From Pseudomonas sp. DTU_2021_1001937_2_SI_NGA_ILE_001 (GTDB lineage: Bacteria > Pseudomonadota > Gammaproteobacteria > Pseudomonadales > Pseudomonadaceae), in the NCBI RefSeq assembly GCF_032463525.1, contig NZ_CP135971.1, positions 3,162,001-3,226,000 of the forward strand: a stretch of DNA of 64,000 nucleotides, in the 5' to 3' direction. This document shows, piece after piece, positions 1-64,000 of the stretch. Each line of letters opens with the position of its first letter. Positions within the stretch are counted from its first letter, which is position 1. The position numbers and the translations under genes were made by a program. The notes below the pieces were generated by a model that saw only the letters and a program-made list of their open reading frames with translations, was not told where the DNA came from and searched no databases.

Positions 1-1
1 G

Positions 2-415
2 GGCAACCTGATGGCCCTGCATGGCGGCGGGCAGATTCTCAACATCGCCTCCATGGCTGCCTTCCAGCCCGGCCCGTGGATGAGCACTTATGCCGCCAGC
101 AAGGCCTACGTGCTGCACTTCTCCGAGGCGCTGCGCGAAGAAGGCCGCAAGAACGGCGTGAAAGTCTCGGTGCTCTGCCCGCCCCCGACCCGTACGGCGT
201 TCTGGCGCACGGCCCAGGTACGCGCCGACGAAGCAGCGCTGATGAGCCCGGAAGAACTGGCGCTGTATACCGTCAGGGCGCTCGAGCGCGATCAGGCGGT
301 CATCGTACCGGGCTGGGGCAACCGCCTGCGGACACTGGCGCCACGGCTGGTTTCTCGCTGGCTGGTACGACGCATCAGCGGCCTGCTCAACCGCAAGCGC
401 TGCCTGAATTACTGA
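2..415 (+). CDS. SDR family NAD(P)-dependent oxidoreductase, C-terminal part
   Basis: The C-terminal part of a short-chain dehydrogenase; the start lies left of the window and the frame is open from base 2. The visible part has the conserved SDR core: a Ser in NIAS, then the catalytic YAASK (Tyr-x-x-x-Lys), then the PPPTRT stretch after the fourth strand that normally contacts the nicotinamide. Cofactor-binding TGxxxGxG is outside the window. The substrate cannot be told from sequence. The tail is basic (LVRRISGLLNRKR), so membrane association is possible but unproven. In P. aeruginosa an SDR gene lies near the HIT and coq7 genes, so the setting looks ancestral. Confidence 0.85.
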   Translation, partial: GNLMALHGGGQILNIASMAAFQPGPWMSTYAASKAYVLHFSEALREEGRKNGVKVSVLCPPPTRTAFWRTAQVRADEAALMSPEELALYTVRALERDQAVIVPGWGNRLRTLAPRLVSRWLVRRISGLLNRKRCLNY

Positions 416-472
416 CGAAGCGCCGCTTGCTCAGTACACTGCGGACAGACCCATCCACCCTAAAAGGAGCCC

Positions 473-817
473 ATGGCAGTGGATACCATCTTCACCAAGA
501 TCATCAACCGGGAAATCCCGGCAAACATCATCTACGAGGACGATCAGGTCCTGGCCTTCCACGACATCGCCCCGCAAGCGCCGGTGCATTTCCTGGTCAT
601 TCCGAAAAAGCCCATCCGCACCCTCAACGACCTGACCGAAGAAGACAAGGGTCTGGCTGGCCACATCCTGTTCACCGCCCAGCGTCTGGCCCGCGAGCTG
701 GGCTGCGAAGAAGGCTTCCGGGTGGTGATGAATTGCAATGAACTGGGTGGCCAGACCGTGTATCACATCCACATGCATGTGCTCGGTCAGCGCCAGATGA
801 ACTGGCCACCGGGCTGA
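473..817 (+). CDS. HIT family nucleotide-binding hydrolase (HinT-like)
   Basis: A 114-aa histidine triad protein. The signature is near the C-terminus (His98-Ile-His100-Met-His102, in VYHIHMHVLG), the nucleotide phosphate-binding and catalytic triad of the HinT branch. Members hydrolyse purine nucleoside phosphoramidates and AMP-lysine-type adducts in the cytoplasm, and length is typical. An AAAAGGAG ribosome site lies a few bases before the ATG. It is followed by 120 bp with no gene and then coq7, the same order as in other pseudomonads. The physiological substrate is not known for most members. Confidence 0.9.
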   Translation: MAVDTIFTKIINREIPANIIYEDDQVLAFHDIAPQAPVHFLVIPKKPIRTLNDLTEEDKGLAGHILFTAQRLARELGCEEGFRVVMNCNELGGQTVYHIHMHVLGQRQMNWPPG

Positions 818-937
818 GTCCCGACCAGCGGTCGCAGCCTGCCGCGAATCGGCAATATCGTGGCAGGATGATCCGCCTCAAGCCTCAGGCCAGGGATTGC
901 AGTAGACTGGGGCCAATGGATATCACCGGAGGTGCCC

Positions 938-1585
938 ATGGCAACCGAACGTCATTACTCCGTCCTGGACAAGCTTTTGTTGCAGGCCGATAGCGCGATG
1001 CGCACTTTGCTGCCTTCGAGCGGCCAGTCTCCCCGCCCGTCGCCGGCCATTCCACTGCCCGAACACAAGATGAGCGAGGACGAGACCCGGCATATTGCCG
1101 GCCTCATGCGCATCAACCACACCGGCGAAGTCTGCGCCCAGGCGTTGTACCAGGGCCAGGCCCTGACCGCCAAGCTGCCACAGGTGCGCAAGGCCATGGA
1201 GCATGCCGCCGAGGAAGAAATCGACCACCTGGTATGGTGCGAACAGCGCATTCACCAGTTGGGCAGCCACACCAGCGTGCTCAACCCGCTGTTCTACAGC
1301 CTGTCGTTCGGCATCGGCGCCGCCGCCGGGCTGATCAGCGACCGCATGAGCCTGGGCTTCGTGGCAGCCACCGAAGATCAGGTCTGCAAGCACCTCGACG
1401 AGCACCTGACCCAACTGCCGGCCGAAGACGCCAAGTCCCGCGCCATCCTCGAACAGATGCGCACCGATGAAGCCCAGCATGCCGAAACCGCACTGGATGC
1501 CGGCGGCTTCCGCTTTCCGGCACCGGTCAAGTTCGGCATGAGCATACTGGCCAAGGTCATGACCAAGAGCACCTATCGGATCTGA
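938..1585 (+). CDS. coq7: 3-demethoxyubiquinol 3-hydroxylase Coq7
   Basis: Di-iron carboxylate hydroxylase of ubiquinone synthesis, performing the last ring hydroxylation at the inner membrane. The 215-aa protein has the ferritin-like ligand set: Glu64 in HTGEV, ExxH at Glu94-His97 (EEEIDH), a second helix with [12 protein letters not shown], and a late ExxH in DEAQHAE. The ATG at 938 is preferred over an in-frame GTG at 932 because GGAGG (928-932) sits 5 bases upstream of it. A strong hairpin follows the stop. Pseudomonads use Coq7 where E. coli uses the flavoprotein UbiF. Confidence 0.93.
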
Positions 1586-1596
1586 CCGCACACATG

Positions 1597-1623
1597 AAAA
1601 AGGCGCCCGCAAGGCGCCTTTTT
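1597..1623. terminator. Bidirectional intrinsic terminator between coq7 and the osmC-like gene
   Basis: A perfect 11-bp inverted repeat (1597-1607 and 1613-1623, loop CGCAA) reads AAAAAGGCGCC / GGCGCCTTTTT. It gives a GC stem followed by a T run on both strands, as expected between convergent genes. Confidence 0.9.
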
Positions 1624-1640
1624 CATTTAGGACAGGGCAG

Positions 1641-2063
1641 TCAGCCCAGCTCGACGATCTCGTAGTCGTGGGTGATCTTCACCCCGGCGTTGCCGAGCAT
1701 GATCGAGGCCGAGCAGTACTTCTCTGCCGACAGCTCGATGGCACGTTTGACCTGCGCCTCCTTAAGGCCGCGGCCCTTGACCACGAAATGCAGGTGAATG
1801 CGGGTAAACACCTTCGGGTCTTCGCTGGCGCGTTCGGCGTCGAGGAAGGCCTCGCAGCTTTCCACCGGCTGGCGCGCTTTCTTGAGAATGCTCACCACAT
1901 CGAAGTTGCTGCAACCGCCCAGACCGATGAGCACCATTTCCATCGGCCGCACACCCAGGTTACGACCACCGCTCTCCGGCGGGCCATCCATGACCACCAC
2001 GTGACCACTGCCAGACTCGCCGAGGAACATGGCTTCGCCAGCCCATTGGATGCGTGCTTTCAT
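1641..2063 (-). CDS. OsmC family protein
   Basis: A 140-aa OsmC/Ohr-fold protein. It has the two conserved cysteines of the family: one in the helix motif GLGGCSNFDVV and one in EKYCSASIMLG. They form the peroxidatic pair in active OsmC/Ohr enzymes. It belongs to the short OsmC branch found next to crp/vfr in pseudomonads; the substrate of that branch is not established. The start at 2063 (MKARIQWAG) matches the usual N-terminus; a longer reading to 2198 adds 45 residues of no family character. It is divergent from crp and convergent with coq7. Confidence 0.88.
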   Translation of the reverse strand: MKARIQWAGEAMFLGESGSGHVVVMDGPPESGGRNLGVRPMEMVLIGLGGCSNFDVVSILKKARQPVESCEAFLDAERASEDPKVFTRIHLHFVVKGRGLKEAQVKRAIELSAEKYCSASIMLGNAGVKITHDYEIVELG

Positions 2064-2294
2064 CGCCAGACTCCACTGCTGAAAAAAAGGCCGCCAGATT
2101 AGGGGGTGTTGCGCATCCAGCGCAAGGTGCGCGTACAGGGCGGCACGCCAGATGGATAAGCCATGACTTGCGCAGTACTTGTGTAGGAAACTTCGCAAAC
2201 AATGCCAAAGTTAAAGCAAAGTGCTGGGGATAAAAGCGCTTTGGCCGATACGCATAACAAGCAATCAGGCGCAGAACTACCTCGGGACATACGC

Positions 2295-2939
2295 ATGGCA
2301 GCCCTACCCGTCACTTCGAAGATAAAGAGCATCGATAAACTGTTGGTTCACGCGCAACGCCGTCGCTGCGCCGCCAGAAGCAATATCATCTGTGCTGGCG
2401 AGCCGGCGGATTCGCTGTTTCTGATCCTCAAGGGCTCGGTAACGATCCAGATCGACGACAGCGAAGGCCGCGAAATGATCGTCGCCTACCTCAACAGCGG
2501 CGACTTCTTTGGCGAACTGGGCCTGTTCCAGCCGCCCGGCCTGGCCACCGTGCGCAGCGCCTGGGTGCGCGCCAAGACCGAATGCGAAGTCGCGGAAATC
2601 AGCTACGCCAAATTCCGTGAACTGGTGCTGCAGGAGCCGGAAATCCTCTATGCCCTTGGCGGGCAGATGGCCGACCGACTGCGCAACACCACTCGCAAGG
2701 TCGGCGACCTGGCGTTTCTCGACGTCACCGGCCGGGTAGCGCGCACGCTGTTGGACCTGTGCAAGCAGCCCGACGCCATGACCCACCCCGACGGCATGCA
2801 GATCAAGATCACTCGCCAGGAAATCGGCCGCATCGTCGGCTGCTCACGGGAAATGGTCGGTCGCGTACTCAAGTCGCTGGAAGAACAAAGCCTGGTCCAC
2901 GTGCGTGGCAAGACCATGGTGGTCTACGGCACCCGCTGA
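2295..2939 (+). CDS. crp: cAMP receptor protein Crp (Vfr orthologue)
   Basis: A global transcription regulator of 214 aa, the length of P. aeruginosa Vfr. The N-terminal cyclic-nucleotide domain carries the phosphate-binding cassette (FFGELGLF, then [17 protein letters not shown]). The C-terminal winged helix ([27 protein letters not shown]) holds the CRP recognition helix. The start at 2295 gives the family N-terminus; the frame is open upstream to 2202, but that extension has no family character. In P. putida this protein is known for very tight cAMP binding and for little role in classical carbon catabolite repression. It shares the 2064-2294 region with the divergent osmC-like gene. Confidence 0.95.
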
Positions 2940-2947
2940 GCAGCGCT

Positions 2948-3634
2948 CTACAACGCCGCCAGCAGGTGTCGATAGCGCTCGGCCAGGCGGTCGAGCAGCG
3001 CATCCCCGGCGAAGACCTCATGCAAGGCAATGTGGCTGGCCGACCTTACACGTGCCGGCAGCCCGCACCCCAGGTAGAAGCGGTTCACCGCGGCCACCAT
3101 CTCGTCACGCTGGTTGTCCAGCAGCAAGGCGCCATGCACCAGCACCACCGGGCGCGCCCCGCCTCGGGCCTGGCGCCAGCGCTGGGCGGTACCGACCAGC
3201 TTGCGACCGTCGAGGTTGACGTTGTAGCGCCCGTCACAGAATGCGCCGTCCACCTCGCCCAACGATGCTCGCTCACCGAGTACATCGAGCAGTGGCTGGC
3301 ACAGGCGCAGGTAGGCGGTCTCGATCCGCTCGCGGTCCAGGTCGTCAGAGGGCTGGGCGTAGACCAGGGCAATGTTCACCGTCGCCGGCGACTGCGGCAC
3401 CGGCTCACCACCGGTTTCACGCAGCAGCACCGGCCAGCCGCTGTCGGCCAGTGGCTCGCAGGCGGCCTCGAAACCCGGCAGGCGACTCATGCGCCTCGGC
3501 ATCACCAAGGCCTGGTCGAGGGGCCGCCAGAACAGCAACCCGTGTTCGGCCTCGCCGGCACACACCGATGCCAGCAGGTCCTGCTCGAACTGCAGGCCCT
3601 GCTCCACGGTCGTGTCGAGCACCTGAGCGCTCAT
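2948..3634 (-). CDS. Lipoate-protein ligase A family protein
   Basis: A 228-aa protein with the biotin/lipoate ligase catalytic fold. It shows an LplA-like substrate loop (Arg72-Glu-Thr-Gly-Gly76 followed by PATVNIALVY), the DGRYNVNLDGRK segment, and Lys145 in KLVGTAQR, which matches the lipoyl-AMP binding lysine. The canonical RRxSGGGAV is relaxed to RETGGEPV and there is no C-terminal accessory domain, so it may be a scavenging ligase, an amidotransferase-type paralogue, or act on another acyl group. It starts 7 bp after the trpC stop on the same strand and probably rides on trpGDC transcription. No direct link to tryptophan is visible. Confidence 0.75.
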   Translation of the reverse strand: MSAQVLDTTVEQGLQFEQDLLASVCAGEAEHGLLFWRPLDQALVMPRRMSRLPGFEAACEPLADSGWPVLLRETGGEPVPQSPATVNIALVYAQPSDDLDRERIETAYLRLCQPLLDVLGERASLGEVDGAFCDGRYNVNLDGRKLVGTAQRWRQARGGARPVVLVHGALLLDNQRDEMVAAVNRFYLGCGLPARVRSASHIALHEVFAGDALLDRLAERYRHLLAAL

Positions 3635-3641
3635 GCCCGGC

Positions 3642-4484
3642 TCAGTCGATGGCCGGGCCGACAGCGCTCACTGCCGGAGCACGCTCGGGGAAGAACAAGC
3701 GCTGCAGCTCGATACCCGGCTGCGCTGCCCGCATGAAGGCCTCGCCGACCAGGAACGAGTAAACGTCGTTGATTTCCATCAGCTCGACGTCGGCACGGTT
3801 GAGAATGCCGCTCTCGGTAATCACCAGGCGGTCACGCGGAATGCGCGGCAGCAGGTCGAGGGTGGTTTCCAGGCTGACGTCGAAGGTGTGCAGGTTGCGG
3901 TTGTTGACCCCCACCAGCGGCGTGTCGAGGGTCTTCAGGGCACGCTCCAGCTCATCGCCGTCATGCACCTCGACCAGCACGTCCAGGCCCACGCCCTTGG
4001 CGGTGGCGGCCAGTTCGGCCATGCGCGCGTCGTCCAGCGCAGCGACGATCAGCAGAATGCAGTCGGCACCCAGCGCCCGCGCTTCGACCACCTGGTAGGG
4101 GTCGATCATGAAGTCCTTGCGGATCACAGGCAGTTGGCAGGCGGCGCGCGCCTGCTGCAGGTAGGCATCGGCACCCTGGAAGAAGTCGATATCGGTCAGC
4201 ACCGACAGGCAGGTCGCCCCGCCCTGCTCGTAGCTGCGGGCAATGTCTGCAGGATGGAAGTCTTCGCGGATCACGCCCTTGCTTGGCGAAGCCTTCTTGA
4301 TCTCGGCAATCACCGCCGGCTGCTTGCGCTTGACCTGCTCGATCAGTGCATTGGCGAAGCCGCGCGGCGCGTCGGCCTGCGCGGCCTGGCGTTCGAGGTC
4401 GGCCAGGCTCACCTGGGCACGCCGGGCGGCGACCTCCTCGGCCTTGCGGGCGAGGATTTTTTCCAGAACCGTTGGCACGCTCAT
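3642..4484 (-). CDS. trpC: Indole-3-glycerol phosphate synthase
   Basis: Closes the indole ring from CdRP in tryptophan synthesis. The 280-aa single-domain TIM barrel carries the family motifs [11 protein letters not shown] (catalytic Lys on strand 1), the phosphate and active-site segment [20 protein letters not shown], and ITESGI. Unlike the E. coli protein it is not fused to TrpF. Its ATG overlaps the trpD stop by 4 bp (ATGA at 4481-4484), which indicates translational coupling within trpGDC. Confidence 0.96.
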
Positions 4485-5542
4485 CCTTCGTTCTCCTGCT
4501 TGAATACGGCGGTAAAGGCGCCCAGCTCTTCGAGTTTCTCGCGGGCCAGACCAGTATGCAGCGCATCATGGGCCAGCTCCACGCCTTCCTTGAGGCTGGT
4601 GGCATGGTCGGCGGCATACAACGCAGCACCGGCGTTGAGCACGATCATCTCGGCGGCCTTCTGCCCGCTTTCGGTTTTGCGCCGGCCCAATGCATCACGA
4701 ATCAGCGCCAGCGATGCCTCTGGGCTGTCGACCACCAGGCCGTACAGGCTCTGGCTCTTCATGCCCAGGTCTTCAGGCTGTACCCAATACTCGCTGATCT
4801 CACCCTTGTTCAGCTCGGCCACATAGGTCGGCGCAGCGAGGCTGAATTCGTCGAGGCCGTCCTGGGAATGCACCACCAGCACATGCTGGCTGCCCAGACG
4901 TTGCAAGACTTCGGCCAGCGGTCGGCACAGCGCCTGGTTGAACACGCCGACCACCTGATGACGCACGCCAGCCGGGTTGGTCAGCGGGCCAAGCATGTTG
5001 AACAAGGTACGCAGCCCCATGTCGCGGCGTGGGCCGGCGGCGTGCTTCATCGCCCCATGATGGGCCTGGGCGAACATGAAGCCGATGCCCACGCTGTCGA
5101 TGCAGCGCGCCACCTGCACAGGGGTCAGGTTCAGGTACACGCCGGCGGCTTCCAGCAGGTCGGCGCTGCCGCTCTTGCCGGACACCGCACGGTTACCGTG
5201 CTTGGCCACGGTGCAGCCGGCGGCGGAAATCACCAGCGCCGCTGCCGTCGACACGTTGAAGATGTTCGCGCCATCGCCACCGGTGCCGACGATGTCCACC
5301 ACCCGCTCCAGCGACTGCAGCTCGACCTTGCCGGCCAGCTCGCGCATCACCGAGACCGCGCCGACGATCTCGTCGATGCTCTCGCTCTTCATGCGCATGC
5401 CCATCATGAAGGCGCCGATCTGCGCGTCGGTGCATTGGCCAGTCATGATGTCACGCATCACCTGGCTCATTTCCTCGGTGCTCAGGTCCAGGTGATTGAC
5501 CACTCGGTCCAGGGCGAGCTTGATATTCATTGGGGTGCTCAT
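4481..5542 (-). CDS. trpD: Anthranilate phosphoribosyltransferase
   Basis: Transfers phosphoribose from PRPP to anthranilate. It has the PRPP/Mg2+ motifs [15 protein letters not shown] and [19 protein letters not shown], and the anthranilate-site segment [18 protein letters not shown]. The start at 5542 (MSTPMNIK) is chosen because TAAGGA lies 7 bases upstream; the next Met at 5530, closer to the common family start, has no ribosome site. It begins 9 bp after trpG and overlaps trpC by 4 bp. Confidence 0.95.
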
Positions 5543-5551
5543 GGGAAATCC

Positions 5552-6151
5552 TTATGCCTGACGCGTGCCGCCGGTCTGTTTGAGGAAGTTGGCGAACAGT
5601 TCGTGGCCTTGTTCGGTCAGGATCGACTCGGGGTGGAACTGCACCCCCTCGATATTCAGGGTCTTGTGGCGCAGGCCCATGATCTCGTCGACCGCGCCAT
5701 CTTCATGGGCGGTCCAGGCGGTCACTTCCAGGCACTCGGGCAAGGTGTCGAGCTTGACCACCAGCGAGTGGTAACGGGTCACCACCAGCGGCTGGTTGAG
5801 GCCAGCGAACACGCCCTTGCTCTCATGCACCACCGGGCTGGTCTTGCCATGCATCACCTGGCGGGCACGCACCACATCGCCGCCAAAGGCCTGGCCGATC
5901 GACTGGTGTCCCAGGCACACGCCGAGGATCGGCAGCTTGCCGCCGAAATGGCGGATTACCTCCAGCGAGACGCCGGCTTCATTGGGGGTGCAGGGGCCTG
6001 GAGAAACGACGATGCGCTCGGGATTAAGGGCCTCGATCTCGGCAATGCTCAGCTCGTCGTTGCGGATCACCTTCACGTCGGCGCCCAGTTCGCCCAGGTA
6101 CTGCACGACGTTATAGGTAAAGGAGTCATAGTTATCGATCATCAGCAACAT
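5552..6151 (-). CDS. trpG: Anthranilate synthase glutaminase component
   Basis: Class I glutamine amidotransferase (199 aa) that supplies ammonia to TrpE. It shows the N-terminal [14 protein letters not shown], the oxyanion segment [11 protein letters not shown], the nucleophile Cys in [15 protein letters not shown], and the His-Glu pair in [17 protein letters not shown] lies 5 bases before the ATG at 6151. In pseudomonads this subunit also serves 4-amino-4-deoxychorismate synthesis. It is the first gene of trpGDC and follows a leader containing a tryptophan-rich short ORF. Confidence 0.95.
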
Positions 6152-6155
6152 GGGC

Positions 6156-6310
6156 ACACCTCTTGAAATCGCTGACTGTTGAAACGGCCTCACGCCGGGA
6201 TGTCGCTCACAGGCTTGCACGACCGGTCCGTTCGGGTAACCGAGTCGAAGTGGCAGACATTCACGGGGGGCATAGCATTACGAGTCCGGCCAGGCCGGAA
6301 GAAGAAGCAG
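6156..6310 (-). promoter_or_regulatory. trpGDC leader region downstream of the leader peptide
   Basis: Untranslated leader of about 155 bases between the tryptophan-rich peptide and trpG. It begins with a GC-rich palindrome (CCGG, CCTGG, CCGG; 6280-6300) that could act as an attenuator or anti-attenuator, though no T run follows. The rest of the 6356-6605 interval, between the leader and the divergent estP, must hold promoters for both directions. I could not assign hexamers with confidence. Confidence 0.45.
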
Positions 6311-6355
6311 TCAGGCGCGCCAACGCCAACGGGCGTGGGCCTTGATAACGCGCAT
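6311..6355 (-). CDS. trpGDC leader peptide (14 aa, two Trp codons)
   Basis: A 14-residue ORF (MRVIKAHARWRWRA) lies about 160 bp upstream of trpG on the same strand. It has two tryptophans separated by one arginine. It is identical at 12 of 14 positions to the ORF upstream of trpE, and DNA similarity continues several codons before the Met (shared GCAAACTC). Attenuation of trpE and trpGDC has been reported for P. putida, so I read this as the regulatory leader. I see no strong ribosome site before it and no classical U-tract terminator after it; a TCCGGCC-rich palindrome follows shortly downstream. Confidence 0.7.
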   Translation of the reverse strand: MRVIKAHARWRWRA

Positions 6356-6605
6356 CAAGAGTTTGCTGACAGTCGTCACGGAAGGAGTCTCATCTAAACG
6401 TTTCGGGACATTAGCGTACCGAGTCACACGGCGCAATGATTGTACGCAAGAAAACCGCCGGGATATCCCATCAGAAACGCCTGGATAAAGCACACCAGCC
6501 TGCCAGCGGCCTTTGCACGACCGCCTGGCGGGTGGCGGGCGCGTCACTGGCGAGCTGGCAGGAGCTTGCTAGGGTCAGTGAAAACAAAAACAAGGGATGT
6601 TCGCG

Positions 6606-8543
6606 ATGCACCACTCACTCTTGCCGTTTCGCGCCTGGCGCAAGCCTCTGCTGGCCAGTCTGCTCACCCTGGCCTGCCTGCCGGCTACGGGCCATGCCGC
6701 GCCCTACTCCACGATGATCGTGTTTGGCGACAGCCTGGTGGATGCCGGGCAGTTTCCCGATGTCGACGGCCCGCCCGGTGCCACCCTGCGTTTCACCAAT
6801 CGCGTCGGCCCGACCTATGGCGCGACCGAACCCATCGGGTTCAGCTCCTCCACGCTGCTGGGGCGCATGCTGGAGGTGCCGGCCGGTGACCTGGCGGCTT
6901 CGACCTCTCCGGTGAATGCCGCACTCGGCGTGCCCGACGGGCAGAACTGGGCAGTGGGTGGCGACCGTACCGACCAGATCTACGACGCCATCACGTCCGA
7001 GTCGCAGGTAGCGGACCCCGATTCCGGCACCGTACTGCGCACCCGCCCTGGCTACCTGCCCAGCAATGGCCTGCGCGCCGACCCGAACGCCCTCTATTAC
7101 CTGACCGGTGGCGGCAATGACTTCCTGCAACTGCGCGTACTCAGCGCCGGCGATGCCCGCGACGCCGGCGGCCGTCTGGCCGACAGCGTGCAGGTGCTGC
7201 AGCAGGCCGGCGCGCGCTACATCATGGTCTGGCTGCTGCCAGACATCGGCCAGACGCCGGCTTTCGAAGACACGCCCCTGCAGTCGACCCTCTCGTCACT
7301 CAGCGAAGCCTTCAACGAGCGGCTGGTCGAACGCCTGGAAGGCATCGACGCCCAAGTGATGCCGCTGAACATTCCACTGCTGATCAGCGAGGTCGTCGCC
7401 GACCCGGCACGCTTCGGCTTCGCCGCCGACACCAATCTGGTCGGCACCTGCTTCAGCGGCGACAGCTGCCGCGAGAACCCCGTGTACGGCATCAGCAGCG
7501 CCACGGCCGATCCGAACCGGCTGTTCTTCAACGACCGCGTGCACCCCACCACCGCCGCCCAGCAACTGCTCGCCGACTACGCCTTCTCGGTGCTGGCCGC
7601 GCCCTGGGAACTGACGCTACTGCCGGAGATGGGCCACAACGCCCTGCGCACCCAGCAGGACGAACTGCGCACCCAGTGGCTGGCCGACTACGCAGCCTGG
7701 CAACCCGTAGGGCAATGGCGCAGCATCCTCTCGGCCAACGGCCAGCACCTGGATCTGGATGCTCAGGACGGCAGTGCCCAGGCCGATGGCCGGGGCTATA
7801 GCCTGACCCTGGGCGGCAGCTATCGCTTCGCCGAGCACTGGCGCACCGGGCTGGTGGGCGGAGCCTATCGCCAGCGCCTGGAGGCCGGTGCGCAGGATTC
7901 GCGCTATCGCCTCAACGGCTACATCGCCAGCGCCTTCCTGCAGTACCAGGCCAACCACCTGTGGGGCGACCTGGCCGCCTCGGGCGGTTACCTGGATTAC
8001 GACCAGGCCAAGCGCACCTTCGCCCTCGGTGCCGGCGAGCGCCAGGAAAAAGGCGACACCCGTGGCGAACTGTGGGCCGTCAGCGCCCGGCTTGGCTACG
8101 ACCTGGCCGGCAGCCAGCGCACCTGGCATCTGTCGCCTTTCGTGAGTGCCGACTATGCGCGGGTGGACGTGGACGGTTATCGGGAGAACGGTGCAGACTC
8201 GACAGCCCTGAGCTTCGCCGACCAGCAGCGCACCTCGAAACGCGCCGGGGTCGGCGTGCAGGGCAAATGGCAGTTCACTGCGGCCACGCAGCTATGGGGA
8301 GAATTTGCCCATGAGCGCGAATTCGAGACCGATGCGCAGCAGGTGCGCATGGCCTTCAACAGTTTGCCGTCGGTCGATTTCGAACTGCCCGGCTACACCC
8401 CGGCGCGCAGCCTGAACCGCGCGACCCTGGGCGTCGCCCACAAACTGACCGAAGACCTCAACCTGCGCGCCGGCTACAACTGGCGCAAGAACGACACCCT
8501 GACCCAACAGGGCGTCAGCCTGGGCCTGACGTTGGACTTCTGA
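6606..8543 (+). CDS. estP: Autotransporter esterase EstP (GDSL lipase family)
   Basis: A 645-aa type V secreted esterase anchored in the outer membrane. A signal peptide (basic N-terminus, hydrophobic core, ending GHAA around residue 32) is followed by the GDSL passenger: Ser43 in [16 protein letters not shown], and the Asp-His dyad in [10 protein letters not shown]. The C-terminal half is a 12-strand autotransporter barrel ending in Phe (LGLTLDF), the BAM recognition signature. The ATG at 6606 has AAGGG at 6592-6596; an in-frame ATG at 6597 abuts that site and is less likely. P. aeruginosa EstA, its relative, affects rhamnolipids and motility. It is convergent with trpE. Confidence 0.93.
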
Positions 8544-8622
8544 CTGATGGAAGCGGCTTGACTGCCTGTAGGAACGACTTCAGCCGCGAAGACTACAGGT
8601 TAGTCGGCGCGCTCTGGCTTTT

Positions 8623-8706
8623 GTTGGAGCGAGCTTGCTCGCGAAGAGGCCGGCATGTTCACTGCATCTGCTGTGAAAATGACGCAGCCTTCGCGAGCAA
8701 GCTCTA
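8623..8706. repeat. REP doublet (GAGCGAGCTTGCTCGCGAA type)
   Basis: Two REP palindromes face each other: TTGGAGCGAGCTTGCTCG at 8624-8641 and TTCGCGAGCAAGCTC at 8690-8705. Between them is the small palindrome TTCACTGCATCTGCTGTGAA. The same arrangement recurs at 57723-57813. Confidence 0.85.
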
Positions 8707-8743
8707 AAGTCCTGGCTGACCAGTACTGCGGTCAAAGCCGCCC

Positions 8744-8889
8744 CTAGGTTTTGTACGAAAAGTGCCTGCGCTCGGCCATGCTGCGTTAAAAACAGGCTCG
8801 GAATGCTCATTTACTCCAGTAAACTCCGCTTCCTCGCCTGTTTTTGCCTTGCCTGACCTTCGCTCGCCGACTTTTCGTACAAAACCTAG
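8744..8889. repeat. 146-bp near-palindromic intergenic element
   Basis: The ends are a perfect 20-bp inverted repeat, CTAGGTTTTGTACGAAAAGT and its complement at 8870-8889. The interior is also largely self-complementary, with AAAAACAGGC / GCCTGTTTTT arms and a TTTACT-CC-AGTAAA centre. It starts 200 bp after the estP stop and ends 12 bp from the trpE stop, so it may terminate both convergent transcripts. A related half-copy (CCTAGGTTTTCTACGAAA) occurs at 29288-29305. It encodes nothing. Confidence 0.85.
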
Positions 8890-8901
8890 CAGGCCTGCGC
8901 C

Positions 8902-10383
8902 TCAATCCTGGGCGGTCTGCTCGGCCAAAGCCACGGCGCGGAACATGGCGCGGCGCTTGTTGATGGTTTCTTCCCATTCCAGCGCCGGCACCGAGTCGGC
9001 AACGATGCCGCCACCGGCCTGCACATGCAGTTCACCGTTCTTGATCACCGCCGTGCGGATGGCAATCGCGGTGTCCATGTTGCCGTTCCACGCCATGTAG
9101 CCCACCGCACCGCCGTACACGCCGCGCTTGACCGGCTCCAGCTCGTCGATGATTTCCATGGCACGGATCTTCGGCGCACCCGACAGCGTGCCGGCCGGCA
9201 GAATGGCGCGCAGGGCATCCATGGCGGTCAGGCCGCTCTTCAACTGGCCGGTGACGTTGGAAACGATGTGCATCACATTGGAATAACGCTCGATGACCAT
9301 CTTCTCGGTCAAGCGCACGCTGCCGATCTCCGAAACCCGCCCGGTGTCATTGCGACCCAGGTCAATGAGCATCAGGTGCTCGGCGATTTCCTTGTCGTCT
9401 GACAGCAGGTCTTCTTCCAGGGCGCGGTCGGCTTCCTCGGTGGCGCCACGCGGGCGGGTACCGGCGATAGGCCTTACGGTGACCAGGTTGTCTTCGACGC
9501 GCACCAGCACTTCCGGCGAGCTGCCCACCACATGGAAGTCACCGAAGTTGAAGAAGTACATGTACGGCGTGGGGTTGAAGCAGCGCAGCGCACGGTACAG
9601 ATCGATGGGCGCGGCCTTGAAGTCGATGGACATGCGCTGCGACGGCACCACCTGCATCACGTCGCCGGCGAGGATGTACTGCTTGATGCTGTCTACGGCG
9701 CGCTCGTAATCGCCCTGGGTGTAGCTGGAGCGGAACGCCGGCTCGGCGGCTGGCGGACGCGACAGGTCCAGGCCACGGCGCGGGGTAATCGGCTGGCGCA
9801 GTTTTTCCAGCAGGCCATCGAGCTGCGCCAGACCGTTTTCATAGGCCTGGGGCTGAGCGGGGTCGGCCAGAACGATGGCGTGCATCTTGCCGGCCAGATT
9901 GTCGAACACCACCACGGCGTCGGACACCATCAGCAGGATGTCCGGCACGCCCAACGGGTCCGGGTTTGGGCAATGCGCCAGGCGCTTCTCGACGTAGCGC
10001 ACGCAGTCGTAGCCGAAGTAGCCCACCAGGCCGCCGTTGAAGCGCGGCAGACCCGGCAAGGTCGGGACGTTGTAGCGAGCCTTGAAGGTCTCGACGAAGG
10101 CCAGCGGGTCTTCGACTTCCAGGCTCTCGGTCTCCACCCCATCGACAGTGACGCTGACCTTGTAGCCATGTACCCGCAGCACCGTGCGGCACGGCAGGCC
10201 GATGATCGAGTAACGGCCCCATTTCTCGCCGCCCTGCACCGACTCCAGCAGATAGGAGTTCGGCTGGTCGGCCAGCTTCAGGTAGATGGACAGGGGGGTG
10301 TCGAAGTCGGCCAGGGTGTCGAAGGCCAGGGGAATGCGGTTATAGCCTTCAGCGGCCAGACGCAGGAATTCTTCGCGGTTCAT
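8902..10383 (-). CDS. trpE: Anthranilate synthase component I
   Basis: Converts chorismate to anthranilate with ammonia from TrpG. The 493-aa protein has the N-terminal feedback-site motif YLLES (tryptophan binding) and the chorismate-binding core: [65 protein letters not shown], and [15 protein letters not shown] lies 6 bases before the ATG. As in other pseudomonads it is not linked to trpGDC. It is transcribed behind rpe and gph, with the tryptophan-rich leader 70 bp upstream. Confidence 0.96.
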
Positions 10384-10451
10384 GAGTCACCTCGTGGTTC
10401 GGGACAAAGGGTCAAGCAGGCAAACGTGCCGCGCGAGCGGCCGCGAACGAA
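10384..10451 (-). promoter_or_regulatory. trpE leader region between the leader stop and trpE
   Basis: A 68-base spacer in the trpE direction. It contains a GCCGC-TCGC-GCGGC hairpin followed by ACGTTT, the only candidate attenuator here; the T run is short. It matches the position expected for translation-coupled transcription attenuation of trpE. Confidence 0.45.
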
Positions 10452-10496
10452 TCAGGCGCGCCAGCGCCAACGCGCCAGAGCCTTGATGACCTTCAT
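10452..10496 (-). CDS. trpE leader peptide nested in frame at the 3' end of gph
   Basis: [14 protein letters not shown], 14 codons plus stop, with Trp at positions 10 and 12. It is in the same frame as gph and shares its stop codon, so these residues are also the C-terminus of phosphoglycolate phosphatase. The near copy upstream of trpG (12 of 14 identical) supports a leader role. Whether it is initiated independently at 10496 or read only as the end of Gph cannot be decided from sequence; the preceding bases (CGCAAACTCTGG) are a poor ribosome site. Confidence 0.6.
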   Translation of the reverse strand: MKVIKALARWRWRA

Positions 10497-11270
10497 CCAG
10501 AGTTTGCGGGTGACCACCACGATGGAACCTCGTTGCGAGGGCTGTTCGATGTCGGGCAACAGTATCTCAGCGCCCTGGTCCAGGCAACCGGGAATCAGCT
10601 TGCGCAGGTCGTCGATGACCAGCGAGGGCTGCTCTTCGGCAATCGGTCGGCCATGGTTGTAGCCATAGGTCAGGCCCACGCTGGCCACGCCGGCCGCCTT
10701 GGCGGCCTGCACGTCGCTGCGCGAGTCACCGACGAACAGGGCCTGGCCGGCCGATACGCCGGCCAGCGACATGACCTGGAACAAGGCCGCCGGGTCGGGT
10801 TTCTTCTGTGGCAGGGTGTCGCCACCGATGATCCAGCGGAAGAACCGCCCCAGCTTCATTTCATCCAGCAAGGGGGCGACGAAGCGCTCCGGCTTGTTGG
10901 TGATCAGCGCCATCTCGACGCCTTTCTTCTGCAGCCACTTGAGGGTTTCCCGTACACCGGGGTAGACCACGGTGTGTTCGTGCGCCTCGGCATAGGCCTG
11001 CATGAACAGCTCCAGCCCCTGCTCGGCCAGAGCGTCATCGACGCTGTCGTGCTCGATACTGCCAGCCAGGGCACGGCGCACCAGCACCGGCGCACCATTG
11101 CCGACCCAGGCGCGCACCGCCTCCAGGCCGGCTGGCGGCCGCCCCAGGGCGACCAGCATCTTGTCCACCGCCACGGCGAGGTCTGGCACCGAGTCCACCA
11201 GGGTGCCGTCCAGGTCGAACATGATCAGCTTCGGCAGCTGACCTGGAAAAAGCTGCTCGAAGCCACTCAT
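10452..11270 (-). CDS. gph: Phosphoglycolate phosphatase
   Basis: HAD-superfamily phosphatase (272 aa) that removes 2-phosphoglycolate formed during DNA repair. Motif I is [11 protein letters not shown] near the N-terminus. Motif II is the Thr in ALITNK, motif III the Lys in KKPDP, and motif IV is FVGDSRSD. The C-terminal 40 residues are an extension beyond the HAD core ending in [10 protein letters not shown], the trpE leader sequence. It overlaps rpe by 4 bp (ATGA) and lies just upstream of trpE. The gph-trpE pairing is also seen in E. coli trpS-gph-rpe contexts. Confidence 0.93.
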
Positions 11271-11941
11271 GAGCGGGCGGACGCCAGTTCGCTGCGCATC
11301 TGCTCGATGACCGCCTTGTAGTCCGGGGCGTTGAAGATCGCCGAACCGGCAACGAAGGTATCGGCACCAGCGGCGGCGATTTCACCGATGTTCTTCACGT
11401 TCACGCCGCCGTCGATTTCCAGGCGGATGTCACGCCCCGAGGCGTCGATCAGCGCACGCGCCTGGCGCAGCTTGTCGAGGGTGCCGGGGATGAACTTCTG
11501 TCCGCCGAAGCCGGGGTTGACGCTCATCAGCAGGATCATGTCGACCTTGTCCATCACGTATTCCAGCACGCTCAGCGGCGTGGCCGGGTTGAATACCAGG
11601 CCGGCCTTGCAACCGCCGTCGCGAATCAGCTGCAGCGAGCGGTCGATGTGCTGGGAGGCTTCAGGGTGGAAGGTGATGTAGGTGGCGCCGGCCTCGATGA
11701 AGTCACCGATGATGCGGTCCACGGGGCTGACCATCAGGTGCACGTCGATGGGCGCAGTCACGCCATATTTGCGCAGCGCGCTGCAGACCATCGGGCCGAT
11801 GGTCAGGTTCGGCACGTAATGGTTGTCCATCACGTCGAAGTGAACGAAGTCGGCTCCAGCGGCGAGTACGTTCTCGACCTCCTGCCCCAGGCGGGCAAAG
11901 TCGGCGGAAAGAATCGATGGAGCAATGACGAAGGGCTGCAT
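11267..11941 (-). CDS. rpe: Ribulose-phosphate 3-epimerase
   Basis: Pentose phosphate epimerase (224 aa, TIM barrel). It has the start APSILSADF (catalytic Asp on the first strand), the metal-binding [28 protein letters not shown], and EIDGGVN motifs. Its stop overlaps the gph start. It is the first gene of rpe-gph-trpE on the minus strand, so promoters should lie in 11942-12070, next to the REP pair there. Confidence 0.95.
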
Positions 11942-12003
11942 GGCGCACCTGTTGGCAGAATCACGGTGGCGCGCATTGTACTCCATCATTTCCGGATATG
12001 TCG

Positions 12004-12063
12004 TAGGAGCGGCTTCAGCCGCGAAGCAGCCGAGTCCCATCGCGGGTGAAGCCGCCCCTACTG
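12004..12063. repeat. REP pair (GGAGCGGCTTCAGCCGC type)
   Basis: TAGGAGCGGCTTCAGCCGC begins at 12004 and is followed by an inverted partner (GGTGAAGCCGCCCCTAC) ending at 12062. It lies between rpe and the permease gene. Confidence 0.8.
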
Positions 12064-12072
12064 GTGGCTGCC

Positions 12073-12897
12073 TTACTCCGCCTGGGTACGCAGCTTCTCG
12101 CTGCGCCCGCGCAGCCATTCCAGCACCAGCAGCAGCGCCACGGAGAAGGCGATCAGCAGGGTCGCGGCGGCGGCGATGGTCGGGCTGAGGTTCTCGCGGA
12201 TACCGCTGAACATCTGCCGTGGCAGGGTCGCCTGCTCCGGGCCGGCGAGGAACAGGGTCACCACCACTTCGTCGAACGAGGTGGCAAAGGCAAACAGCGC
12301 GCCGGAAATCACCCCAGGGGCGATCAGTGGCAAGGTCACCCGGCGGAAGGTGGTCAGCGGCGAGGCGCCCAGGCTGGCGGCAGCGCGCACCAGGTTGTGG
12401 TTGAAGCCCTGCAGGGTCGCCGACACGGTGATGATCACGAACGGCACACCCAGCACCGCGTGCACCAGAATCAGCGAGGTGTAGCTGTTGCCCAGGCCCA
12501 GCGGCGCGAAGAACAGGTAGCTGGCGACGCCAACGATCACCACCGGCACCACCATAGGCGAGATCACCAGGGCCATCACCAGCGACTTGCCAGGGAAGTC
12601 GCCACGGGTCAGGCCGATCGACGCGAGGGTGCCGAACACCATGGCCAGCAGGGTCGCCGCCGGGGCGACGATCATGCTGTTCTTCAGGGCTCGCATCCAT
12701 TCGGCCGAGTCGAAGAAGTTCTCGTACCACTGCAGCGAGAAGCCCTGCAGCGGGTAGACCAGAAAGCTGCCGGAGTTGAACGACAGCGGCACGATCACCA
12801 GCACCGGCAAGACCAGGAACAGCAGCACCAGCGCGCAGAGGGTGCGCAGGGCGTAGTACCAGATGCGCTCGATGGGCGAAGTGTAGGGGCTCAGCAT
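12073..12897 (-). CDS. Polyamine-type ABC transporter permease (PotC-like)
   Basis: Inner-membrane permease (274 aa) with about six hydrophobic segments and the binding-protein-dependent permease motif [26 protein letters not shown] (EAA loop) that docks on the ATPase. It is last in a four-gene minus-strand cluster: ATPase, binding protein, permease 1, permease 2. The order and protein types match putrescine/spermidine importers. The spacing to the preceding permease is 11 bp. Confidence 0.88.
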
Positions 12898-12908
12898 GGC
12901 GATTCTCC

Positions 12909-14156
12909 TCAGCTCAAGCGCAGGCGGCTGGCGCCGACCAACCAGCTATAGATCAGGTACAGCAGGATGGTGGCCAGCAGCAGCAGGCCGCCCAGGGCCG
13001 TAGCCATGCCCCAGTTGATGCTGGTGTTGGTGTAGAAGGCCACGAAGTAGCTGACCATCTGGTCGTTGGGGCTGCCCAGCAGCGCCGGGGTGATGTAGTA
13101 GCCGATGGACAGGATGAACACCAGCAGGCAACCGGCACCGATACCGGCGTAGGTCTGCGGGAAGTACACCCGCCAGAAGCTGGCGAACGGGTGGCAGCCC
13201 AGCGAGATGGCCGCACGCATGTAGCTCGGCGAGATGTTCTTCATCACGCTGTAGATCGGCAGAATCATGAACGGCAGCATGATGTGCACCATGGCGATGT
13301 ACACACCCACTCGGTTGAACACCAGCTCCAGCGGCTTATCGATGATGCCCATGGCCATCAGCGCACTGTTGATCAGTCCGCTGGACTGCAGCAGCACAAT
13401 CCACGCCGCGACGCGCACCAGGATCGAGGTCCAGAACGGCAGCAGCACCAGAATCATCAGCAGGTTGCTCTGCCGGGCCGGCAGGCTGGCCAGCAGGTAG
13501 GCCAGCGGGTAGGCCAGCACCAGGCAGAACGCGGTGATCACCAGACCCATCCAGAAGGTACGGGCGAAGATGTCCAGGTAAATGGCCTGGTCCGGTGCCG
13601 CCGGGGCGATTTCGCCGACGTCATCGATGCGATGGTCCAGCGCGGCCAGCAGGTAGTAAGGGGTGACGCTGCTGGTGTTGCGGCGAATGGCTTGCCAGTA
13701 GGCCGGGTCGCCCCAACGCTCGTCCAGCGCTTCCAGGGCATCCTTGTAGGACGCCGGTTCGCTGGCGAATGGCAAGGCCCGTGCGGTCTTGCTCAGCAGG
13801 CTGCGGTAACCGGCCAGCTCCTGGTTCAGGCGCTTGGACAGGTCACCCACGGTGGAATTCTTGCGCGCTTCGGCCAGGTCCAGGCTCAGCGCCTTGTAGG
13901 CCGACTCGGGCGGCAGGCCCTTGCCGTCCCACTTGTCGACTTCGACGATGGTGGTGGGCAGGGCTTCGACGACTTCCGGGTTGCCGACACTCTTGTACAG
14001 CAGCGCAGCGATGGGCACCAGGAAGACCAGAAGCAGGAAGATAACCAGCGGCGCGATCAATGCCTGAGCCTTGAAGCGGTTGACCCGCTCGGCACGAGCC
14101 AGACGTTGCTTGAGGGTGGGGCTGGCGCCTTCAGACAGGGGCACGGCGGTGGCCAT
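12909..14156 (-). CDS. Polyamine-type ABC transporter permease (PotB-like)
   Basis: A 415-aa permease, longer than PotB because of an insert of about 130 residues after the first membrane segment (from [16 protein letters not shown] to YLLAALDHR). This long periplasmic-side loop is typical of the Pseudomonas branch of the family. The EAA loop is [25 protein letters not shown]. The start at 14156 ([10 protein letters not shown]) has GGAG 6 bases upstream; the frame is open to 14210 but without support. It follows the binding protein gene after an intercistronic hairpin. Confidence 0.87.
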
Positions 14157-14185
14157 AACGAACTCCGAAAAATCCTTGAACGAGA

Positions 14186-14213
14186 GGAGTGCCCCCCTGG
14201 TGGGGAGCACTCC
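14186..14213. promoter_or_regulatory. Intercistronic hairpin between binding protein and permease genes
   Basis: A strong stem, GGAGTGC-CCCC / GGGG-A-GCACTCC (one bulged A), lies between the binding protein stop (14238) and the permease start (14156). No T run follows in the transcribed direction, so it is more likely an mRNA-stability or partial-attenuation element than a full terminator. Such elements usually keep the binding protein in excess over the permeases. Confidence 0.6.
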
Positions 14214-14237
14214 AGGGTCTGACCGGGGTCAGGGGTA

Positions 14238-15269
14238 TTACTTGGCGGCCCAAGCGGTGAAGCGCTGCTCCAGGGATTCGCCGTTGTCGGTCCAGAACGC
14301 CACGTTCATCTGCACCTGGTCCTTGATGTTTTCCGGGGTGGTCGGCATGTCGCCCAGGATGTTCTTGTCCAGCAGTGGCACTGCCTGGGTGTTGGCCGGG
14401 CCGTAGGCGATGTTTTCCGAGTAGGTCTTCTGCTGTTGCGGCTGCAGGCTGAAGGCGATGAATTTCTTCGCCGCTTCGGCGTTCTTCGAGCCCTTCGGAA
14501 TGGCCCAAGCGTCGAAGTCATACACGCCGCCGTTCCAGACCACCTTCAGGTTGCTCTCTTTCTGCACCGCGGCGATCCGGCCGTTGTATGCCGAACTCAT
14601 GACCACGTCGCCGGAGGCCAGATACTGTGGCGGCTGGGCGCCCGCTTCCCACCACTGGATGTAAGGCTTGAGTTCGTCGAGTTTCTTGAACGCGCGATCC
14701 TGGCCGTCTTTGCTGGCCAGTACCTTGTAGACGTCAGCCGGCTTGACGCCGTCGGCCATCAGGGCGAATTCCAGGGTGTACTTGGCGCCCTTGCGCAGGC
14801 CACGCTTGCCCGGGTACTTCTTCACGTCCCAGAAGTCGGCCCAACTGGTCGGTGCGGAGGACACCTTGTCGGCGTTGTAGGCCAGCACGGTGGACCACAC
14901 GAAGAAGCCGGCACCGCAGGTGGTGATGGCGCCGGACACGTAGTCCTCAGCCTTGCCGAACATCTTCGGGTCCAGCTCTTCGAACATGTCTTCGTCACAG
15001 CCGCGCGCCAGCTCCGGGGACTCGACCTCGACCAGGTCCCACGACACGCTCTTGGTGTCGACCATGGTTTTTACCTTGGCCATCTCACCGTTGTATTCGC
15101 CGGCGATGATCTTGCCATTACCCGCTTTTTCCCACGGCGCGTAGAAGGCCTTTTCCTGGGCAGCCTTGTTGGCGCCACCGAAGGAAATGACCGTCAGGTC
15201 GGTTGCCATGGCGTGCGCTGCACACATCATTCCCAGCGTGATAGCGGTGAACTTCAATGGTTTGAGCAT
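14238..15269 (-). CDS. Polyamine-type ABC transporter substrate-binding protein
   Basis: A periplasmic binding protein (343 aa) with a clear signal peptide (MLKPLKFTAITLGMMCAAHAMA, cleavage near residue 22). The PotD/PotF-like fold starts with DLTVISFGGANKAAQEKAFY. Two Cys (RGCDED, TTCGAG) could form a disulfide. The acidic and aromatic lining (WDLVEVESPEL, WWEAGAQPPQY) suits a cationic ligand. Putrescine, spermidine or an amine-like osmolyte are possible; sequence alone does not choose. Confidence 0.87.
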   Translation of the reverse strand: MLKPLKFTAITLGMMCAAHAMATDLTVISFGGANKAAQEKAFYAPWEKAGNGKIIAGEYNGEMAKVKTMVDTKSVSWDLVEVESPELARGCDEDMFEELDPKMFGKAEDYVSGAITTCGAGFFVWSTVLAYNADKVSSAPTSWADFWDVKKYPGKRGLRKGAKYTLEFALMADGVKPADVYKVLASKDGQDRAFKKLDELKPYIQWWEAGAQPPQYLASGDVVMSSAYNGRIAAVQKESNLKVVWNGGVYDFDAWAIPKGSKNAEAAKKFIAFSLQPQQQKTYSENIAYGPANTQAVPLLDKNILGDMPTTPENIKDQVQMNVAFWTDNGESLEQRFTAWAAK

Positions 15270-15334
15270 TTATTCTTCTCTCCACGGGCAGTGTTGGTTA
15301 TGCAAAGGGGGACGATGCTTCGTCTCTATAAGGT

Positions 15335-16459
15335 TTAGTGCACTTGCTCCAGCGGATCGAGCGCGCGGGCGTGCTCGGTCTGCCAGCCGATCGGTACGAC
15401 ATCGCCTACGCGCATGGCGGGGTCGAGTTCGGCAATCGGTTGTTTCACGAAGAAATCGTTCTTGTCGGCCACTTCCATGCGGACACGCACGTGGTCACCC
15501 AGGTAGATGAACTCGGCGACGCGTCCCGAGAAGCGGTTCGCGCAGCTTTCGCTGCGGCCGTTGAGGCTGATGCGCTCGGGGCGAATCGACAGGGTCACCG
15601 GGTCGCCTGGCTGGCCGACGTTCACCGCCAGCGCCTGGACCTTCTCGCCACGGCTGAGCTCGACCACGCAGCGCTCGCCGTCCTGGCTGACCAGGCGGCC
15701 ATTGAGGCGGTTGTTCTCGCCGATGAAGTTGGCCACGAAGGTGTTCTTCGGTGCCTCGTAGAGCGTGCGCGGGTCGTCGATCTGCTGGATCTCGCCCTGA
15801 TGGAACACCGCCACGCGGTCCGACATGGTCAGCGCCTCGCCCTGGTCGTGGGTCACGTAGACCACGGTCACGCCCAGGCGCTGATGCAGGTGCTTGATCT
15901 CCATCTGCATGTGTTCGCGCAGCTGTTTGTCCAACGCCCCCAGCGGCTCGTCCATCAGCACCAGCTGTGGCTCGAACACCAGGGCGCGGGCCAGGGCCAC
16001 ACGCTGCTGCTGGCCGCCGGACATCTGGGTCGGGTAACGGTGGGCGAAGGCGTCGAGCTGGACCATGCCCAGGGCACGCTTGACCTTCTCGCCGATGTCG
16101 GTCTTGCTCAGACCGCGCACCGACAACGGAAAGGCCAGGTTCTCGGCCACGGTCATGTGCGGGAACAGCGCGTAGTTCTGGAACACCATGCCAATGTCGC
16201 GCTTGTGCGGCGGCACGTTGTTGATGGCCCGGCCAGCGAGAAGAATCTGCCCGGCGGTCGGCGTTTCGAAGCCGGCCAGCATCATCAGGCTGGTGGTCTT
16301 GCCCGAGCCCGAGGGGCCGAGCAGGGTCAGGAATTCGCCCTTGCGGATGTCCAGGTTCAGGTCTTTGACGATCAGTGATTCGCCGTCGTAGCTCTTCTGC
16401 ACACCACGAAAGCTGACCAGAACGTCTTTGGCCCCAGCGCTTGAATCGACGTCGCTCAT
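15335..16459 (-). CDS. Polyamine-type ABC transporter ATPase (PotA-like)
   Basis: ABC ATPase (374 aa). The Walker A is GPSGSGKTT, the Q-loop is VFQNYALFPHMTV, the signature is MSGGQQQRVALARAL, Walker B is LVLMDEPLGALD, and the H-loop is VTHDQGEA. A C-terminal TOBE/MOP-type regulatory region follows (SIRPERI to the end), as in PotA and MalK. The start at 16459 (MSDVDSSAG) has AGGTG upstream. It is first in the cluster, so promoters are expected in 16460-16705, where I see only a GTAGGG/CCCTAC hairpin (16573-16588). Confidence 0.9.
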   Translation of the reverse strand: MSDVDSSAGAKDVLVSFRGVQKSYDGESLIVKDLNLDIRKGEFLTLLGPSGSGKTTSLMMLAGFETPTAGQILLAGRAINNVPPHKRDIGMVFQNYALFPHMTVAENLAFPLSVRGLSKTDIGEKVKRALGMVQLDAFAHRYPTQMSGGQQQRVALARALVFEPQLVLMDEPLGALDKQLREHMQMEIKHLHQRLGVTVVYVTHDQGEALTMSDRVAVFHQGEIQQIDDPRTLYEAPKNTFVANFIGENNRLNGRLVSQDGERCVVELSRGEKVQALAVNVGQPGDPVTLSIRPERISLNGRSESCANRFSGRVAEFIYLGDHVRVRMEVADKNDFFVKQPIAELDPAMRVGDVVPIGWQTEHARALDPLEQVH

Positions 16460-16705
16460 TACCCACACCTTTGTTATGACTATGACTGCATGCGTTCAAG
16501 ACTAGTGCAGGCCATAGGCCAGGCAAATCGGGGGCCGGGAGAGAATGAGCTAGGCGGGCTGGAAGGCGTCTTGTAGGGAACGCCCTACACGCATGGCGCG
16601 CATGGATATGCCCCTGACTGCAGGAACTGCCTGGACCACGAAGAGCCCTGCTCCCTCTTGATCCTGGCGCTTTCCACAGGCGTGTCGCTTATGGATATGC
16701 ACCGC

Positions 16706-17344
16706 TCAGAGCAGCTTGTGCTCCATGGCGTACTTGACCAGTTCGGCCACGGAATTGACGTTGAGTTTCTGCATCAGCCGCGCTTTGTGGGTGCTGATGG
16801 TCTTGCTGCTCAACGCCAGTTGCTGGGCGATGTCGTTGACGTTGGCGCCCTGGGCAAGACGCTCGAACACCGAGAACTCACGTTCGGACAACAGTGAGTG
16901 CAGCGGACGGCTGTCGGTCAGCCCCACCTCGAACACCATGCGGTCGGCCAGTGCCGGATCGATGTAGCGGCCCCCGCCCGCCACCCGGCGAATGGCGGTG
17001 AGCAGCAGCGCCGGGTCGCTGTCCTTGGTGGCGTAACCGGCGGCCCCGACCTTCAGGGCACGGGCGGCCATCTGCGCCTCGTCGTGCATCGACAGCATCA
17101 GGATCGCGGGCGGGTTGGCCAGGGCGCGAATGCGTGGGATCGCCTCCAGGCCGTTGACGCCGGGCATGGAGATGTCCAGCAACACCACTTCGCAGGCCAC
17201 ATGACGCAAGGTATCGAGCAACTGCTCGCCATTGCTCGCCTCGCCAGCCACCAGCATGTCTTTGGCCAGGCCGATGAGCTGCTTGATGCCTTCGCGCACG
17301 ATGGTGTGGTCTTCGGCCACGAGTACACGGATCACGGGGCTCAC
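16706..17344 (-). CDS. NarL/FixJ-family response regulator
   Basis: A 212-aa regulator. The receiver domain contains the acidic pair in LVAEDHT, the phosphoacceptor Asp in LLDISMPG, and the conserved Lys in ATKDSD. The LuxR-type helix-turn-helix (LSEREFSVFERLAQGANVNDIAQQLALSSKTISTHKARLMQKL) is C-terminal. Its start overlaps the stop of the sensor kinase by 4 bp, so the pair is coupled. Targets are unknown; the flanking polyamine-type transporter is a natural guess, with no site identified. Confidence 0.92.
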   Translation of the reverse strand: MSPVIRVLVAEDHTIVREGIKQLIGLAKDMLVAGEASNGEQLLDTLRHVACEVVLLDISMPGVNGLEAIPRIRALANPPAILMLSMHDEAQMAARALKVGAAGYATKDSDPALLLTAIRRVAGGGRYIDPALADRMVFEVGLTDSRPLHSLLSEREFSVFERLAQGANVNDIAQQLALSSKTISTHKARLMQKLNVNSVAELVKYAMEHKLL

Positions 17345-19344
17345 TCCTGCCTGGGGTTCAAGGGAATATGAATATGCAAGGTTGTGCCCTCGCCCGGCTC
17401 GCTGTCCAGCTCCAGTCGCCCGCCGAGCATCAGCACGCGTTCGCGCATGCCGACCAGGCCGAAGGATGCCGGGCGCTCGGCATCCGGGTCAAAGCCTTTG
17501 CCATCATCGGCGATGCTCAGACACAGCAGGTCATCGACCAGGGTCAGGCTTATCTGCACCGAATGCGCCGCCGCATGGCGCATGACGTTGGTCAGCGCCT
17601 CCTGAAGGATACGGAACAGCCCGACGGCACGCGCATCGCTCAGGGCCGGCAGATTGTCCGGCACGTCCACCAGGCAGGGGATCTGCGTACGCTCTTCGAA
17701 ACGCCGCGCCTGCCACTCGATGGCCGAGGCGATACCGGCATCCAGGATCGGCGGGCGCAGCGCCGTGGCCACGTCACGTACCAGCTGGAACAGCTGGGCG
17801 ATCAGGCGCTTCATGCTGGTCAGCCGCTCGCCCAGGCCCGGGTCCAGATCCGCATAGGCCAGCTCGCACATGGAGGTTTCCAGCTTCAGCACGGTCAGCA
17901 TCTGCCCCAGTTCATCGTGCACCTCACGGGCGATACGCGCCTTTTCTTCTTCACGCACGCTTTCCAGGTGCGCCGACAGCTCGCGCAGCTGTTCATGGGC
18001 ACGCCGCCGCTCGCTCACGTCGTTGAGGAACACCACCAGGTATTCGGCCTCGCGAAAGCGCAGGAAGCTCAACGACACATCGGTCGGCAGCACGCTGCCA
18101 TCGGCGCGCACGCAGTTGGTCTCGAACACCAGCGGGCTGTCTTCGCTGGAGCGGGCGGCGCGCCACAGGTTCAGCCAGCGGTCCATGTGCAGCCCGGGGT
18201 CGAAGTCGATCAGCGGCCGATCCACCACCTGCCCGGCGAGGTAGCCGAGCATTGTCTCGGCCGCCCGGTTGGCATAGCGCACCCGGCTGTCCCAGTTGAC
18301 CCAGAGAATGCCCACCGTGCTCTGGTCGATGGAGAACTGCGCCAGGCGCAGGGCTTCTTCGTTGGCCAGGCGTCGGGCGATGTCGTCGCGGGCGTCGAGC
18401 AGCTCCTGCTCCAGCTTGTGTTGCGCACGACGCTGCCAGATCACCAGGGCCGCGCAGCCCAGGCACAGCACCAGCAACAACAGGCAGAGGTTCTTCCACA
18501 ACCCGGTGGATTCGGTGAAGCGCGACGACGTCAGGGGCATCCAGCGGCTGTGCAACTGGTCCAGCTCCTTGGCCGGAATGGCCAGCAGCGCTTCGCTGAG
18601 GATCGCTGCCAGTTCCGGCGAGTCGCGCCGCGAGGCGATGCGCAGCAGCTGTGGCAGGCCGATGTCGCCGACGATGGCCAGGCCGGCGAACTCCGGCTCG
18701 CGGAACAGCCGGCTCAGCTGCGCCTCGTCCACCACGGCATATCGGGCCTGCTGGCTGAGCAGCAATTGCAAGGCCTGGCGCTCCAGCGGCACGCCTTGCA
18801 GGTTCAGGTTCGGGAAGTTGCTGCGCAAGTATTCGGCCGTGGCACTGGGCATGCGCACCACCACGCGCGAGCGCGGGTCGAGGGTTTCCAGGTCGACAGT
18901 GCCGCTGCCATCGCGCTCGCCCACCAGCAGTTGCGAAACCCGCAGGTAGGGATCAGAGAACAGCCAGTGGCGCAGGCTGGCCGGGGTCTGCATCAGCCCC
19001 GGCGCCAGGTCCAGCTCACCCGCGCCAAGAGCGTGCTCCATCGCCGCCTGGTCCGGGTAGGTGCGCCACGACAGCTCTACGCGCAGGGCGGCGGCGACCG
19101 CATTCATCAGGTCGACGTTGGCGCCGGAAAGCTGCTGCAGGCGCTGGTCGAATTGCGCATAGGGCGCGCGCAGCACCAGGCCCACGCGTAGCGGCCCGTG
19201 CTGGTTCAGCCAGTCGCGCTGGGCCTGGGTCAGCGGTGCGAGCGCGGTCGGCTCGGGCTCATCGGCCCGCGCCAGGCTGCTGGCCAGCATCAAGAGCAGC
19301 GTCAGACTGCCGATAAAAAATCCACGCACAACCGCTATCATCAA
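17341..19344 (-). CDS. Sensor histidine kinase with periplasmic SBP_bac_3-like domain and PAS
   Basis: A 667-aa membrane sensor. Order: signal sequence (1-28), periplasmic solute-binding-like domain (about 36-270, typical of amino acid or polyamine sensing), membrane segment 285-304, PAS domain (about 335-450), a HisKA_3 dimerization helix with His476 in REVHDELGQ, and an HATPase domain (ADDGKGFD, FGLVGMRERV). This is the NarX/UhpB class that pairs with LuxR-type regulators, consistent with the gene 4 bp behind. The ligand is unknown. It is divergent from the DUF3530 gene. Confidence 0.9.
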   Translation of the reverse strand: MMIAVVRGFFIGSLTLLLMLASSLARADEPEPTALAPLTQAQRDWLNQHGPLRVGLVLRAPYAQFDQRLQQLSGANVDLMNAVAAALRVELSWRTYPDQAAMEHALGAGELDLAPGLMQTPASLRHWLFSDPYLRVSQLLVGERDGSGTVDLETLDPRSRVVVRMPSATAEYLRSNFPNLNLQGVPLERQALQLLLSQQARYAVVDEAQLSRLFREPEFAGLAIVGDIGLPQLLRIASRRDSPELAAILSEALLAIPAKELDQLHSRWMPLTSSRFTESTGLWKNLCLLLLVLCLGCAALVIWQRRAQHKLEQELLDARDDIARRLANEEALRLAQFSIDQSTVGILWVNWDSRVRYANRAAETMLGYLAGQVVDRPLIDFDPGLHMDRWLNLWRAARSSEDSPLVFETNCVRADGSVLPTDVSLSFLRFREAEYLVVFLNDVSERRRAHEQLRELSAHLESVREEEKARIAREVHDELGQMLTVLKLETSMCELAYADLDPGLGERLTSMKRLIAQLFQLVRDVATALRPPILDAGIASAIEWQARRFEERTQIPCLVDVPDNLPALSDARAVGLFRILQEALTNVMRHAAAHSVQISLTLVDDLLCLSIADDGKGFDPDAERPASFGLVGMRERVLMLGGRLELDSEPGEGTTLHIHIPLNPRQE

Positions 19345-19444
19345 CGCTTCATTCCCGTCTGTTCCCCTGTCGGGCAGGCTTACCCTTGTTCACGCTGACG
19401 GCCGTGTCCGGCAGCCGGTATCGATTTTGGCCCTGGAATATCCA

Positions 19445-20410
19445 ATGTCCTACACCATTCGCGCAATGTTTCCCGCGCTGTTGTTGTCACTGAGCCTGAC
19501 GCACACCCTGCCCGCGATGGCTGCCGATCCCGCCCCTGCCAGCGATGCCGCCGCCCAGACGCCTGCCGAGCGCCCGGCGCTGCTGCCTCGCGAAGAGGAG
19601 GAAGCCCAGGCACTGGCGCGTCGGCTGCCGGCCGAAGAGCTGCAACGCCTGCAAGCCGGCAGTACAGAGTTCCTCGCGCTGTGGCGCCCGGCCAATACCG
19701 AGGACCCGCAAGGCGCGGTAATCATCGTGCCGGGTGCCGACCAGTCGCCAGACTGGCCCGACGTGGTCGGCCCGCTGCGCCGCAAGTTTCCCGATGTTGG
19801 CTGGGCGACCCTGAGCCTGGCCATGCCCGACATCCAGGACCCGGCCCTGCAACCCCGCGAAGCAGACGCCAGCCCCGCCAGCGCTGAAGGCAAGCCCGCC
19901 GAGAGTAAGAGCGACGCTCCGGCCGATGACCAGAGCCGCCAACAGGCCGATGCCGATCAGGCTGCCGCCGCCCAGGTGCTGGCCCAGGCGCAGGCCGAAC
20001 AGATCTTCAGCCGCCTCGACAGCGCCATCGCCTTCGCCCGGCAGAACAAGGCACGCAGCATCGTGCTGGCCGGCCACGGCAGCGGCGCCTACTGGGCTGC
20101 GCGCTACGTCAGCGAACGACCCGGCGTACAAGTGCAGAAACTGGTGATGATCGCCGCCAGTGAGCCGGCCGCCGCTTCGCCGTCGCTGACCAGCGTCATT
20201 CCAGCGCTGAAGATCCAGACCGCCGACTTCGTCTACAAGAACCCGCTGTCCCGCGCCGCCGAAGAACGCCTGCAGGTCAGCCGGCGCAGCAAGGGCGCAG
20301 GCTATACACAGGTCGGCCTGGTGAACATGGCCGGCACCAGCGACGCCGAACAGGAACAGCTGTTCCGCCGCGTGCGTGGCTGGGTGCAGCCGGAAGCAGG
20401 CGACAATTAA
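19445..20410 (+). CDS. DUF3530 family protein (alpha/beta hydrolase-like, exported)
   Basis: A 321-aa protein with a signal peptide (ends near THTLPAMAA). A linker rich in Ala, Glu and Gln separates two halves. The hydrolase-like core has VIIVPGADQSPDWP early and VLAGHGSGAYWAARY later, resembling a nucleophile elbow with Ser in GHGSG. Function is not established for the family. The start at 19445 (MSYTIRAMFP) gives a proper signal sequence. It ends just before a perfect REP palindrome. Confidence 0.8.
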   Translation: MSYTIRAMFPALLLSLSLTHTLPAMAADPAPASDAAAQTPAERPALLPREEEEAQALARRLPAEELQRLQAGSTEFLALWRPANTEDPQGAVIIVPGADQSPDWPDVVGPLRRKFPDVGWATLSLAMPDIQDPALQPREADASPASAEGKPAESKSDAPADDQSRQQADADQAAAAQVLAQAQAEQIFSRLDSAIAFARQNKARSIVLAGHGSGAYWAARYVSERPGVQVQKLVMIAASEPAAASPSLTSVIPALKIQTADFVYKNPLSRAAEERLQVSRRSKGAGYTQVGLVNMAGTSDAEQEQLFRRVRGWVQPEAGDN

Positions 20411-20443
20411 CCACAACGACCGTCGAGCACGCGCTCTTCAACT

Positions 20444-20533
20444 TGTTGGAGCGAGCTTGCTCGCGAAAAGCTGGCAAAGCCGCTCCTACTGTGGGGAACA
20501 TGACGACTTGATCGCGAGCAAGCTCGCTCCAAC
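20444..20533. repeat. REP doublet with perfect 22-bp outer arms
   Basis: GTTGGAGCGAGCTTGCTCGC starts at 20444 and its exact complement ends at 20533. A second-type core (AAAGCCGCTCCTAC) lies between. It sits between the convergent DUF3530 and djlA-like genes and may stop both transcripts. Confidence 0.85.
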
Positions 20534-20556
20534 GGTCTGATCGATCAGTATTGCGT

Positions 20557-21323
20557 TTAACGGAAGCCGCGCCGCGCCTTGATCAGCACGTAGGCGGCAT
20601 GCAACTCGCCGGTCTTTTCCGTCGCCTCGCGAACCTGCCAGGCGTTGGCGCCGGAACCTTCCAGTTTGTCCGGGTGATGACGGCTGAGCAGGCGCCGATA
20701 GGCCTGCTTGATGGCCTGCGGCTCGCTATCATCGGCCACCCCGAGCAGCGCCAGGGCCTGCTGGTAGGCATCCCCCGGGCTGACCCGTTTGCGCTTCATG
20801 GGGTCATGCTCGTCAGCCAGGGCCTGCAGGCGCAACGCCGACCAGCCCAGCCATTGCCCCCAGGCATTGATCATTTCCTGCTCGACACGCCCGACCTTGC
20901 CGTCCGCCCAGGCCATGCGCCAGCAGGCGCGCAGCAGGGCTTCGGCGCTTTGTGGCTCGCCACGCAGGCGGCGCAGGTAACTGCGCAGCCCCTCGTCACC
21001 GTCGCGCCCACGATTGAAGGCCTGGATGGCCTGGCGCTGGGCACTGTCGTCCAGGCGCAGGCTGCTCATCTCTGCCCGCGCCTGATGGATATGGCTGGGC
21101 TCCACACGCCCACCACTCTTGGCCAGGCGCCCCAGCAGCACGAACAGCAGATCCTCGTCACGAATCGCCGGGCGTCCACCCAGCTTCTCGCGGATATGCG
21201 CCCAGCTGTAGAGCTTCAGGCGACGGTCCAGCACCTGGCCCAGCATGCCGCCGAGCAAAGCCCCGGGAATGCTCGCGATGGCATAGCCGGCACCGGCACC
21301 GATCAGGGTTCCCGGCCAGAGCA

Positions 21324-21324
<1 letters not shown>
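20557..21324 (-). CDS. TerB/DnaJ domain co-chaperone (DjlA-like)
   Basis: A 255-aa type III J-protein. One N-terminal membrane segment (LWPGTLIGAGAGYAIASIPGALLGG) is followed by a TerB-like helical domain and a C-terminal J domain with the HPD motif (RRLLSRHHPDKLEGSG). E. coli DjlA has the same order and works with DnaK at the inner membrane. The ATG at 21324 overlaps the murU stop by one base (TGATG). Confidence 0.88.
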
Positions 21325-22037
<713 letters not shown>

Positions 22038-22046
22038 TCAGGCCTG

Positions 22047-22136
22047 GTAGGAGCGGCTTCAGCCGCGACGCGAAGTCATGTTCACAGCCGATGCGGTGAA
22101 CGCTCTCGCCATTTCGCGGCTGAAGCCGCTCCCACC
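22047..22136. repeat. REP doublet between amgK and murU
   Basis: TAGGAGCGGCTTCAGCCGCG (from about 22049) and TTTCGCGGCTGAAGCCGCTC are inverted around the spacer TTCACAGCCGATGCGGTGAA. It separates two genes that usually form one recycling operon. Confidence 0.85.
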
Positions 22137-22182
22137 CTGTCACATACAGCCCAATTGGCGAGTATTGGGACAGGGCCGGCAC

Positions 22183-23208
22183 TCAGGCCGGCGTTGCAGC
22201 GTGATGGCGCAGTTCGGCCAGCAATTGTGCCAGTTCCGCCAGCTCCGGACGGCGGGCCAGCACGGTGTCTATATAAGAGAAGAAACGTGGCACGTCGCCA
22301 AGGTAACGCGGCTTGCCGTCACGGTGGCAGATCCGCGCGAAGATACCGATGACTTTCAGGTGGCGCTGCACGCCCATCAGGTCACTGGCACGGCGGAACT
22401 CGTCGAACTCGGCCTGCACGGGAATGCCGGCCTCGCCCGCGCGCTCCCAGTACTGGCGCAGCCAGCCGACGACGCGCTCTTCGGGCCAGCTCAGGAAGGC
22501 ATCCTTGAACAGGCAGGTCACGTCATAAGTCACCGGGCCGTACACCGCATCCTGGAAGTCCAGCACGCCTGGGTTGGGCTCGCTGTGCATCAGGTTGCGC
22601 GGCATGTAGTCGCGGTGCACCAGCACCTTGGGCTGCGCCAGCGCGCTGTCGATCAACAGGCTGCTGACCCGCTGCCAGGCCGCCTGCTGCTCGGCGCTCA
22701 GGGTCAGGCCCAGATGCCGTTGCACGTACCACTCGGGGAACAGCTCCAGCTCGCGGCGCAGCAGGGCCACGTCGTAGCTGGGCAACGGTGCATCCATGGG
22801 CAGGCGCTGGAAGGCCAGCAGCGCGTCCAGGGCATCGCTGAACAGGGCGTCGGCATTCTCGGCGTCGATCACCTCCAGGTAGGTCTGGCGCCCCAGATCG
22901 CTGAGCAGCAGAAAGCCCTGCTGCAGATCCTGGGCGTGAATCACCGGCACATTGACACCGGCGCTGGCCAGCAGGTGATCGATGTCCACGAACGGCCGGC
23001 AGTTCTCCTGCGGCGGCGGCGCATCCATCACGATCAACGTGCGGCCACCACCGTCCCAACGGAAATAGCGGCGGAAACTGGCGTCGCTGCTGGCGGCGGT
23101 CAGGCTGGCCGCGGGGACTTCACCCCAGCCGTTACGCAGGAACAGTGCAGGCAACTCCCCGGCGAGCCAGTCTTCGAGCTTTTGCAGGCGTATATCTTGA
23201 TCGGGCAT
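22183..23208 (-). CDS. amgK: N-acetylmuramate/N-acetylglucosamine kinase
   Basis: Anomeric sugar kinase (341 aa) of the aminoglycoside phosphotransferase fold. It phosphorylates MurNAc at C1 for MurU. It shows the catalytic loop VLVHRDYMPRNLM (Asp and Asn) and the metal-binding GVLDFQDAVYGPVTYD. The N-terminus (MPDQDIRLQKLEDWL) fits the family. It is divergent from lptD, with 129 bp between starts that must hold both promoters. Confidence 0.93.
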   Translation of the reverse strand: MPDQDIRLQKLEDWLAGELPALFLRNGWGEVPAASLTAASSDASFRRYFRWDGGGRTLIVMDAPPPQENCRPFVDIDHLLASAGVNVPVIHAQDLQQGFLLLSDLGRQTYLEVIDAENADALFSDALDALLAFQRLPMDAPLPSYDVALLRRELELFPEWYVQRHLGLTLSAEQQAAWQRVSSLLIDSALAQPKVLVHRDYMPRNLMHSEPNPGVLDFQDAVYGPVTYDVTCLFKDAFLSWPEERVVGWLRQYWERAGEAGIPVQAEFDEFRRASDLMGVQRHLKVIGIFARICHRDGKPRYLGDVPRFFSYIDTVLARRPELAELAQLLAELRHHAATPA

Positions 23209-23337
23209 TACAAGGGTCTCCGACGGCGCTAGCCGTCAAGCGGGTCATGCTTTATCATCCGGGATCTTTTTCAGCCCATCGAGAAGGCGTGCGGCCCCCC
23301 GCGGGCAGATGGCGCGCAGGAAGCCCGGACTAATAAG

Positions 23338-26112
23338 ATGGCATTGAAATCCCCCGCGTTTCGTAAAAAATTTCCGTTGCTGGTAACCGGCAGTCTGCTG
23401 GCCATGCAACCTCTGGCTACCTCGTATGTGGTTGCCGCCGAACAGTATGACTGTTCGGTGTCGGCTTCGGGAGCCTGGAACTGCGCTCCGAAAGCCAGCG
23501 CCAGTGCCGCGCCATTGCCGCCTCGCCCTGCACACAGCACCACGGCGGTCAGCTCCAGCGGCGCTGAAGCATCGAGCGCAGCGTCGGCCAGCGAGCCGAA
23601 GCCCGTGCTGGTCACCGAAGCCAAGGGCAAGGCCCTGAAGTCGCGCAGCGCCGACTACAGCCATCTCGACTGGGTCCCGCGTGAAAAGCTCACTCCGGCG
23701 CAGCTCGCCGAAACCGCCCCGTATTGCGCCGGCGCCTACATCGAGCCCATCCGCCCAGGCATGGACGACACCACGCCCAAGAGCGAAGCCCCGACCTTCA
23801 TCGGCGCCAAGGCCTCGCGCTACGAGCAGGAACAGCAGGTCGCGACCCTTGCCGGTGACGTCGTCATGCGCCAGGGCAGCATGCAGGTCGAGGCGCAGGA
23901 AGCCTCGCTGCACCAGGCCGAGAACCGCGGTGAACTGAACGGCGACGTGCGTCTGCGCGACAAGGGCGCGCTGATCGTCGGCGACCACGCCGAGCTGCAG
24001 CTGGACACCGGCGAAGCACAGATCGACAACGCCGAATACGTGCTGCACAAGTCGAACGTGCGCGGCAACGCGCTGTACGCCAAGCGCTCCGAGAACGCGA
24101 TCATCCGCCTCAAGGACGGCACCTACACCTCCTGCGAACCGGGCAGCAACGCCTGGACGCTCAAGGGCAACAACGTCACGCTGAACCCGGCCACCGGTTT
24201 CGGTACCGCGACCAACGTCACCCTGCGGGTGAAGGACATTCCGGTCCTATACACCCCGTACATCTACTTCCCGATCGACGATCGTCGCCAGTCCGGCTTC
24301 CTGCCACCGACCATCGCCAGCACCAGCAAGACCGGCTTCATGCTGGTCACGCCGTACTACTTCAACCTGGCGCCGAACTACGACGCCACGCTCTACCCGC
24401 GCTACATGACCAAGCGCGGCCTGTTGATGGAAGGCGAATTCCGTTACCTGACCAAGAGCAGCGAAGGCCAGGTCGGCGGTGCGTACCTCAACGACGAGGA
24501 CGACGATCGCAAACTGCAGACGGACTACGACAAGACCCGCTGGATGGTCAACTGGCAGCACAAGGGTGGCCTGGATTCGCGCCTGTCGACCAAGGTCGAC
24601 TACACCGACATCAGCGACCCGTACTACTTCCAGGACCTGCAGACCGACCAGATCGGTGTCAGCCGCACCGACTTCGTCAACCAGCAGGGCGTGCTGACCT
24701 ACCGTGGCGACAGCTACACCGCGCAGCTCAACGCCCAGGCGTACAAGCTGGCCACCGTTGCCAACATCACCCCGTACAACCGTCTGCCGCAGCTGACCCT
24801 CAACGGCACCCTGCCCTACAACCCGGGCGGGCTGCAGTTCGACTACCAGACAGAACTGGTGCGCTTCGAGCGTGACCTGCGCAGCGGTGCTTTCATCGAC
24901 GAAAACGGCAACGCCAGCCCGCGCCTGGACAACAACGTCACCGGCCTGGCCCGTGCCAACGGCGACCGCCTGAACCTGGCGCCATCGGTCAGCCTGCCGA
25001 TGAACTGGACCTGGGGTTTCCTGACACCCAAGCTCAAGTACGTCTACACCCAGTACGACCTGGACCTCGACGGTCGCGGCCAGGCCACCCTGCTGCCCGA
25101 CGAGCAGTACAAGAGCACCGAGAGCCGCAGCGTGCCGGTGTTCAGCGTCGACAGCGGCCTGTACTTCGACCGCGACACCCAGCTGTTCGGCAAGAACTAT
25201 CGCCAGACCCTGGAACCGCGCCTGTTCTATCTCTACGTACCCGAGAAAGACCAGACCGACATCCCGGTCTTCGACACCGCCGAAACCACGTTCAACTACT
25301 CGTCGCTGTTCCGTGACAACCGCTTCGTCGGCTCCGACCGCATCGGTGACGAGAACAAACTGTCGCTGGGCGTGACCAACCGCTGGATTGAAGACAACGG
25401 CTTCGAACGTCAGCGCTTCAGCATCGGCCAGGCCGTGTACTTCGCCGACCGCAAGGTGCAGCTGCCCGGCGTCGTCTTCGCCGACCGCAAGGACGCCCAG
25501 GCCGACGTGTCGCCTTACGCCCTGGAATACGAATACCGCTTCAACCGCGACTGGCGCTTCTCGTCCGACTTCAACTGGGACCCGGACAGCCACAGCACCC
25601 GCTCCGGCAGCGCGATGTTCCATTACCAGCCTGAAGAGAACCCCGGCAAGATCGTCAACGTCGGCTACCGCTACCGCAACGACCTGGTCCGCTACGACCA
25701 GACCACCGGCAAGTGGAGCGTGGGCGGCGGCGACTACGGCAGCCCGGGCGATCCGAACTACGTGAAGGACTACTACAAGATCGAGCAGCACGACTTCTCG
25801 GTCATCTGGCCGATCGTCGAGCAGTGGAGCCTGATCAGCCGCTGGCAGTACGACTACAACCGTGCCCGCACCATCGAGGCATTCGGTGGCTTCGAATACG
25901 ACAACTGCTGCTGGAAGCTGCGTCTGATCAACCGCTACTGGGTCGACTACGACGAATTCAGCCAGGAAGCGCCTCAGAACGAAAAAGGCGACCGCGGCAT
26001 ATTCCTCCAAATTGTGCTGAAAGGTCTCGGCGGCGTCACCGGCGCCAAGGTAGAGAGCTTCCTCGACAAAGGCATCCAAGGTTATCGTGAACGTGAAGAC
26101 AAAGCTTTCTGA
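23338..26112 (+). CDS. lptD: LPS-assembly outer membrane protein LptD
   Basis: Inserts lipopolysaccharide into the outer leaflet with LptE. The 924-aa protein has an N-terminal signal (ending near SYVVAAEQ), a Pseudomonas-specific linker of about 100 residues, the LptA-like beta-jellyroll ([19 protein letters not shown]), and a large C-terminal beta barrel. The paired cysteines YDNCCW near the C-terminus (about residue 860) and CSVS/CAPK at the N-terminus match the disulfides needed for barrel maturation. It overlaps surA, its own folding chaperone. Confidence 0.95.
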
Positions 26113-27415
26113 CTGCCTGCGCCCGCTGATGCTGGGCGCCCTCCTGCTGAGCGGCGCGGCCCACGCTGCCGTGCAGCCGCTCGACAGCGTCGTGGCCATC
26201 GTCGACAACGATGTGATCATGAAGAGCCAGCTTGACCAGCGCGTACGCGAAGTCCAGCAGACCATCGCCAAGCGTGGCGGTGGTACGCCACCCGCCGAGG
26301 CCCTGCAACAGCAGGCCCTCGACCGCCTGATCCTGGAAAACCTGCAACTGCAGATGGGCGACCGTGCCGGCATCCGAATCAGCGACGAAGAACTCAACTC
26401 CGCGGTCGAAACCATCGCCCAGCGCAATGGCATGACCCTGCAGCAGTTCCGCGCCGCCCTGGCCCACGACGGCCTGTCGTACAACGATGCCCGCGAGCAG
26501 ATCCGTCGCGAGATCATCATCAGCCGCGTGCGCCAGCGCCGCGTGGCCGAGCGCATCCAGGTTTCCGAGCAGGAAGTGAAAAACTTCCTCGCTTCCGACC
26601 TGGGCAAGGCGCAGATGTCCGAAGACCTGCACTTGGCCAACATCCTGATCGCCACTCCGGACAGCGCTTCCTCCAGCGACATCCAGAAGGCTGCCAGCAA
26701 GGCCCAGGACATCTACGCGCAACTGCAGCGCGGTGCCGACTTCGGCCAGCTGGCCATTGCCAACTCGGCCACCGAGAACGCCCTGGACGGCGGCGACATG
26801 GGCTGGCGTAAAGCCGGCCAACTGCCCCCACCGTTCGGTGACATGCTCAGCTCCATGCGTCCTGGCGAAGTCACGCCGCCCGCCCGCACTCCAGGCGGCT
26901 TCATCATCCTCAAGCTGCTGGAAAAGCGCGGCGGTGAAGGTCAGGTGCAGCTGCGTGACGAAGTCCACGTACGCCACATCCTGATCAAACCGAGCGAGAT
27001 CCGCAGTGAGGCCGAGACCCAGCGTCTGGCGCAGAAACTCTACGACCGCATCCAGGCCGGCGAAGACTTCGGCGAACTGGCGAAGAGCTTCTCGGAAGAC
27101 CCGGGCTCGGCGCTCAACGGCGGCGACCTGAACTGGGTCGACCCCAACTCGCTGGTTCCCGAGTTCCGCCAGGTCATGAACGAAACGCCGCAAGGCGTGC
27201 TGTCCAAGCCGTTCAAGACCCAGTACGGCTGGCACGTCCTGGAAGTCCTGGGCCGTCGCTCCACCGACGCCACCAATCAGGCTCGCGAGCAACAGGCACT
27301 GAACATCCTGCGTAACCGCAAGTACGACGAAGAGCTGCAGACCTGGCTGCGCCAGATCCGCGATGAAGCGTACGTCGAAATCAAGCTGCCTGGCGCCGCC
27401 CAGGCCCAGAAGTGA
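26087..27415 (+). CDS. surA: Periplasmic chaperone / peptidyl-prolyl isomerase SurA
   Basis: Escorts outer-membrane proteins, LptD included. The 442-aa protein has a signal peptide (to AAHA), an N-terminal chaperone domain, and two parvulin domains (first from about [11 protein letters not shown], second from [13 protein letters not shown] with GDLNWVDP). The gene overlaps lptD by about 26 bp. Two in-frame GTG starts exist, 26087 (AAGG 5 bases upstream) and 26093; I use the first. No ATG fits. Confidence 0.94.
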
Positions 27416-28401
27416 AGCCACGGCGCTTCGCGCTGACGCCCGGCGAGCCGGCCGGCATAGGCCCTGACCTTTGCCTGCTGCTCGCCGCGCAACCCCAGCC
27501 ACACCCCCTGATCGCCATCACCAGCCACGCCCTGCTCACCGAGCGGGCCGTGCAGTTGGGGCTGGCCGTCAATCTGATCAGCGTCAGCCCTGAAGCCCTG
27601 CCAAGCACCCCGGCGCCGGCCGGCAGCCTGTACGTCTGGGATACGCCGCTGGGCGCGCCGGTTGTCGCCGGGCACCTGAACACCGCCAACGCCGGCTTCG
27701 TCCTGGAAACCCTGACCCGCGCCGGCAACGGCTGCCTGAACGGGCTGTTCGCCGGGATGATCACCGCCCCGGTGCACAAGGGCGTGATCAACGACGCCGG
27801 CATGGCCTTTTCAGGGCATACCGAGTTTCTTGCCGACCTCACCGCCACCGAACAGGTGGTGATGATGCTGGCCACCGGCGACCTGCGCGTGGCGCTGGTC
27901 ACCACCCACCTGCCGCTGCGCGAAGTGGCCGATGCCATCACCGCCGAGCGCCTGGAGCGCGTCACGCGCATCCTGCACGCCGACCTGGTCGGCAAGTTCG
28001 GCATCGCCCGACCGCGCATCCTGGTCTGCGGGCTCAACCCGCACGCTGGCGAAGGCGGGCACCTGGGCCGCGAGGAACTCGACATCATCGAGCCCACCCT
28101 GCAGCGCCTGCGCCTGGAGGGCATGGACCTCCAGGGCCCGCTGCCGGCCGACACCCTCTTCACCCCCAAGTATCTGGCGCATTGCGACGCCGTGCTGGCG
28201 ATGTACCACGACCAGGGCCTGCCGGTCCTCAAGTACAAGGGCTTCGGCGCTGCGGTCAACGTGACCCTGGGCCTGCCCATCGTCCGCACTTCGGTCGACC
28301 ATGGCACCGCCCTCGACCTGGCCGGCAGCGGCCAGGTCGACACCGGCAGCCTGCAGGTCGCCTTGCAAACCGCCTACCAGATGGCCGAGACCCATTCATG
28401 A
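27412..28401 (+). CDS. pdxA: 4-hydroxythreonine-4-phosphate dehydrogenase
   Basis: Step in pyridoxal 5'-phosphate synthesis. The 329-aa enzyme has [10 protein letters not shown], the metal-binding His in [26 protein letters not shown], and the late [16 protein letters not shown] start at 27412 overlaps the surA stop by 4 bp (GTGA). It belongs to the long co-oriented run lptD-surA-pdxA-ksgA-apaG-apaH-glpE. Confidence 0.95.
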
Positions 28402-29204
28402 CCGAGCAATACCAACACCGGGCGCGCAAGCGTTTCGGGCAGAACTTCCTGCACGACGCGGGCATCATCGACCGTATCCTGCGCGCCATCCGTGCGCGCC
28501 CTGAAGACCGCATGCTGGAAATCGGCCCGGGCCAGGGCGCCCTCACCGAAGGCCTGCTGGGCAGCGGCGCACGCCTGGACGTGATCGAGCTGGACAAAGA
28601 CCTGGTGCCGATCCTCAACAGCCAGTTCGCCGGCAAGCCGAACTTCAACCTGCACCAGGGCGACGCGCTGAAGTTCGACTTCAACAGCCTGGGCGCAGAG
28701 CCGCACAGCCTGCGGGTGGTCGGCAACCTGCCGTACAACATCTCCACGCCGCTGATCTTCCACCTGCTGGACAACGCCGCGCTGATCCGCGACATGCACT
28801 TCATGCTGCAGAAGGAAGTGGTCGAGCGTCTGGCGGCCGGTCCCGGCGGCGGCGACTGGGGTCGCCTGTCGATCATGGTGCAGTACCACTGCCGTGTGGA
28901 ACACCTGTTCAACGTCGGCCCCGGTGCGTTCAACCCGCCGCCGAAGGTCGACTCGGCCATCGTGCGCCTGGTGCCACACGAGACCCTGCCACACCCAGCC
29001 AAGGACCACCGGCTGCTCGAACGCATCGTCCGCGAGGCCTTCAACCAGCGCCGCAAGACCCTGCGCAATACCCTCAAGCTGCTGCTCAGCGGCGAAGAGA
29101 TCGAGGCCGCCGGCGTGGACGGCAGCCTGCGCCCGGAGCAACTCGACCTTTCAGCATTCGTCCGCCTGGCCGATAAGCTCAGCGAGAAAAGCAGCGCGCA
29201 ATAA
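28398..29204 (+). CDS. ksgA: 16S rRNA dimethyladenosine transferase KsgA
   Basis: Methylates two adjacent adenines near the 3' end of 16S rRNA. The 268-aa protein shows [10 protein letters not shown], the SAM motif [14 protein letters not shown], the acidic loop IELDKDLVP, and the catalytic NLPYNIST. Its ATG overlaps the pdxA stop (ATGA at 28398-28401). Loss of this enzyme classically gives kasugamycin resistance. Confidence 0.96.
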
Positions 29205-29287
29205 GGTCCGGAGCATTACGGGGCATTTCACCTGCGGTGATTTTCCCCGTACATGACCTAGACTGAGCCCTTGCTTGAGTCATTCGC

Positions 29288-29305
29288 CCTAGGTTTTCTA
29301 CGAAA
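29288..29305 (+). repeat. Half-copy of the CTAGGTTTTGTACGAAA intergenic repeat
   Basis: CCTAGGTTTTCTACGAAA matches the end of the 146-bp palindrome at 8744-8889 with one change (C for G). It lies in the ksgA-apaG spacer, 24 bp before apaG. No inverted partner is seen nearby. Confidence 0.6.
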
Positions 29306-29328
29306 CCCAAGTATTCAAGGCACACCGC

Positions 29329-29709
29329 ATGTCCGATCCTCGTTACCAGGTTGATGTCAGCGTCGTGACGCGCTACCTCGCCGAGCAATCGAATCCCGAG
29401 CAGAACCGCTTCGCCTTCGCCTACACCATCACCGTGCACAACAACGGCCTGCTGCCGGCCAAGCTGCTGTCACGGCACTGGGTCATCACCGATGGCAACG
29501 GCAATGTCGAAGAAGTGCGTGGCGAGGGCGTGGTCGGCCAGCAGCCGCTGATCAAGGCCGGGCAAAGCCACACCTACAGCAGCGGCACGGTGATGCCCAC
29601 CCAGGTCGGCGCCATGCAGGGCAGCTACCAGATGCTCGCCGAAGACGGCAAACGCTTCGACGCGGTGATTGCGCCCTTCCGCCTCGCCGTACCGGGCGCC
29701 CTGCACTGA
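29329..29709 (+). CDS. apaG: ApaG domain protein
   Basis: A 126-aa protein with the ApaG fibronectin-III-like fold ([53 protein letters not shown]). The role is unclear in bacteria; it is almost always encoded between ksgA and apaH, as here. Its stop overlaps the apaH ATG by one base (TGATG). Confidence 0.92.
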
Positions 29710-30569
29710 TGGCGGTGTATGCAGTCGGTGACCTGCAGGGTTGCCTGGAACCGCTCAAGTGCCTGCTCGACCATGTGCGCTTCACCCCTGGCCAGGACCA
29801 GCTGTGGCTGGTCGGCGACCTGGTCAATCGCGGCCCGCAATCGCTGGAGACCCTGCGTTACCTGTATGGCATCCGTGACGCGGTGACCTGCGTGCTGGGC
29901 AACCACGACCTGCACCTGCTGGCCGTGTCACGCCAGGCCGGGCGCCTGAAGAAGGGCGACACCCTCAACGAGATCCTTGAGGCCCCCGACGGCGCGCAAC
30001 TGCTCGACTGGCTGCGCCGGCAAAAGCTGCTGCACTACGATGCCGAGCGCAACGTGGCCATGGCGCATGCCGGCATCCCGCCGCAGTGGACCCTCAAGAA
30101 AGCCCTCAAACTGGCGGCCGAGGTCGAAGCCGTGCTGCGCGACGACGCCCGCTACGACGACTACCTGGCCAACATGTACGGCAACGAGCCAGCCAAGTGG
30201 GACGGTGATCTGCAAGGCGTCGCGCGCCTGCGGGTCATCACCAACTATTTCACGCGCATGCGTTTCTGCACCGCCGATGGCAAGCTCGACCTCAAGGGCA
30301 AGGAAGGCATCGACACCGCCCCGCCCGGCTATGCCCCCTGGTTCAGCCACAAAGAGCGCAAGACCCGTGACCTGAAGATCATCTTCGGCCATTGGGCGGC
30401 CCTGGAGGGGCGCTGCGACGAGCCCGGCGTGTTCGCCCTCGACAGCGGCTGCGTATGGGGCGGTGGCATGACCCTACTCAATGTCGATACCCTGCAGCGC
30501 CACTACTGCGATTGCGACCCTGACGGGCGGGCCGTGGCCCAGCGCCCGATCACGACCACCCCGAACTGA
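29709..30569 (+). CDS. apaH: Bis(5'-nucleosyl)-tetraphosphatase, symmetrical (ApaH)
   Basis: Hydrolyses Ap4A to two ADP and also decaps Np4-RNA in E. coli. The 286-aa metallophosphatase has the motifs [26 protein letters not shown], and GNHDLHLLA, plus late His residues (FGHWAAL). It completes the standard ksgA-apaG-apaH order. Confidence 0.95.
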
Positions 30570-30589
30570 CCCCAGCCTGGAGCCCAGAC

Positions 30590-30910
30590 ATGACCGACTT
30601 CAAACGCATTTCCGCCGAGCAGGCCCACACCCTGCGTGAACAAGGCGCCGTGCTGGTCGATATCCGCGACCCACAGACCTTCGCCGGCAGCCATATCAGC
30701 GGTGCCCGCCACCTCGACAACCACTCGCTGGCCGGCTTCATCGCCGACACCGAGCCGAGCCAGCCGGTGATCGTGGTCTGCTACCACGGCAACTCCAGCC
30801 AGAACGCCGCCGCCTACCTGGCCAGCCAGGGTTTCACCGACGTCTACAGCCTCGACGGCGGCTTCGAGGCATGGCGTGGCCACTACCCGAACGAAACCGA
30901 GCAAGGCTGA
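30590..30910 (+). CDS. glpE: Thiosulfate sulfurtransferase GlpE
   Basis: Single-domain rhodanese (106 aa). The persulfide Cys lies in the active-site loop [31 protein letters not shown] is the usual strand-helix lead. It starts 20 bp after apaH and is likely last in that transcript. Confidence 0.92.
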
Positions 30911-31198
30911 ACGAAAAAAAAATTTAATCCGGCTCACCCCGCGTAGCGCGTGGGCTGGCGCCCTGAACCGACGAACGGCTCGGGGCTCCTTTCGCACATC
31001 CCTTCTTTACCTTCCAGAAACCGAACTATTCTTACCCACAGGCCATCCGTAATCCGGGGAGAGCCGGTACACCGGCGCGTGGGTCATCGGTAGTTACTTT
31101 TATGGTGTTCTGGGGGGTAACGGCATCTGGATACTCAGCTGCTGCCAGCATCGACTGACGATCCGCCGCCGGCTCAACGTATCGAGCGAGGTGACGTC
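30911..31198. other. Intergenic region upstream of prkA
   Basis: A 288-bp space between glpE and prkA. It contains a run of nine A (30915-30923) and a GCCGGT-AC-ACCGGC palindrome (31063-31076). CTATTCTT at about 31026 is weakly like a stationary-phase sigma -10. The long leader suits a regulated promoter for the prkA-yeaH-spoVR set. No gene is visible. Confidence 0.4.
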
Positions 31199-33121
31199 AT
31201 GAGTATTTTTAGCCACTTCCAACAACGCTTCGAAACCACACGGCAGGAAGAGCTCTCACTACAGGAGTACCTTGAGCTCTGCAAACGGGATCGCAGCGCC
31301 TACGCTTCGGCAGCAGAGCGACTGCTCATGGCCATCGGGGAGCCCGAACTGGTAGACACCTCTACCAACTCGCGCCTGTCGAGGATCTTCTCCAACAAGG
31401 TGATCAGACGTTACCCGGCCTTCGCCGATTTCCACGGCATGGAAGAGTGCATCGAGCAGATCGTCTCCTACTTCCGCCATGCCGCGCAGGGCCTGGAAGA
31501 GAAGAAACAGATCCTCTACCTGCTCGGCCCGGTCGGCGGCGGCAAGTCGTCCCTGGCCGAAAAGCTCAAGCAACTGATGCAGAAGGTGCCCTTCTACGCG
31601 ATCAAGGGCTCGCCGGTATTCGAGTCGCCGCTGGGGCTGTTCAACGCTGCCGAAGATGGCGACATCCTCGAAGAGGACTTCGGCATCCCGCGCCGCTACC
31701 TCAACACCATCATGTCGCCCTGGGCCACCAAGCGCCTGGCCGAGTTCGGCGGTGACATCAGCCAGTTCAAGGTGGTCAAGCTCTACCCTTCCATCCTCAA
31801 CCAGATCGGTATCGCCAAGACCGAGCCGGGCGACGAGAACAACCAGGACATCTCTGCGCTGGTGGGCAAGGTCGATATCCGCAAGCTGGAAGAATTCCCG
31901 CAGAACGATGCCGACGCCTACAGCTATTCGGGCGCGCTGTGCCGGGCCAACCAGGGCCTGATGGAATTCGTCGAGATGTTCAAGGCGCCGATCAAGGTCC
32001 TGCACCCCTTGCTCACCGCCACCCAGGAAGGCAACTACAACAGCACCGAAGGCCTGGGCGCGATTCCCTTCAACGGCACGCTGCTGGCCCACTCCAACGA
32101 GTCCGAGTGGCACAGCTTCCGCAACAACAAGAACAACGAGGCTTTCATCGACCGGATCTACATCGTCAAGGTGCCGTATTGCCTGCGTGTCAGCGACGAG
32201 ATCAAGATCTACGAGAAGCTGCTGATCAACAGTTCGCTGGCCAGCGCCCATTGCGCGCCTGACACGCTGAAGATGCTCGCCCAGTTCACCACCCTGTCGC
32301 GCCTCAAGGAGCCGGAGAACTCCAACATCTACTCCAAGATGCGCGTCTACGACGGGGAAAACCTCAAGGACACCGATCCCAAGGCCAAGTCGATCCAGGA
32401 GTACCGCGACAGCGCAGGCGTCGACGAGGGCATGACCGGGCTTTCCACCCGCTTCGCCTTCAAGATCCTCTCCAAGGTGTTCAACTTCGACCCGCACGAG
32501 GTCGCCGCCAACCCGGTGCACCTGCTCTACGTGCTGGAGCAGCAGATCGAACAGGAGCAATACCCGGCCGAAACCCGTGAGCGCTACCTGCGCTTCATCA
32601 AGGAGTACCTGGCACCGCGCTACATCGAGTTCATCGGCAAGGAAATCCAGACCGCCTACCTGGAGTCGTACAGCGAGTACGGGCAGAACATCTTCGACCG
32701 CTACGTGCTGTACGCAGACTTCTGGATTCAGGACCAGGAATATCGCGACCCGGAAACCGGTGAAATCCTCAACCGCGTGGCCCTCAACGAAGAACTGGAG
32801 AAAATCGAGAAGCCGGCCGGCATCAGCAACCCGAAAGACTTCCGCAACGAGATCGTCAACTTCGTCCTGCGGGCACGTGCCAACAACAATGGCAAGAACC
32901 CAACCTGGCTGAGCTATGAAAAGCTGCGGGTGGTGATCGAGAAGAAAATGTTCTCCAACACCGAAGACCTGCTGCCGGTCATCAGCTTCAACGCCAAGGC
33001 CAGCAAGGAAGACCAACAGAAACACAACGACTTCGTCACTCGAATGGTCGAGCGGGGCTACACCGACAAGCAGGTGCGTCTACTCTCCGAGTGGTACCTG
33101 CGCGTACGCAAATCGCAGTAA
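31199..33121 (+). CDS. prkA: PrkA family serine protein kinase
   Basis: A 640-aa AAA-type protein. Walker A is LLGPVGGGKSSLAEKL near residue 105, the N-terminal AAA_PrkA domain continues through FNGTLLAHSNESEW, and the PrkA kinase domain is C-terminal (from about residue 390). Family members (YeaG in E. coli) are induced under nitrogen or carbon starvation and stationary phase and act with YeaH and SpoVR. The three genes are adjacent here. Confidence 0.93.
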   Translation: MSIFSHFQQRFETTRQEELSLQEYLELCKRDRSAYASAAERLLMAIGEPELVDTSTNSRLSRIFSNKVIRRYPAFADFHGMEECIEQIVSYFRHAAQGLEEKKQILYLLGPVGGGKSSLAEKLKQLMQKVPFYAIKGSPVFESPLGLFNAAEDGDILEEDFGIPRRYLNTIMSPWATKRLAEFGGDISQFKVVKLYPSILNQIGIAKTEPGDENNQDISALVGKVDIRKLEEFPQNDADAYSYSGALCRANQGLMEFVEMFKAPIKVLHPLLTATQEGNYNSTEGLGAIPFNGTLLAHSNESEWHSFRNNKNNEAFIDRIYIVKVPYCLRVSDEIKIYEKLLINSSLASAHCAPDTLKMLAQFTTLSRLKEPENSNIYSKMRVYDGENLKDTDPKAKSIQEYRDSAGVDEGMTGLSTRFAFKILSKVFNFDPHEVAANPVHLLYVLEQQIEQEQYPAETRERYLRFIKEYLAPRYIEFIGKEIQTAYLESYSEYGQNIFDRYVLYADFWIQDQEYRDPETGEILNRVALNEELEKIEKPAGISNPKDFRNEIVNFVLRARANNNGKNPTWLSYEKLRVVIEKKMFSNTEDLLPVISFNAKASKEDQQKHNDFVTRMVERGYTDKQVRLLSEWYLRVRKSQ

Positions 33122-33274
33122 GGCAGCGACAAGCGGCAAGCTTCAGGTCAGCAACGACGTACCTGTCGCCCCACAGGGGGCAGCAGGTGCGCCGTTGACT
33201 GCGTGAAGCCGGCGTTTGGATAGGCAAACTTGCAGCTTGTAGCCTGGAGCTTGCAGCTCCCCTAAGGGGCCCCT
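33122..33274. repeat. AAGCTTGCAGCTTG-type intergenic repeat between prkA and yeaH
   Basis: The 153-bp spacer holds inverted imperfect repeats (GCGGCAAGCTTCAGGT and AACTTGCAGCTTGTAGCCTGGAGCTTGCAGCT), a motif style common in Pseudomonas spacers. The CCCCTAAGGGGCCCCT palindrome overlaps the ribosome-binding region of the next gene (start 33275) and could limit its initiation. Confidence 0.5.
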
Positions 33275-34546
33275 ATGAGTTACGTGATCGACCGACGCCT
33301 GAACGGCAAGAACAAGAGCACGGTGAATCGCCAGCGTTTCCTGCGGCGTTACCGCGACCACATCAAGAAGGCGGTTGAAGAAGCCGTCAGCCGCCGCTCC
33401 ATCACCGACATGGAGCACGGCGAACAGATCAGCATCCCCGGCCGCGACATCGACGAGCCGGTCCTGCACCATGGCCGCGGCGGCAAGCAGACCGTCGTGC
33501 ACCCCGGCAACAAGGAGTTCACTGCGGGCGAGCGCATCGCCCGTCCCCAGGGCGGCGGTGGCGGCAAGGGCGCCGGCAAGGCCAGCAATTCCGGCGAAGG
33601 CATGGACGAGTTCGTCTTCCAGATCACCCAGGAAGAATTCCTCGAATTCATGTTCGAAGACCTCGAACTGCCCAACCTGGTCAAACGCCACCTCACCGGC
33701 ACCGACACCTTCAAGACCGTGCGCGCCGGCATCAGCAACGAGGGCAACCCCTCGCGCATCAACATCGTCCGCACCCTGCGCTCGGCCCACGCCCGGCGCA
33801 TCGCCCTGTCGGGCAGCAGCCGCGCGCGGCTCAAGCAGGTGCAGGTCGAGCTGGAGCGCCTGAAGGTCGAAGAACCGGACAACTTCGGCGATATCCAGGA
33901 ACTCGAAGGCGAAGTCGAACGCCTCAAGGCGCGCATTCGCCGTGTGCCTTACCTCGACACCTTCGACCTCAAGTACAACCTGCTGGTCAAGCAGCCCAAC
34001 CCCAGCTCCAAGGCGGTGATGTTCTGCCTGATGGACGTGTCCGGCTCGATGACCCAGGCCACCAAGGACATCGCCAAGCGCTTCTTCATCCTGCTGTACC
34101 TGTTCCTCAAGCGTAACTACGACAAGATCGACGTGGTGTTCATCCGCCACCACACCAGCGCCCGCGAGGTGGACGAAGAAGAGTTCTTCTACTCCCGGGA
34201 AACCGGCGGCACCATCGTTTCCAGTGCCCTGAAGCTGATGCAGGAGATCATGGCCGAGCGCTACCCGGCCAACGAGTGGAACATCTACGCCGCCCAGGCC
34301 TCCGACGGCGACAACTGGAACGACGACTCGCCGATCTGCCGGGAAATCCTCACCAAGCAGATCATGCCGTTCGTGCAGTACTACACCTACGTGGAAATCA
34401 CCCCCCGCGAGCACCAGGCGCTGTGGTACGAATACGAGCGCATCAGCGAGGAATTCGCCGATACCTTCGCCCAGCAGCAACTGGTGTCCGCCGGTGATAT
34501 CTACCCGGTATTCCGTGAACTCTTCCAGCGCAGGTTAGTGACATGA
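33275..34546 (+). CDS. YeaH/YhbH family protein (DUF444, vWA-like)
   Basis: A 423-aa protein partner of PrkA. A Gly-rich linker ([18 protein letters not shown], near residue 90) separates the N-terminus from a von Willebrand A-like domain with the MIDAS start [10 protein letters not shown]. Function is unknown beyond genetic association with PrkA and SpoVR. Its stop overlaps the SpoVR start by 4 bp (ATGA). Confidence 0.92.
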
Positions 34547-36108
34547 CCGCTAGAGATCAGAAACGCCAGCCCCTCTCCACGGGGTCAGAGTGGACCTTCG
34601 AACTGATCCAGGCATACGACCGGGAAATCGCGCGTATCGCCGAACGCTATGCCCTGGACACCTACCCTAACCAGATCGAGGTGATCACCGCCGAGCAGAT
34701 GATGGACGCCTACGCCTCGGTGGGCATGCCGCTGGGCTACCATCACTGGTCCTATGGCAAGCAGTTTCTCAGCACGGAAAAGTCCTACTCGCGTGGACAG
34801 ATGGGACTGGCCTACGAGATCGTCATCAACTCCGACCCGTGCATCGCCTACCTGATGGAAGAAAACACCATGTGCATGCAGGCACTGGTGGTGGCGCATG
34901 CCTGCTACGGGCACAACAGCTTCTTCAAGGGCAACTACCTGTTCCGCACCTGGACCGATGCCAGTTCGATCATCGACTACCTGGTGTTCGCCAAGCAGTA
35001 CATCACCCAGTGCGAAGAGCGCCACGGCATCGACGCCGTGGAAGACCTCATCGACTCCTGCCATGCGCTGATGAACTACGGCGTCGACCGCTACAAGCGG
35101 CCCTACCCCATCTCCGCCGAAGAGGAGCGCCGTCGCCAGAAGGACCGCGAGGAGCACCTGCAGCGGCAGATCAACGACCTGTGGCGCACCATCCCGAAAA
35201 GCGCCGAGAAGAACAGCCAGGCCGACAACGCGCGGTTTCCAGCCGAGCCGCAGGAGAACATCCTCTACTTCATCGAGAAACACGCCCCGCTGCTGGAGCC
35301 CTGGCAGCGTGAAGTGGTGCGCATCGTGCGCAAGATCGCGCAGTACTTCTACCCGCAACGCCAGACCCAGGTGATGAACGAAGGCTGGGCGACCTTCTGG
35401 CACTACACCCTGATCAACGACCTGTACGACGAAGGGCTGGTCACCGACGGCTTCATGTTCGAGTTCCTGCAGTCGCACACCAGCGTGATCTACCAGCCTG
35501 GCTTCGACAGCCCCTACTACAGCGGCATCAACCCCTACACCCTGGGCTTCTCGATCTTCCAGGACATCCGCCGCATGTGCGAGAACCCCACCGACGAAGA
35601 CCGCCGCTGGTTCCCGGACCTTGCCGGTGGCGACTGGCTGAGCACCATCAAGTTCGCCATGAGCAGCTTCAAGGACGAGAGCTTCATCCTGCAGTACCTG
35701 TCGCCCAAGGTGATGCGCGACCTCAAGCTGTTCAGCATCATGGACGACGACCAGAAGGAAGAGCTGCTGGTGCCGGCGATCCACGACGAAGCGGGCTACC
35801 ACATCATTCGTGAAACCCTGGCCGCGCAGTACAACCTGGGCAATCGCGAACCCAACGTGCAGATCTACAGCATCGACCGGCGCGGCGACCGCTCGCTGAC
35901 CCTGCGCCACCAGCAGCACAACCGCAAACCGCTGGGCGAGTCCACGGACGAAGTGCTCAAGCACCTGCACCGCCTGTGGGGCTTCGACGTGCACCTGGAA
36001 ACCCTGCAGGGTGATCAGATCGTCAAGACCCACCACGTACCGCCCCGTGGCGAAGGCGCCGACAACGAATACCCGCGCCTGGACCTGGCGGTGGTCCATC
36101 ACCTCTGA
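34543..36108 (+). CDS. SpoVR family protein
   Basis: A 521-aa homologue of Bacillus stage V sporulation protein R, here in a non-spore-former. Conserved segments include [55 protein letters not shown] (a zincin-like HxxE-like region), and [16 protein letters not shown]. The set prkA-yeaH-spoVR is conserved in gamma-proteobacteria and linked to stress survival; a molecular activity is not settled. Confidence 0.93.
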
Positions 36109-36190
36109 CTCCCCTGCAACGCCTCATCACGCAGTTTTAACCTCCTGCGGCCCGTACAAGGTTTATCCTGTCGGGCCTACGGAGGTTCTT

Positions 36191-37420
36191 ATGCAGATTT
36201 ACAAAGTCGGCGGCGCGGTTCGCGATCGCCTGTTGGGGCAACCCGTCACCGATACCGACTGGGTGGTGGTTGGGGCCACCAGTGAAGAGATGCTGGTCAA
36301 GGGCTACCGCCCGGTGGGCACTGACTTTCCGGTGTTCCTGCATCCGCTGACCGGCGAGGAATACGCCCTGGCGCGCACCGAGCGCAAGAGCGGCGTGGGC
36401 TATGGCGGCTTTGTGTTCCATGCCAGCCCGGAGGTCACCCTGGAACAGGACCTGATCCGCCGCGACCTGACCATCAACGCCATGGCCGAAGACAAGGACG
36501 GTCAGCTGACCGACCCCTATGGCGGCCAGCAAGACCTCGAAGCCCGCATCTTGCGTCACGTTTCCCCGGCATTCGCCGAAGATCCCCTGCGTGTGCTGCG
36601 TGTGGCGCGCTTCGCTGCACGCTATGCCCCGCTGGGTTTCAGCATCGCCCCCGAAACGCTGGCCCTGATGCGCCAGCTCAGTGAGTCCGGCGAACTCAAG
36701 GCGCTGACCCCGGAACGCAGCTGGAAGGAAATCTCCCGCGCCCTGATGGAAGAACGCCCCGACGTGTTCATTCGGGTATTGCACGACTGTGGCGCCCTGC
36801 AGGAACTGATGCCAGAGGTCGAAGCCCTGTTCGGTGTACCGCAGCCAGAGGCGCATCATCCGGAAATCGATACCGGCGAACACATTCTGCGCGTCCTGCT
36901 GCAGGCCGCCCGCCACCAGCAGCCGCTGAGCGTGCGCTGGGCCTGCCTGCTGCACGACCTCGGCAAAGGCGCCACCCCGCCGGACGAATGGCCGCGCCAC
37001 ATTGCCCACGAACACACCGGCCTGCCGCTGATCAAGGCGGTCAACGAGCGGGTCAAGGCGCCAAAGGAGTGCCAGGAACTGGCCCTGCTGGTCGGCCAGT
37101 ACCATACCCACGGGCATCGCGCCCTGGAACTCAAGCCTTCGACCCTGCTGGACCTGCTGCAGAGCTTCGACGTCTACCGTCGGCCGCAGCGCTTCGAAGA
37201 ATTCATCGCCGCCTGCGAAATGGACGCCCGTGGCCGACAGGGTTTCGAAGAGCGAGATTATCCCCAGGCCATCTACCTGCGCGGCGCCGCCGACGCGGCC
37301 CGCGCGGTGTCCGTGCAACCGCTGCTGGAAAAGGGACTCAAGGGCCAGGAACTGGGCAATGCCCTGCGCGAAGCCAGGCTGGACAGACTGAAAGTCTACA
37401 AGGCCAGCCAGCAAGCCTGA
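36191..37420 (+). CDS. cca: Multifunctional CCA tRNA nucleotidyltransferase
   Basis: Adds or repairs tRNA 3'-CCA. The 409-aa class II enzyme has [10 protein letters not shown] and the catalytic DTDWVVVG near the N-terminus, [10 protein letters not shown], and the template-forming [13 protein letters not shown]-terminal HD domain is present ([18 protein letters not shown]), giving the phosphatase and 2',3'-cyclic phosphodiesterase activities of the long form. The ATG at 36191 has GGAGG 6 bases upstream. Confidence 0.94.
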
Positions 37421-37429
37421 TGCCGACCG

Positions 37430-37772
37430 CCAGGCGCGGCTTCAGCCACGAAAAGCATCCCGGCTGAAGCCGGTCCTACAGCCCGACCGCGACAGCCGAT
37501 ACCTACCGGTGGGAGCGGCTTCAGCCGCGAAAGGCAATCCCGGCTGAAGCCAGCCCTAAAGCCGACCGCGACAGCCGGTCCCTGCCGGTGGGAGCGGCTT
37601 CAGCCGCGAAAGGCAATCCCGGCTGAAGCCGGTCCTACAGCCGACCGCGACAGCCGGTCCCTGCCGGTGGGAGCGGCTTCAGCCGCGAAAAGCAATCCCG
37701 GCTGAAGCCGGCCCTAAAGCCGACCGCGACAGCCGGTCCCTGCCGGTGGGAGCGGCTTCAGCCGCGAAAAGC
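37430..37772. repeat. Tandem array of 79-bp REP-containing units
   Basis: GACCGCGACAGCC recurs at 37485, 37564, 37643 and 37722, so the period is exactly 79 bp. Each unit carries GGTGGGAGCGGCTTCAGCCG and an inverted partner CCCGGCTGAAGCCGG. There are three full units plus partial ones at both ends; copies differ by only a few bases. The array fills the cca-folK space. There are no unique spacers. Confidence 0.92.
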
Positions 37773-37782
37773 CTGGCCCCGG

Positions 37783-38310
37783 TCAGGCGCGGGTCAGCAT
37801 TTGCGCCGGGGTCAGCGCTTGCCCTCGCCATTCGAAGGCCACCGGCCACAGCTGCTGGTCGATCTGCGCGGCAGCCCACAGGCTGGCGAACGACTGCCCC
37901 GCACCGGGATGAACCTGCTCAGGCGCGATCAACGACAATGGCCACAATACGAAGGCATTTTTCAGGATTTCCGCACGCGGCAGCACCAGACCATCGAAGT
38001 TGCCGACCTGCTCGCCATACAGCAGCACATCGATATCCAGCGGCAGGCCGACGCGGTCGGGCGCATAACGGCCATTGTCGGCCTCGATGAATTTCAGCCG
38101 GCGGTCCAGCTCCATCAACGGCAGGTCGGTCAGCGCGCTGACCACCAGGTTGAAGAACGGCCCGCTCTTGATACCCACGGCATGGCTCTCGAACACCGGC
38201 GAGCACTGCAGGTCGCCGAGAAAGCCCGCCAGCGCATCGAGGCCGGCAGTCAGGTGCCGTTCGCGCTCGATGTTGCTGCCCAGGCCCAGGAAAATCCGCG
38301 TCAGCGACAT
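37783..38310 (-). CDS. folK: 2-amino-4-hydroxy-6-hydroxymethyldihydropteridine pyrophosphokinase
   Basis: HPPK of folate synthesis (175 aa). It shows the N-terminal [14 protein letters not shown], the substrate loop [17 protein letters not shown], and the signature [15 protein letters not shown] (Mg2+ Asp pair). The start overlaps the folB stop by 10 bp. Its 3' end lies at the REP array. Confidence 0.94.
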
Positions 38311-38654
38311 CCGCGCTCGATCTCCACACCCACGCCACGGGCGGCCGCTACGGCGCCCGGCTTGGTCAATTTGATATGCAGCCAGGGAATGCCGAACTCG
38401 CTCATCAGCACTTCGGCCAGGCGCTCGGCAAAGGTTTCCACCAACTGGTACTGGGTCTGCGCGGCGAAGGCCTGGATGCGCTCGGACACACTGGCGTAAT
38501 CCAGCGCCTTGCTCAGGTCGTCGCCCGCCGCTGCCGGGCGGTTATCCCAGGCGAAGCTGAGGTCCAGACACAGGCACTGACGAATGCCGCGCTCCCAGTC
38601 ATAGGCGCCGATCACCGTCTCGACTTCCAGCCCCTCGATGAACACTCTGTCCAA
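38301..38654 (-). CDS. folB: Dihydroneopterin aldolase
   Basis: A 117-aa pterin-fold enzyme that precedes FolK in folate synthesis. It has the N-terminal [18 protein letters not shown] (catalytic Tyr and Glu region), DYASVSERI, and the C-terminal [24 protein letters not shown] with the conserved Lys. It is divergent from plsY. Confidence 0.94.
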
Positions 38655-38729
38655 GCACTACTCTCCACAGCACGACAAGGGCGCAATGCGCCGTTAGAAT
38701 CAGGGCCATCCTTGCCCGGAATGGTTAGC

Positions 38730-39299
38730 ATGTTTTGGTTACTGGCGATACTCGCCTACCTGCTTGGCTCACTGTCCTTCGCCATCCTGCTCAGCCGCCT
38801 CAGCGGCAGCCCGGACCCGCGCGCCAGCGGCTCGGGCAATGCCGGCGCCACCAACATGCTGCGCCTGGCGGGCAAGAAGCTCGCCATCCTGACCCTGGCC
38901 GGCGATCTTTGCAAAGGCCTGTTGCCCGTACTAATCGCCCAGCACTACGGCTTGGGCCACGGCCAACAGGCCTGGGTCGGCCTATGCGCAGTGCTCGGCC
39001 ATCTGTTTCCGCTGTATTTCCGCTTCAAGGGCGGCAAGGGCGTGGCCACTGCCGCCGGCATGCTGCTGGGCCTCTACCCGCCCGCCGCCGCACTGGCCGT
39101 GGCCGTGTGGCTGCTGACCTTCTACCTGACCCGCACCAGCTCGCTGGCGGCGTTGATCGCCACCCCCCTGACCCTGCCGCTGCTGGCCTGGCAGGAACCC
39201 CGCGCCTTGTTGCCGGTGAGCCTGTTGACGCTGCTCATCGTGTGGCGCCACCGGGGCAATCTACGCGACCTGCTGGCCGGGCGCGAACGACATTTCTGA
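38730..39299 (+). CDS. plsY: Glycerol-3-phosphate acyltransferase PlsY
   Basis: Membrane acyltransferase (189 aa) that uses acyl-phosphate in the first step of phospholipid synthesis. It has about five hydrophobic segments and the three PlsY motifs: [33 protein letters not shown], and a C-terminal [16 protein letters not shown]. An ATG at 38721 would add three residues; 38730 is preferred by spacing from GGA. Confidence 0.93.
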
Positions 39300-39311
39300 C
39301 GCAGCCCGGGC

Positions 39312-40337
39312 TTAAAGGCTGGGCAACTGCTCCATTGGCCAACGTGCCTGCACATGAATGCCCAGGCCTTCCTTCTGCCCGGCCAGCAAACGCTGGCAAC
39401 CGGCGTAGGCGATCATCGCGCCGTTGTCGGTGCAGAATTGCGGGCGGGCGTAGAACACCTGGCCCTTGAGGCCCGCCAGCATGCTTTCCAGCGAAGCCCG
39501 TAGCGCCTTGTTGGCACTCACCCCACCGGCGATCACCAGGCTGTTCAGCCCGGCCTGCTTGAGGGCGCGCTTGCACTTGATGGTCAGAGTCTCCACGACC
39601 GCCTCCTGGAAGGCCAGGGCGATGTCGCAACGGGTTTGTTCGCTGTCGTCGCCAGACGCCTGGCACTGCTGCCAGGTGTTCAGGGCGAAGGTCTTCAGGC
39701 CGCTGAAGCTGAACGCCAGGCCAGGGCGGTCGGTCATCGGCCGCGGAAAGGTGAAACGCCCTGGCACGCCACTGGCGGCCAGCTTGGCGATTTCCGGGCC
39801 ACCGGGGTAGCGCAGGCCCATCATCTTGGCGGTCTTGTCGAAGGCTTCACCGGCGGCGTCGTCCAGCGACTCGCCCATCAGCTCGTACTGGCCGATGCCA
39901 TCGACCCGCACCAGCTGGGTATGGCCGCCCGACACCAGCAAGGCGACGAACGGAAACTGCGGCGGCTGCGCCTCCAGCATCGGCGCCAGCAGGTGACCTT
40001 CCATGTGATGCACGCCCAGCGCCGGGATGTCCCAGGCGAAGGCCAGGGCCTGGGCGCAGGAGGCGCCGACCAGCAGCGCACCGACCAGGCCGGGGCCGGC
40101 GGTGTAGGCGATGGCGTCGATATCAGTGGCCACGCGGTCGGCTTCAGCCAGCACCTGGCGGATCAGCGGCAGCATGCGCTTGACGTGATCACGCGAGGCC
40201 AGCTCGGGCACCACGCCACCGTAGACCCGGTGCAGGTCGATCTGGCTGAACAGCGCATCGGCCAGCAGGCCGCGCTCGCTGTCGTAGAGGGCGACGCCGG
40301 TTTCGTCGCAGGAGGTTTCTAATCCCAGTACTAGCAT
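39312..40337 (-). CDS. tsaD: tRNA N6-threonylcarbamoyladenosine transferase subunit TsaD
   Basis: Catalytic subunit (341 aa) for t6A37 in ANN-decoding tRNAs. The metal ligands are in [10 protein letters not shown], and the ASKHA fold shows [13 protein letters not shown] at the N-terminus, [10 protein letters not shown], and [10 protein letters not shown]. The C-terminus extends past SYAGCQRL. It is divergent from rpsU and, with rpsU-dnaG-rpoD, keeps the usual gammaproteobacterial order. Confidence 0.95.
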
Positions 40338-40460
40338 GGGTGCGCCTTTTCAGGGGGGCAGACGTGACGCGGCGGGGCGATTACACTGCCGCCCGGCCTT
40401 CGAAGGCGCGCATGATAGTCGTCGGCCCGGGTGCCGACCAGCGGTTTTCGATCAGAGGCT

Positions 40461-40489
40461 TTGCAATCCCTCGCCCGAAGGGGTAACAT
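40461..40489 (+). promoter_or_regulatory. Sigma-70-type promoter for rpsU
   Basis: TTGCAA (40461-40466) and TAACAT (40484-40489) are spaced by exactly 17 bp, about 80 bases before the rpsU start. It is the best-matching hexamer pair in the tsaD-rpsU space. Confidence 0.6.
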
Positions 40490-40570
40490 CCGCAACCCTT
40501 AAAAACCGACGTATTCAGTGCAACGTTTGCACGAAGCGTTGCCCCCGGTAATGAATGAAGGTAGCTCTGG

Positions 40571-40786
40571 ATGCCAGCCGTCAAAGTAAAAGAGAACGAA
40601 CCCTTCGACGTAGCTCTGCGTCGTTTCAAGCGCTCCTGCGAAAAAGCCGGTGTTCTGGCTGAAGTTCGTAGCCGCGAATTCTACGAGAAGCCAACTGCCG
40701 AGCGTAAGCGCAAAGCAGCGGCTGCCGTTAAGCGTCACGCCAAGAAAGTTCAGCGCGAACAGCGCCGCGCCGTTCGTCTGTACTAA
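40571..40786 (+). CDS. rpsU: 30S ribosomal protein S21
   Basis: A 71-aa basic ribosomal protein starting [21 protein letters not shown] and ending in an Arg/Lys-rich tail ([15 protein letters not shown]). First gene of the macromolecular synthesis region rpsU-dnaG-rpoD. Confidence 0.97.
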
Positions 40787-41147
40787 TACAGACTGACGCC
40801 GCAAGCTTTCTGCCATGCCCGGCCCTGAGCCGGGCTGTCCGCAGTTCAGCTTCACTGACAGCAGGTCCCGCTTGACGGGCTTCGCGGTCAGCGCACATCT
40901 CGCCTGATTCCAGGCCGTGCGGCTCGCTTCCCTGGCGAAGCGATTCACGCACAGAACGTAATGCCCTGCAGGCTTTCCAAGCAAAGTCGACAGGGCAGCG
41001 TTTTATATAAGGCAGCCGCGCAGATGGCTGACCCCGTCACATCATTCAAGAAAGCACCCTGTCGTTTCAGGGCTCGAGTGCATCCCCGTCAGCCATGCTT
41101 CACAATGACGCGCACCGATAATTTGCATTTCGCCTGATGAGAACACC
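40787..41147. other. rpsU-dnaG intergenic region with hairpin
   Basis: A 361-bp space with no gene; no GatB/YqeY gene is present, though some pseudomonads carry a hypothetical gene here. A GCCCGGC-CCTGA-GCCGGGC hairpin lies at 40817-40835 without a T run. It may be the partial terminator that lowers dnaG expression relative to rpsU, as in E. coli. A TTATATAAGG stretch lies at about 41003. Confidence 0.6.
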
Positions 41148-43127
41148 ATGGCCGGGCTGATACCCCAGAGTTTCATTGACGACCTGCTCAACCGCACCGA
41201 CATCGTCGACGTGGTGAGCTCGCGCGTGCAACTCAAGAAGGCCGGCAAGAACCACGTCGCCTGCTGCCCGTTCCACAAGGAAAAGACCCCTTCGTTCAGC
41301 GTCAGCCCCGACAAGCAGTTCTATTACTGCTTCGGTTGCGGTGCCGGCGGTAACGCCCTGGGGTTCATCATGGACCACGACAACCTGGACTTCCCCCAGG
41401 CCGTGGAAGAACTGGCCAAGGCCGCCGGCATGGAAGTGCCGAGGGAACAGGGCAACCGGGGCAACAAGCCGCGCCAGCCCACCGACTCACCGCTGTACCC
41501 GCTGCTCGAAGCCGCCGCGCAGTACTACCGCCAGGCGCTCAAGAGCCACCCGGCGCGCAAGGCGGCGGTGGAATACCTCAAAGGGCGTGGGCTGTCGGGC
41601 GAGATTGCCCGCGACTTCGGCCTGGGCTTCGCGCCACCGGGCTGGGACAACCTGTACAAACACCTGAGCAGCGACAGCCTGCAGCAGAAGGTGATGATCG
41701 ACGCCGGGCTGCTGATCGAGAACACCGAGACCGGCAAGCGCTACGACCGCTTCCGCGACCGGGTGATGTTCCCGATCCGCGACACCCGTGGCCGGGTCAT
41801 CGCCTTCGGTGGCCGGGTACTGGGCGACGACAAGCCCAAGTACCTGAACTCGCCGGAAACCCCGGTGTTCCACAAGGGCCAGGAGCTGTACGGCCTGTTC
41901 GAGGCGCGCAAGCACAACCGCAACCTCGACGAGATCATCGTCGTCGAAGGCTACATGGACGTCATCGCCCTGGCCCAGCAAGGCCTGCGCAATGCGGTGG
42001 CGACCCTGGGCACGGCGACCAGCGAAGAGCACCTCAAGCGGCTGTTCCGCGTGGTGCCCAGCGTGCTGTTCTGCTTCGACGGCGACCAGGCCGGCCGCAA
42101 CGCCGCCTGGCGCGCCCTGGAGGCGACCCTGTCGAGCCTGCAAGACGGCCGCCGGGCGCGCTTTCTGTTCCTGCCCGAGGGCGAGGACCCGGATACGCTG
42201 GTACGCGCCGAAGGCACCGACGCCTTCAAGGCACGCATCAACCAGCATGCCCAGCCGCTCGCCGACTACTTCTTCGAGCAGTTGACCCAAGAGGCCGACC
42301 CGCGCTCGCTGGAAGGCAAGGCGCACCTGGTAACCCTGGCGGCACCGCTGATCGAAAAGGTCCCCGGCGCCAACCTGCGCACCCTGATGCGCCAGCGGCT
42401 GAGCGAGATCACCGGGCTGAGCGGCGACGCCATGAGCCAGATGGCACAAAGCGCCCCCGCGCCGAGCCAGCCCAGCCACGACCCGTTCGCCGACTATGGC
42501 GGCATGCCGGACTACGGCGACTATCAGCCCGCCGGCGGCTACGAAGGCCTGCACGACGAAGCGCCGCAATGGACCCCGCAAAAGCAGGGTGGCGCCGGTC
42601 GTCAGGGCCAGAAGAAGTGGGACAACAACAAGCAGTGGGGCAACAAGGGCGGGCGCAAGGACTTCGAGCCGCGCCAGCCGCGCACACCGGTCACGGTGGA
42701 GCAGCCCATGCAAACGGCGCTGCGCACCCTGCTGCACCACCCGGAACTGGCCGAAAAAGTCGACAATGCCAGCCAGTTCGCGGATGAAGACAATTTTCAG
42801 GCACAGCTGCTGGTCGCCTTGATCGAAGCCCGGCAAAAGAATCCGGGTTTGCGGTCGTTACAGTTGATAGCGCGCTGGCATGGCACCGAACAGGGCCGCC
42901 TGCTGCGCGCGCTGGCCGAGAAGGAATGGTTGATCGAGGCCGGCAACCTTGAACAACAGTTTTTCGACACTATAACTAGGTTATCCGCCCGCCAGCGCGA
43001 GCGACTCCTGGATCGATTGATCAGCAAAGAGAAACAAAGCGGGCTGACTGCGGAAGAGAAATCGCAACTGCTCGGCTTGCTCTGTCGTAAAGAGCAGACA
43101 CAAAACCCGACCTCAACTGGCGTGTGA
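41148..43127 (+). CDS. dnaG: DNA primase
   Basis: Synthesizes RNA primers at the replication fork. The 659-aa protein has the N-terminal CHC2 zinc finger (CPFHKEKTPSF then YYCFGCGAGG), the RNA polymerase core with TOPRIM motifs (IVVEGYMDVIAL, CFDGDQAGRNAA), and a C-terminal DnaB-binding helical domain. The linker after residue 430 is rich in Gly, Gln, Pro and Lys and varies between species. Confidence 0.96.
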   Translation: MAGLIPQSFIDDLLNRTDIVDVVSSRVQLKKAGKNHVACCPFHKEKTPSFSVSPDKQFYYCFGCGAGGNALGFIMDHDNLDFPQAVEELAKAAGMEVPREQGNRGNKPRQPTDSPLYPLLEAAAQYYRQALKSHPARKAAVEYLKGRGLSGEIARDFGLGFAPPGWDNLYKHLSSDSLQQKVMIDAGLLIENTETGKRYDRFRDRVMFPIRDTRGRVIAFGGRVLGDDKPKYLNSPETPVFHKGQELYGLFEARKHNRNLDEIIVVEGYMDVIALAQQGLRNAVATLGTATSEEHLKRLFRVVPSVLFCFDGDQAGRNAAWRALEATLSSLQDGRRARFLFLPEGEDPDTLVRAEGTDAFKARINQHAQPLADYFFEQLTQEADPRSLEGKAHLVTLAAPLIEKVPGANLRTLMRQRLSEITGLSGDAMSQMAQSAPAPSQPSHDPFADYGGMPDYGDYQPAGGYEGLHDEAPQWTPQKQGGAGRQGQKKWDNNKQWGNKGGRKDFEPRQPRTPVTVEQPMQTALRTLLHHPELAEKVDNASQFADEDNFQAQLLVALIEARQKNPGLRSLQLIARWHGTEQGRLLRALAEKEWLIEAGNLEQQFFDTITRLSARQRERLLDRLISKEKQSGLTAEEKSQLLGLLCRKEQTQNPTSTGV

Positions 43128-43141
43128 GGTCATAGCTCGGG

Positions 43142-43147
43142 TATAAT
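43142..43147 (+). promoter_or_regulatory. Perfect TATAAT upstream of rpoD
   Basis: TATAAT lies 47 bases before the rpoD ATG, in the short dnaG-rpoD spacer. A matching -35 hexamer at normal spacing is not visible. A separate rpoD promoter here would parallel the internal promoters of the E. coli operon. Confidence 0.4.
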
Positions 43148-43194
43148 CCCCGGCTTGTTTTTTGCCCGCCAAGACCTTCAGTGGATAGGGTGTT

Positions 43195-45042
<1,848 letters not shown>

Positions 45043-45061
45043 CAGCACCAGGCTTGACCCC

Positions 45062-45087
45062 AAAACCCCCGGCCCGCCGGGGGTTTT
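45062..45087 (+). terminator. rpoD intrinsic terminator
   Basis: AAAACCCCCGGC / GCCGGGGGTTTT forms a GC-rich stem, followed by GCTTTTC, 20 bases after the rpoD stop. Its symmetric A/T flanks would also stop transcripts from the other side. Confidence 0.9.
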
Positions 45088-45325
45088 GCTTTTCTACCGC
45101 CCCCAGACCTCCCCACCTTCCTGTAGGACCGGCTTCAGCCGGGATACCCTTCCAAAACCAACCCCGCCCACCGACCGCCACCCCTCACCCACCAATCATC
45201 ATTTTCCCGGCAAACTTGGCGGAAATGACCTACAACTATGTACGCCCAGGCCCAAACCGCGCCTGATCGGCACCGGCCCCCTGTTGTAGCCGGCATCACC
45301 CGCCCGCCACAACACGGACACGCCC
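45088..45325. other. rpoD to PAS-GGDEF intergenic region
   Basis: It contains a single REP-like palindrome (TGTAGGACCGGCTTCAGCCGG at about 45122-45142) and otherwise C-rich, G-poor sequence continuing the base style of the next gene. No gene or clear promoter was found. Confidence 0.5.
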
Positions 45326-47128
45326 ATGCACGGACTGATGCTCGACCACGCCCCACGTTCACCCCACGAAACCGCCAACGGCAGCACAACGCCCCGCCCC
45401 GTCGTCCCATTGCTGGACACCCGCCTGCTACTGGCCGCCAGCGCCTTCGAGCACAGCACCGCAGCGGTGATGATCACCGACACCCGCCAACGCATCCTCG
45501 CCGTGAACCGCGCCTTCACCACCATCACCGGCTACAGCGAACAGCAAGCCATCGACCAGACCCCGCGCCTGCTCGCCTCGGGCCAGCACGACAGCGCCTT
45601 CTTCACCGCCCTGTGGCACCGCCTCGACGCCGACGGCCACTGGCAGGGGGAAATCCTCAACCGCCGCTGCAATGGCGAAACCTACCCCAGCTGGCTGACC
45701 ATCGACCGCATCCGCGACACCCACGGCCAGACCAGCCACTACATCGGCGTGTTCGCCGACATCTCCGCGCTGAAACAGCAACACGCCAGCCTCGACCACC
45801 AGGCCCACCACGACCCACTCACCGGCCTGCCCAACCGCACCCTGTTCGAGCACCGCCTGCACAAGGCCCTGGAGCACAGCCAGGAGAGCGGCAGCCTGGG
45901 CGCCGTGCTGTTTCTCGACCTGGACCGCTTCAAGCCGGTGAACGACAGCCTGGGCCACGCCACCGGCGACCAGTTGCTCAAGGGCGTGGCCCAACGCCTC
46001 AAAGACCAGCTGCGCGACATCGACACCGTGGCGCGCTTTGGCGGCGACGAATTCGTCATCCTCCTGCCGGGCCTGCTGCAACCCGGCGACGCGCAAACCA
46101 TCGCCCACAAGCTGCTGGCCAGCTTCAGCGCCCCGCTGCTGGCTGGCGAACATGAACTGAGCATTGGCCTGAGCATCGGCACCAGCCTGTTCCCCACCGA
46201 CGGCATGGACCCCACCAGCCTGATCCGCAACGCCGACGCCGCCATGTACCGCGCCAAGGCACGCGGGCGCCATTGCGTAGAGCCCTACACCCACGACCTC
46301 AGCGTGCGCCGCCGTGAACGCGCCAGCCTGCAGCAGCAACTGCTCGGCGCCATCGAGCGCAACGAACTGCAACTCGACTACCAGCCGCGCATCGCCCTGC
46401 CCCACGGCCAACCCTGCGGCGTCGAAGCCCTGCTGCGCTGGAACCACCCGCAACTCGGCCAACTGCCCGCCGAGCGCTTCATGCCCCTGGCCGAAGAAAA
46501 TGGCAGCGCCCCGGCCATCGCCGACTGGCTGCTCGACACCGCCTGCCGCCAGCTGCAGCAATGGCAACGCCGCTGCCCCGGCTTCGGCCCGCTGTGCATC
46601 AGCCTGAGCAGCGCGCAGCTGCGCCAGCCGCAACTGCTTGAACGCATCGTGCAGCGGCTTAGCAGCCACCGCCTGGCGCCGCACAGCCTGCAACTGGAAA
46701 TCAGCGAACCCAGCCTCATGACCCAGCCGGAACACACCCTCGGCGTGCTGCACAACCTCAAACGCCTGGGCCTGCGCCTGGCCATCGACGACTTCGGCAG
46801 CGGCCACGCCTCCCTCGGCTACCTCAAGCGCCTGCCGCTGGACAGCCTGAAGATCGGCAGCGCCTTCACCCGCGGCCTGCCCGACGACCCCCACGACCTG
46901 GCGGTGGTCCGCGCCATCATCGCCTTGGGCCGCAGCCTCGGCCTCAGCGTCATCGCCACCGGCATCAGCCTCCCGGAACAGCGTCAGCTACTGGCCGACG
47001 AAGGCTGCCAACACCTGCAAGGCCCCACCATCAGCCCCCCCCTCAGCGCCCGCGCCTTCAGCGAAAAGTACCTTCCTGCCGCCCTATCGGATTTTTCGGA
47101 TGGCACAGCCGGGGAACCGCCGGTATAA
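45326..47128 (+). CDS. PAS-GGDEF-EAL protein; probable active diguanylate cyclase with degenerate EAL
   Basis: A 600-aa soluble c-di-GMP protein with no membrane segment. PAS domain about 35-150 (MITDTRQRILAVNRAF). The GGDEF motif (239-243, RFGGDEFVILLP) is intact and the inhibitory I-site RxxD is present (Arg230-Asp233). The EAL domain starts correctly (Glu367-Ala-Leu, DDFGSG at 488) but lacks key residues: the Asn of VNxS is Ser, KID reads KIG (Gly511), and AEGVE reads ATGIS (Thr545). Phosphodiesterase activity is therefore unlikely. Codon use is extremely C-rich. The stop codon overlaps the -10 of the tRNA promoter. Confidence 0.88.
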   Translation: MHGLMLDHAPRSPHETANGSTTPRPVVPLLDTRLLLAASAFEHSTAAVMITDTRQRILAVNRAFTTITGYSEQQAIDQTPRLLASGQHDSAFFTALWHRLDADGHWQGEILNRRCNGETYPSWLTIDRIRDTHGQTSHYIGVFADISALKQQHASLDHQAHHDPLTGLPNRTLFEHRLHKALEHSQESGSLGAVLFLDLDRFKPVNDSLGHATGDQLLKGVAQRLKDQLRDIDTVARFGGDEFVILLPGLLQPGDAQTIAHKLLASFSAPLLAGEHELSIGLSIGTSLFPTDGMDPTSLIRNADAAMYRAKARGRHCVEPYTHDLSVRRRERASLQQQLLGAIERNELQLDYQPRIALPHGQPCGVEALLRWNHPQLGQLPAERFMPLAEENGSAPAIADWLLDTACRQLQQWQRRCPGFGPLCISLSSAQLRQPQLLERIVQRLSSHRLAPHSLQLEISEPSLMTQPEHTLGVLHNLKRLGLRLAIDDFGSGHASLGYLKRLPLDSLKIGSAFTRGLPDDPHDLAVVRAIIALGRSLGLSVIATGISLPEQRQLLADEGCQHLQGPTISPPLSARAFSEKYLPAALSDFSDGTAGEPPV

Positions 47129-47129
47129 T
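47124..47129 (+). promoter_or_regulatory. -10 element of the tRNA promoter
   Basis: A perfect TATAAT 16 bases before the tRNA 5' end, followed by a GC-rich discriminator (CCGCCTCC) as in stringently controlled stable-RNA promoters. It overlaps the stop codon of the upstream gene. The -35 (about 47101-47106, TGGCAC) is weak. Confidence 0.65.
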
Positions 47130-47145
47130 CCGCCTCCTGCAAAAA

Positions 47146-47222
47146 GGGCCTATAGCTCAGTTGGTTAGAGCAGAGGACTCATAATCCTTTGGTCCACGGT
47201 TCGAGTCCGTGTGGGCCCACCA
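47146..47222 (+). tRNA. tRNA with CAT anticodon, probably tRNA-Ile2 (lysidine type)
   Basis: A 77-nt cloverleaf with encoded CCA. Acceptor GGGCCTA pairs with TGGGCCC; the D arm is GCTC/GAGC; the anticodon stem-loop is GAGGA-CTCATAA-TCCTT (CAT at 47180-47182); the T arm is CACGG/CCGTG. The acceptor has C4-G69 and C5-G68, the pairs that TilS uses in E. coli to pick tRNA-Ile2 for lysidine modification, whereas elongator tRNA-Met has U4 and A5. I therefore prefer Ile2 over Met; the anticodon alone does not decide. Its 3' part is duplicated at 51232. Confidence 0.85.
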
Positions 47223-47257
47223 GATTGCAAAAAAGCCGCGCATCGCGCGGCTTTTGT
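47177..47257 (+). repeat. attL-like repeat: tRNA 3' half plus terminator
   Basis: 81 bp from the anticodon stem through the terminator, repeated at 51232-51312 with four differences. It marks the tRNA-side boundary of the island. Confidence 0.9.
47231..47255 (+). terminator. tRNA terminator
   Basis: AAAAGCCGCG (47231-47240) and CGCGGCTTTT (47246-47255) form a 10-bp stem right after the tRNA. The same hairpin is copied in the right-hand repeat (about 51286-51310). Confidence 0.85.
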
Positions 47258-47353
47258 GTTTTTGGCGGGACCATCTCAGATACAGATCCTAGGATCTAAA
47301 GGTACAAGCTAGGTAGAGTGCGGCTTCGCTTGCACGCCTTTGGAGTTCTTCAG

Positions 47354-47592
47354 ATGGCTACAATCGTCAAAACCCCTGCTGGCACCTGGAAGGCCGTCAT
47401 ACGTAAAATCGGATGGCCGACCAAAGCCAAAACCTTTCGTACCAAGCGTGACGCCGAGGATTGATCACGGCGTGCCGAAGATGAGATCGCGAGGTTTGTA
47501 CATCCAGCGCAGCGGTTCTGAGTGCATGACGCTGGAAATAGCGCTCAAGCGCTACCTGACCGACATTACGCCTACAAGAAGCCTGGGAAACA
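47354..47592 (+). pseudogene. Tyrosine integrase N-terminal remnant, frameshifted and truncated
   Basis: An ATG at 47354 opens MATIVKTPAGTWKAVIRKIG, the arm-type DNA-binding start of tRNA-island integrases, and stops at 47464 after 36 codons. The next frame resumes at RGLYIQRSGSECMTLEIALKR and a further shift gives YKKPG, both normal positions in such integrases. After about 47592 no integrase sequence remains: the catalytic domain with its R..HxxR..Y is gone. A ribosome-like GGAG lies at 47342. Confidence 0.8.
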
Positions 47593-47948
47593 CCGGCCTT
47601 CTCGCAGCCAGAATCGCCGCACACCTCTGCCCCCCAATGATGGCACCACCCACGCTTCGCTCCCCTATTGCTTGCGGCTGTTACAGCCTTTTTAGCCTGA
47701 CGTGCATTCTGCACTGATGCCCTGTGAGCTGACCAGAAGTTAGGGGACACAAGGCCAATAGCCCAACCCATTCAGGACGCTTTAGGTGTGGAGGCTGCAT
47801 GAGCCTTTTCAAGCAGCTACATGGCTACAAGGCCTGCAACCGGGCATAATTGGCTCAGATTGGAAATCTGGGGCATGGTAGGGCTAGGGGGCTCCATCAA
47901 GCTCAAAATTGCACGCAACTGCAAATACAAAGGATGGGCAGCGACTAC
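47593..47948. other. Non-coding left part of the island
   Basis: About 350 bp between the integrase remnant and the operon. Contains no convincing gene on either strand. It must hold the operon promoter; no clear hexamer pair stood out. An AAAGGA ribosome-like site lies at 47929-47934. Confidence 0.4.
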
Positions 47949-48362
47949 ATGAATGCAGATTTTCTCGATGCCCATCGCAGGCACATGAATGACGGAGAAA
48001 CGCTTTTCCAGGCATCGCGGCTTGCCAACGCAGATCAGCTATTTGGCTTTGCCGTTGAATGCGGCTTGAAACGGCTAATGGTACGGTTCGGAATGTCGGT
48101 GGATGCCAAAGGTTCGCCGACTGACAATAAAGATTGGGTTCATGCCGATAAGGTGTGGAAACGCTACGAGGCCTACCACTCGGCCAGCGACGTGGGTACA
48201 GCTTATGTCTTGCCTAACCCAAATCCCTATCACGATTGGCATGCGTCGCAGAGATACGCCAACAGCGGCGACGTCTCATTACCACGTGTCGAGAGTCACA
48301 GAGCTGCTGCCGGGAGCGTGGCAGCACTGGTCAAAAAAGCTCTGCTGGAGGGAGTGATATGA
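47949..48362 (+). CDS. Small HEPN-like protein, first gene of island operon
   Basis: A 137-aa protein not confidently recognised. The first half looks helical and HEPN-like (FLDAHRRHMNDGETLF, then ANADQLFGFAVECGLKRLM). An Rx4H is present at Arg72-Tyr-Glu-Ala-Tyr-His77, compatible with the HEPN RNase motif, and a second R/H cluster (RVESHR) lies near the C-terminus. If HEPN is right it could be the RNase effector of a toxin-like system; this is inference. An in-frame ATG at 47934 would add five residues. Its stop overlaps the next gene by 4 bp (ATGA). Confidence 0.7.
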   Translation: MNADFLDAHRRHMNDGETLFQASRLANADQLFGFAVECGLKRLMVRFGMSVDAKGSPTDNKDWVHADKVWKRYEAYHSASDVGTAYVLPNPNPYHDWHASQRYANSGDVSLPRVESHRAAAGSVAALVKKALLEGVI

Positions 48363-49657
48363 GCACGTTCGATGACATCGTTCCAACTCTGAAGAACCTG
48401 CTGCAACCACTTGCTGCTTTCCTCAATCAGATTGGACCCATCTATATCAACAGAGACCTCAATGGAAGGGTCCGTCTCATCGTGGCTGATAAATGGGAGA
48501 AGGAACAAGTCGTTTTGGAGCAGCTCGGCCAAATCGCGCAACTCCTTCATCATGTCTTGGGTAATCATTCTTTCCCTCCTGAGCAGGCAATCCTATTTGA
48601 GGAGAGGCCTGAGGATGTAGCATTCGGCTTCCCCCCCTTTCAAATTGAGGGGGTGAATGGTGTCTTTTTGATTGATCGACTTGCCACTCAGGGCAATTGG
48701 TCGACCATAACGAGCGTTTCTGTTCAAGCGCGTAGAGTCGTTTTTTTCTCCATCAAAGGAGGCGTGGGGCGTTCAACGGCGATGGCTGCAACCGCATGGT
48801 CATTAGCACAGAGCGGGAAGCGGGTTCTCATCCTCGATCTTGACCTTGAGTCCCCTGGTCTATCCACATCTCTGCTGCCAGCTGATCGACGTCCAAAATT
48901 CGGTATTACCGATTGGCTCGTAGAAGACCTGGTAGATAACGGGGACGAGGTCTTTGAAAATATGGTGGCCTCCAGTGATTTGTCACATGATGGAGACATC
49001 TATGTGGTTCCCGCCCATGGAGCAGAGTCGGGGGAATACGTCTCCAAACTAGGTAGAGCTTGGATGCCTAAGGTGGGGGCATCAGGGCAAGAAGGATGGT
49101 CACAACGCCTGCAAAGGTTGATCACGGCTCTCGAAGAGCGATTTGCACCTGATGTAATTCTTATCGATTCAAGAGCCGGTATCGATGAAGTGGCGTCCGC
49201 TTGTGTTACCGACCTCGGGGCAAATTTGGTGCTGTTGTTTGCACTTGACGGGGACCAAACCTGGTCGGGTTATAGAATTCTTTTCCGCCACTGGCGGACC
49301 ACCGGTGTAGTGCGAGAAATTCGTGAACGGCTTCAAATCGTGGGCGCCTTGATTCCCGAACTGGATAGCGTTGACTACACGATTGGTCTTAGGGAAGCGG
49401 CGTGGAATTTGTTCGCGGATGAGCTCTATGACGAGTTACCAGCTGGCACTACAACGACCGGTGATTTGTGGAGTTTCGATGCTGTGGACGAATCAGGGCC
49501 ACACTACCCATGGACCATCCGCTGGAACCGTGGCTTCAATTCTCTGCGAGCGGTCCACTCCAGGTTAGTGGATGTGGATGCGATTGAGCTTTCATCAGTG
49601 TTTGGTCCATTGGTTGAAGGTATTTCCGATATTTTACAAGCCGAGGTGCGCTCGTGA
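48359..49657 (+). CDS. KGGVGRS-motif ParA/MinD-like ATPase, second gene of island operon
   Basis: A 432-aa protein. An N-terminal helical region of about 120 residues of unknown function precedes a deviant Walker A ATPase: SIKGGVGRSTAMAATAW (Lys133 to Ser139), the switch-like LILDLDLESPGLS (Asp160, Asp162), and a Walker B-like DVILIDSRAGIDE (Asp270). The canonical KGGxGKT Lys is Arg here, a variant seen in a distinct group of ParA-like ATPases. The start at 48359 has GGAGGGAG upstream and overlaps the first gene; the GTG of the third gene overlaps its stop (GTGA). No DNA-binding domain is seen. Confidence 0.8.
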   Translation: MSTFDDIVPTLKNLLQPLAAFLNQIGPIYINRDLNGRVRLIVADKWEKEQVVLEQLGQIAQLLHHVLGNHSFPPEQAILFEERPEDVAFGFPPFQIEGVNGVFLIDRLATQGNWSTITSVSVQARRVVFFSIKGGVGRSTAMAATAWSLAQSGKRVLILDLDLESPGLSTSLLPADRRPKFGITDWLVEDLVDNGDEVFENMVASSDLSHDGDIYVVPAHGAESGEYVSKLGRAWMPKVGASGQEGWSQRLQRLITALEERFAPDVILIDSRAGIDEVASACVTDLGANLVLLFALDGDQTWSGYRILFRHWRTTGVVREIRERLQIVGALIPELDSVDYTIGLREAAWNLFADELYDELPAGTTTTGDLWSFDAVDESGPHYPWTIRWNRGFNSLRAVHSRLVDVDAIELSSVFGPLVEGISDILQAEVRS

Positions 49658-51096
49658 CGTCAACTCAACATATCCGAGAGTCTCTGGTAGAAGCGCTTCC
49701 TTTAACTACTTCGACACATGGCGAGGCCCCTGAAAGGCGTCATCTCTATCTGCCACCTGCCCACGCTAAAGCGCTGCGCCTTGAGTGCAATCTGGTAATC
49801 GGTGCAAGAGGCGTCGGAAAGTCTTTTTGGACTGCAGCACTGGGATCGCCAGCCCTGCGGGCTGCTCTCGGGAAGGCCGTACGAGAGCTTGAGACTACTG
49901 AGGTTCACGTAGGGTTTGGAGTCGCACCTGATATTGACGCTTTCCCCGATAAGGAAGTTTTCGCGCAGCTCATAGGGAAGGGGTTCGAGCCGTTTGAGAT
50001 CTGGAAAGGGGTGGTGGCTCGTTGGTTATCTAAGCTAGAGCCAGTGGTCATACCGACAAGTACCTGGGAACACACGATCGATTGGGTCAGAACCAACCCA
50101 GAAGAGCTAGCTAGGACCATCCAAAATACCAACAGAGCTTTGTCCCAAAAGAATCGGCATGGCTTGATCTTATTCGATGCACTTGATCGAACCAGCAATG
50201 ACTGGGGGATGATGGACCGGATTGTCCGAGATCTGTTGAAAATCGTCCTATGGTTGAAGTCTTACCCACGCCTTCACGCAAAAGTTTTCCTGCGGGAAGA
50301 TCAGTCTGACAGGACAATCACGGATTTCCCTGACGCATCGAAGCTGTTGGCCACGAAAGCAGAATTGACTTGGGCACCTCACGATCTGCATGGTTTGCTG
50401 TGGCAGACCCTCTGTAACTGTCCCGGAGATGAAGGAGTTCACCTTCGAGATCTATACAACTCCGTAGTCGGCACGTCGCTTCGATCTGAAAATCAATTGT
50501 GGCTGATCGCTGATGAGGTCAAACGCGAAAGCTCCATGCAGCGCGAGCTATTCATTGCCCTCGCAGGTCCTTGGATGGGAAAGGACCGCAGGCGAGGTGT
50601 TCCCTACATCTGGTCTGTCAGTCACCTGGCAGATGGTCGTGGGCGAACTTCTCCACGGTCATTTCTAGCTGCGATCCGTCAAGCGGCTGAAGACTCGTTA
50701 GAGAGTTATCCGGGTTATTCTCAGCCTCTGCACTACGAAAGCATCAAGCGAGGTGTTCAAAAGGCCTCGCAAATTAGGGTATCCGAGGTGGCTGAAGATT
50801 ACCCTTGGGTAGAAAGCGTAATGGCTCCGCTCCACGGTCTTACCGTTCCGTGTCATTTCGAAGTTATCGAGGAGCGCTGGCAATCTGAGCTTCCGCCGGG
50901 GCTATTGGGTTTGTCGGGACAAAGGCTTCCACCTCAACATGCAGAAAAAGGATGGTCAGGTGTTCGCAGCGATCTCGAGCGTTTGGGCGTTTTTGAAACG
51001 ATGAAGGATGGTAGGGTTAACCTTCCGGATCTCTATCGAGTTGGCTTCGGCCTTGGCAGACGTGGCGGCGTAAAACCAGTGGCCAGGATGGGGTGA
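49654..51096 (+). CDS. P-loop ATPase of unknown family, third gene of island operon
   Basis: A 480-aa protein with GTG start overlapping the upstream stop. Walker A is at 50-57 (GARGVGKS), Walker B-like LILFDALDR at 171-179, and KVFLREDQ at 210-217 may be a sensor strand. The layout (P-loop within 60 residues of the start, large helical middle) resembles STAND/AAA-type NTPases. The last 50 residues (SGVRSDLERLGVFETMKDGRVNLPDLYRVGFGL) look like a winged-helix segment. No nuclease, TIR or protease motif was found. It cannot be named from sequence. Confidence 0.78.
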   Translation: MTSTQHIRESLVEALPLTTSTHGEAPERRHLYLPPAHAKALRLECNLVIGARGVGKSFWTAALGSPALRAALGKAVRELETTEVHVGFGVAPDIDAFPDKEVFAQLIGKGFEPFEIWKGVVARWLSKLEPVVIPTSTWEHTIDWVRTNPEELARTIQNTNRALSQKNRHGLILFDALDRTSNDWGMMDRIVRDLLKIVLWLKSYPRLHAKVFLREDQSDRTITDFPDASKLLATKAELTWAPHDLHGLLWQTLCNCPGDEGVHLRDLYNSVVGTSLRSENQLWLIADEVKRESSMQRELFIALAGPWMGKDRRRGVPYIWSVSHLADGRGRTSPRSFLAAIRQAAEDSLESYPGYSQPLHYESIKRGVQKASQIRVSEVAEDYPWVESVMAPLHGLTVPCHFEVIEERWQSELPPGLLGLSGQRLPPQHAEKGWSGVRSDLERLGVFETMKDGRVNLPDLYRVGFGLGRRGGVKPVARMG

Positions 51097-51231
51097 GGAG
51101 CCCGACCAAACGATACAACGACGGTAAAACACCCAGCTTTGGTTATTTAGTCAAAGCTACGCTTAACTCCTCGTACTGAGAAGCCTCCACCTATGCTAGC
51201 CTACATCTCGCTTTGAGTGATTGGCCAAGCA
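51097..51231. other. Right end of the island before the duplicated tRNA end
   Basis: No gene. An AGCTTTG / CAAAGCT inverted repeat (51135-51141 and 51152-51158) could be the operon terminator, without a T run. Confidence 0.45.
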
Positions 51232-51312
51232 ACTTATAATCCTTTGGTCCACAGTTCGAGTCCATGTGGGCCCACCAGATTGCAAAAAAGCCGCGCATTG
51301 CGCGGCTTTTGT
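51232..51312 (+). repeat. attR-like repeat: duplicated tRNA 3' half plus terminator
   Basis: Matches 47177-47257 except at four positions, all transitions on the written strand (C to T, G to A, G to A, C to T). One changes the anticodon CAT to TAT, and two unpair the T stem. It lacks the 5' half and is not a second tRNA gene. Confidence 0.9.
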
Positions 51313-51351
51313 CGTTTCTGATCTCGGTAACTTGATGTATGGAGTTGTTTA

Positions 51352-51639
51352 TCAGAGCCCGCGCCCTGCAAGCTCCTCCAACTGCACCGCCACATCGGCT
51401 ACCAACGCCTTCACATCACTCCCCCGCCCTTCCGCCTCAACCAAGGCCATTAAGGTCACCAAGCTGACACCCAGCACCTGCGCCAAATCAGCCAGGGTCC
51501 CCAAGGTAGGCGAATACTCGCCCTTCTCCAGCATGCGCACATATCGCTCGCTCACGACGGCGCCGAAGTCTTCCTGGGTCAGGCCTTTGAGACGCCGCAG
51601 GCGTTTGAAGGTGGTGCCGAAGGCGACGTTGTAGTCCAT
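51352..51639 (-). CDS. XRE-family transcriptional regulator
   Basis: A 95-aa single-domain repressor. The helix-turn-helix spans about residues 6-60 (FGTTFKRLRRLKGLTQEDFGAVVSERYVRMLEKGEYSPTLGTLADLAQVLG). The short C-terminal part is helical. It is divergent from the small protein at 51781. Inverted repeats in the shared space (51647-51661 next to its own start) suggest autoregulation. It lies outside the att repeats, so it is not part of the island as delimited. Confidence 0.88.
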   Translation of the reverse strand: MDYNVAFGTTFKRLRRLKGLTQEDFGAVVSERYVRMLEKGEYSPTLGTLADLAQVLGVSLVTLMALVEAEGRGSDVKALVADVAVQLEELAGRGL

Positions 51640-51646
51640 CTGGGCT

Positions 51647-51704
51647 GCTCAAAAAATGAGCATTCAACCCGTTGCATCGGCATCCGAACAGGAAGTATAT
51701 TTCC
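51647..51704. promoter_or_regulatory. Candidate XRE operators
   Basis: GCTCA-AAAAA-TGAGC (51647-51661) lies 8 bases from the XRE start. GGAA-GTATAT-TTCC (51691-51704) lies in the middle of the divergent region. Both have the size of XRE operators. Confidence 0.45.
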
Positions 51705-51780
51705 GGTCATTCGCAGAGCCTCTCTGACTAGATGGCTTGGCGGTGCGCATCTGTTCATCACCCATCCAAGGAGGACCCCG

Positions 51781-52227
51781 ATGAGCCTTCCCATTCCCAC
51801 CCTGAAACACCTCCCCCACCTCTCCCCCCGCCCCACCCAAGCCGCCGATCACACCGGCAAGCGCCGTGGGCAGATGACGGCCATTGCCTGGGCACGGTCC
51901 AGCCGTTCCGGCAAGGGCACGGTGTGGCTGTGTCGCTGTGATTGTGGCCTGTATGAATACCGGCGGCCCGGCACCTGGGGCAGTCGGCCGTGTCCGGGGG
52001 ATATGTGCGCGGTGTGCCTTCAAGTGAAGGTGCTCAGTGGTGGGCCGACCACACCGGAGCGGCGGCAGGCCTGGGCCGATGGGTTGCGGTCGATGGGCTT
52101 GAGCGAGGCGGAGATTGGGCGCATTCAGGCGTTGGGCAAGCAGGTGCAGACGCGGGGTTGTTCGCTGGTGGAGATTCGTGAGCAGTTGGCGTGTTGTGAG
52201 GGGGCTGGTAGGCGGCAAACGGGTTGA
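51781..52227 (+). CDS. Hypothetical zinc-ribbon-like small protein
   Basis: A 148-aa protein of unknown function. A CxCDCG (WLCRCDCGLYEYRR) and a later CxxC (DMCAVCLQVK) together form a likely four-cysteine metal site near residues 48-78. The pattern resembles small phage or island proteins that start with a beta hairpin and CDCG. The C-terminal third is helical with two further Cys. GGAGGACC lies just before the ATG at 51781. Pairing with a divergent XRE gene suggests mobile-element origin, though GC is high. Confidence 0.65.
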   Translation: MSLPIPTLKHLPHLSPRPTQAADHTGKRRGQMTAIAWARSSRSGKGTVWLCRCDCGLYEYRRPGTWGSRPCPGDMCAVCLQVKVLSGGPTTPERRQAWADGLRSMGLSEAEIGRIQALGKQVQTRGCSLVEIREQLACCEGAGRRQTG

Positions 52228-52261
52228 CGGTTCGTCAGCATGCGGGCGCAGGTGCGGTTTG

Positions 52262-52356
52262 TGTACGGGTTTGCCGGCCTCTTCGCGAGCAAGCTCGCTC
52301 CTACGGGTATGCGTAAAGAGCTTCCCGGCTGAAGCCGGTCCTACAGGGTGACGCCG
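52262..52356. repeat. REP pair of two different types
   Basis: TCTTCGCGAGCAAGCTCGCTCCTAC (type A) is followed by TTCCCGGCTGAAGCCGGTCCTACAG (type B). They sit downstream of the sensor kinase gene and of the small protein gene. Confidence 0.8.
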
Positions 52357-52381
52357 GTTTTACAAGTTGCAGTAAGGCCAA

Positions 52382-53779
52382 TCATTCGCCGCTGGCGTCG
52401 GGCAGCGGCAGGCTGACGCACACTTCCAGCCCGCCGCCTTCGCGACGGTGCAGTTGCAGGCGGCCGCCGTGGGCCTGGGCGACGGTGTGGGCGATGCTCA
52501 GGCCCAGGCCGTGGCCGCCGGTGTCGGTGTTGCGCGAGGCTTCCAGGCGGTAGAAGGGTTCCAGCACCTGTTCCAGCAGTTCGTCGGGTATGCCGGGGCC
52601 GCGGTCGCGCACCAGCAGGTGCAGTTCGTTGCCGTGCTCTTCCACGGCCATTTCCACGTCCTGGGCGTAGCGCACGGCGTTTTCCAGCAGGTTCTGCAGG
52701 CAGCGCTTGAGGCTGCCGGCGTAGCCGGGCAGCGGGCGGCTGGCGCGGCCGTGGATGGGGATGTCGTGGCCGCTGTCCTGAAAGTCGGCCTGCAGGCTGT
52801 GCAGCACGGCATTGATGTCGACGTTGCGGCGGGTTTCGCTGCTTTCGCCGCTGCTGACGAATTCCAGGGTCGCGGTGGTCATGGCCTCCATGTAGTCGAG
52901 GTCTTTGCGCAGGCGCGCCTTGGCGCTTTCGTCGGCGAGCATTTCGGTGCGCAGGCGCAGGCGGGTGATAGGCGTGCGCAGGTCGTGGGAGATGGCCGCA
53001 AGGTAGCGCGCCCGCTCGGCCAGGCTGGCCAGCAGTTGCTGCTGCATGCGGTTGAAGGCCTGGGCGGCGCGGCGCACTTCCAGCGGGCCGTGCACCGCCA
53101 GGGGCGCACGGCGAATGTCCTGGCCGAGGGCTTCGGCGGCGCGGGCCAGCTGGTTGAGCGGGCGAATCGCCAGGCGCACCGCCCACAGGGCGATGAGGGT
53201 GACGATCAGCACCCGCACCAGGTAGATGCGCAGAAAGTAGTCGAAAATCAGCTCCGACGGCTTGAGGCTGGTCCAGCCCTGCTGCTCCTGCACCTCGGCG
53301 TGCAGCCAGCGGCCATCCGGCGCGGCCACTTCCAGCACGAAGTGCCCGGCGGCGGTGCGCGCGCCGAACAGCGCCAGCAGCCCGGCGGTCTCGCCGTGGT
53401 CGTCGAGTACCTGCACGCTGAGCAGTTGCAGGCGTGCAGGCTGGCCAAGGCGGCTGGCCAGTACGTCAGCCATCAGCCGTTCGGTGCCCTGGTCGCTGCC
53501 GTTCAGCGGCGCCGGGCGCGGACTGGGCTGGTCGCGCCAGCTCAGGCGAAACTGCGGTGCGTCCAGGGCAGCGATCAGCGCGTTGGCCTGCTGCGGGTCG
53601 TGCTGCTGCACGCGCAGCACATCGGCCAGGCGGCTGGCAGTGAGGCGTGCGGGAATTTCCAGCAGTTGGCTGTGGCGAATGTCGGTCCAGATGCTGCTGG
53701 TCAGCAGCTGCGCGGCGAGCATGCCCAGCACCAGAATGATTACCAGGCGGCCGAACAGCGAGCGCGGCAGCAACCTCAC
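52382..53779 (-). CDS. Sensor histidine kinase (EnvZ/RstB-like)
   Basis: A 465-aa two-membrane-segment kinase. TM1 about 9-29, periplasmic domain 30-180, TM2 182-203, HAMP (205-258), phosphoacceptor His265 in AISHDLRTPITRLRLRTEM, N-box NLLENAVRYA, and ATP lid DRGPGIP / GHGLGLSI. The start is GTG at 53779, overlapping the regulator stop by 4 bp. The periplasmic domain resembles no ligand-binding family I know. It is probably linked to the divergent metal-type transporter, by position only. Confidence 0.9.
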   Translation of the reverse strand: MRLLPRSLFGRLVIILVLGMLAAQLLTSSIWTDIRHSQLLEIPARLTASRLADVLRVQQHDPQQANALIAALDAPQFRLSWRDQPSPRPAPLNGSDQGTERLMADVLASRLGQPARLQLLSVQVLDDHGETAGLLALFGARTAAGHFVLEVAAPDGRWLHAEVQEQQGWTSLKPSELIFDYFLRIYLVRVLIVTLIALWAVRLAIRPLNQLARAAEALGQDIRRAPLAVHGPLEVRRAAQAFNRMQQQLLASLAERARYLAAISHDLRTPITRLRLRTEMLADESAKARLRKDLDYMEAMTTATLEFVSSGESSETRRNVDINAVLHSLQADFQDSGHDIPIHGRASRPLPGYAGSLKRCLQNLLENAVRYAQDVEMAVEEHGNELHLLVRDRGPGIPDELLEQVLEPFYRLEASRNTDTGGHGLGLSIAHTVAQAHGGRLQLHRREGGGLEVCVSLPLPDASGE

Positions 53780-54486
53780 CGCTGGCCCTCGACCTGCTCC
53801 ACAGCCAGCAGGTAGCCCTGGTTGCGCACGGTGCGAATCAGCTCCGGGGCCAGTTGCTGGCGCAGGCGACTGACGCACACGTCGATGGAGCGGTTGAACG
53901 GCGTGCTGTCTTTGTCGAACACGTGGTTGAGCAGGTAGTCGCGGCTCAGCGGGCGATTGGGGTATTGCAGCATCAGGCGCAACAGGCGGAAGTCGGAGTT
54001 GCCCAGGGCGATGACCACGCCCTGCGGCGACACCACCTGGCGGCCGGGAATCTCCAGGGTCCAGCCGTCGAAGCGAATGCTGCGCAGCTCGTCGACCTTG
54101 GCACGCTCCGGGAAGCTCTGCGCGCGGCGCAGCACCACCTTGATGCGCACCAGCAGTTCGCGAGGGTCGAAGGGCTTGGGCAGGTAGTCGTCGGCGCCCA
54201 TCTCCAGGCCGACGATACGGTCGACCAGGCTGCCACGGGCGGTGAGCATCACCACCGGAATGTTGCTGCTGGCGCGCAGTTCGCGGCACAGCGCCAGGCC
54301 GTCTTCGCCGGGCAGCATGAGGTCGAGCACCACCAGGTCGATGACGCTCATTTCCAGGCGCCGACGCATCTCCCGGCCATCGCTGGCGGTAGACACCTGA
54401 TAACCCGCGTCGCTCAGGTAATCGGCCAGCAGATGGCGGATTTCCGGGTCGTCATCGACGATCAACAAATGGTCTTGCCTGGACAT
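53776..54486 (-). CDS. OmpR-family response regulator
   Basis: A 236-aa regulator. The receiver domain has IVDDDPE, phosphoacceptor Asp55 in LVVLDLMLPG, and Lys in PKPFDPREL. The OmpR winged helix is C-terminal (GNSDFRLLRLMLQYPNRPLSRDYLL, VSRLRQQL). The start at 54486 (MSRQDHLLIV) is clear; upstream codons to 54762 are not family-like. It is divergent from the ABC transporter, with 263 bp between starts. Confidence 0.92.
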   Translation of the reverse strand: MSRQDHLLIVDDDPEIRHLLADYLSDAGYQVSTASDGREMRRRLEMSVIDLVVLDLMLPGEDGLALCRELRASSNIPVVMLTARGSLVDRIVGLEMGADDYLPKPFDPRELLVRIKVVLRRAQSFPERAKVDELRSIRFDGWTLEIPGRQVVSPQGVVIALGNSDFRLLRLMLQYPNRPLSRDYLLNHVFDKDSTPFNRSIDVCVSRLRQQLAPELIRTVRNQGYLLAVEQVEGQR

Positions 54487-54749
54487 GTGCACCTGGTCGC
54501 CCCATGGAAGATTACGCAGCGTGACACCCGCACCGGGCGCCATCGGCCTGAAATGTAATGGAATGTGTTGGTGCATGGCTATTTGCATCAGCAATACAAA
54601 GTTTGCCGTATCGCCTGAGGGGCGCTCACTTAGACTAGCCGGCTGAATGCGAGTCATTGTTATTAACGATCCGGCCAGTGGCCTCGCCGCCTTCCTTTCG
54701 CCTATTCGAGCGATCGGCCGGACTTCCCCTGCCCCCTCTGGAGCGATGT

Positions 54750-55862
54750 ATGAAGCCTTCATTCCTGCAAGCGATCACCCGCCCGCTGGCGGCGCTGACC
54801 CTGGCGCTGGCCGCCGGGCATGCTGCCGCCAAGCCGGTTACCGATGTTCTTGGCCGCCAGGTCGAGGTGGGCGAGCACGTGCAGCGGGTGGTGCTGGGTG
54901 AAGGCCGGCTGGTCTCGGCGTTCGCGCTGCTGGACCGCGACAAGCCGTTCCAGCGCATCGTCGGCTGGCAGGCCGACATGAAAAAGCTCGACCCCAACAC
55001 CTATAACGCCTACGTGAAGAAATTCCCCGAGGTGCAGAACATCCCGCTGATCGGCCAAGCCTCCGAGCAGAGCGTCAGCGCCGAGCAGATTCTGGCGCTC
55101 AAGCCCGACCTGGCGGTGTTCAGCATCTCGGGCCACGGCCCCACCGAGCACAGCCCGGTGGCCGACACCCTGGCCGCTGCCGGTATTCCGGTGTTGTTCG
55201 TCGACTTCCGGGTCAACCCGGTGAAGGGCACCGAAGTGAGCATGAACGCCCTCGGCCAGGCCCTGGGCCGCGAGCAGGAAGCCAAGGCCTACCTGGACTT
55301 CTACCAGCAGCACCTCAAGCGCATCACCGACGCCGTGGGCCAGCCCAGCGAGCAACAGCGCCCCAGCGTGTTCCTGGAACTGCTCGCCGGGGTCTGGCAG
55401 AACCCCGGCCATACCACCGGCAAGAGCGGCCTGGGCGAGGTCATCCGTATGGTCGGCGGGCGTAACATCGCCGAAGGCGTGGTGCCCGGCGCGCTGGGCG
55501 ACGTCAGTGTGGAGTTCGCGCTGAAGGCCGACCCGGACATCTACGTACTCACCGGCAACCACGCCCCTGGCCTGCTGCTGGGGGCCGACGTAGCGGCTGC
55601 TGACGCGCACCAGGCCTTCGCCCAGGTGCTCAAGCGCCCCGAGTTCAAGGACCTGCGCGCCATCCGCGAAGGCCGGGTGCATGGCCTGTGGCATGACTTC
55701 TACAACTCGCCGTACAACATCCTCGCCATCGAAGCCCTGGCCCACTGGATCAACCCCAAGACCCTGGCCAGCCTCGACCCGCAGAAAACCATGGATGAAA
55801 TGAACCAGCGCTTCCTGGGCATGCCGCTCAACGGCAGCTACTGGATCGACGCGGCGCACTGA
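54750..55862 (+). CDS. ABC transporter substrate-binding protein (iron-complex/TroA-type)
   Basis: A 370-aa periplasmic binding protein with a signal peptide (to about AAGHAAA, residue 27). The mature protein starts with VTDVLGRQVEV, the FepB/BtuF-type entry, and has the helical-backbone fold with KPDLAVFS and PDIYVLTGNHAP. It may bind a siderophore, haem, cobalamin or other metal complex. GGAG is 6 bases before the ATG. Stop overlaps the permease ATG by one base (TGATG). Confidence 0.87.
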   Translation: MKPSFLQAITRPLAALTLALAAGHAAAKPVTDVLGRQVEVGEHVQRVVLGEGRLVSAFALLDRDKPFQRIVGWQADMKKLDPNTYNAYVKKFPEVQNIPLIGQASEQSVSAEQILALKPDLAVFSISGHGPTEHSPVADTLAAAGIPVLFVDFRVNPVKGTEVSMNALGQALGREQEAKAYLDFYQQHLKRITDAVGQPSEQQRPSVFLELLAGVWQNPGHTTGKSGLGEVIRMVGGRNIAEGVVPGALGDVSVEFALKADPDIYVLTGNHAPGLLLGADVAAADAHQAFAQVLKRPEFKDLRAIREGRVHGLWHDFYNSPYNILAIEALAHWINPKTLASLDPQKTMDEMNQRFLGMPLNGSYWIDAAH

Positions 55863-56944
55863 TGGCCAGCCCCACCATGACCGCCTATAACCCTGTTGCC
55901 GCTCCCGCCGCCGAGGCCAGCCAGGGCTATCGCCGCCTGCTGGCGCGGCGCAGTGCCCTGCTCGGCCTGTTGCTGCTGGCCCTGGTCGCCTCGGTGCTGG
56001 TCGACCTGGCCACCGGTCCATCGGGCATGGGCCTGCCCGCCCTGCTCGACGGACTGCTGCACCCGGCGCAGTTGAGCAACACCGACCGGGTGATCATCTG
56101 GAACGTGCGCCTGCCCTATGCGCTGATGGCCGTGCTGGTGGGCGGCGCGCTGGCCCTGGCCGGGGCCGAGATGCAGGCGATCCTCGACAACCCGCTGGCC
56201 AGCCCCTTCACCCTCGGCGTGTCGTCGGCGGCAGCGCTGGGCGCCTCGCTGGTGATTGTCTTCAACCTGTCGATAGCCGGTATTGCCGGCAACACCATGG
56301 TCTCGCTGATGGCCTTCGTGTTCGCCTGCGCCTCGGTGTTCCTGTTGCAGGCGATGTCGCGCATGCGCGGCTCGGGGGTCGAGACCCTTGTGCTGTTCGG
56401 CATTGCCCTGGTGTTCAGCTGCAACGCGCTGGTGGCGCTGCTGCAACTGGTCGCCACCGAAGACGTGCTGCAGCAGCTGGTGTTCTGGAGCCTGGGCAGC
56501 GTGGCCCGCGCCAACTGGGACAAGCTCGGCATTCTGGCCCTGGTGCTGGGCGCGATGCTGCCGTTCTCGTTTGCTGCCGCGCCGCGCATGACCCTGCTGC
56601 GCATGGGTGAAGACCGCGCGCGTAGCTTCGGTGTCGACGTGCGCCGGCTGCGCCTGTTTTCGCTGCTGCGCATCAGCCTGTTGTCGGCCACCGCCGTGGC
56701 CTTCGTCGGCACCATCGGTTTCGTCGGTCTGGTCGGCCCGCACATCGCCCGCCTGCTGGTCGGTGAAGACCAGCGCTTCCTGCTGCCCGCCGCGACGCTG
56801 GTGGGTGCCCTGTTGCTGTCGCTGTCGTCGATCGTCAGCAAAGTCATCATGCCGGGCGTCATCGTGCCGGTGGGCATCGTCACCGCGCTGGTCGGCGTGC
56901 CGGTGTTCGTGGTGCTGGTGTTCAAACGTGGGAGGCGGCTATGA
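55862..56944 (+). CDS. FecCD-family ABC permease
   Basis: Inner-membrane permease (360 aa) with about ten hydrophobic segments. FecCD signatures include RLPYALMAVLVGGALALAGAEMQAILDNPLASPFTLG and GFVGLVGPHIARLLVGED, the coupling helix. One permease gene is present, so a homodimer as in BtuC. Four-base overlap (ATGA) with the ATPase gene. Confidence 0.92.
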   Translation: MASPTMTAYNPVAAPAAEASQGYRRLLARRSALLGLLLLALVASVLVDLATGPSGMGLPALLDGLLHPAQLSNTDRVIIWNVRLPYALMAVLVGGALALAGAEMQAILDNPLASPFTLGVSSAAALGASLVIVFNLSIAGIAGNTMVSLMAFVFACASVFLLQAMSRMRGSGVETLVLFGIALVFSCNALVALLQLVATEDVLQQLVFWSLGSVARANWDKLGILALVLGAMLPFSFAAAPRMTLLRMGEDRARSFGVDVRRLRLFSLLRISLLSATAVAFVGTIGFVGLVGPHIARLLVGEDQRFLLPAATLVGALLLSLSSIVSKVIMPGVIVPVGIVTALVGVPVFVVLVFKRGRRL

Positions 56945-57714
56945 GCGGCTTGCAGGTCACCGAGGTTCATGTGCGCTATGGCCGCCGCGAGGTGGTGCAT
57001 GGCGTGTCGCTGCCGCCCCTGCCCGGTGGCACCCTCACCGCCCTGCTCGGCCCCAATGGGGCTGGCAAGTCGACCCTGCTGCGTGCCCTGGCCGGGCTGG
57101 AAAGCATGCACGGCCAACTGCACCTCGATGGCCGTGACATGACTCGTGCCGCGCTGCCGGAACGCGCACGCGCCATCACCTACATGCCCCAGCAGTTGCC
57201 GCCGGGGCTGTCGTTGAGCGTGATGGAAAGCGTGCTGGCGGCGCTGCGCGTGGCACCACCGGAAGGCGAGCTGATGGAGCTGGCCTGGCAGGCCTTGCAA
57301 CGCATCGGCATCGGCCACCTGGCCGACCAGCAGTTGAGCGGTTTGTCGGGCGGGCAGCGCCAGCTGGTCAGCCTGGCGCAACTGCTGGCGCGGCGCCCGC
57401 AGGTGCTGCTGCTCGACGAACCCACCAGTGCCCTGGACCTCAACTACCAGTTGCGGGTGATGCAGTGCGTGCAAGACCTGGTGCGCGAGCACGGGCTGAT
57501 CGCCGTGGTGGTGCTGCACGACATCAACCTGGCCGCACGTTTTGCCGACCGCTTGGCGGTGCTGCATCAAGGTAGGCTGAGTGCCTTCGGCACCCCGAAC
57601 GAAGTGCTCGACCCGGCGCTGTTCGCCCAGGTGTATGGCGTGCACACGCGCATCGAACGCTGCTCCCAGGGGCGCCTGCAGGTGCTGGTGGATGGTGCCT
57701 TGGCGGGCCAGTGA
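56941..57714 (+). CDS. ABC transporter ATPase (FecE/BtuD-type)
   Basis: A 257-aa ATPase: Walker A GPNGAGKSTLL, Q-loop YMPQQLPPG, signature LSGGQRQLVSLAQLLARRP, Walker B VLLLDEPTSALD, and His in VVLHDINLAAR. It completes the binding protein-permease-ATPase operon. No TonB-dependent receptor gene is nearby. Confidence 0.92.
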   Translation: MSGLQVTEVHVRYGRREVVHGVSLPPLPGGTLTALLGPNGAGKSTLLRALAGLESMHGQLHLDGRDMTRAALPERARAITYMPQQLPPGLSLSVMESVLAALRVAPPEGELMELAWQALQRIGIGHLADQQLSGLSGGQRQLVSLAQLLARRPQVLLLDEPTSALDLNYQLRVMQCVQDLVREHGLIAVVVLHDINLAARFADRLAVLHQGRLSAFGTPNEVLDPALFAQVYGVHTRIERCSQGRLQVLVDGALAGQ

Positions 57715-57722
57715 CCTCACAC

Positions 57723-57813
57723 TGTGGGAGCGAGCTTGCTCGCGAAAGCTGCGTCACGTTCACAGCAGATGCATGAGGTTTGCCGGCCTCTTCGCGAGCA
57801 AGCTCGCTCCCAC
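57723..57813. repeat. REP doublet downstream of the ABC operon
   Basis: GTGGGAGCGAGCTTGCTCGC and its exact complement (ending 57813) flank a spacer with TTCACAGCAGATGCATG. It abuts the IS3 element and mirrors 8623-8706. Confidence 0.85.
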
Positions 57814-57845
57814 GAGATGAACTGCCCCCCAAAAGTTGGAGAGTT

Positions 57846-58679
57846 TTAGCTCGCAGCCTGAACCCTGTATTCCACAGGGCTCAGGCCATTGAGCTTCAGC
57901 TTGATACGGTCATGGTTGTAGTAACGGATGTACTCATCCAGACCGGCTCTCAGGTCATCAATATTCTCGAACCGCTCCAAGTAGAAAAACTCTGACTTGA
58001 GCGTGCCAAAAAAGCTCTCCATCGCCGCGTTGTCCAGGCAGTTGCCCTTGCGCGACATGCTCTGTTTCACCCCGCACTGCTGCAAGGCGTGACGGTAGTG
58101 GGCCTGTTGGTATTGCCAGCCCTGATCCGAATGGATCAACAACCTGGGCTTGTCGCCCAAGCCGCTCAGCGCCTTCTCCAACATCTTGCCCACCAGGCTG
58201 TAGCTGGGGCGAGTGGCCATTTCGTAAGCCACGATCTCGCCGTTGTACAGGTCCATCACTGGCGACAGGTAGAGCTTTTGCTGAGCCACCTTGAACTCGG
58301 TCACGTCGGTGACCCACTTCTGATTCGGTCGTTGCGCCTGGAAGTTACGTTGCAGCGTGTTCGCGGCAATCTTGCCTTCCGTGCCCCGATAAGACCGGTA
58401 TTTCTTGGTTCGTACCCGCGAACGTAATCCTTGTGCAGCCATCAACCGCTCCACGACTTTCTTGTTCACTGTCACACCCTGCTTCTTGATTGCCAACGTT
58501 ATACGGCGGTAGCCGTAACGTCCTTTGTGCTGGTGATAGACCTCATTCACCAAGGCCTTGAGTTCGGCATCGCGATCCGGCTTTTTCTGGCAACCGAGTT
58601 GGTAGTAGTAAGTGCTGGACGCCAGGCCCAGCCACTGCAGCAGAGCGGCGAGCGGGAAGCGGATCTTAAGCCGCATCAC
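57846..58679 (-). CDS. IS3-family transposase OrfB (DDE integrase domain)
   Basis: A 277-aa product. HTH_21 region (KGRYGYRRITLAIK) precedes the rve/DDE core: Asp in KWVTDVTEF, Asp in IHSDQGWQY, Glu in NAAMESFFGTLKSE. The GTG at 58679 lies 2 bases after the orfA stop. The frame is open upstream in -1 register, so translation is probably by -1 frameshift into an OrfAB fusion; no canonical A6G slippery site was found. Confidence 0.92.
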   Translation of the reverse strand: MMRLKIRFPLAALLQWLGLASSTYYYQLGCQKKPDRDAELKALVNEVYHQHKGRYGYRRITLAIKKQGVTVNKKVVERLMAAQGLRSRVRTKKYRSYRGTEGKIAANTLQRNFQAQRPNQKWVTDVTEFKVAQQKLYLSPVMDLYNGEIVAYEMATRPSYSLVGKMLEKALSGLGDKPRLLIHSDQGWQYQQAHYRHALQQCGVKQSMSRKGNCLDNAAMESFFGTLKSEFFYLERFENIDDLRAGLDEYIRYYNHDRIKLKLNGLSPVEYRVQAAS

Positions 58680-58681
58680 GA

Positions 58682-59200
58682 TCAGGGCTCGTTGACGCGC
58701 CTTCGTTTCTCCTCCTCTCGCAAGGCTTTCAACTCCTTTAGGATCGCGTTCTCCATACGCATGTACTCGAGCTCACGCAGCAACTGCTCGCGCGATTTCT
58801 GGCTGTCATCGGAGGTCGTGGGCTTGAGGGGCTTGATTCGCTTGGACACGGCTGTAGGCCTTCTGGATGGGACTGCACTCGGGGTAGAAAGACCCTCACT
58901 GTAGTACCGTCGCTCCCAGATGCCTATCTGGGAAGACTGCCCGAGGTTGAAATGTGCAGCGGTTTGGCGCAGGGAAAGCTGGTGCTCGCGCCGGTACTCC
59001 ACGACCTGGCGCTTGAAGGCGGCGCTGTAGCGTCGGCCACACGAGCGAGGTCCCAGGCTGGAACGGGCTTGATAATGGGCCACCCAACGTCGAAGCAGGC
59101 TGACATCGATATCAAAGCGTCGAGCGACCGTGCGTAAACCGTCTGTGCCTTGCAGGTAGGCTTTGGCGGCGGTGAGCCTGAATGGCTCTGTGTACTTACT
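58682..59200 (-). CDS. IS3-family transposase OrfA (HTH)
   Basis: A 172-aa DNA-binding protein with two helix-turn-helix units (RTVARRFDIDVSLLRRWVAHY and LRQTAAHFNLGQSSQIGIWERRY) and a C-terminal leucine-zipper-like helix (REQLLRELEYMRMENAILKELK). The start at 59200 (MSKYTEPFR) follows the usual family N-terminus. Confidence 0.9.
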   Translation of the reverse strand, partial: SKYTEPFRLTAAKAYLQGTDGLRTVARRFDIDVSLLRRWVAHYQARSSLGPRSCGRRYSAAFKRQVVEYRREHQLSLRQTAAHFNLGQSSQIGIWERRYYSEGLSTPSAVPSRRPTAVSKRIKPLKPTTSDDSQKSREQLLRELEYMRMENAILKELKALREEEKRRRVNEP

Positions 59201-59251
59201 CATAACACCCCCAAGGGTTGGATTAATCTCCAACTTCTTGGGGGCAGTTCA

Positions 59252-59323
59252 AGAGCCGCGAAGCGACCGCCTGTTCACAGCAGATGCAGTGAATTTCCTG
59301 GCGCTTTCGCGGCTAAAGCCGCT
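59252..59323. repeat. Truncated REP doublet, left half of IS110 target
   Basis: Begins AGAGCCGCGAAGCGACCGCC and ends TTTCGCGGCTAAAGCCGCT. It is a close copy of 61518-61590 but lacks the first palindrome arm. It continues at 60496 across the IS110 insertion. Confidence 0.8.
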
Positions 59324-59344
59324 TGTGTCTTTCGACAGGGTAAA

Positions 59345-59519
59345 GTCAGAGGTGAGAGGGGTGGATGGCAACTGTTAAGCCGCGGTGCCCTGGAGCACGT
59401 GTAGGAGCCCAACTGCCATCCACTCTTTTCACTCTGACTCCAAGCTCGAACAGTTGACTGAGTCCGACCTCGAACAACAAGCGTGAGCCCGTTCAGAGTG
59501 ACCTCTCGCCCTTAAGCCT
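59345..59519 (+). ncRNA. IS110 bridge RNA with readable target and donor guides
   Basis: Lies in the leader of the transposase, as in the IS110 group. A long imperfect stem (59345-59374 with 59410-59438) encloses a loop with AAGCCGC (59377-59383), equal to the left REP target, and GTAGGAG (59401-59407), the complement of the right target CTCCTAC. A second loop has CAGTTGACT (59451-59459), matching the right end of the element CAGTTGG plus CT with one mismatch, and ACAAG (59477-59481), the complement of CTTGT at the left end. Exact RNA ends are not known. Confidence 0.82.
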
Positions 59520-59532
59520 AGAGGTTTTTCTT

Positions 59533-60462
59533 ATGACCGCCTACGCCGGAATCGATGTCGCCAAAGATACCCTGCAGATTGCGCTGTATCCCCAGAGCAA
59601 TAGCTTCTGCACCACCAACACCTCTGAAGGAATCCACCAGCTTATCCAATGGTTAAGTGATAACCGGGTCGAGCAGGTACTGGTTGAGGCCACAGGCGGC
59701 TACGAAAGGTTATCGGTCAAACTCCTGGCCAAGGCCAGATTCAAGGTCATGCGTATCAATCCGCTGCGTGCTCGCCAGTTCGCTCTGGCCATGGGCAAGC
59801 AAGCTAAAACCGACTCGATCGATGCGCAGATGCTGGCCATGTTCGCCCATGCCTTGCGAAAGAAGGAGTTTGTGGTGGCCGATGAAGCGCGCGATAAGTT
59901 GACCGAACTGGTGAACCAGCGTGACGCCTTCGTTCAGCAGCGTGATGACAACCGTCGCCGTATTCAACAAGCGCAAGAACCTGAAGTGCAGCAGGCCTAT
60001 CGGGAGCTCAATGCCAAAATCCAAGAGATGATCAAGGCAGCAGACCGACGCATTGCTGCACAGACTCGACAGGTCGATGGGGCCTTGGTGGACCGCCTGC
60101 AAGCGATCAAAGGCATCGGCGCGGTGTCGATCTCCAGCCTGTTTTGCTATCTGCCCGAGCTGGGGGATCTGAGTCGTGGACAGGTGGCGGCCTTGGCAGG
60201 AGTGGCGCCTTACAACAACGACAGTGGGACTAAGCGCGGTAACCGGCACATTTACGGCGGACGCGCGAAGCTACGCCGTGCGATGTACATGAGTACCTTG
60301 GTGATGGTCCGTTACAACGAGGACTTCAAGAACCGATACGCTCAACTTCGCGCCCGAGGTAAGTGCGCGAAGGTGGCGCTGACGGCGTGCATGCGAGTCC
60401 TGCTGGTGAGGTTAAATGCCATGGTGCGAGATGGTGCACCATGGCGAGAGGGTGCAATTTGA
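59533..60462 (+). CDS. IS110-family transposase (DEDD)
   Basis: A 309-aa RNA-guided recombinase. The RuvC-like domain has Asp8 (AGIDVAKD), Glu52 (VEATGGYE), and Asp94/Asp97 (TDSIDAQ). A coiled-coil middle (DKLTELVNQRDAFVQQRDDNRRR) leads to the C-terminal Transposase_20 domain with the serine motif APYNNDSGTKRGNRHIYGGR and LRRAMYM. It appears intact. AGAGG lies 8 bases before the ATG. REP-targeting IS110 elements (ISPpu9, ISPpu10) are known in P. putida; identity with them was not tested. Confidence 0.93.
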   Translation: MTAYAGIDVAKDTLQIALYPQSNSFCTTNTSEGIHQLIQWLSDNRVEQVLVEATGGYERLSVKLLAKARFKVMRINPLRARQFALAMGKQAKTDSIDAQMLAMFAHALRKKEFVVADEARDKLTELVNQRDAFVQQRDDNRRRIQQAQEPEVQQAYRELNAKIQEMIKAADRRIAAQTRQVDGALVDRLQAIKGIGAVSISSLFCYLPELGDLSRGQVAALAGVAPYNNDSGTKRGNRHIYGGRAKLRRAMYMSTLVMVRYNEDFKNRYAQLRARGKCAKVALTACMRVLLVRLNAMVRDGAPWREGAI

Positions 60463-60497
60463 CCGTTGGTCGATCTTCGGTGAAAGACAGTTGGCTC

Positions 60498-60530
60498 CTA
60501 CCCGGTCTACCTGAAAAAGCCGGTTCTACC
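60498..60530. repeat. Right half of the REP site split by IS110
   Basis: CCTACCCGGTCTACC continues the REP arm interrupted at 59323, followed by an AAGCCGGTTCTACC half-palindrome just before the liuE stop. Confidence 0.75.
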
Positions 60531-61436
60531 CTAAGCGCGGCCCGCCAATAACGCCCGCGCCACCCGCGAGCCGTTGGCGCGGCCCAGGCGCTGGCAGATG
60601 CGCTGGCCCGCTTCGGCCAGCCGCTGCAGGTCGACGCCGGTGGCGATGCCCAGCCCGTGCAGCAGGTACAGCACGTCTTCACTGGCGACATTGCCGGTGG
60701 CGCCCTGGGCGTAGGGGCAGCCGCCCAAACCGGCCACCGAGCTGTCGAACACCGCCACACCTTCCAGCAGGCTGGCGTAGATGTTCGCCAGGGCCTGGCC
60801 GTAGGTGTCGTGAAAATGCCCGGCCAGCCGTTCACGCGGCAGGTCGCGGGCCACTGTTTCGATCAACCGCCGCGTGGCGTTGGGGGTGCCGACGCCGATG
60901 GTGTCGCCCAAAGAGATTTCGTAGCAGCCCATCTCGGTGAGGGCCTTGGCCACCCTGGCCACGGCGGTGGGGGCGATGTCGCCTTCATAGGGGCAGCCCA
61001 ACACGCAGGACACATAGCCGCGCACCGGCAGGTTGTGGCGGGCAGCGGCTTCCATCAGCGGCTCGAAGCGTTGCAGGCTCTCGTTGATGCTGCAGTTGAT
61101 GTTGCGTTGCGAGAAGCTCTCGGAGGCAGCAGCGAACACCGCCACTTCATCCACCCCGGCCTGCAACGCGGCTTCCAGACCACGCAGGTTGGGGGTCAGC
61201 GCGCTGTAGCGCACACCGGGTCGGCGCTGGATACCGGCCAGCACCTCGGCGCTGCCGGCCATCTGCGGCACCCACTTGGGCGACACGAAGCTGCCGGCCT
61301 CGATGTGCGTCAGCCCGGCAGCCGCCAGGTCATCCACCAGGCGAATCTTGTCGGCCAGGTCGATGGCCTGGGCTTCGTTCTGCAGCCCGTCACGCGGGCC
61401 GACTTCCACTAGGCGTACCTGGGTTGGCAATGACAT
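60531..61436 (-). CDS. liuE: Hydroxymethylglutaryl-CoA lyase
   Basis: Last step of leucine breakdown: splits HMG-CoA to acetyl-CoA and acetoacetate. The 301-aa TIM barrel has [12 protein letters not shown] (catalytic Arg-Asp), [11 protein letters not shown], the metal-binding HFHDTYGQ, and the catalytic-loop Cys in [14 protein letters not shown]. It lies downstream of liuD but is separated by 277 bp of REP sequence. Confidence 0.95.
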
Positions 61437-61499
61437 GGTTTTCTCCCGGATGATGGGTTATCGCGGATCCCGGCTGAAGCCAATACTGTTCAGTTAGGC

Positions 61500-61652
61500 C
61501 GGGTAGGAGCGGCTTTAGCCGCGAAGCGACCGCCTGTTCACAACAGATGCAGTGAATTTCCTGGCCCTTTCGCGGCTAAAGCCGCTCCCACCGGACCCCA
61601 TGCCGCTTAAGCGAACAGTATTGCGGCTGAAGCCGGTCCTACAGGGGGCGCT
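61500..61652. repeat. REP cluster between liuD and liuE
   Basis: GGTAGGAGCGGCTTTAGCCGC and TTTCGCGGCTAAAGCCGCTC pair around TTCACAACAGATGCAGTGAA; a further TTGCGGCTGAAGCCGGTCC follows. It is the intact version of the REP doublet hit by the two IS. Confidence 0.82.
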
Positions 61653-61713
61653 GAGCACTGGCCTCATCGCGAGCAGGCTCCAACAAAATCAAAGCAGCTG
61701 GCTCGGCGATCGT

Positions 61714-63615
<1,902 letters not shown>

Positions 63616-63645
63616 GGCATACGGCTCTGTGGGTGAACGGGCGGC

Positions 63646-64000
63646 TTACTGCCAGGCGGGTCGGCGTTTTTCCAGAAAGGCCGCCAGGCCCTCCTGGCCC
63701 TCTTCGCTGACGCGAATGCCGGCGATCACGCTTTCGGTGCGCTGGCGCAACGCATCGCTCAGCTCGCCGCTGCCCACATCGTGCAGCAGCGCCTTGGTCA
63801 CGCGCATGGCCTGCGGGCTGTTGAGCAGCAGGTTGTCCAGCCACTGGCCCAGCGCCGCGTCCAGTTCGGCTTCGGGGTAGCACTCGGCAAGCAGCCCGAG
63901 TTCCCGCGCCCGCACCCCGTCGAAGCGTTCGGCGCTCAGTGCGTAGCGGCGGCTGGCGCGCTCGCCCAGGGCCTGCACCACGTAGGGGCTGATCACCGCC
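63646..64000 (-). CDS. liuC: Methylglutaconyl-CoA hydratase LiuC, C-terminal part
   Basis: C-terminal part of a crotonase-fold enzyme; the start is beyond the right edge. It shows VISPYVVQALGERASRRYALSAERFDGVRARELGLL and a crotonase C-terminal helix ending LAAFLEKRRPAW. Position just before liuD fits the hydratase of leucine catabolism. The GGG/oxyanion motifs lie outside the window. Confidence 0.88.
   Translation of the reverse strand, partial: AVISPYVVQALGERASRRYALSAERFDGVRARELGLLAECYPEAELDAALGQWLDNLLLNSPQAMRVTKALLHDVGSGELSDALRQRTESVIAGIRVSEEGQEGLAAFLEKRRPAWQ

Follow-up and report, generated by a model that had tools for sequence, protein, structure and literature searches.

How does an insertion sequence come to lie at one and the same point of a repeat that occurs throughout the genome of its host? 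The question is raised by an IS110-family element near the end of the window, i.e. the whole stretch of 64,000 nucleotides of Pseudomonas DNA analysed here. A preliminary description, made from the sequence letters, had read the leader of its transposase gene as a bridge RNA with one loop for the target and another for the ends of the element. We conclude that the leader very probably does encode such an RNA; the predicted pairing partners are both halves of the interrupted REP for the first loop and the joined ends of the element for the second. The sequence support comprises four guide matches, REP flanks in 8 of 8 copies, a two-loop fold with compensatory changes, and covariation between guides and flanks. 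The element and its immediate surroundings are composed as follows:

59310..59323, forward strand: left half of the interrupted REP, which is the left target, CGGCTAAAGCCG + CT
59322..60496, forward strand: IS110-family element, from left-end CT core to right-end CT core, with ends shared by 8 genome copies
59322-59323 and 60495-60496: left and right CT cores, placed by the ends of the 8 own-genome copies
59533..60462, forward strand: IS110 transposase/recombinase gene, 309 aa, with Pfam domains PF01548 and PF02371
60495..60501, forward strand: right target CTCCTAC (CT core plus CCTAC), found in 8/8 own copies

The genome contains seven full copies of the element and one that is internally deleted, and all eight occupy the identical position in the REP. 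Each is preceded by GCT(A/G)AAGCCG and then CT, and followed, after the CT of the right end, by CCTAC, so that the two flanks make up one interrupted REP; the CT found at both ends of all eight copies is a dinucleotide core common to target and donor, and one of the two CT copies within 59322..60496 belongs to the target. The preliminary description had claimed that the target is a REP arm and hence a repeat found genome-wide, and this is borne out by 172 exact copies in the genome of AAGCCGCTCCTAC, the 13-mer specified by the guides (7 copies of the reversed control), together with the location of all eight element copies at such sites. The copy at G000:C1:548972-549395 (L008, L009) lacks most of the transposase gene and retains the bridge-RNA stretch and both ends, and therefore it is possibly mobilisable by the full copies. 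About 90 nt to the left of the element end two adjoining frames on the reverse strand (57846-59233), which by eye resemble orfA and orfB of the IS3 type.

The transposase scores above the cut-off for both of its Pfam domains (81.4 bits for PF01548, DEDD; 57.4 bits for PF02371, Transposase_20). Residues D8, E52, D94 and D97, which we take to be the candidate catalytic DEDD residues, are invariant in five aligned proteins, as are S231 and G232, the SG of the G--P----SG motif. The protein is related to the IS621 recombinase of solved structure (PDB 8wt6; E = 4.4e-26) and also to the ISCro4 transposase, likewise of solved structure. Among the 120 relatives listed, the nearest ones beyond the window's own protein are 76% and then 71% identical (the latter from P. 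asplenii), and none of the 120 bears the name ISPpu10 or ISPpu9. A 99% near-identical copy of the element was found in an uncultured Pseudomonas (L010). The plasmid collection held no DNA match to the element, and since its protein matches (2397 records) were all below 60%, it yielded no close relatives.

The noncoding DNA of the element is divided into 211 nt between the left core and the start codon and 32 nt between the stop codon and the right core, so the longer noncoding region lies upstream of the transposase gene, as in the IS110 group. It is this leader that contains the predicted RNA and its guides:

59352..59510, forward strand: predicted bridge RNA (two-loop leader) with approximate ends, from the fold and from covarying structure in 23 leaders
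59352..59432, forward strand: target-loop stem and loop, with arms 59352-59370 and 59414-59432
59377..59383, forward strand: left target guide AAGCCGC, identical to 59316-59322 and covarying in relatives
59384..59398, forward strand: GGTGC...GCAC hairpin between the target guides, with 4 pairs invariant in 23 leaders
59401..59407, forward strand: right target guide GTAGGAG, complement of CTCCTAC at 60495-60501
59451..59459, forward strand: left donor guide CAGTTGACT, with one mismatch to CAGTTGGCT at 60488-60496
59477..59481, forward strand: right donor guide ACAAG, complement of CTTGT at 59322-59326

The preliminary description had named all four of these guides, and most of what it said of them holds. 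The identity of AAGCCGC with the left target arm and the complementarity of ACAAG to the left end of the element are exact at the positions given for them; GTAGGAG is indeed the complement of CTCCTAC, but the right arm lies at 60495-60501 and not, as had been stated, one nucleotide further on, at 60496-60502; and the segment read as CAGTTGA plus CT does match the right end, except for one internal mismatch (GACT vs GGCT). Since GG comes after the left target guide, this guide covers the C of the CT core and not the T. The core is stated to take part in all four guide pairings of IS621; here it does not, as the left target guide has C and then G, which we take as a departure from IS621 only, not reading that statement as a rule for the whole IS110 group. 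With the core T uncovered and a mismatch in the left donor guide, the agreement of the four segments is good and imperfect.

The earlier judgement that chance is an unlikely source of the four-guide agreement was put on a numerical footing by dinucleotide shuffling of the leader (59340-59519). AAGCCG and GTAGGAG occurred together in 18 of 30,000 shuffles, and the joint set AAGCCG, GTAGGAG, CAGTTG and ACAAG in 0 of 30,000. The leader also folds better than its shuffles (z = -3.26, with 1 of 200 as good), and both fold and covariation place two internal loops in it, the target loop 5' of the donor loop, with all four guides in place; this is the layout that had been proposed by analogy with IS110/IS621. 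Folding over homologues, which the preliminary description had suggested as a check, gave a sense consensus of 41 pairs for 23 leaders, in which 99.0% of cells are paired and 11 pairs show double-sided changes, as compared to 3.8 in shuffles (0/500). A covariance-model search for orphan bridge RNAs in the window's own genome returned the 8 known element places and nothing new.

To place the guides in a comparative context, relatives were assembled from 21 loci in named records and from the 33 of 398 Pseudomonas genomes, own genome included, that encode a close transposase; second copies were added by place, and loci of a second family (f14) were reached via the Rfam family sX15. The f14 family is probably the Xanthomonadaceae, an assignment that goes by the description of sX15 as an sRNA of the Xanthomonadaceae. 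The resulting list has 86 insertions, of which 84 could be parsed (L064 and L072 gave no leader match) and 75 have both flanks under the rule applied, from 24 of 28 genomes. The genomes left out of the 24-genome test are that of L019, whose right end missed the CTCC pattern, and G127, G158 and G228, in which the left flank is cut short. The conserved hairpin that separates the two guides served to fix the register in this test, with a left guide of 8 nt and a right guide of 7 nt.

The fit of guides to their own flanks in the 24 genomes came to 303; permutation gave a mean of 278.7 (sd 4.6), and in none of 20,000 permutations was 303 reached. When the data were collapsed to nine guide types, the fit was 114 of 135, and 16 of 50,000 permutations reached 114. 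The left guide alone, scored over seven positions in 38 elements, gave 204/266 vs 125.5 expected (0/50,000), and 100/133 vs 53.5 for the 19 distinct guides (0/50,000); the signal is carried by positions -5 to -1. Fourteen of the 38 rows were read by eye, namely L019, G132, G409 and 11 of the 15 loci inspected out of 29 from the second-family search, and four loci (L136, L137, L144 and L145) were omitted, as neither core nor guide was readable. Because the register in these 14 rows was chosen by eye, a match is favoured there, whereas the 24-genome test has a fixed register.

The right guide scores 7/7 in all 24 genomes, with 4 positions preset by the search pattern: this pattern demanded CTCC at the right end, so the score is partly built in, a bias of which the left guide is free. 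In the right flank, CC(T/C)AC, only the last three positions are free and one of them is variable; it is T with 4/4 guides of the TAGG kind and C with 20/20 of the GGG kind. L019, missed by the pattern and read by eye, has the flank CTTCCTA, which fits its different guide GTTAGGAAG in 7/7 positions. The transposase tree places guide switches on several branches (L062, L049, L019 and the L056-L058 clade). The preliminary description had made its reading depend on covariation between these loops and the flanks of homologous elements at other sites; the guides do track the flanks (0/20,000 and 0/50,000 in the two tests), but single elements depart, e.g. those of G165 and G364. A separate observation concerns L052-L061, where about 120 nt located 3' of the transposase gene contain a CTGTGGGAG...GCTGTC-like stretch that by eye resembles the right-guide half of the leader and is possibly a remnant of a second leader.

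What the guides follow becomes apparent when four target 13-mers are counted in 25 genomes, with both strands summed. Outside the window's own genome AAGCCGCTCCTAC is found 427 times in G127, 76 times in G308 and at most 7 times in each of the remaining 22 genomes; the element of G127 belongs to a different branch of the tree and has the guides GCCGC and GTAGGAG. The second 13-mer, AATTCGCTCCCAC, has 134 copies in G018, where the guide is CATTCG, 2 in G363 and 0 in the other 23 genomes. For AGCCCCCTCCCAC the counts are 1126 in G188, 1065 in G309, 521 in G158, 343 in G165, 141 in G179, 58 in G175 and at most 12 in the other 19, and the guides of G188, G309 and G158 read GCCCC. Finally, AGCCCGCTCCCAC is absent from G000 and G018, and among the 16 of 25 hosts with a left guide ending in CCCG or TCCG it numbers 78 to 1031 in 14, 18 in G165 and 15 in G289; in G289 the left flank is AACCCG in 4 of the 5 cases seen. 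From sequence comparison, then, the guides mostly appear to follow the REP dialect of the host, with clear exceptions in G165 and G364.

Two kinds of relatives extend this series. In G132 (L031, L068), a single copy that was read by eye and whose transposase frame has an internal stop, the insertion lies 3 nt further along the REP, and the target guides have both moved with it (the left one is CTCGCTCCT, the right one complementary to CTACAGT), the right donor guide being altered to match as well. Eight second-family relatives (L109, L126, L130, L131, L132, L133, L135 and L138) reside at a different, non-REP site, (C/G)CTAAC(G/A)C|CT, which resembles the end of an integron attC site; their guide reads TAAC(G/A)C in 6/8 and is one base off in the other two (L131 and L138).

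Among the exceptions, the three copies read in G165 (L059, L103 and L104) have flanks GCCCC and guide GCCCG. This genome has 343 sites of the CCCC type vs 18 of the CCCG type, and its transposase groups beside CCCG relatives with a weak support of 0.239; possibly the element jumped recently into this host with a tolerated mismatch and a guide that lags behind; with equal right one may say that the rule fails here. In G364 the guide AGCTCG faces the flank AGCCCG in 2/2 copies, in G188 the flank is one C short (3/7), and the left-guide fit is poor in L140 (3/7), L141 (3/7) and L148 (4/7); L062, with a left flank of 4 bases only, matches once its left guide is displaced by one base, and not otherwise. 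G308, with its 76 copies of AAGCCGCTCCTAC, and G364, with 210 of AGCCCGCTCCCAC and the guide AGCTCG, contain many REPs that their guides spell less than best, which indicates that a host can contain several REP types.

A further feature of the element would come into being only when its ends are joined:

59341..59346, forward strand: TAAAGT, predicted -10 box of a circle-junction promoter
60491..60496, forward strand: TTGGCT, predicted -35 box, which only circularisation would bring close to the left end

Across the core, exactly 17 nt separate the TTG of TTGGCT or TTGCTT from a TAnnnT box in 84 of 85 insertions, many of them copies from the same genome, and the one exception is truncated. This constancy suggests a promoter across the circle junction, its -35 box having, as judged from sequence, only 3-4 of the 6 consensus bases. 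In 17 of the 85 insertions the right end (60488-60496) has an extra G, the distance from the left end to the -10 box is one base shorter, and the spacer is still 17 nt; the left donor guide of these insertions is CAGTTGACT, and elsewhere it is CAGTTGGA, CAGTTGAA, CAGTTAGA or CAGTTGTA, so that extra G, shorter left end and altered guide look like a compensatory set. A sigma-70 scan of the window region returned nothing above threshold, and the search for terminators gave one match, formed by the REP arm and the T-rich left end, vs 0.4 expected, i.e. no excess over chance.

The course of events that these features would allow starts with excision of the element as a circle, in which TTGGCT of the right end and TAAAGT of the left end would come together as a core-spanning promoter. 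The leader transcript would then be bound by the recombinase of the DEDD type, and the element would enter one of the many matching REPs by an exchange of strands at the CT core.

The strand opposite to the predicted RNA also requires attention:

59346..59510, reverse strand: weak match to Rfam sX15 (RF02234), 33.8 bits, the predicted antisense (anti-bridge) strand

The score of this match is below the gathering score of 55, and the stricter genome search listed no sX15 in the window's genome. Minus-strand matches are likewise present in four other leaders, one of them above the gathering score, and relatives that exceed it are L019 (56.0), G132 (109.1) and G409 (120.2). The 38 sX15 loci that were examined (L031-L038, L109 and L121-L149) are a subset drawn from 33 genomes of Pseudomonas and f14, and many of the remaining matches are further copies in the same genomes. 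In 29 of the 38 the match is antisense to an IS110 transposase gene and about 21-48 nt away from its start, and in none is it sense; the transposase start is absent from the DNA examined in the other nine, five of which lie at contig ends. In G409 a weak second match (35.8 bits, the main one having 120.2) overlaps on the sense strand, and searches with the covariance model of the leader gave weak matches (up to 38 bits) opposite strong ones, as expected from stems that are near-palindromic. An attempt to call the active strand from folding was abandoned: the opposite strand folds at -51.1 and the sense strand at -49.7 kcal/mol, and as the two fold equally well, the fold alone cannot say which of them acts.

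These data bear on whether the leader guides insertion at all. It could be argued that recognition of the REP palindrome lies with the recombinase itself and that the leader is only a regulated mRNA leader, with flank matches inherited or due to chance. As this explanation would have it, one palindrome makes up the flanks of all eight copies in the window's genome, and the leader and sRNAs of ISPpu9, a REP-inserting IS110 element, have been explained as translation control (PMC8450116). We nevertheless consider it improbable, since close relatives at different REP sequences have correspondingly different guides, the second-family relatives have at their other site a guide that spells this site or is one base off, and the relation of the right guide to its flank is one of complementarity and not of identity. 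A somewhat smaller probability still is given to the explanation in which the small RNA that functions comes from the opposite strand, as an antisense RNA of the sX15/Asr9 type, and the sense leader is merely its target. The orientation of the sX15 model in the 29 antisense loci, the equally good antisense fold, and the mapping of Asr9 of ISPpu9 by S1 and Northern analyses (PMC8450116) are in its favour. Against it, the order and polarity of the guides on the sense strand are those published for IS110 elements (PMC11208160 and PMC11187229), and would be reversed on the other strand; the predicted junction promoter is sense-directed in 84/85 insertions, and the antisense promoter region conserves only a -10-like hexamer (TAnnnT-like), without a consensus -35.

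Hardly any weight attaches, in our estimate, to the notion that the guides are functionless pieces of host REPs acquired by recombination with the flanking DNA. The left guide is identical to flank sequence, as such an origin would predict, but the guides flank a conserved hairpin with the right one in reverse complement, they are unchanged in all eight copies despite different outer flanks, and they fit at fixed positions across 24 genomes. The leader guides match the halves of the REP and mostly covary with the host repeat, and therefore the leader is likely to be a bridge RNA that would pick the landing site. As the relatives share a common plan and differ in their guides, retargeting appears to follow the REP sequence of the host.

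With the sense leader taken as the bridge RNA, its antisense partner may have a role of its own. The sX15 RNA was reportedly found by RNA-seq in Xanthomonas. According to a study that predates bridge RNAs (PMC8450116), ISPpu9 has an RNA of about 180 nt, Asr9, complementary to the transposase leader, whose overproduction raised transposition; a further RNA, Ssr9, is sense, complementary to Asr9 and bounded by end boxes, with orphan copies outside REPs, and it has the appearance of another bridge RNA, or else of a mini-element devoid of transposase and directed to a different target. The position of sX15 antisense to IS110 leaders links it to Asr9 and suggests a conserved anti-bridge RNA; we infer that the two are one kind of thing, the antisense of a bridge RNA. 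More speculatively, they may mark a widespread anti-bridge RNA, a full-length antisense covering all four guides, which would switch the leader between two uses: folded, it would serve as guide RNA; opened by the antisense, as messenger for the transposase. This we consider a tentative proposal, more doubtful than not. Were it true, anti-bridge RNA would be a conserved control layer over RNA-guided transposition. With the sX15 result an sRNA family of Rfam is reassigned, and antisense control of bridge RNAs becomes open to direct testing; the identity of sX15 as a leader antisense was not met in the open-licence literature searched.

The element may be compared to several known systems. Tobes and Pareja (2006; PMC1525189) located ISPpu9 and ISPpu10 at one point of the P. 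putida REP, and ISPpu10 of Pseudomonas putida KT2440 resembles the element in belonging to the IS110 family, in inserting at one point of a Pseudomonas REP and in its 2-bp repeat. The four guides of ISPpu10 (LTG, RTG, LDG and RDG) were already predicted in 2024, according to the legend of Extended Data Fig. 10 of Durrant et al. (PMC11208160), who define guides in this way and report covariation over thousands of IS110 targets. Since bridge RNAs of REP-inserting IS110 elements, ISPpu10 included, had thus been predicted, the element is another example of a published system: a well-supported new example, and not a new kind.

With IS621 of E. coli it shares a DEDD/PF02371 recombinase, a CT core, a REP target, and a leader RNA in which the target loop precedes the donor loop (PMC11208160; PDB 8wt6); it differs in that its left target guide pairs with the core C and not with the T, and in that its right target guide comprises 7 nt including the core, as compared to 4 in IS621 and more in some orthologues. 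Siddiquee et al. (2024; PMC11187229) describe RNA-guided target choice in both groups and mention natural reprogramming; ISEc21 with its seekRNA (IS110 type) and ISPa11 (IS1111 type, in the REP of P. aeruginosa) are both like the element in RNA-guided target choice. The noncoding region is located upstream in the IS110 type; in ISPa11 it is downstream and the guide order is reversed. ISPpu9 has in common with the element the REP target and the long leader, and has in addition its antisense RNA of about 180 nt (PMC8450116), while RF02234 corresponds to the leader of the window in stretch and length, on the opposite strand and in IS110 leaders, with a match under the gathering score.

A series of guides in host dialects was not met in the open-licence literature searched. 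What the present relatives add to the known systems is such a natural series: a single recombinase lineage apparently redirected, host by host, to the local REP dialect through changes in its guides. To it belong the 3-nt shift inside the REP of G132 and the possible host jump with a lagging guide in G165; a series of this kind is test material for mismatch tolerance and for the co-evolution of guides and targets.
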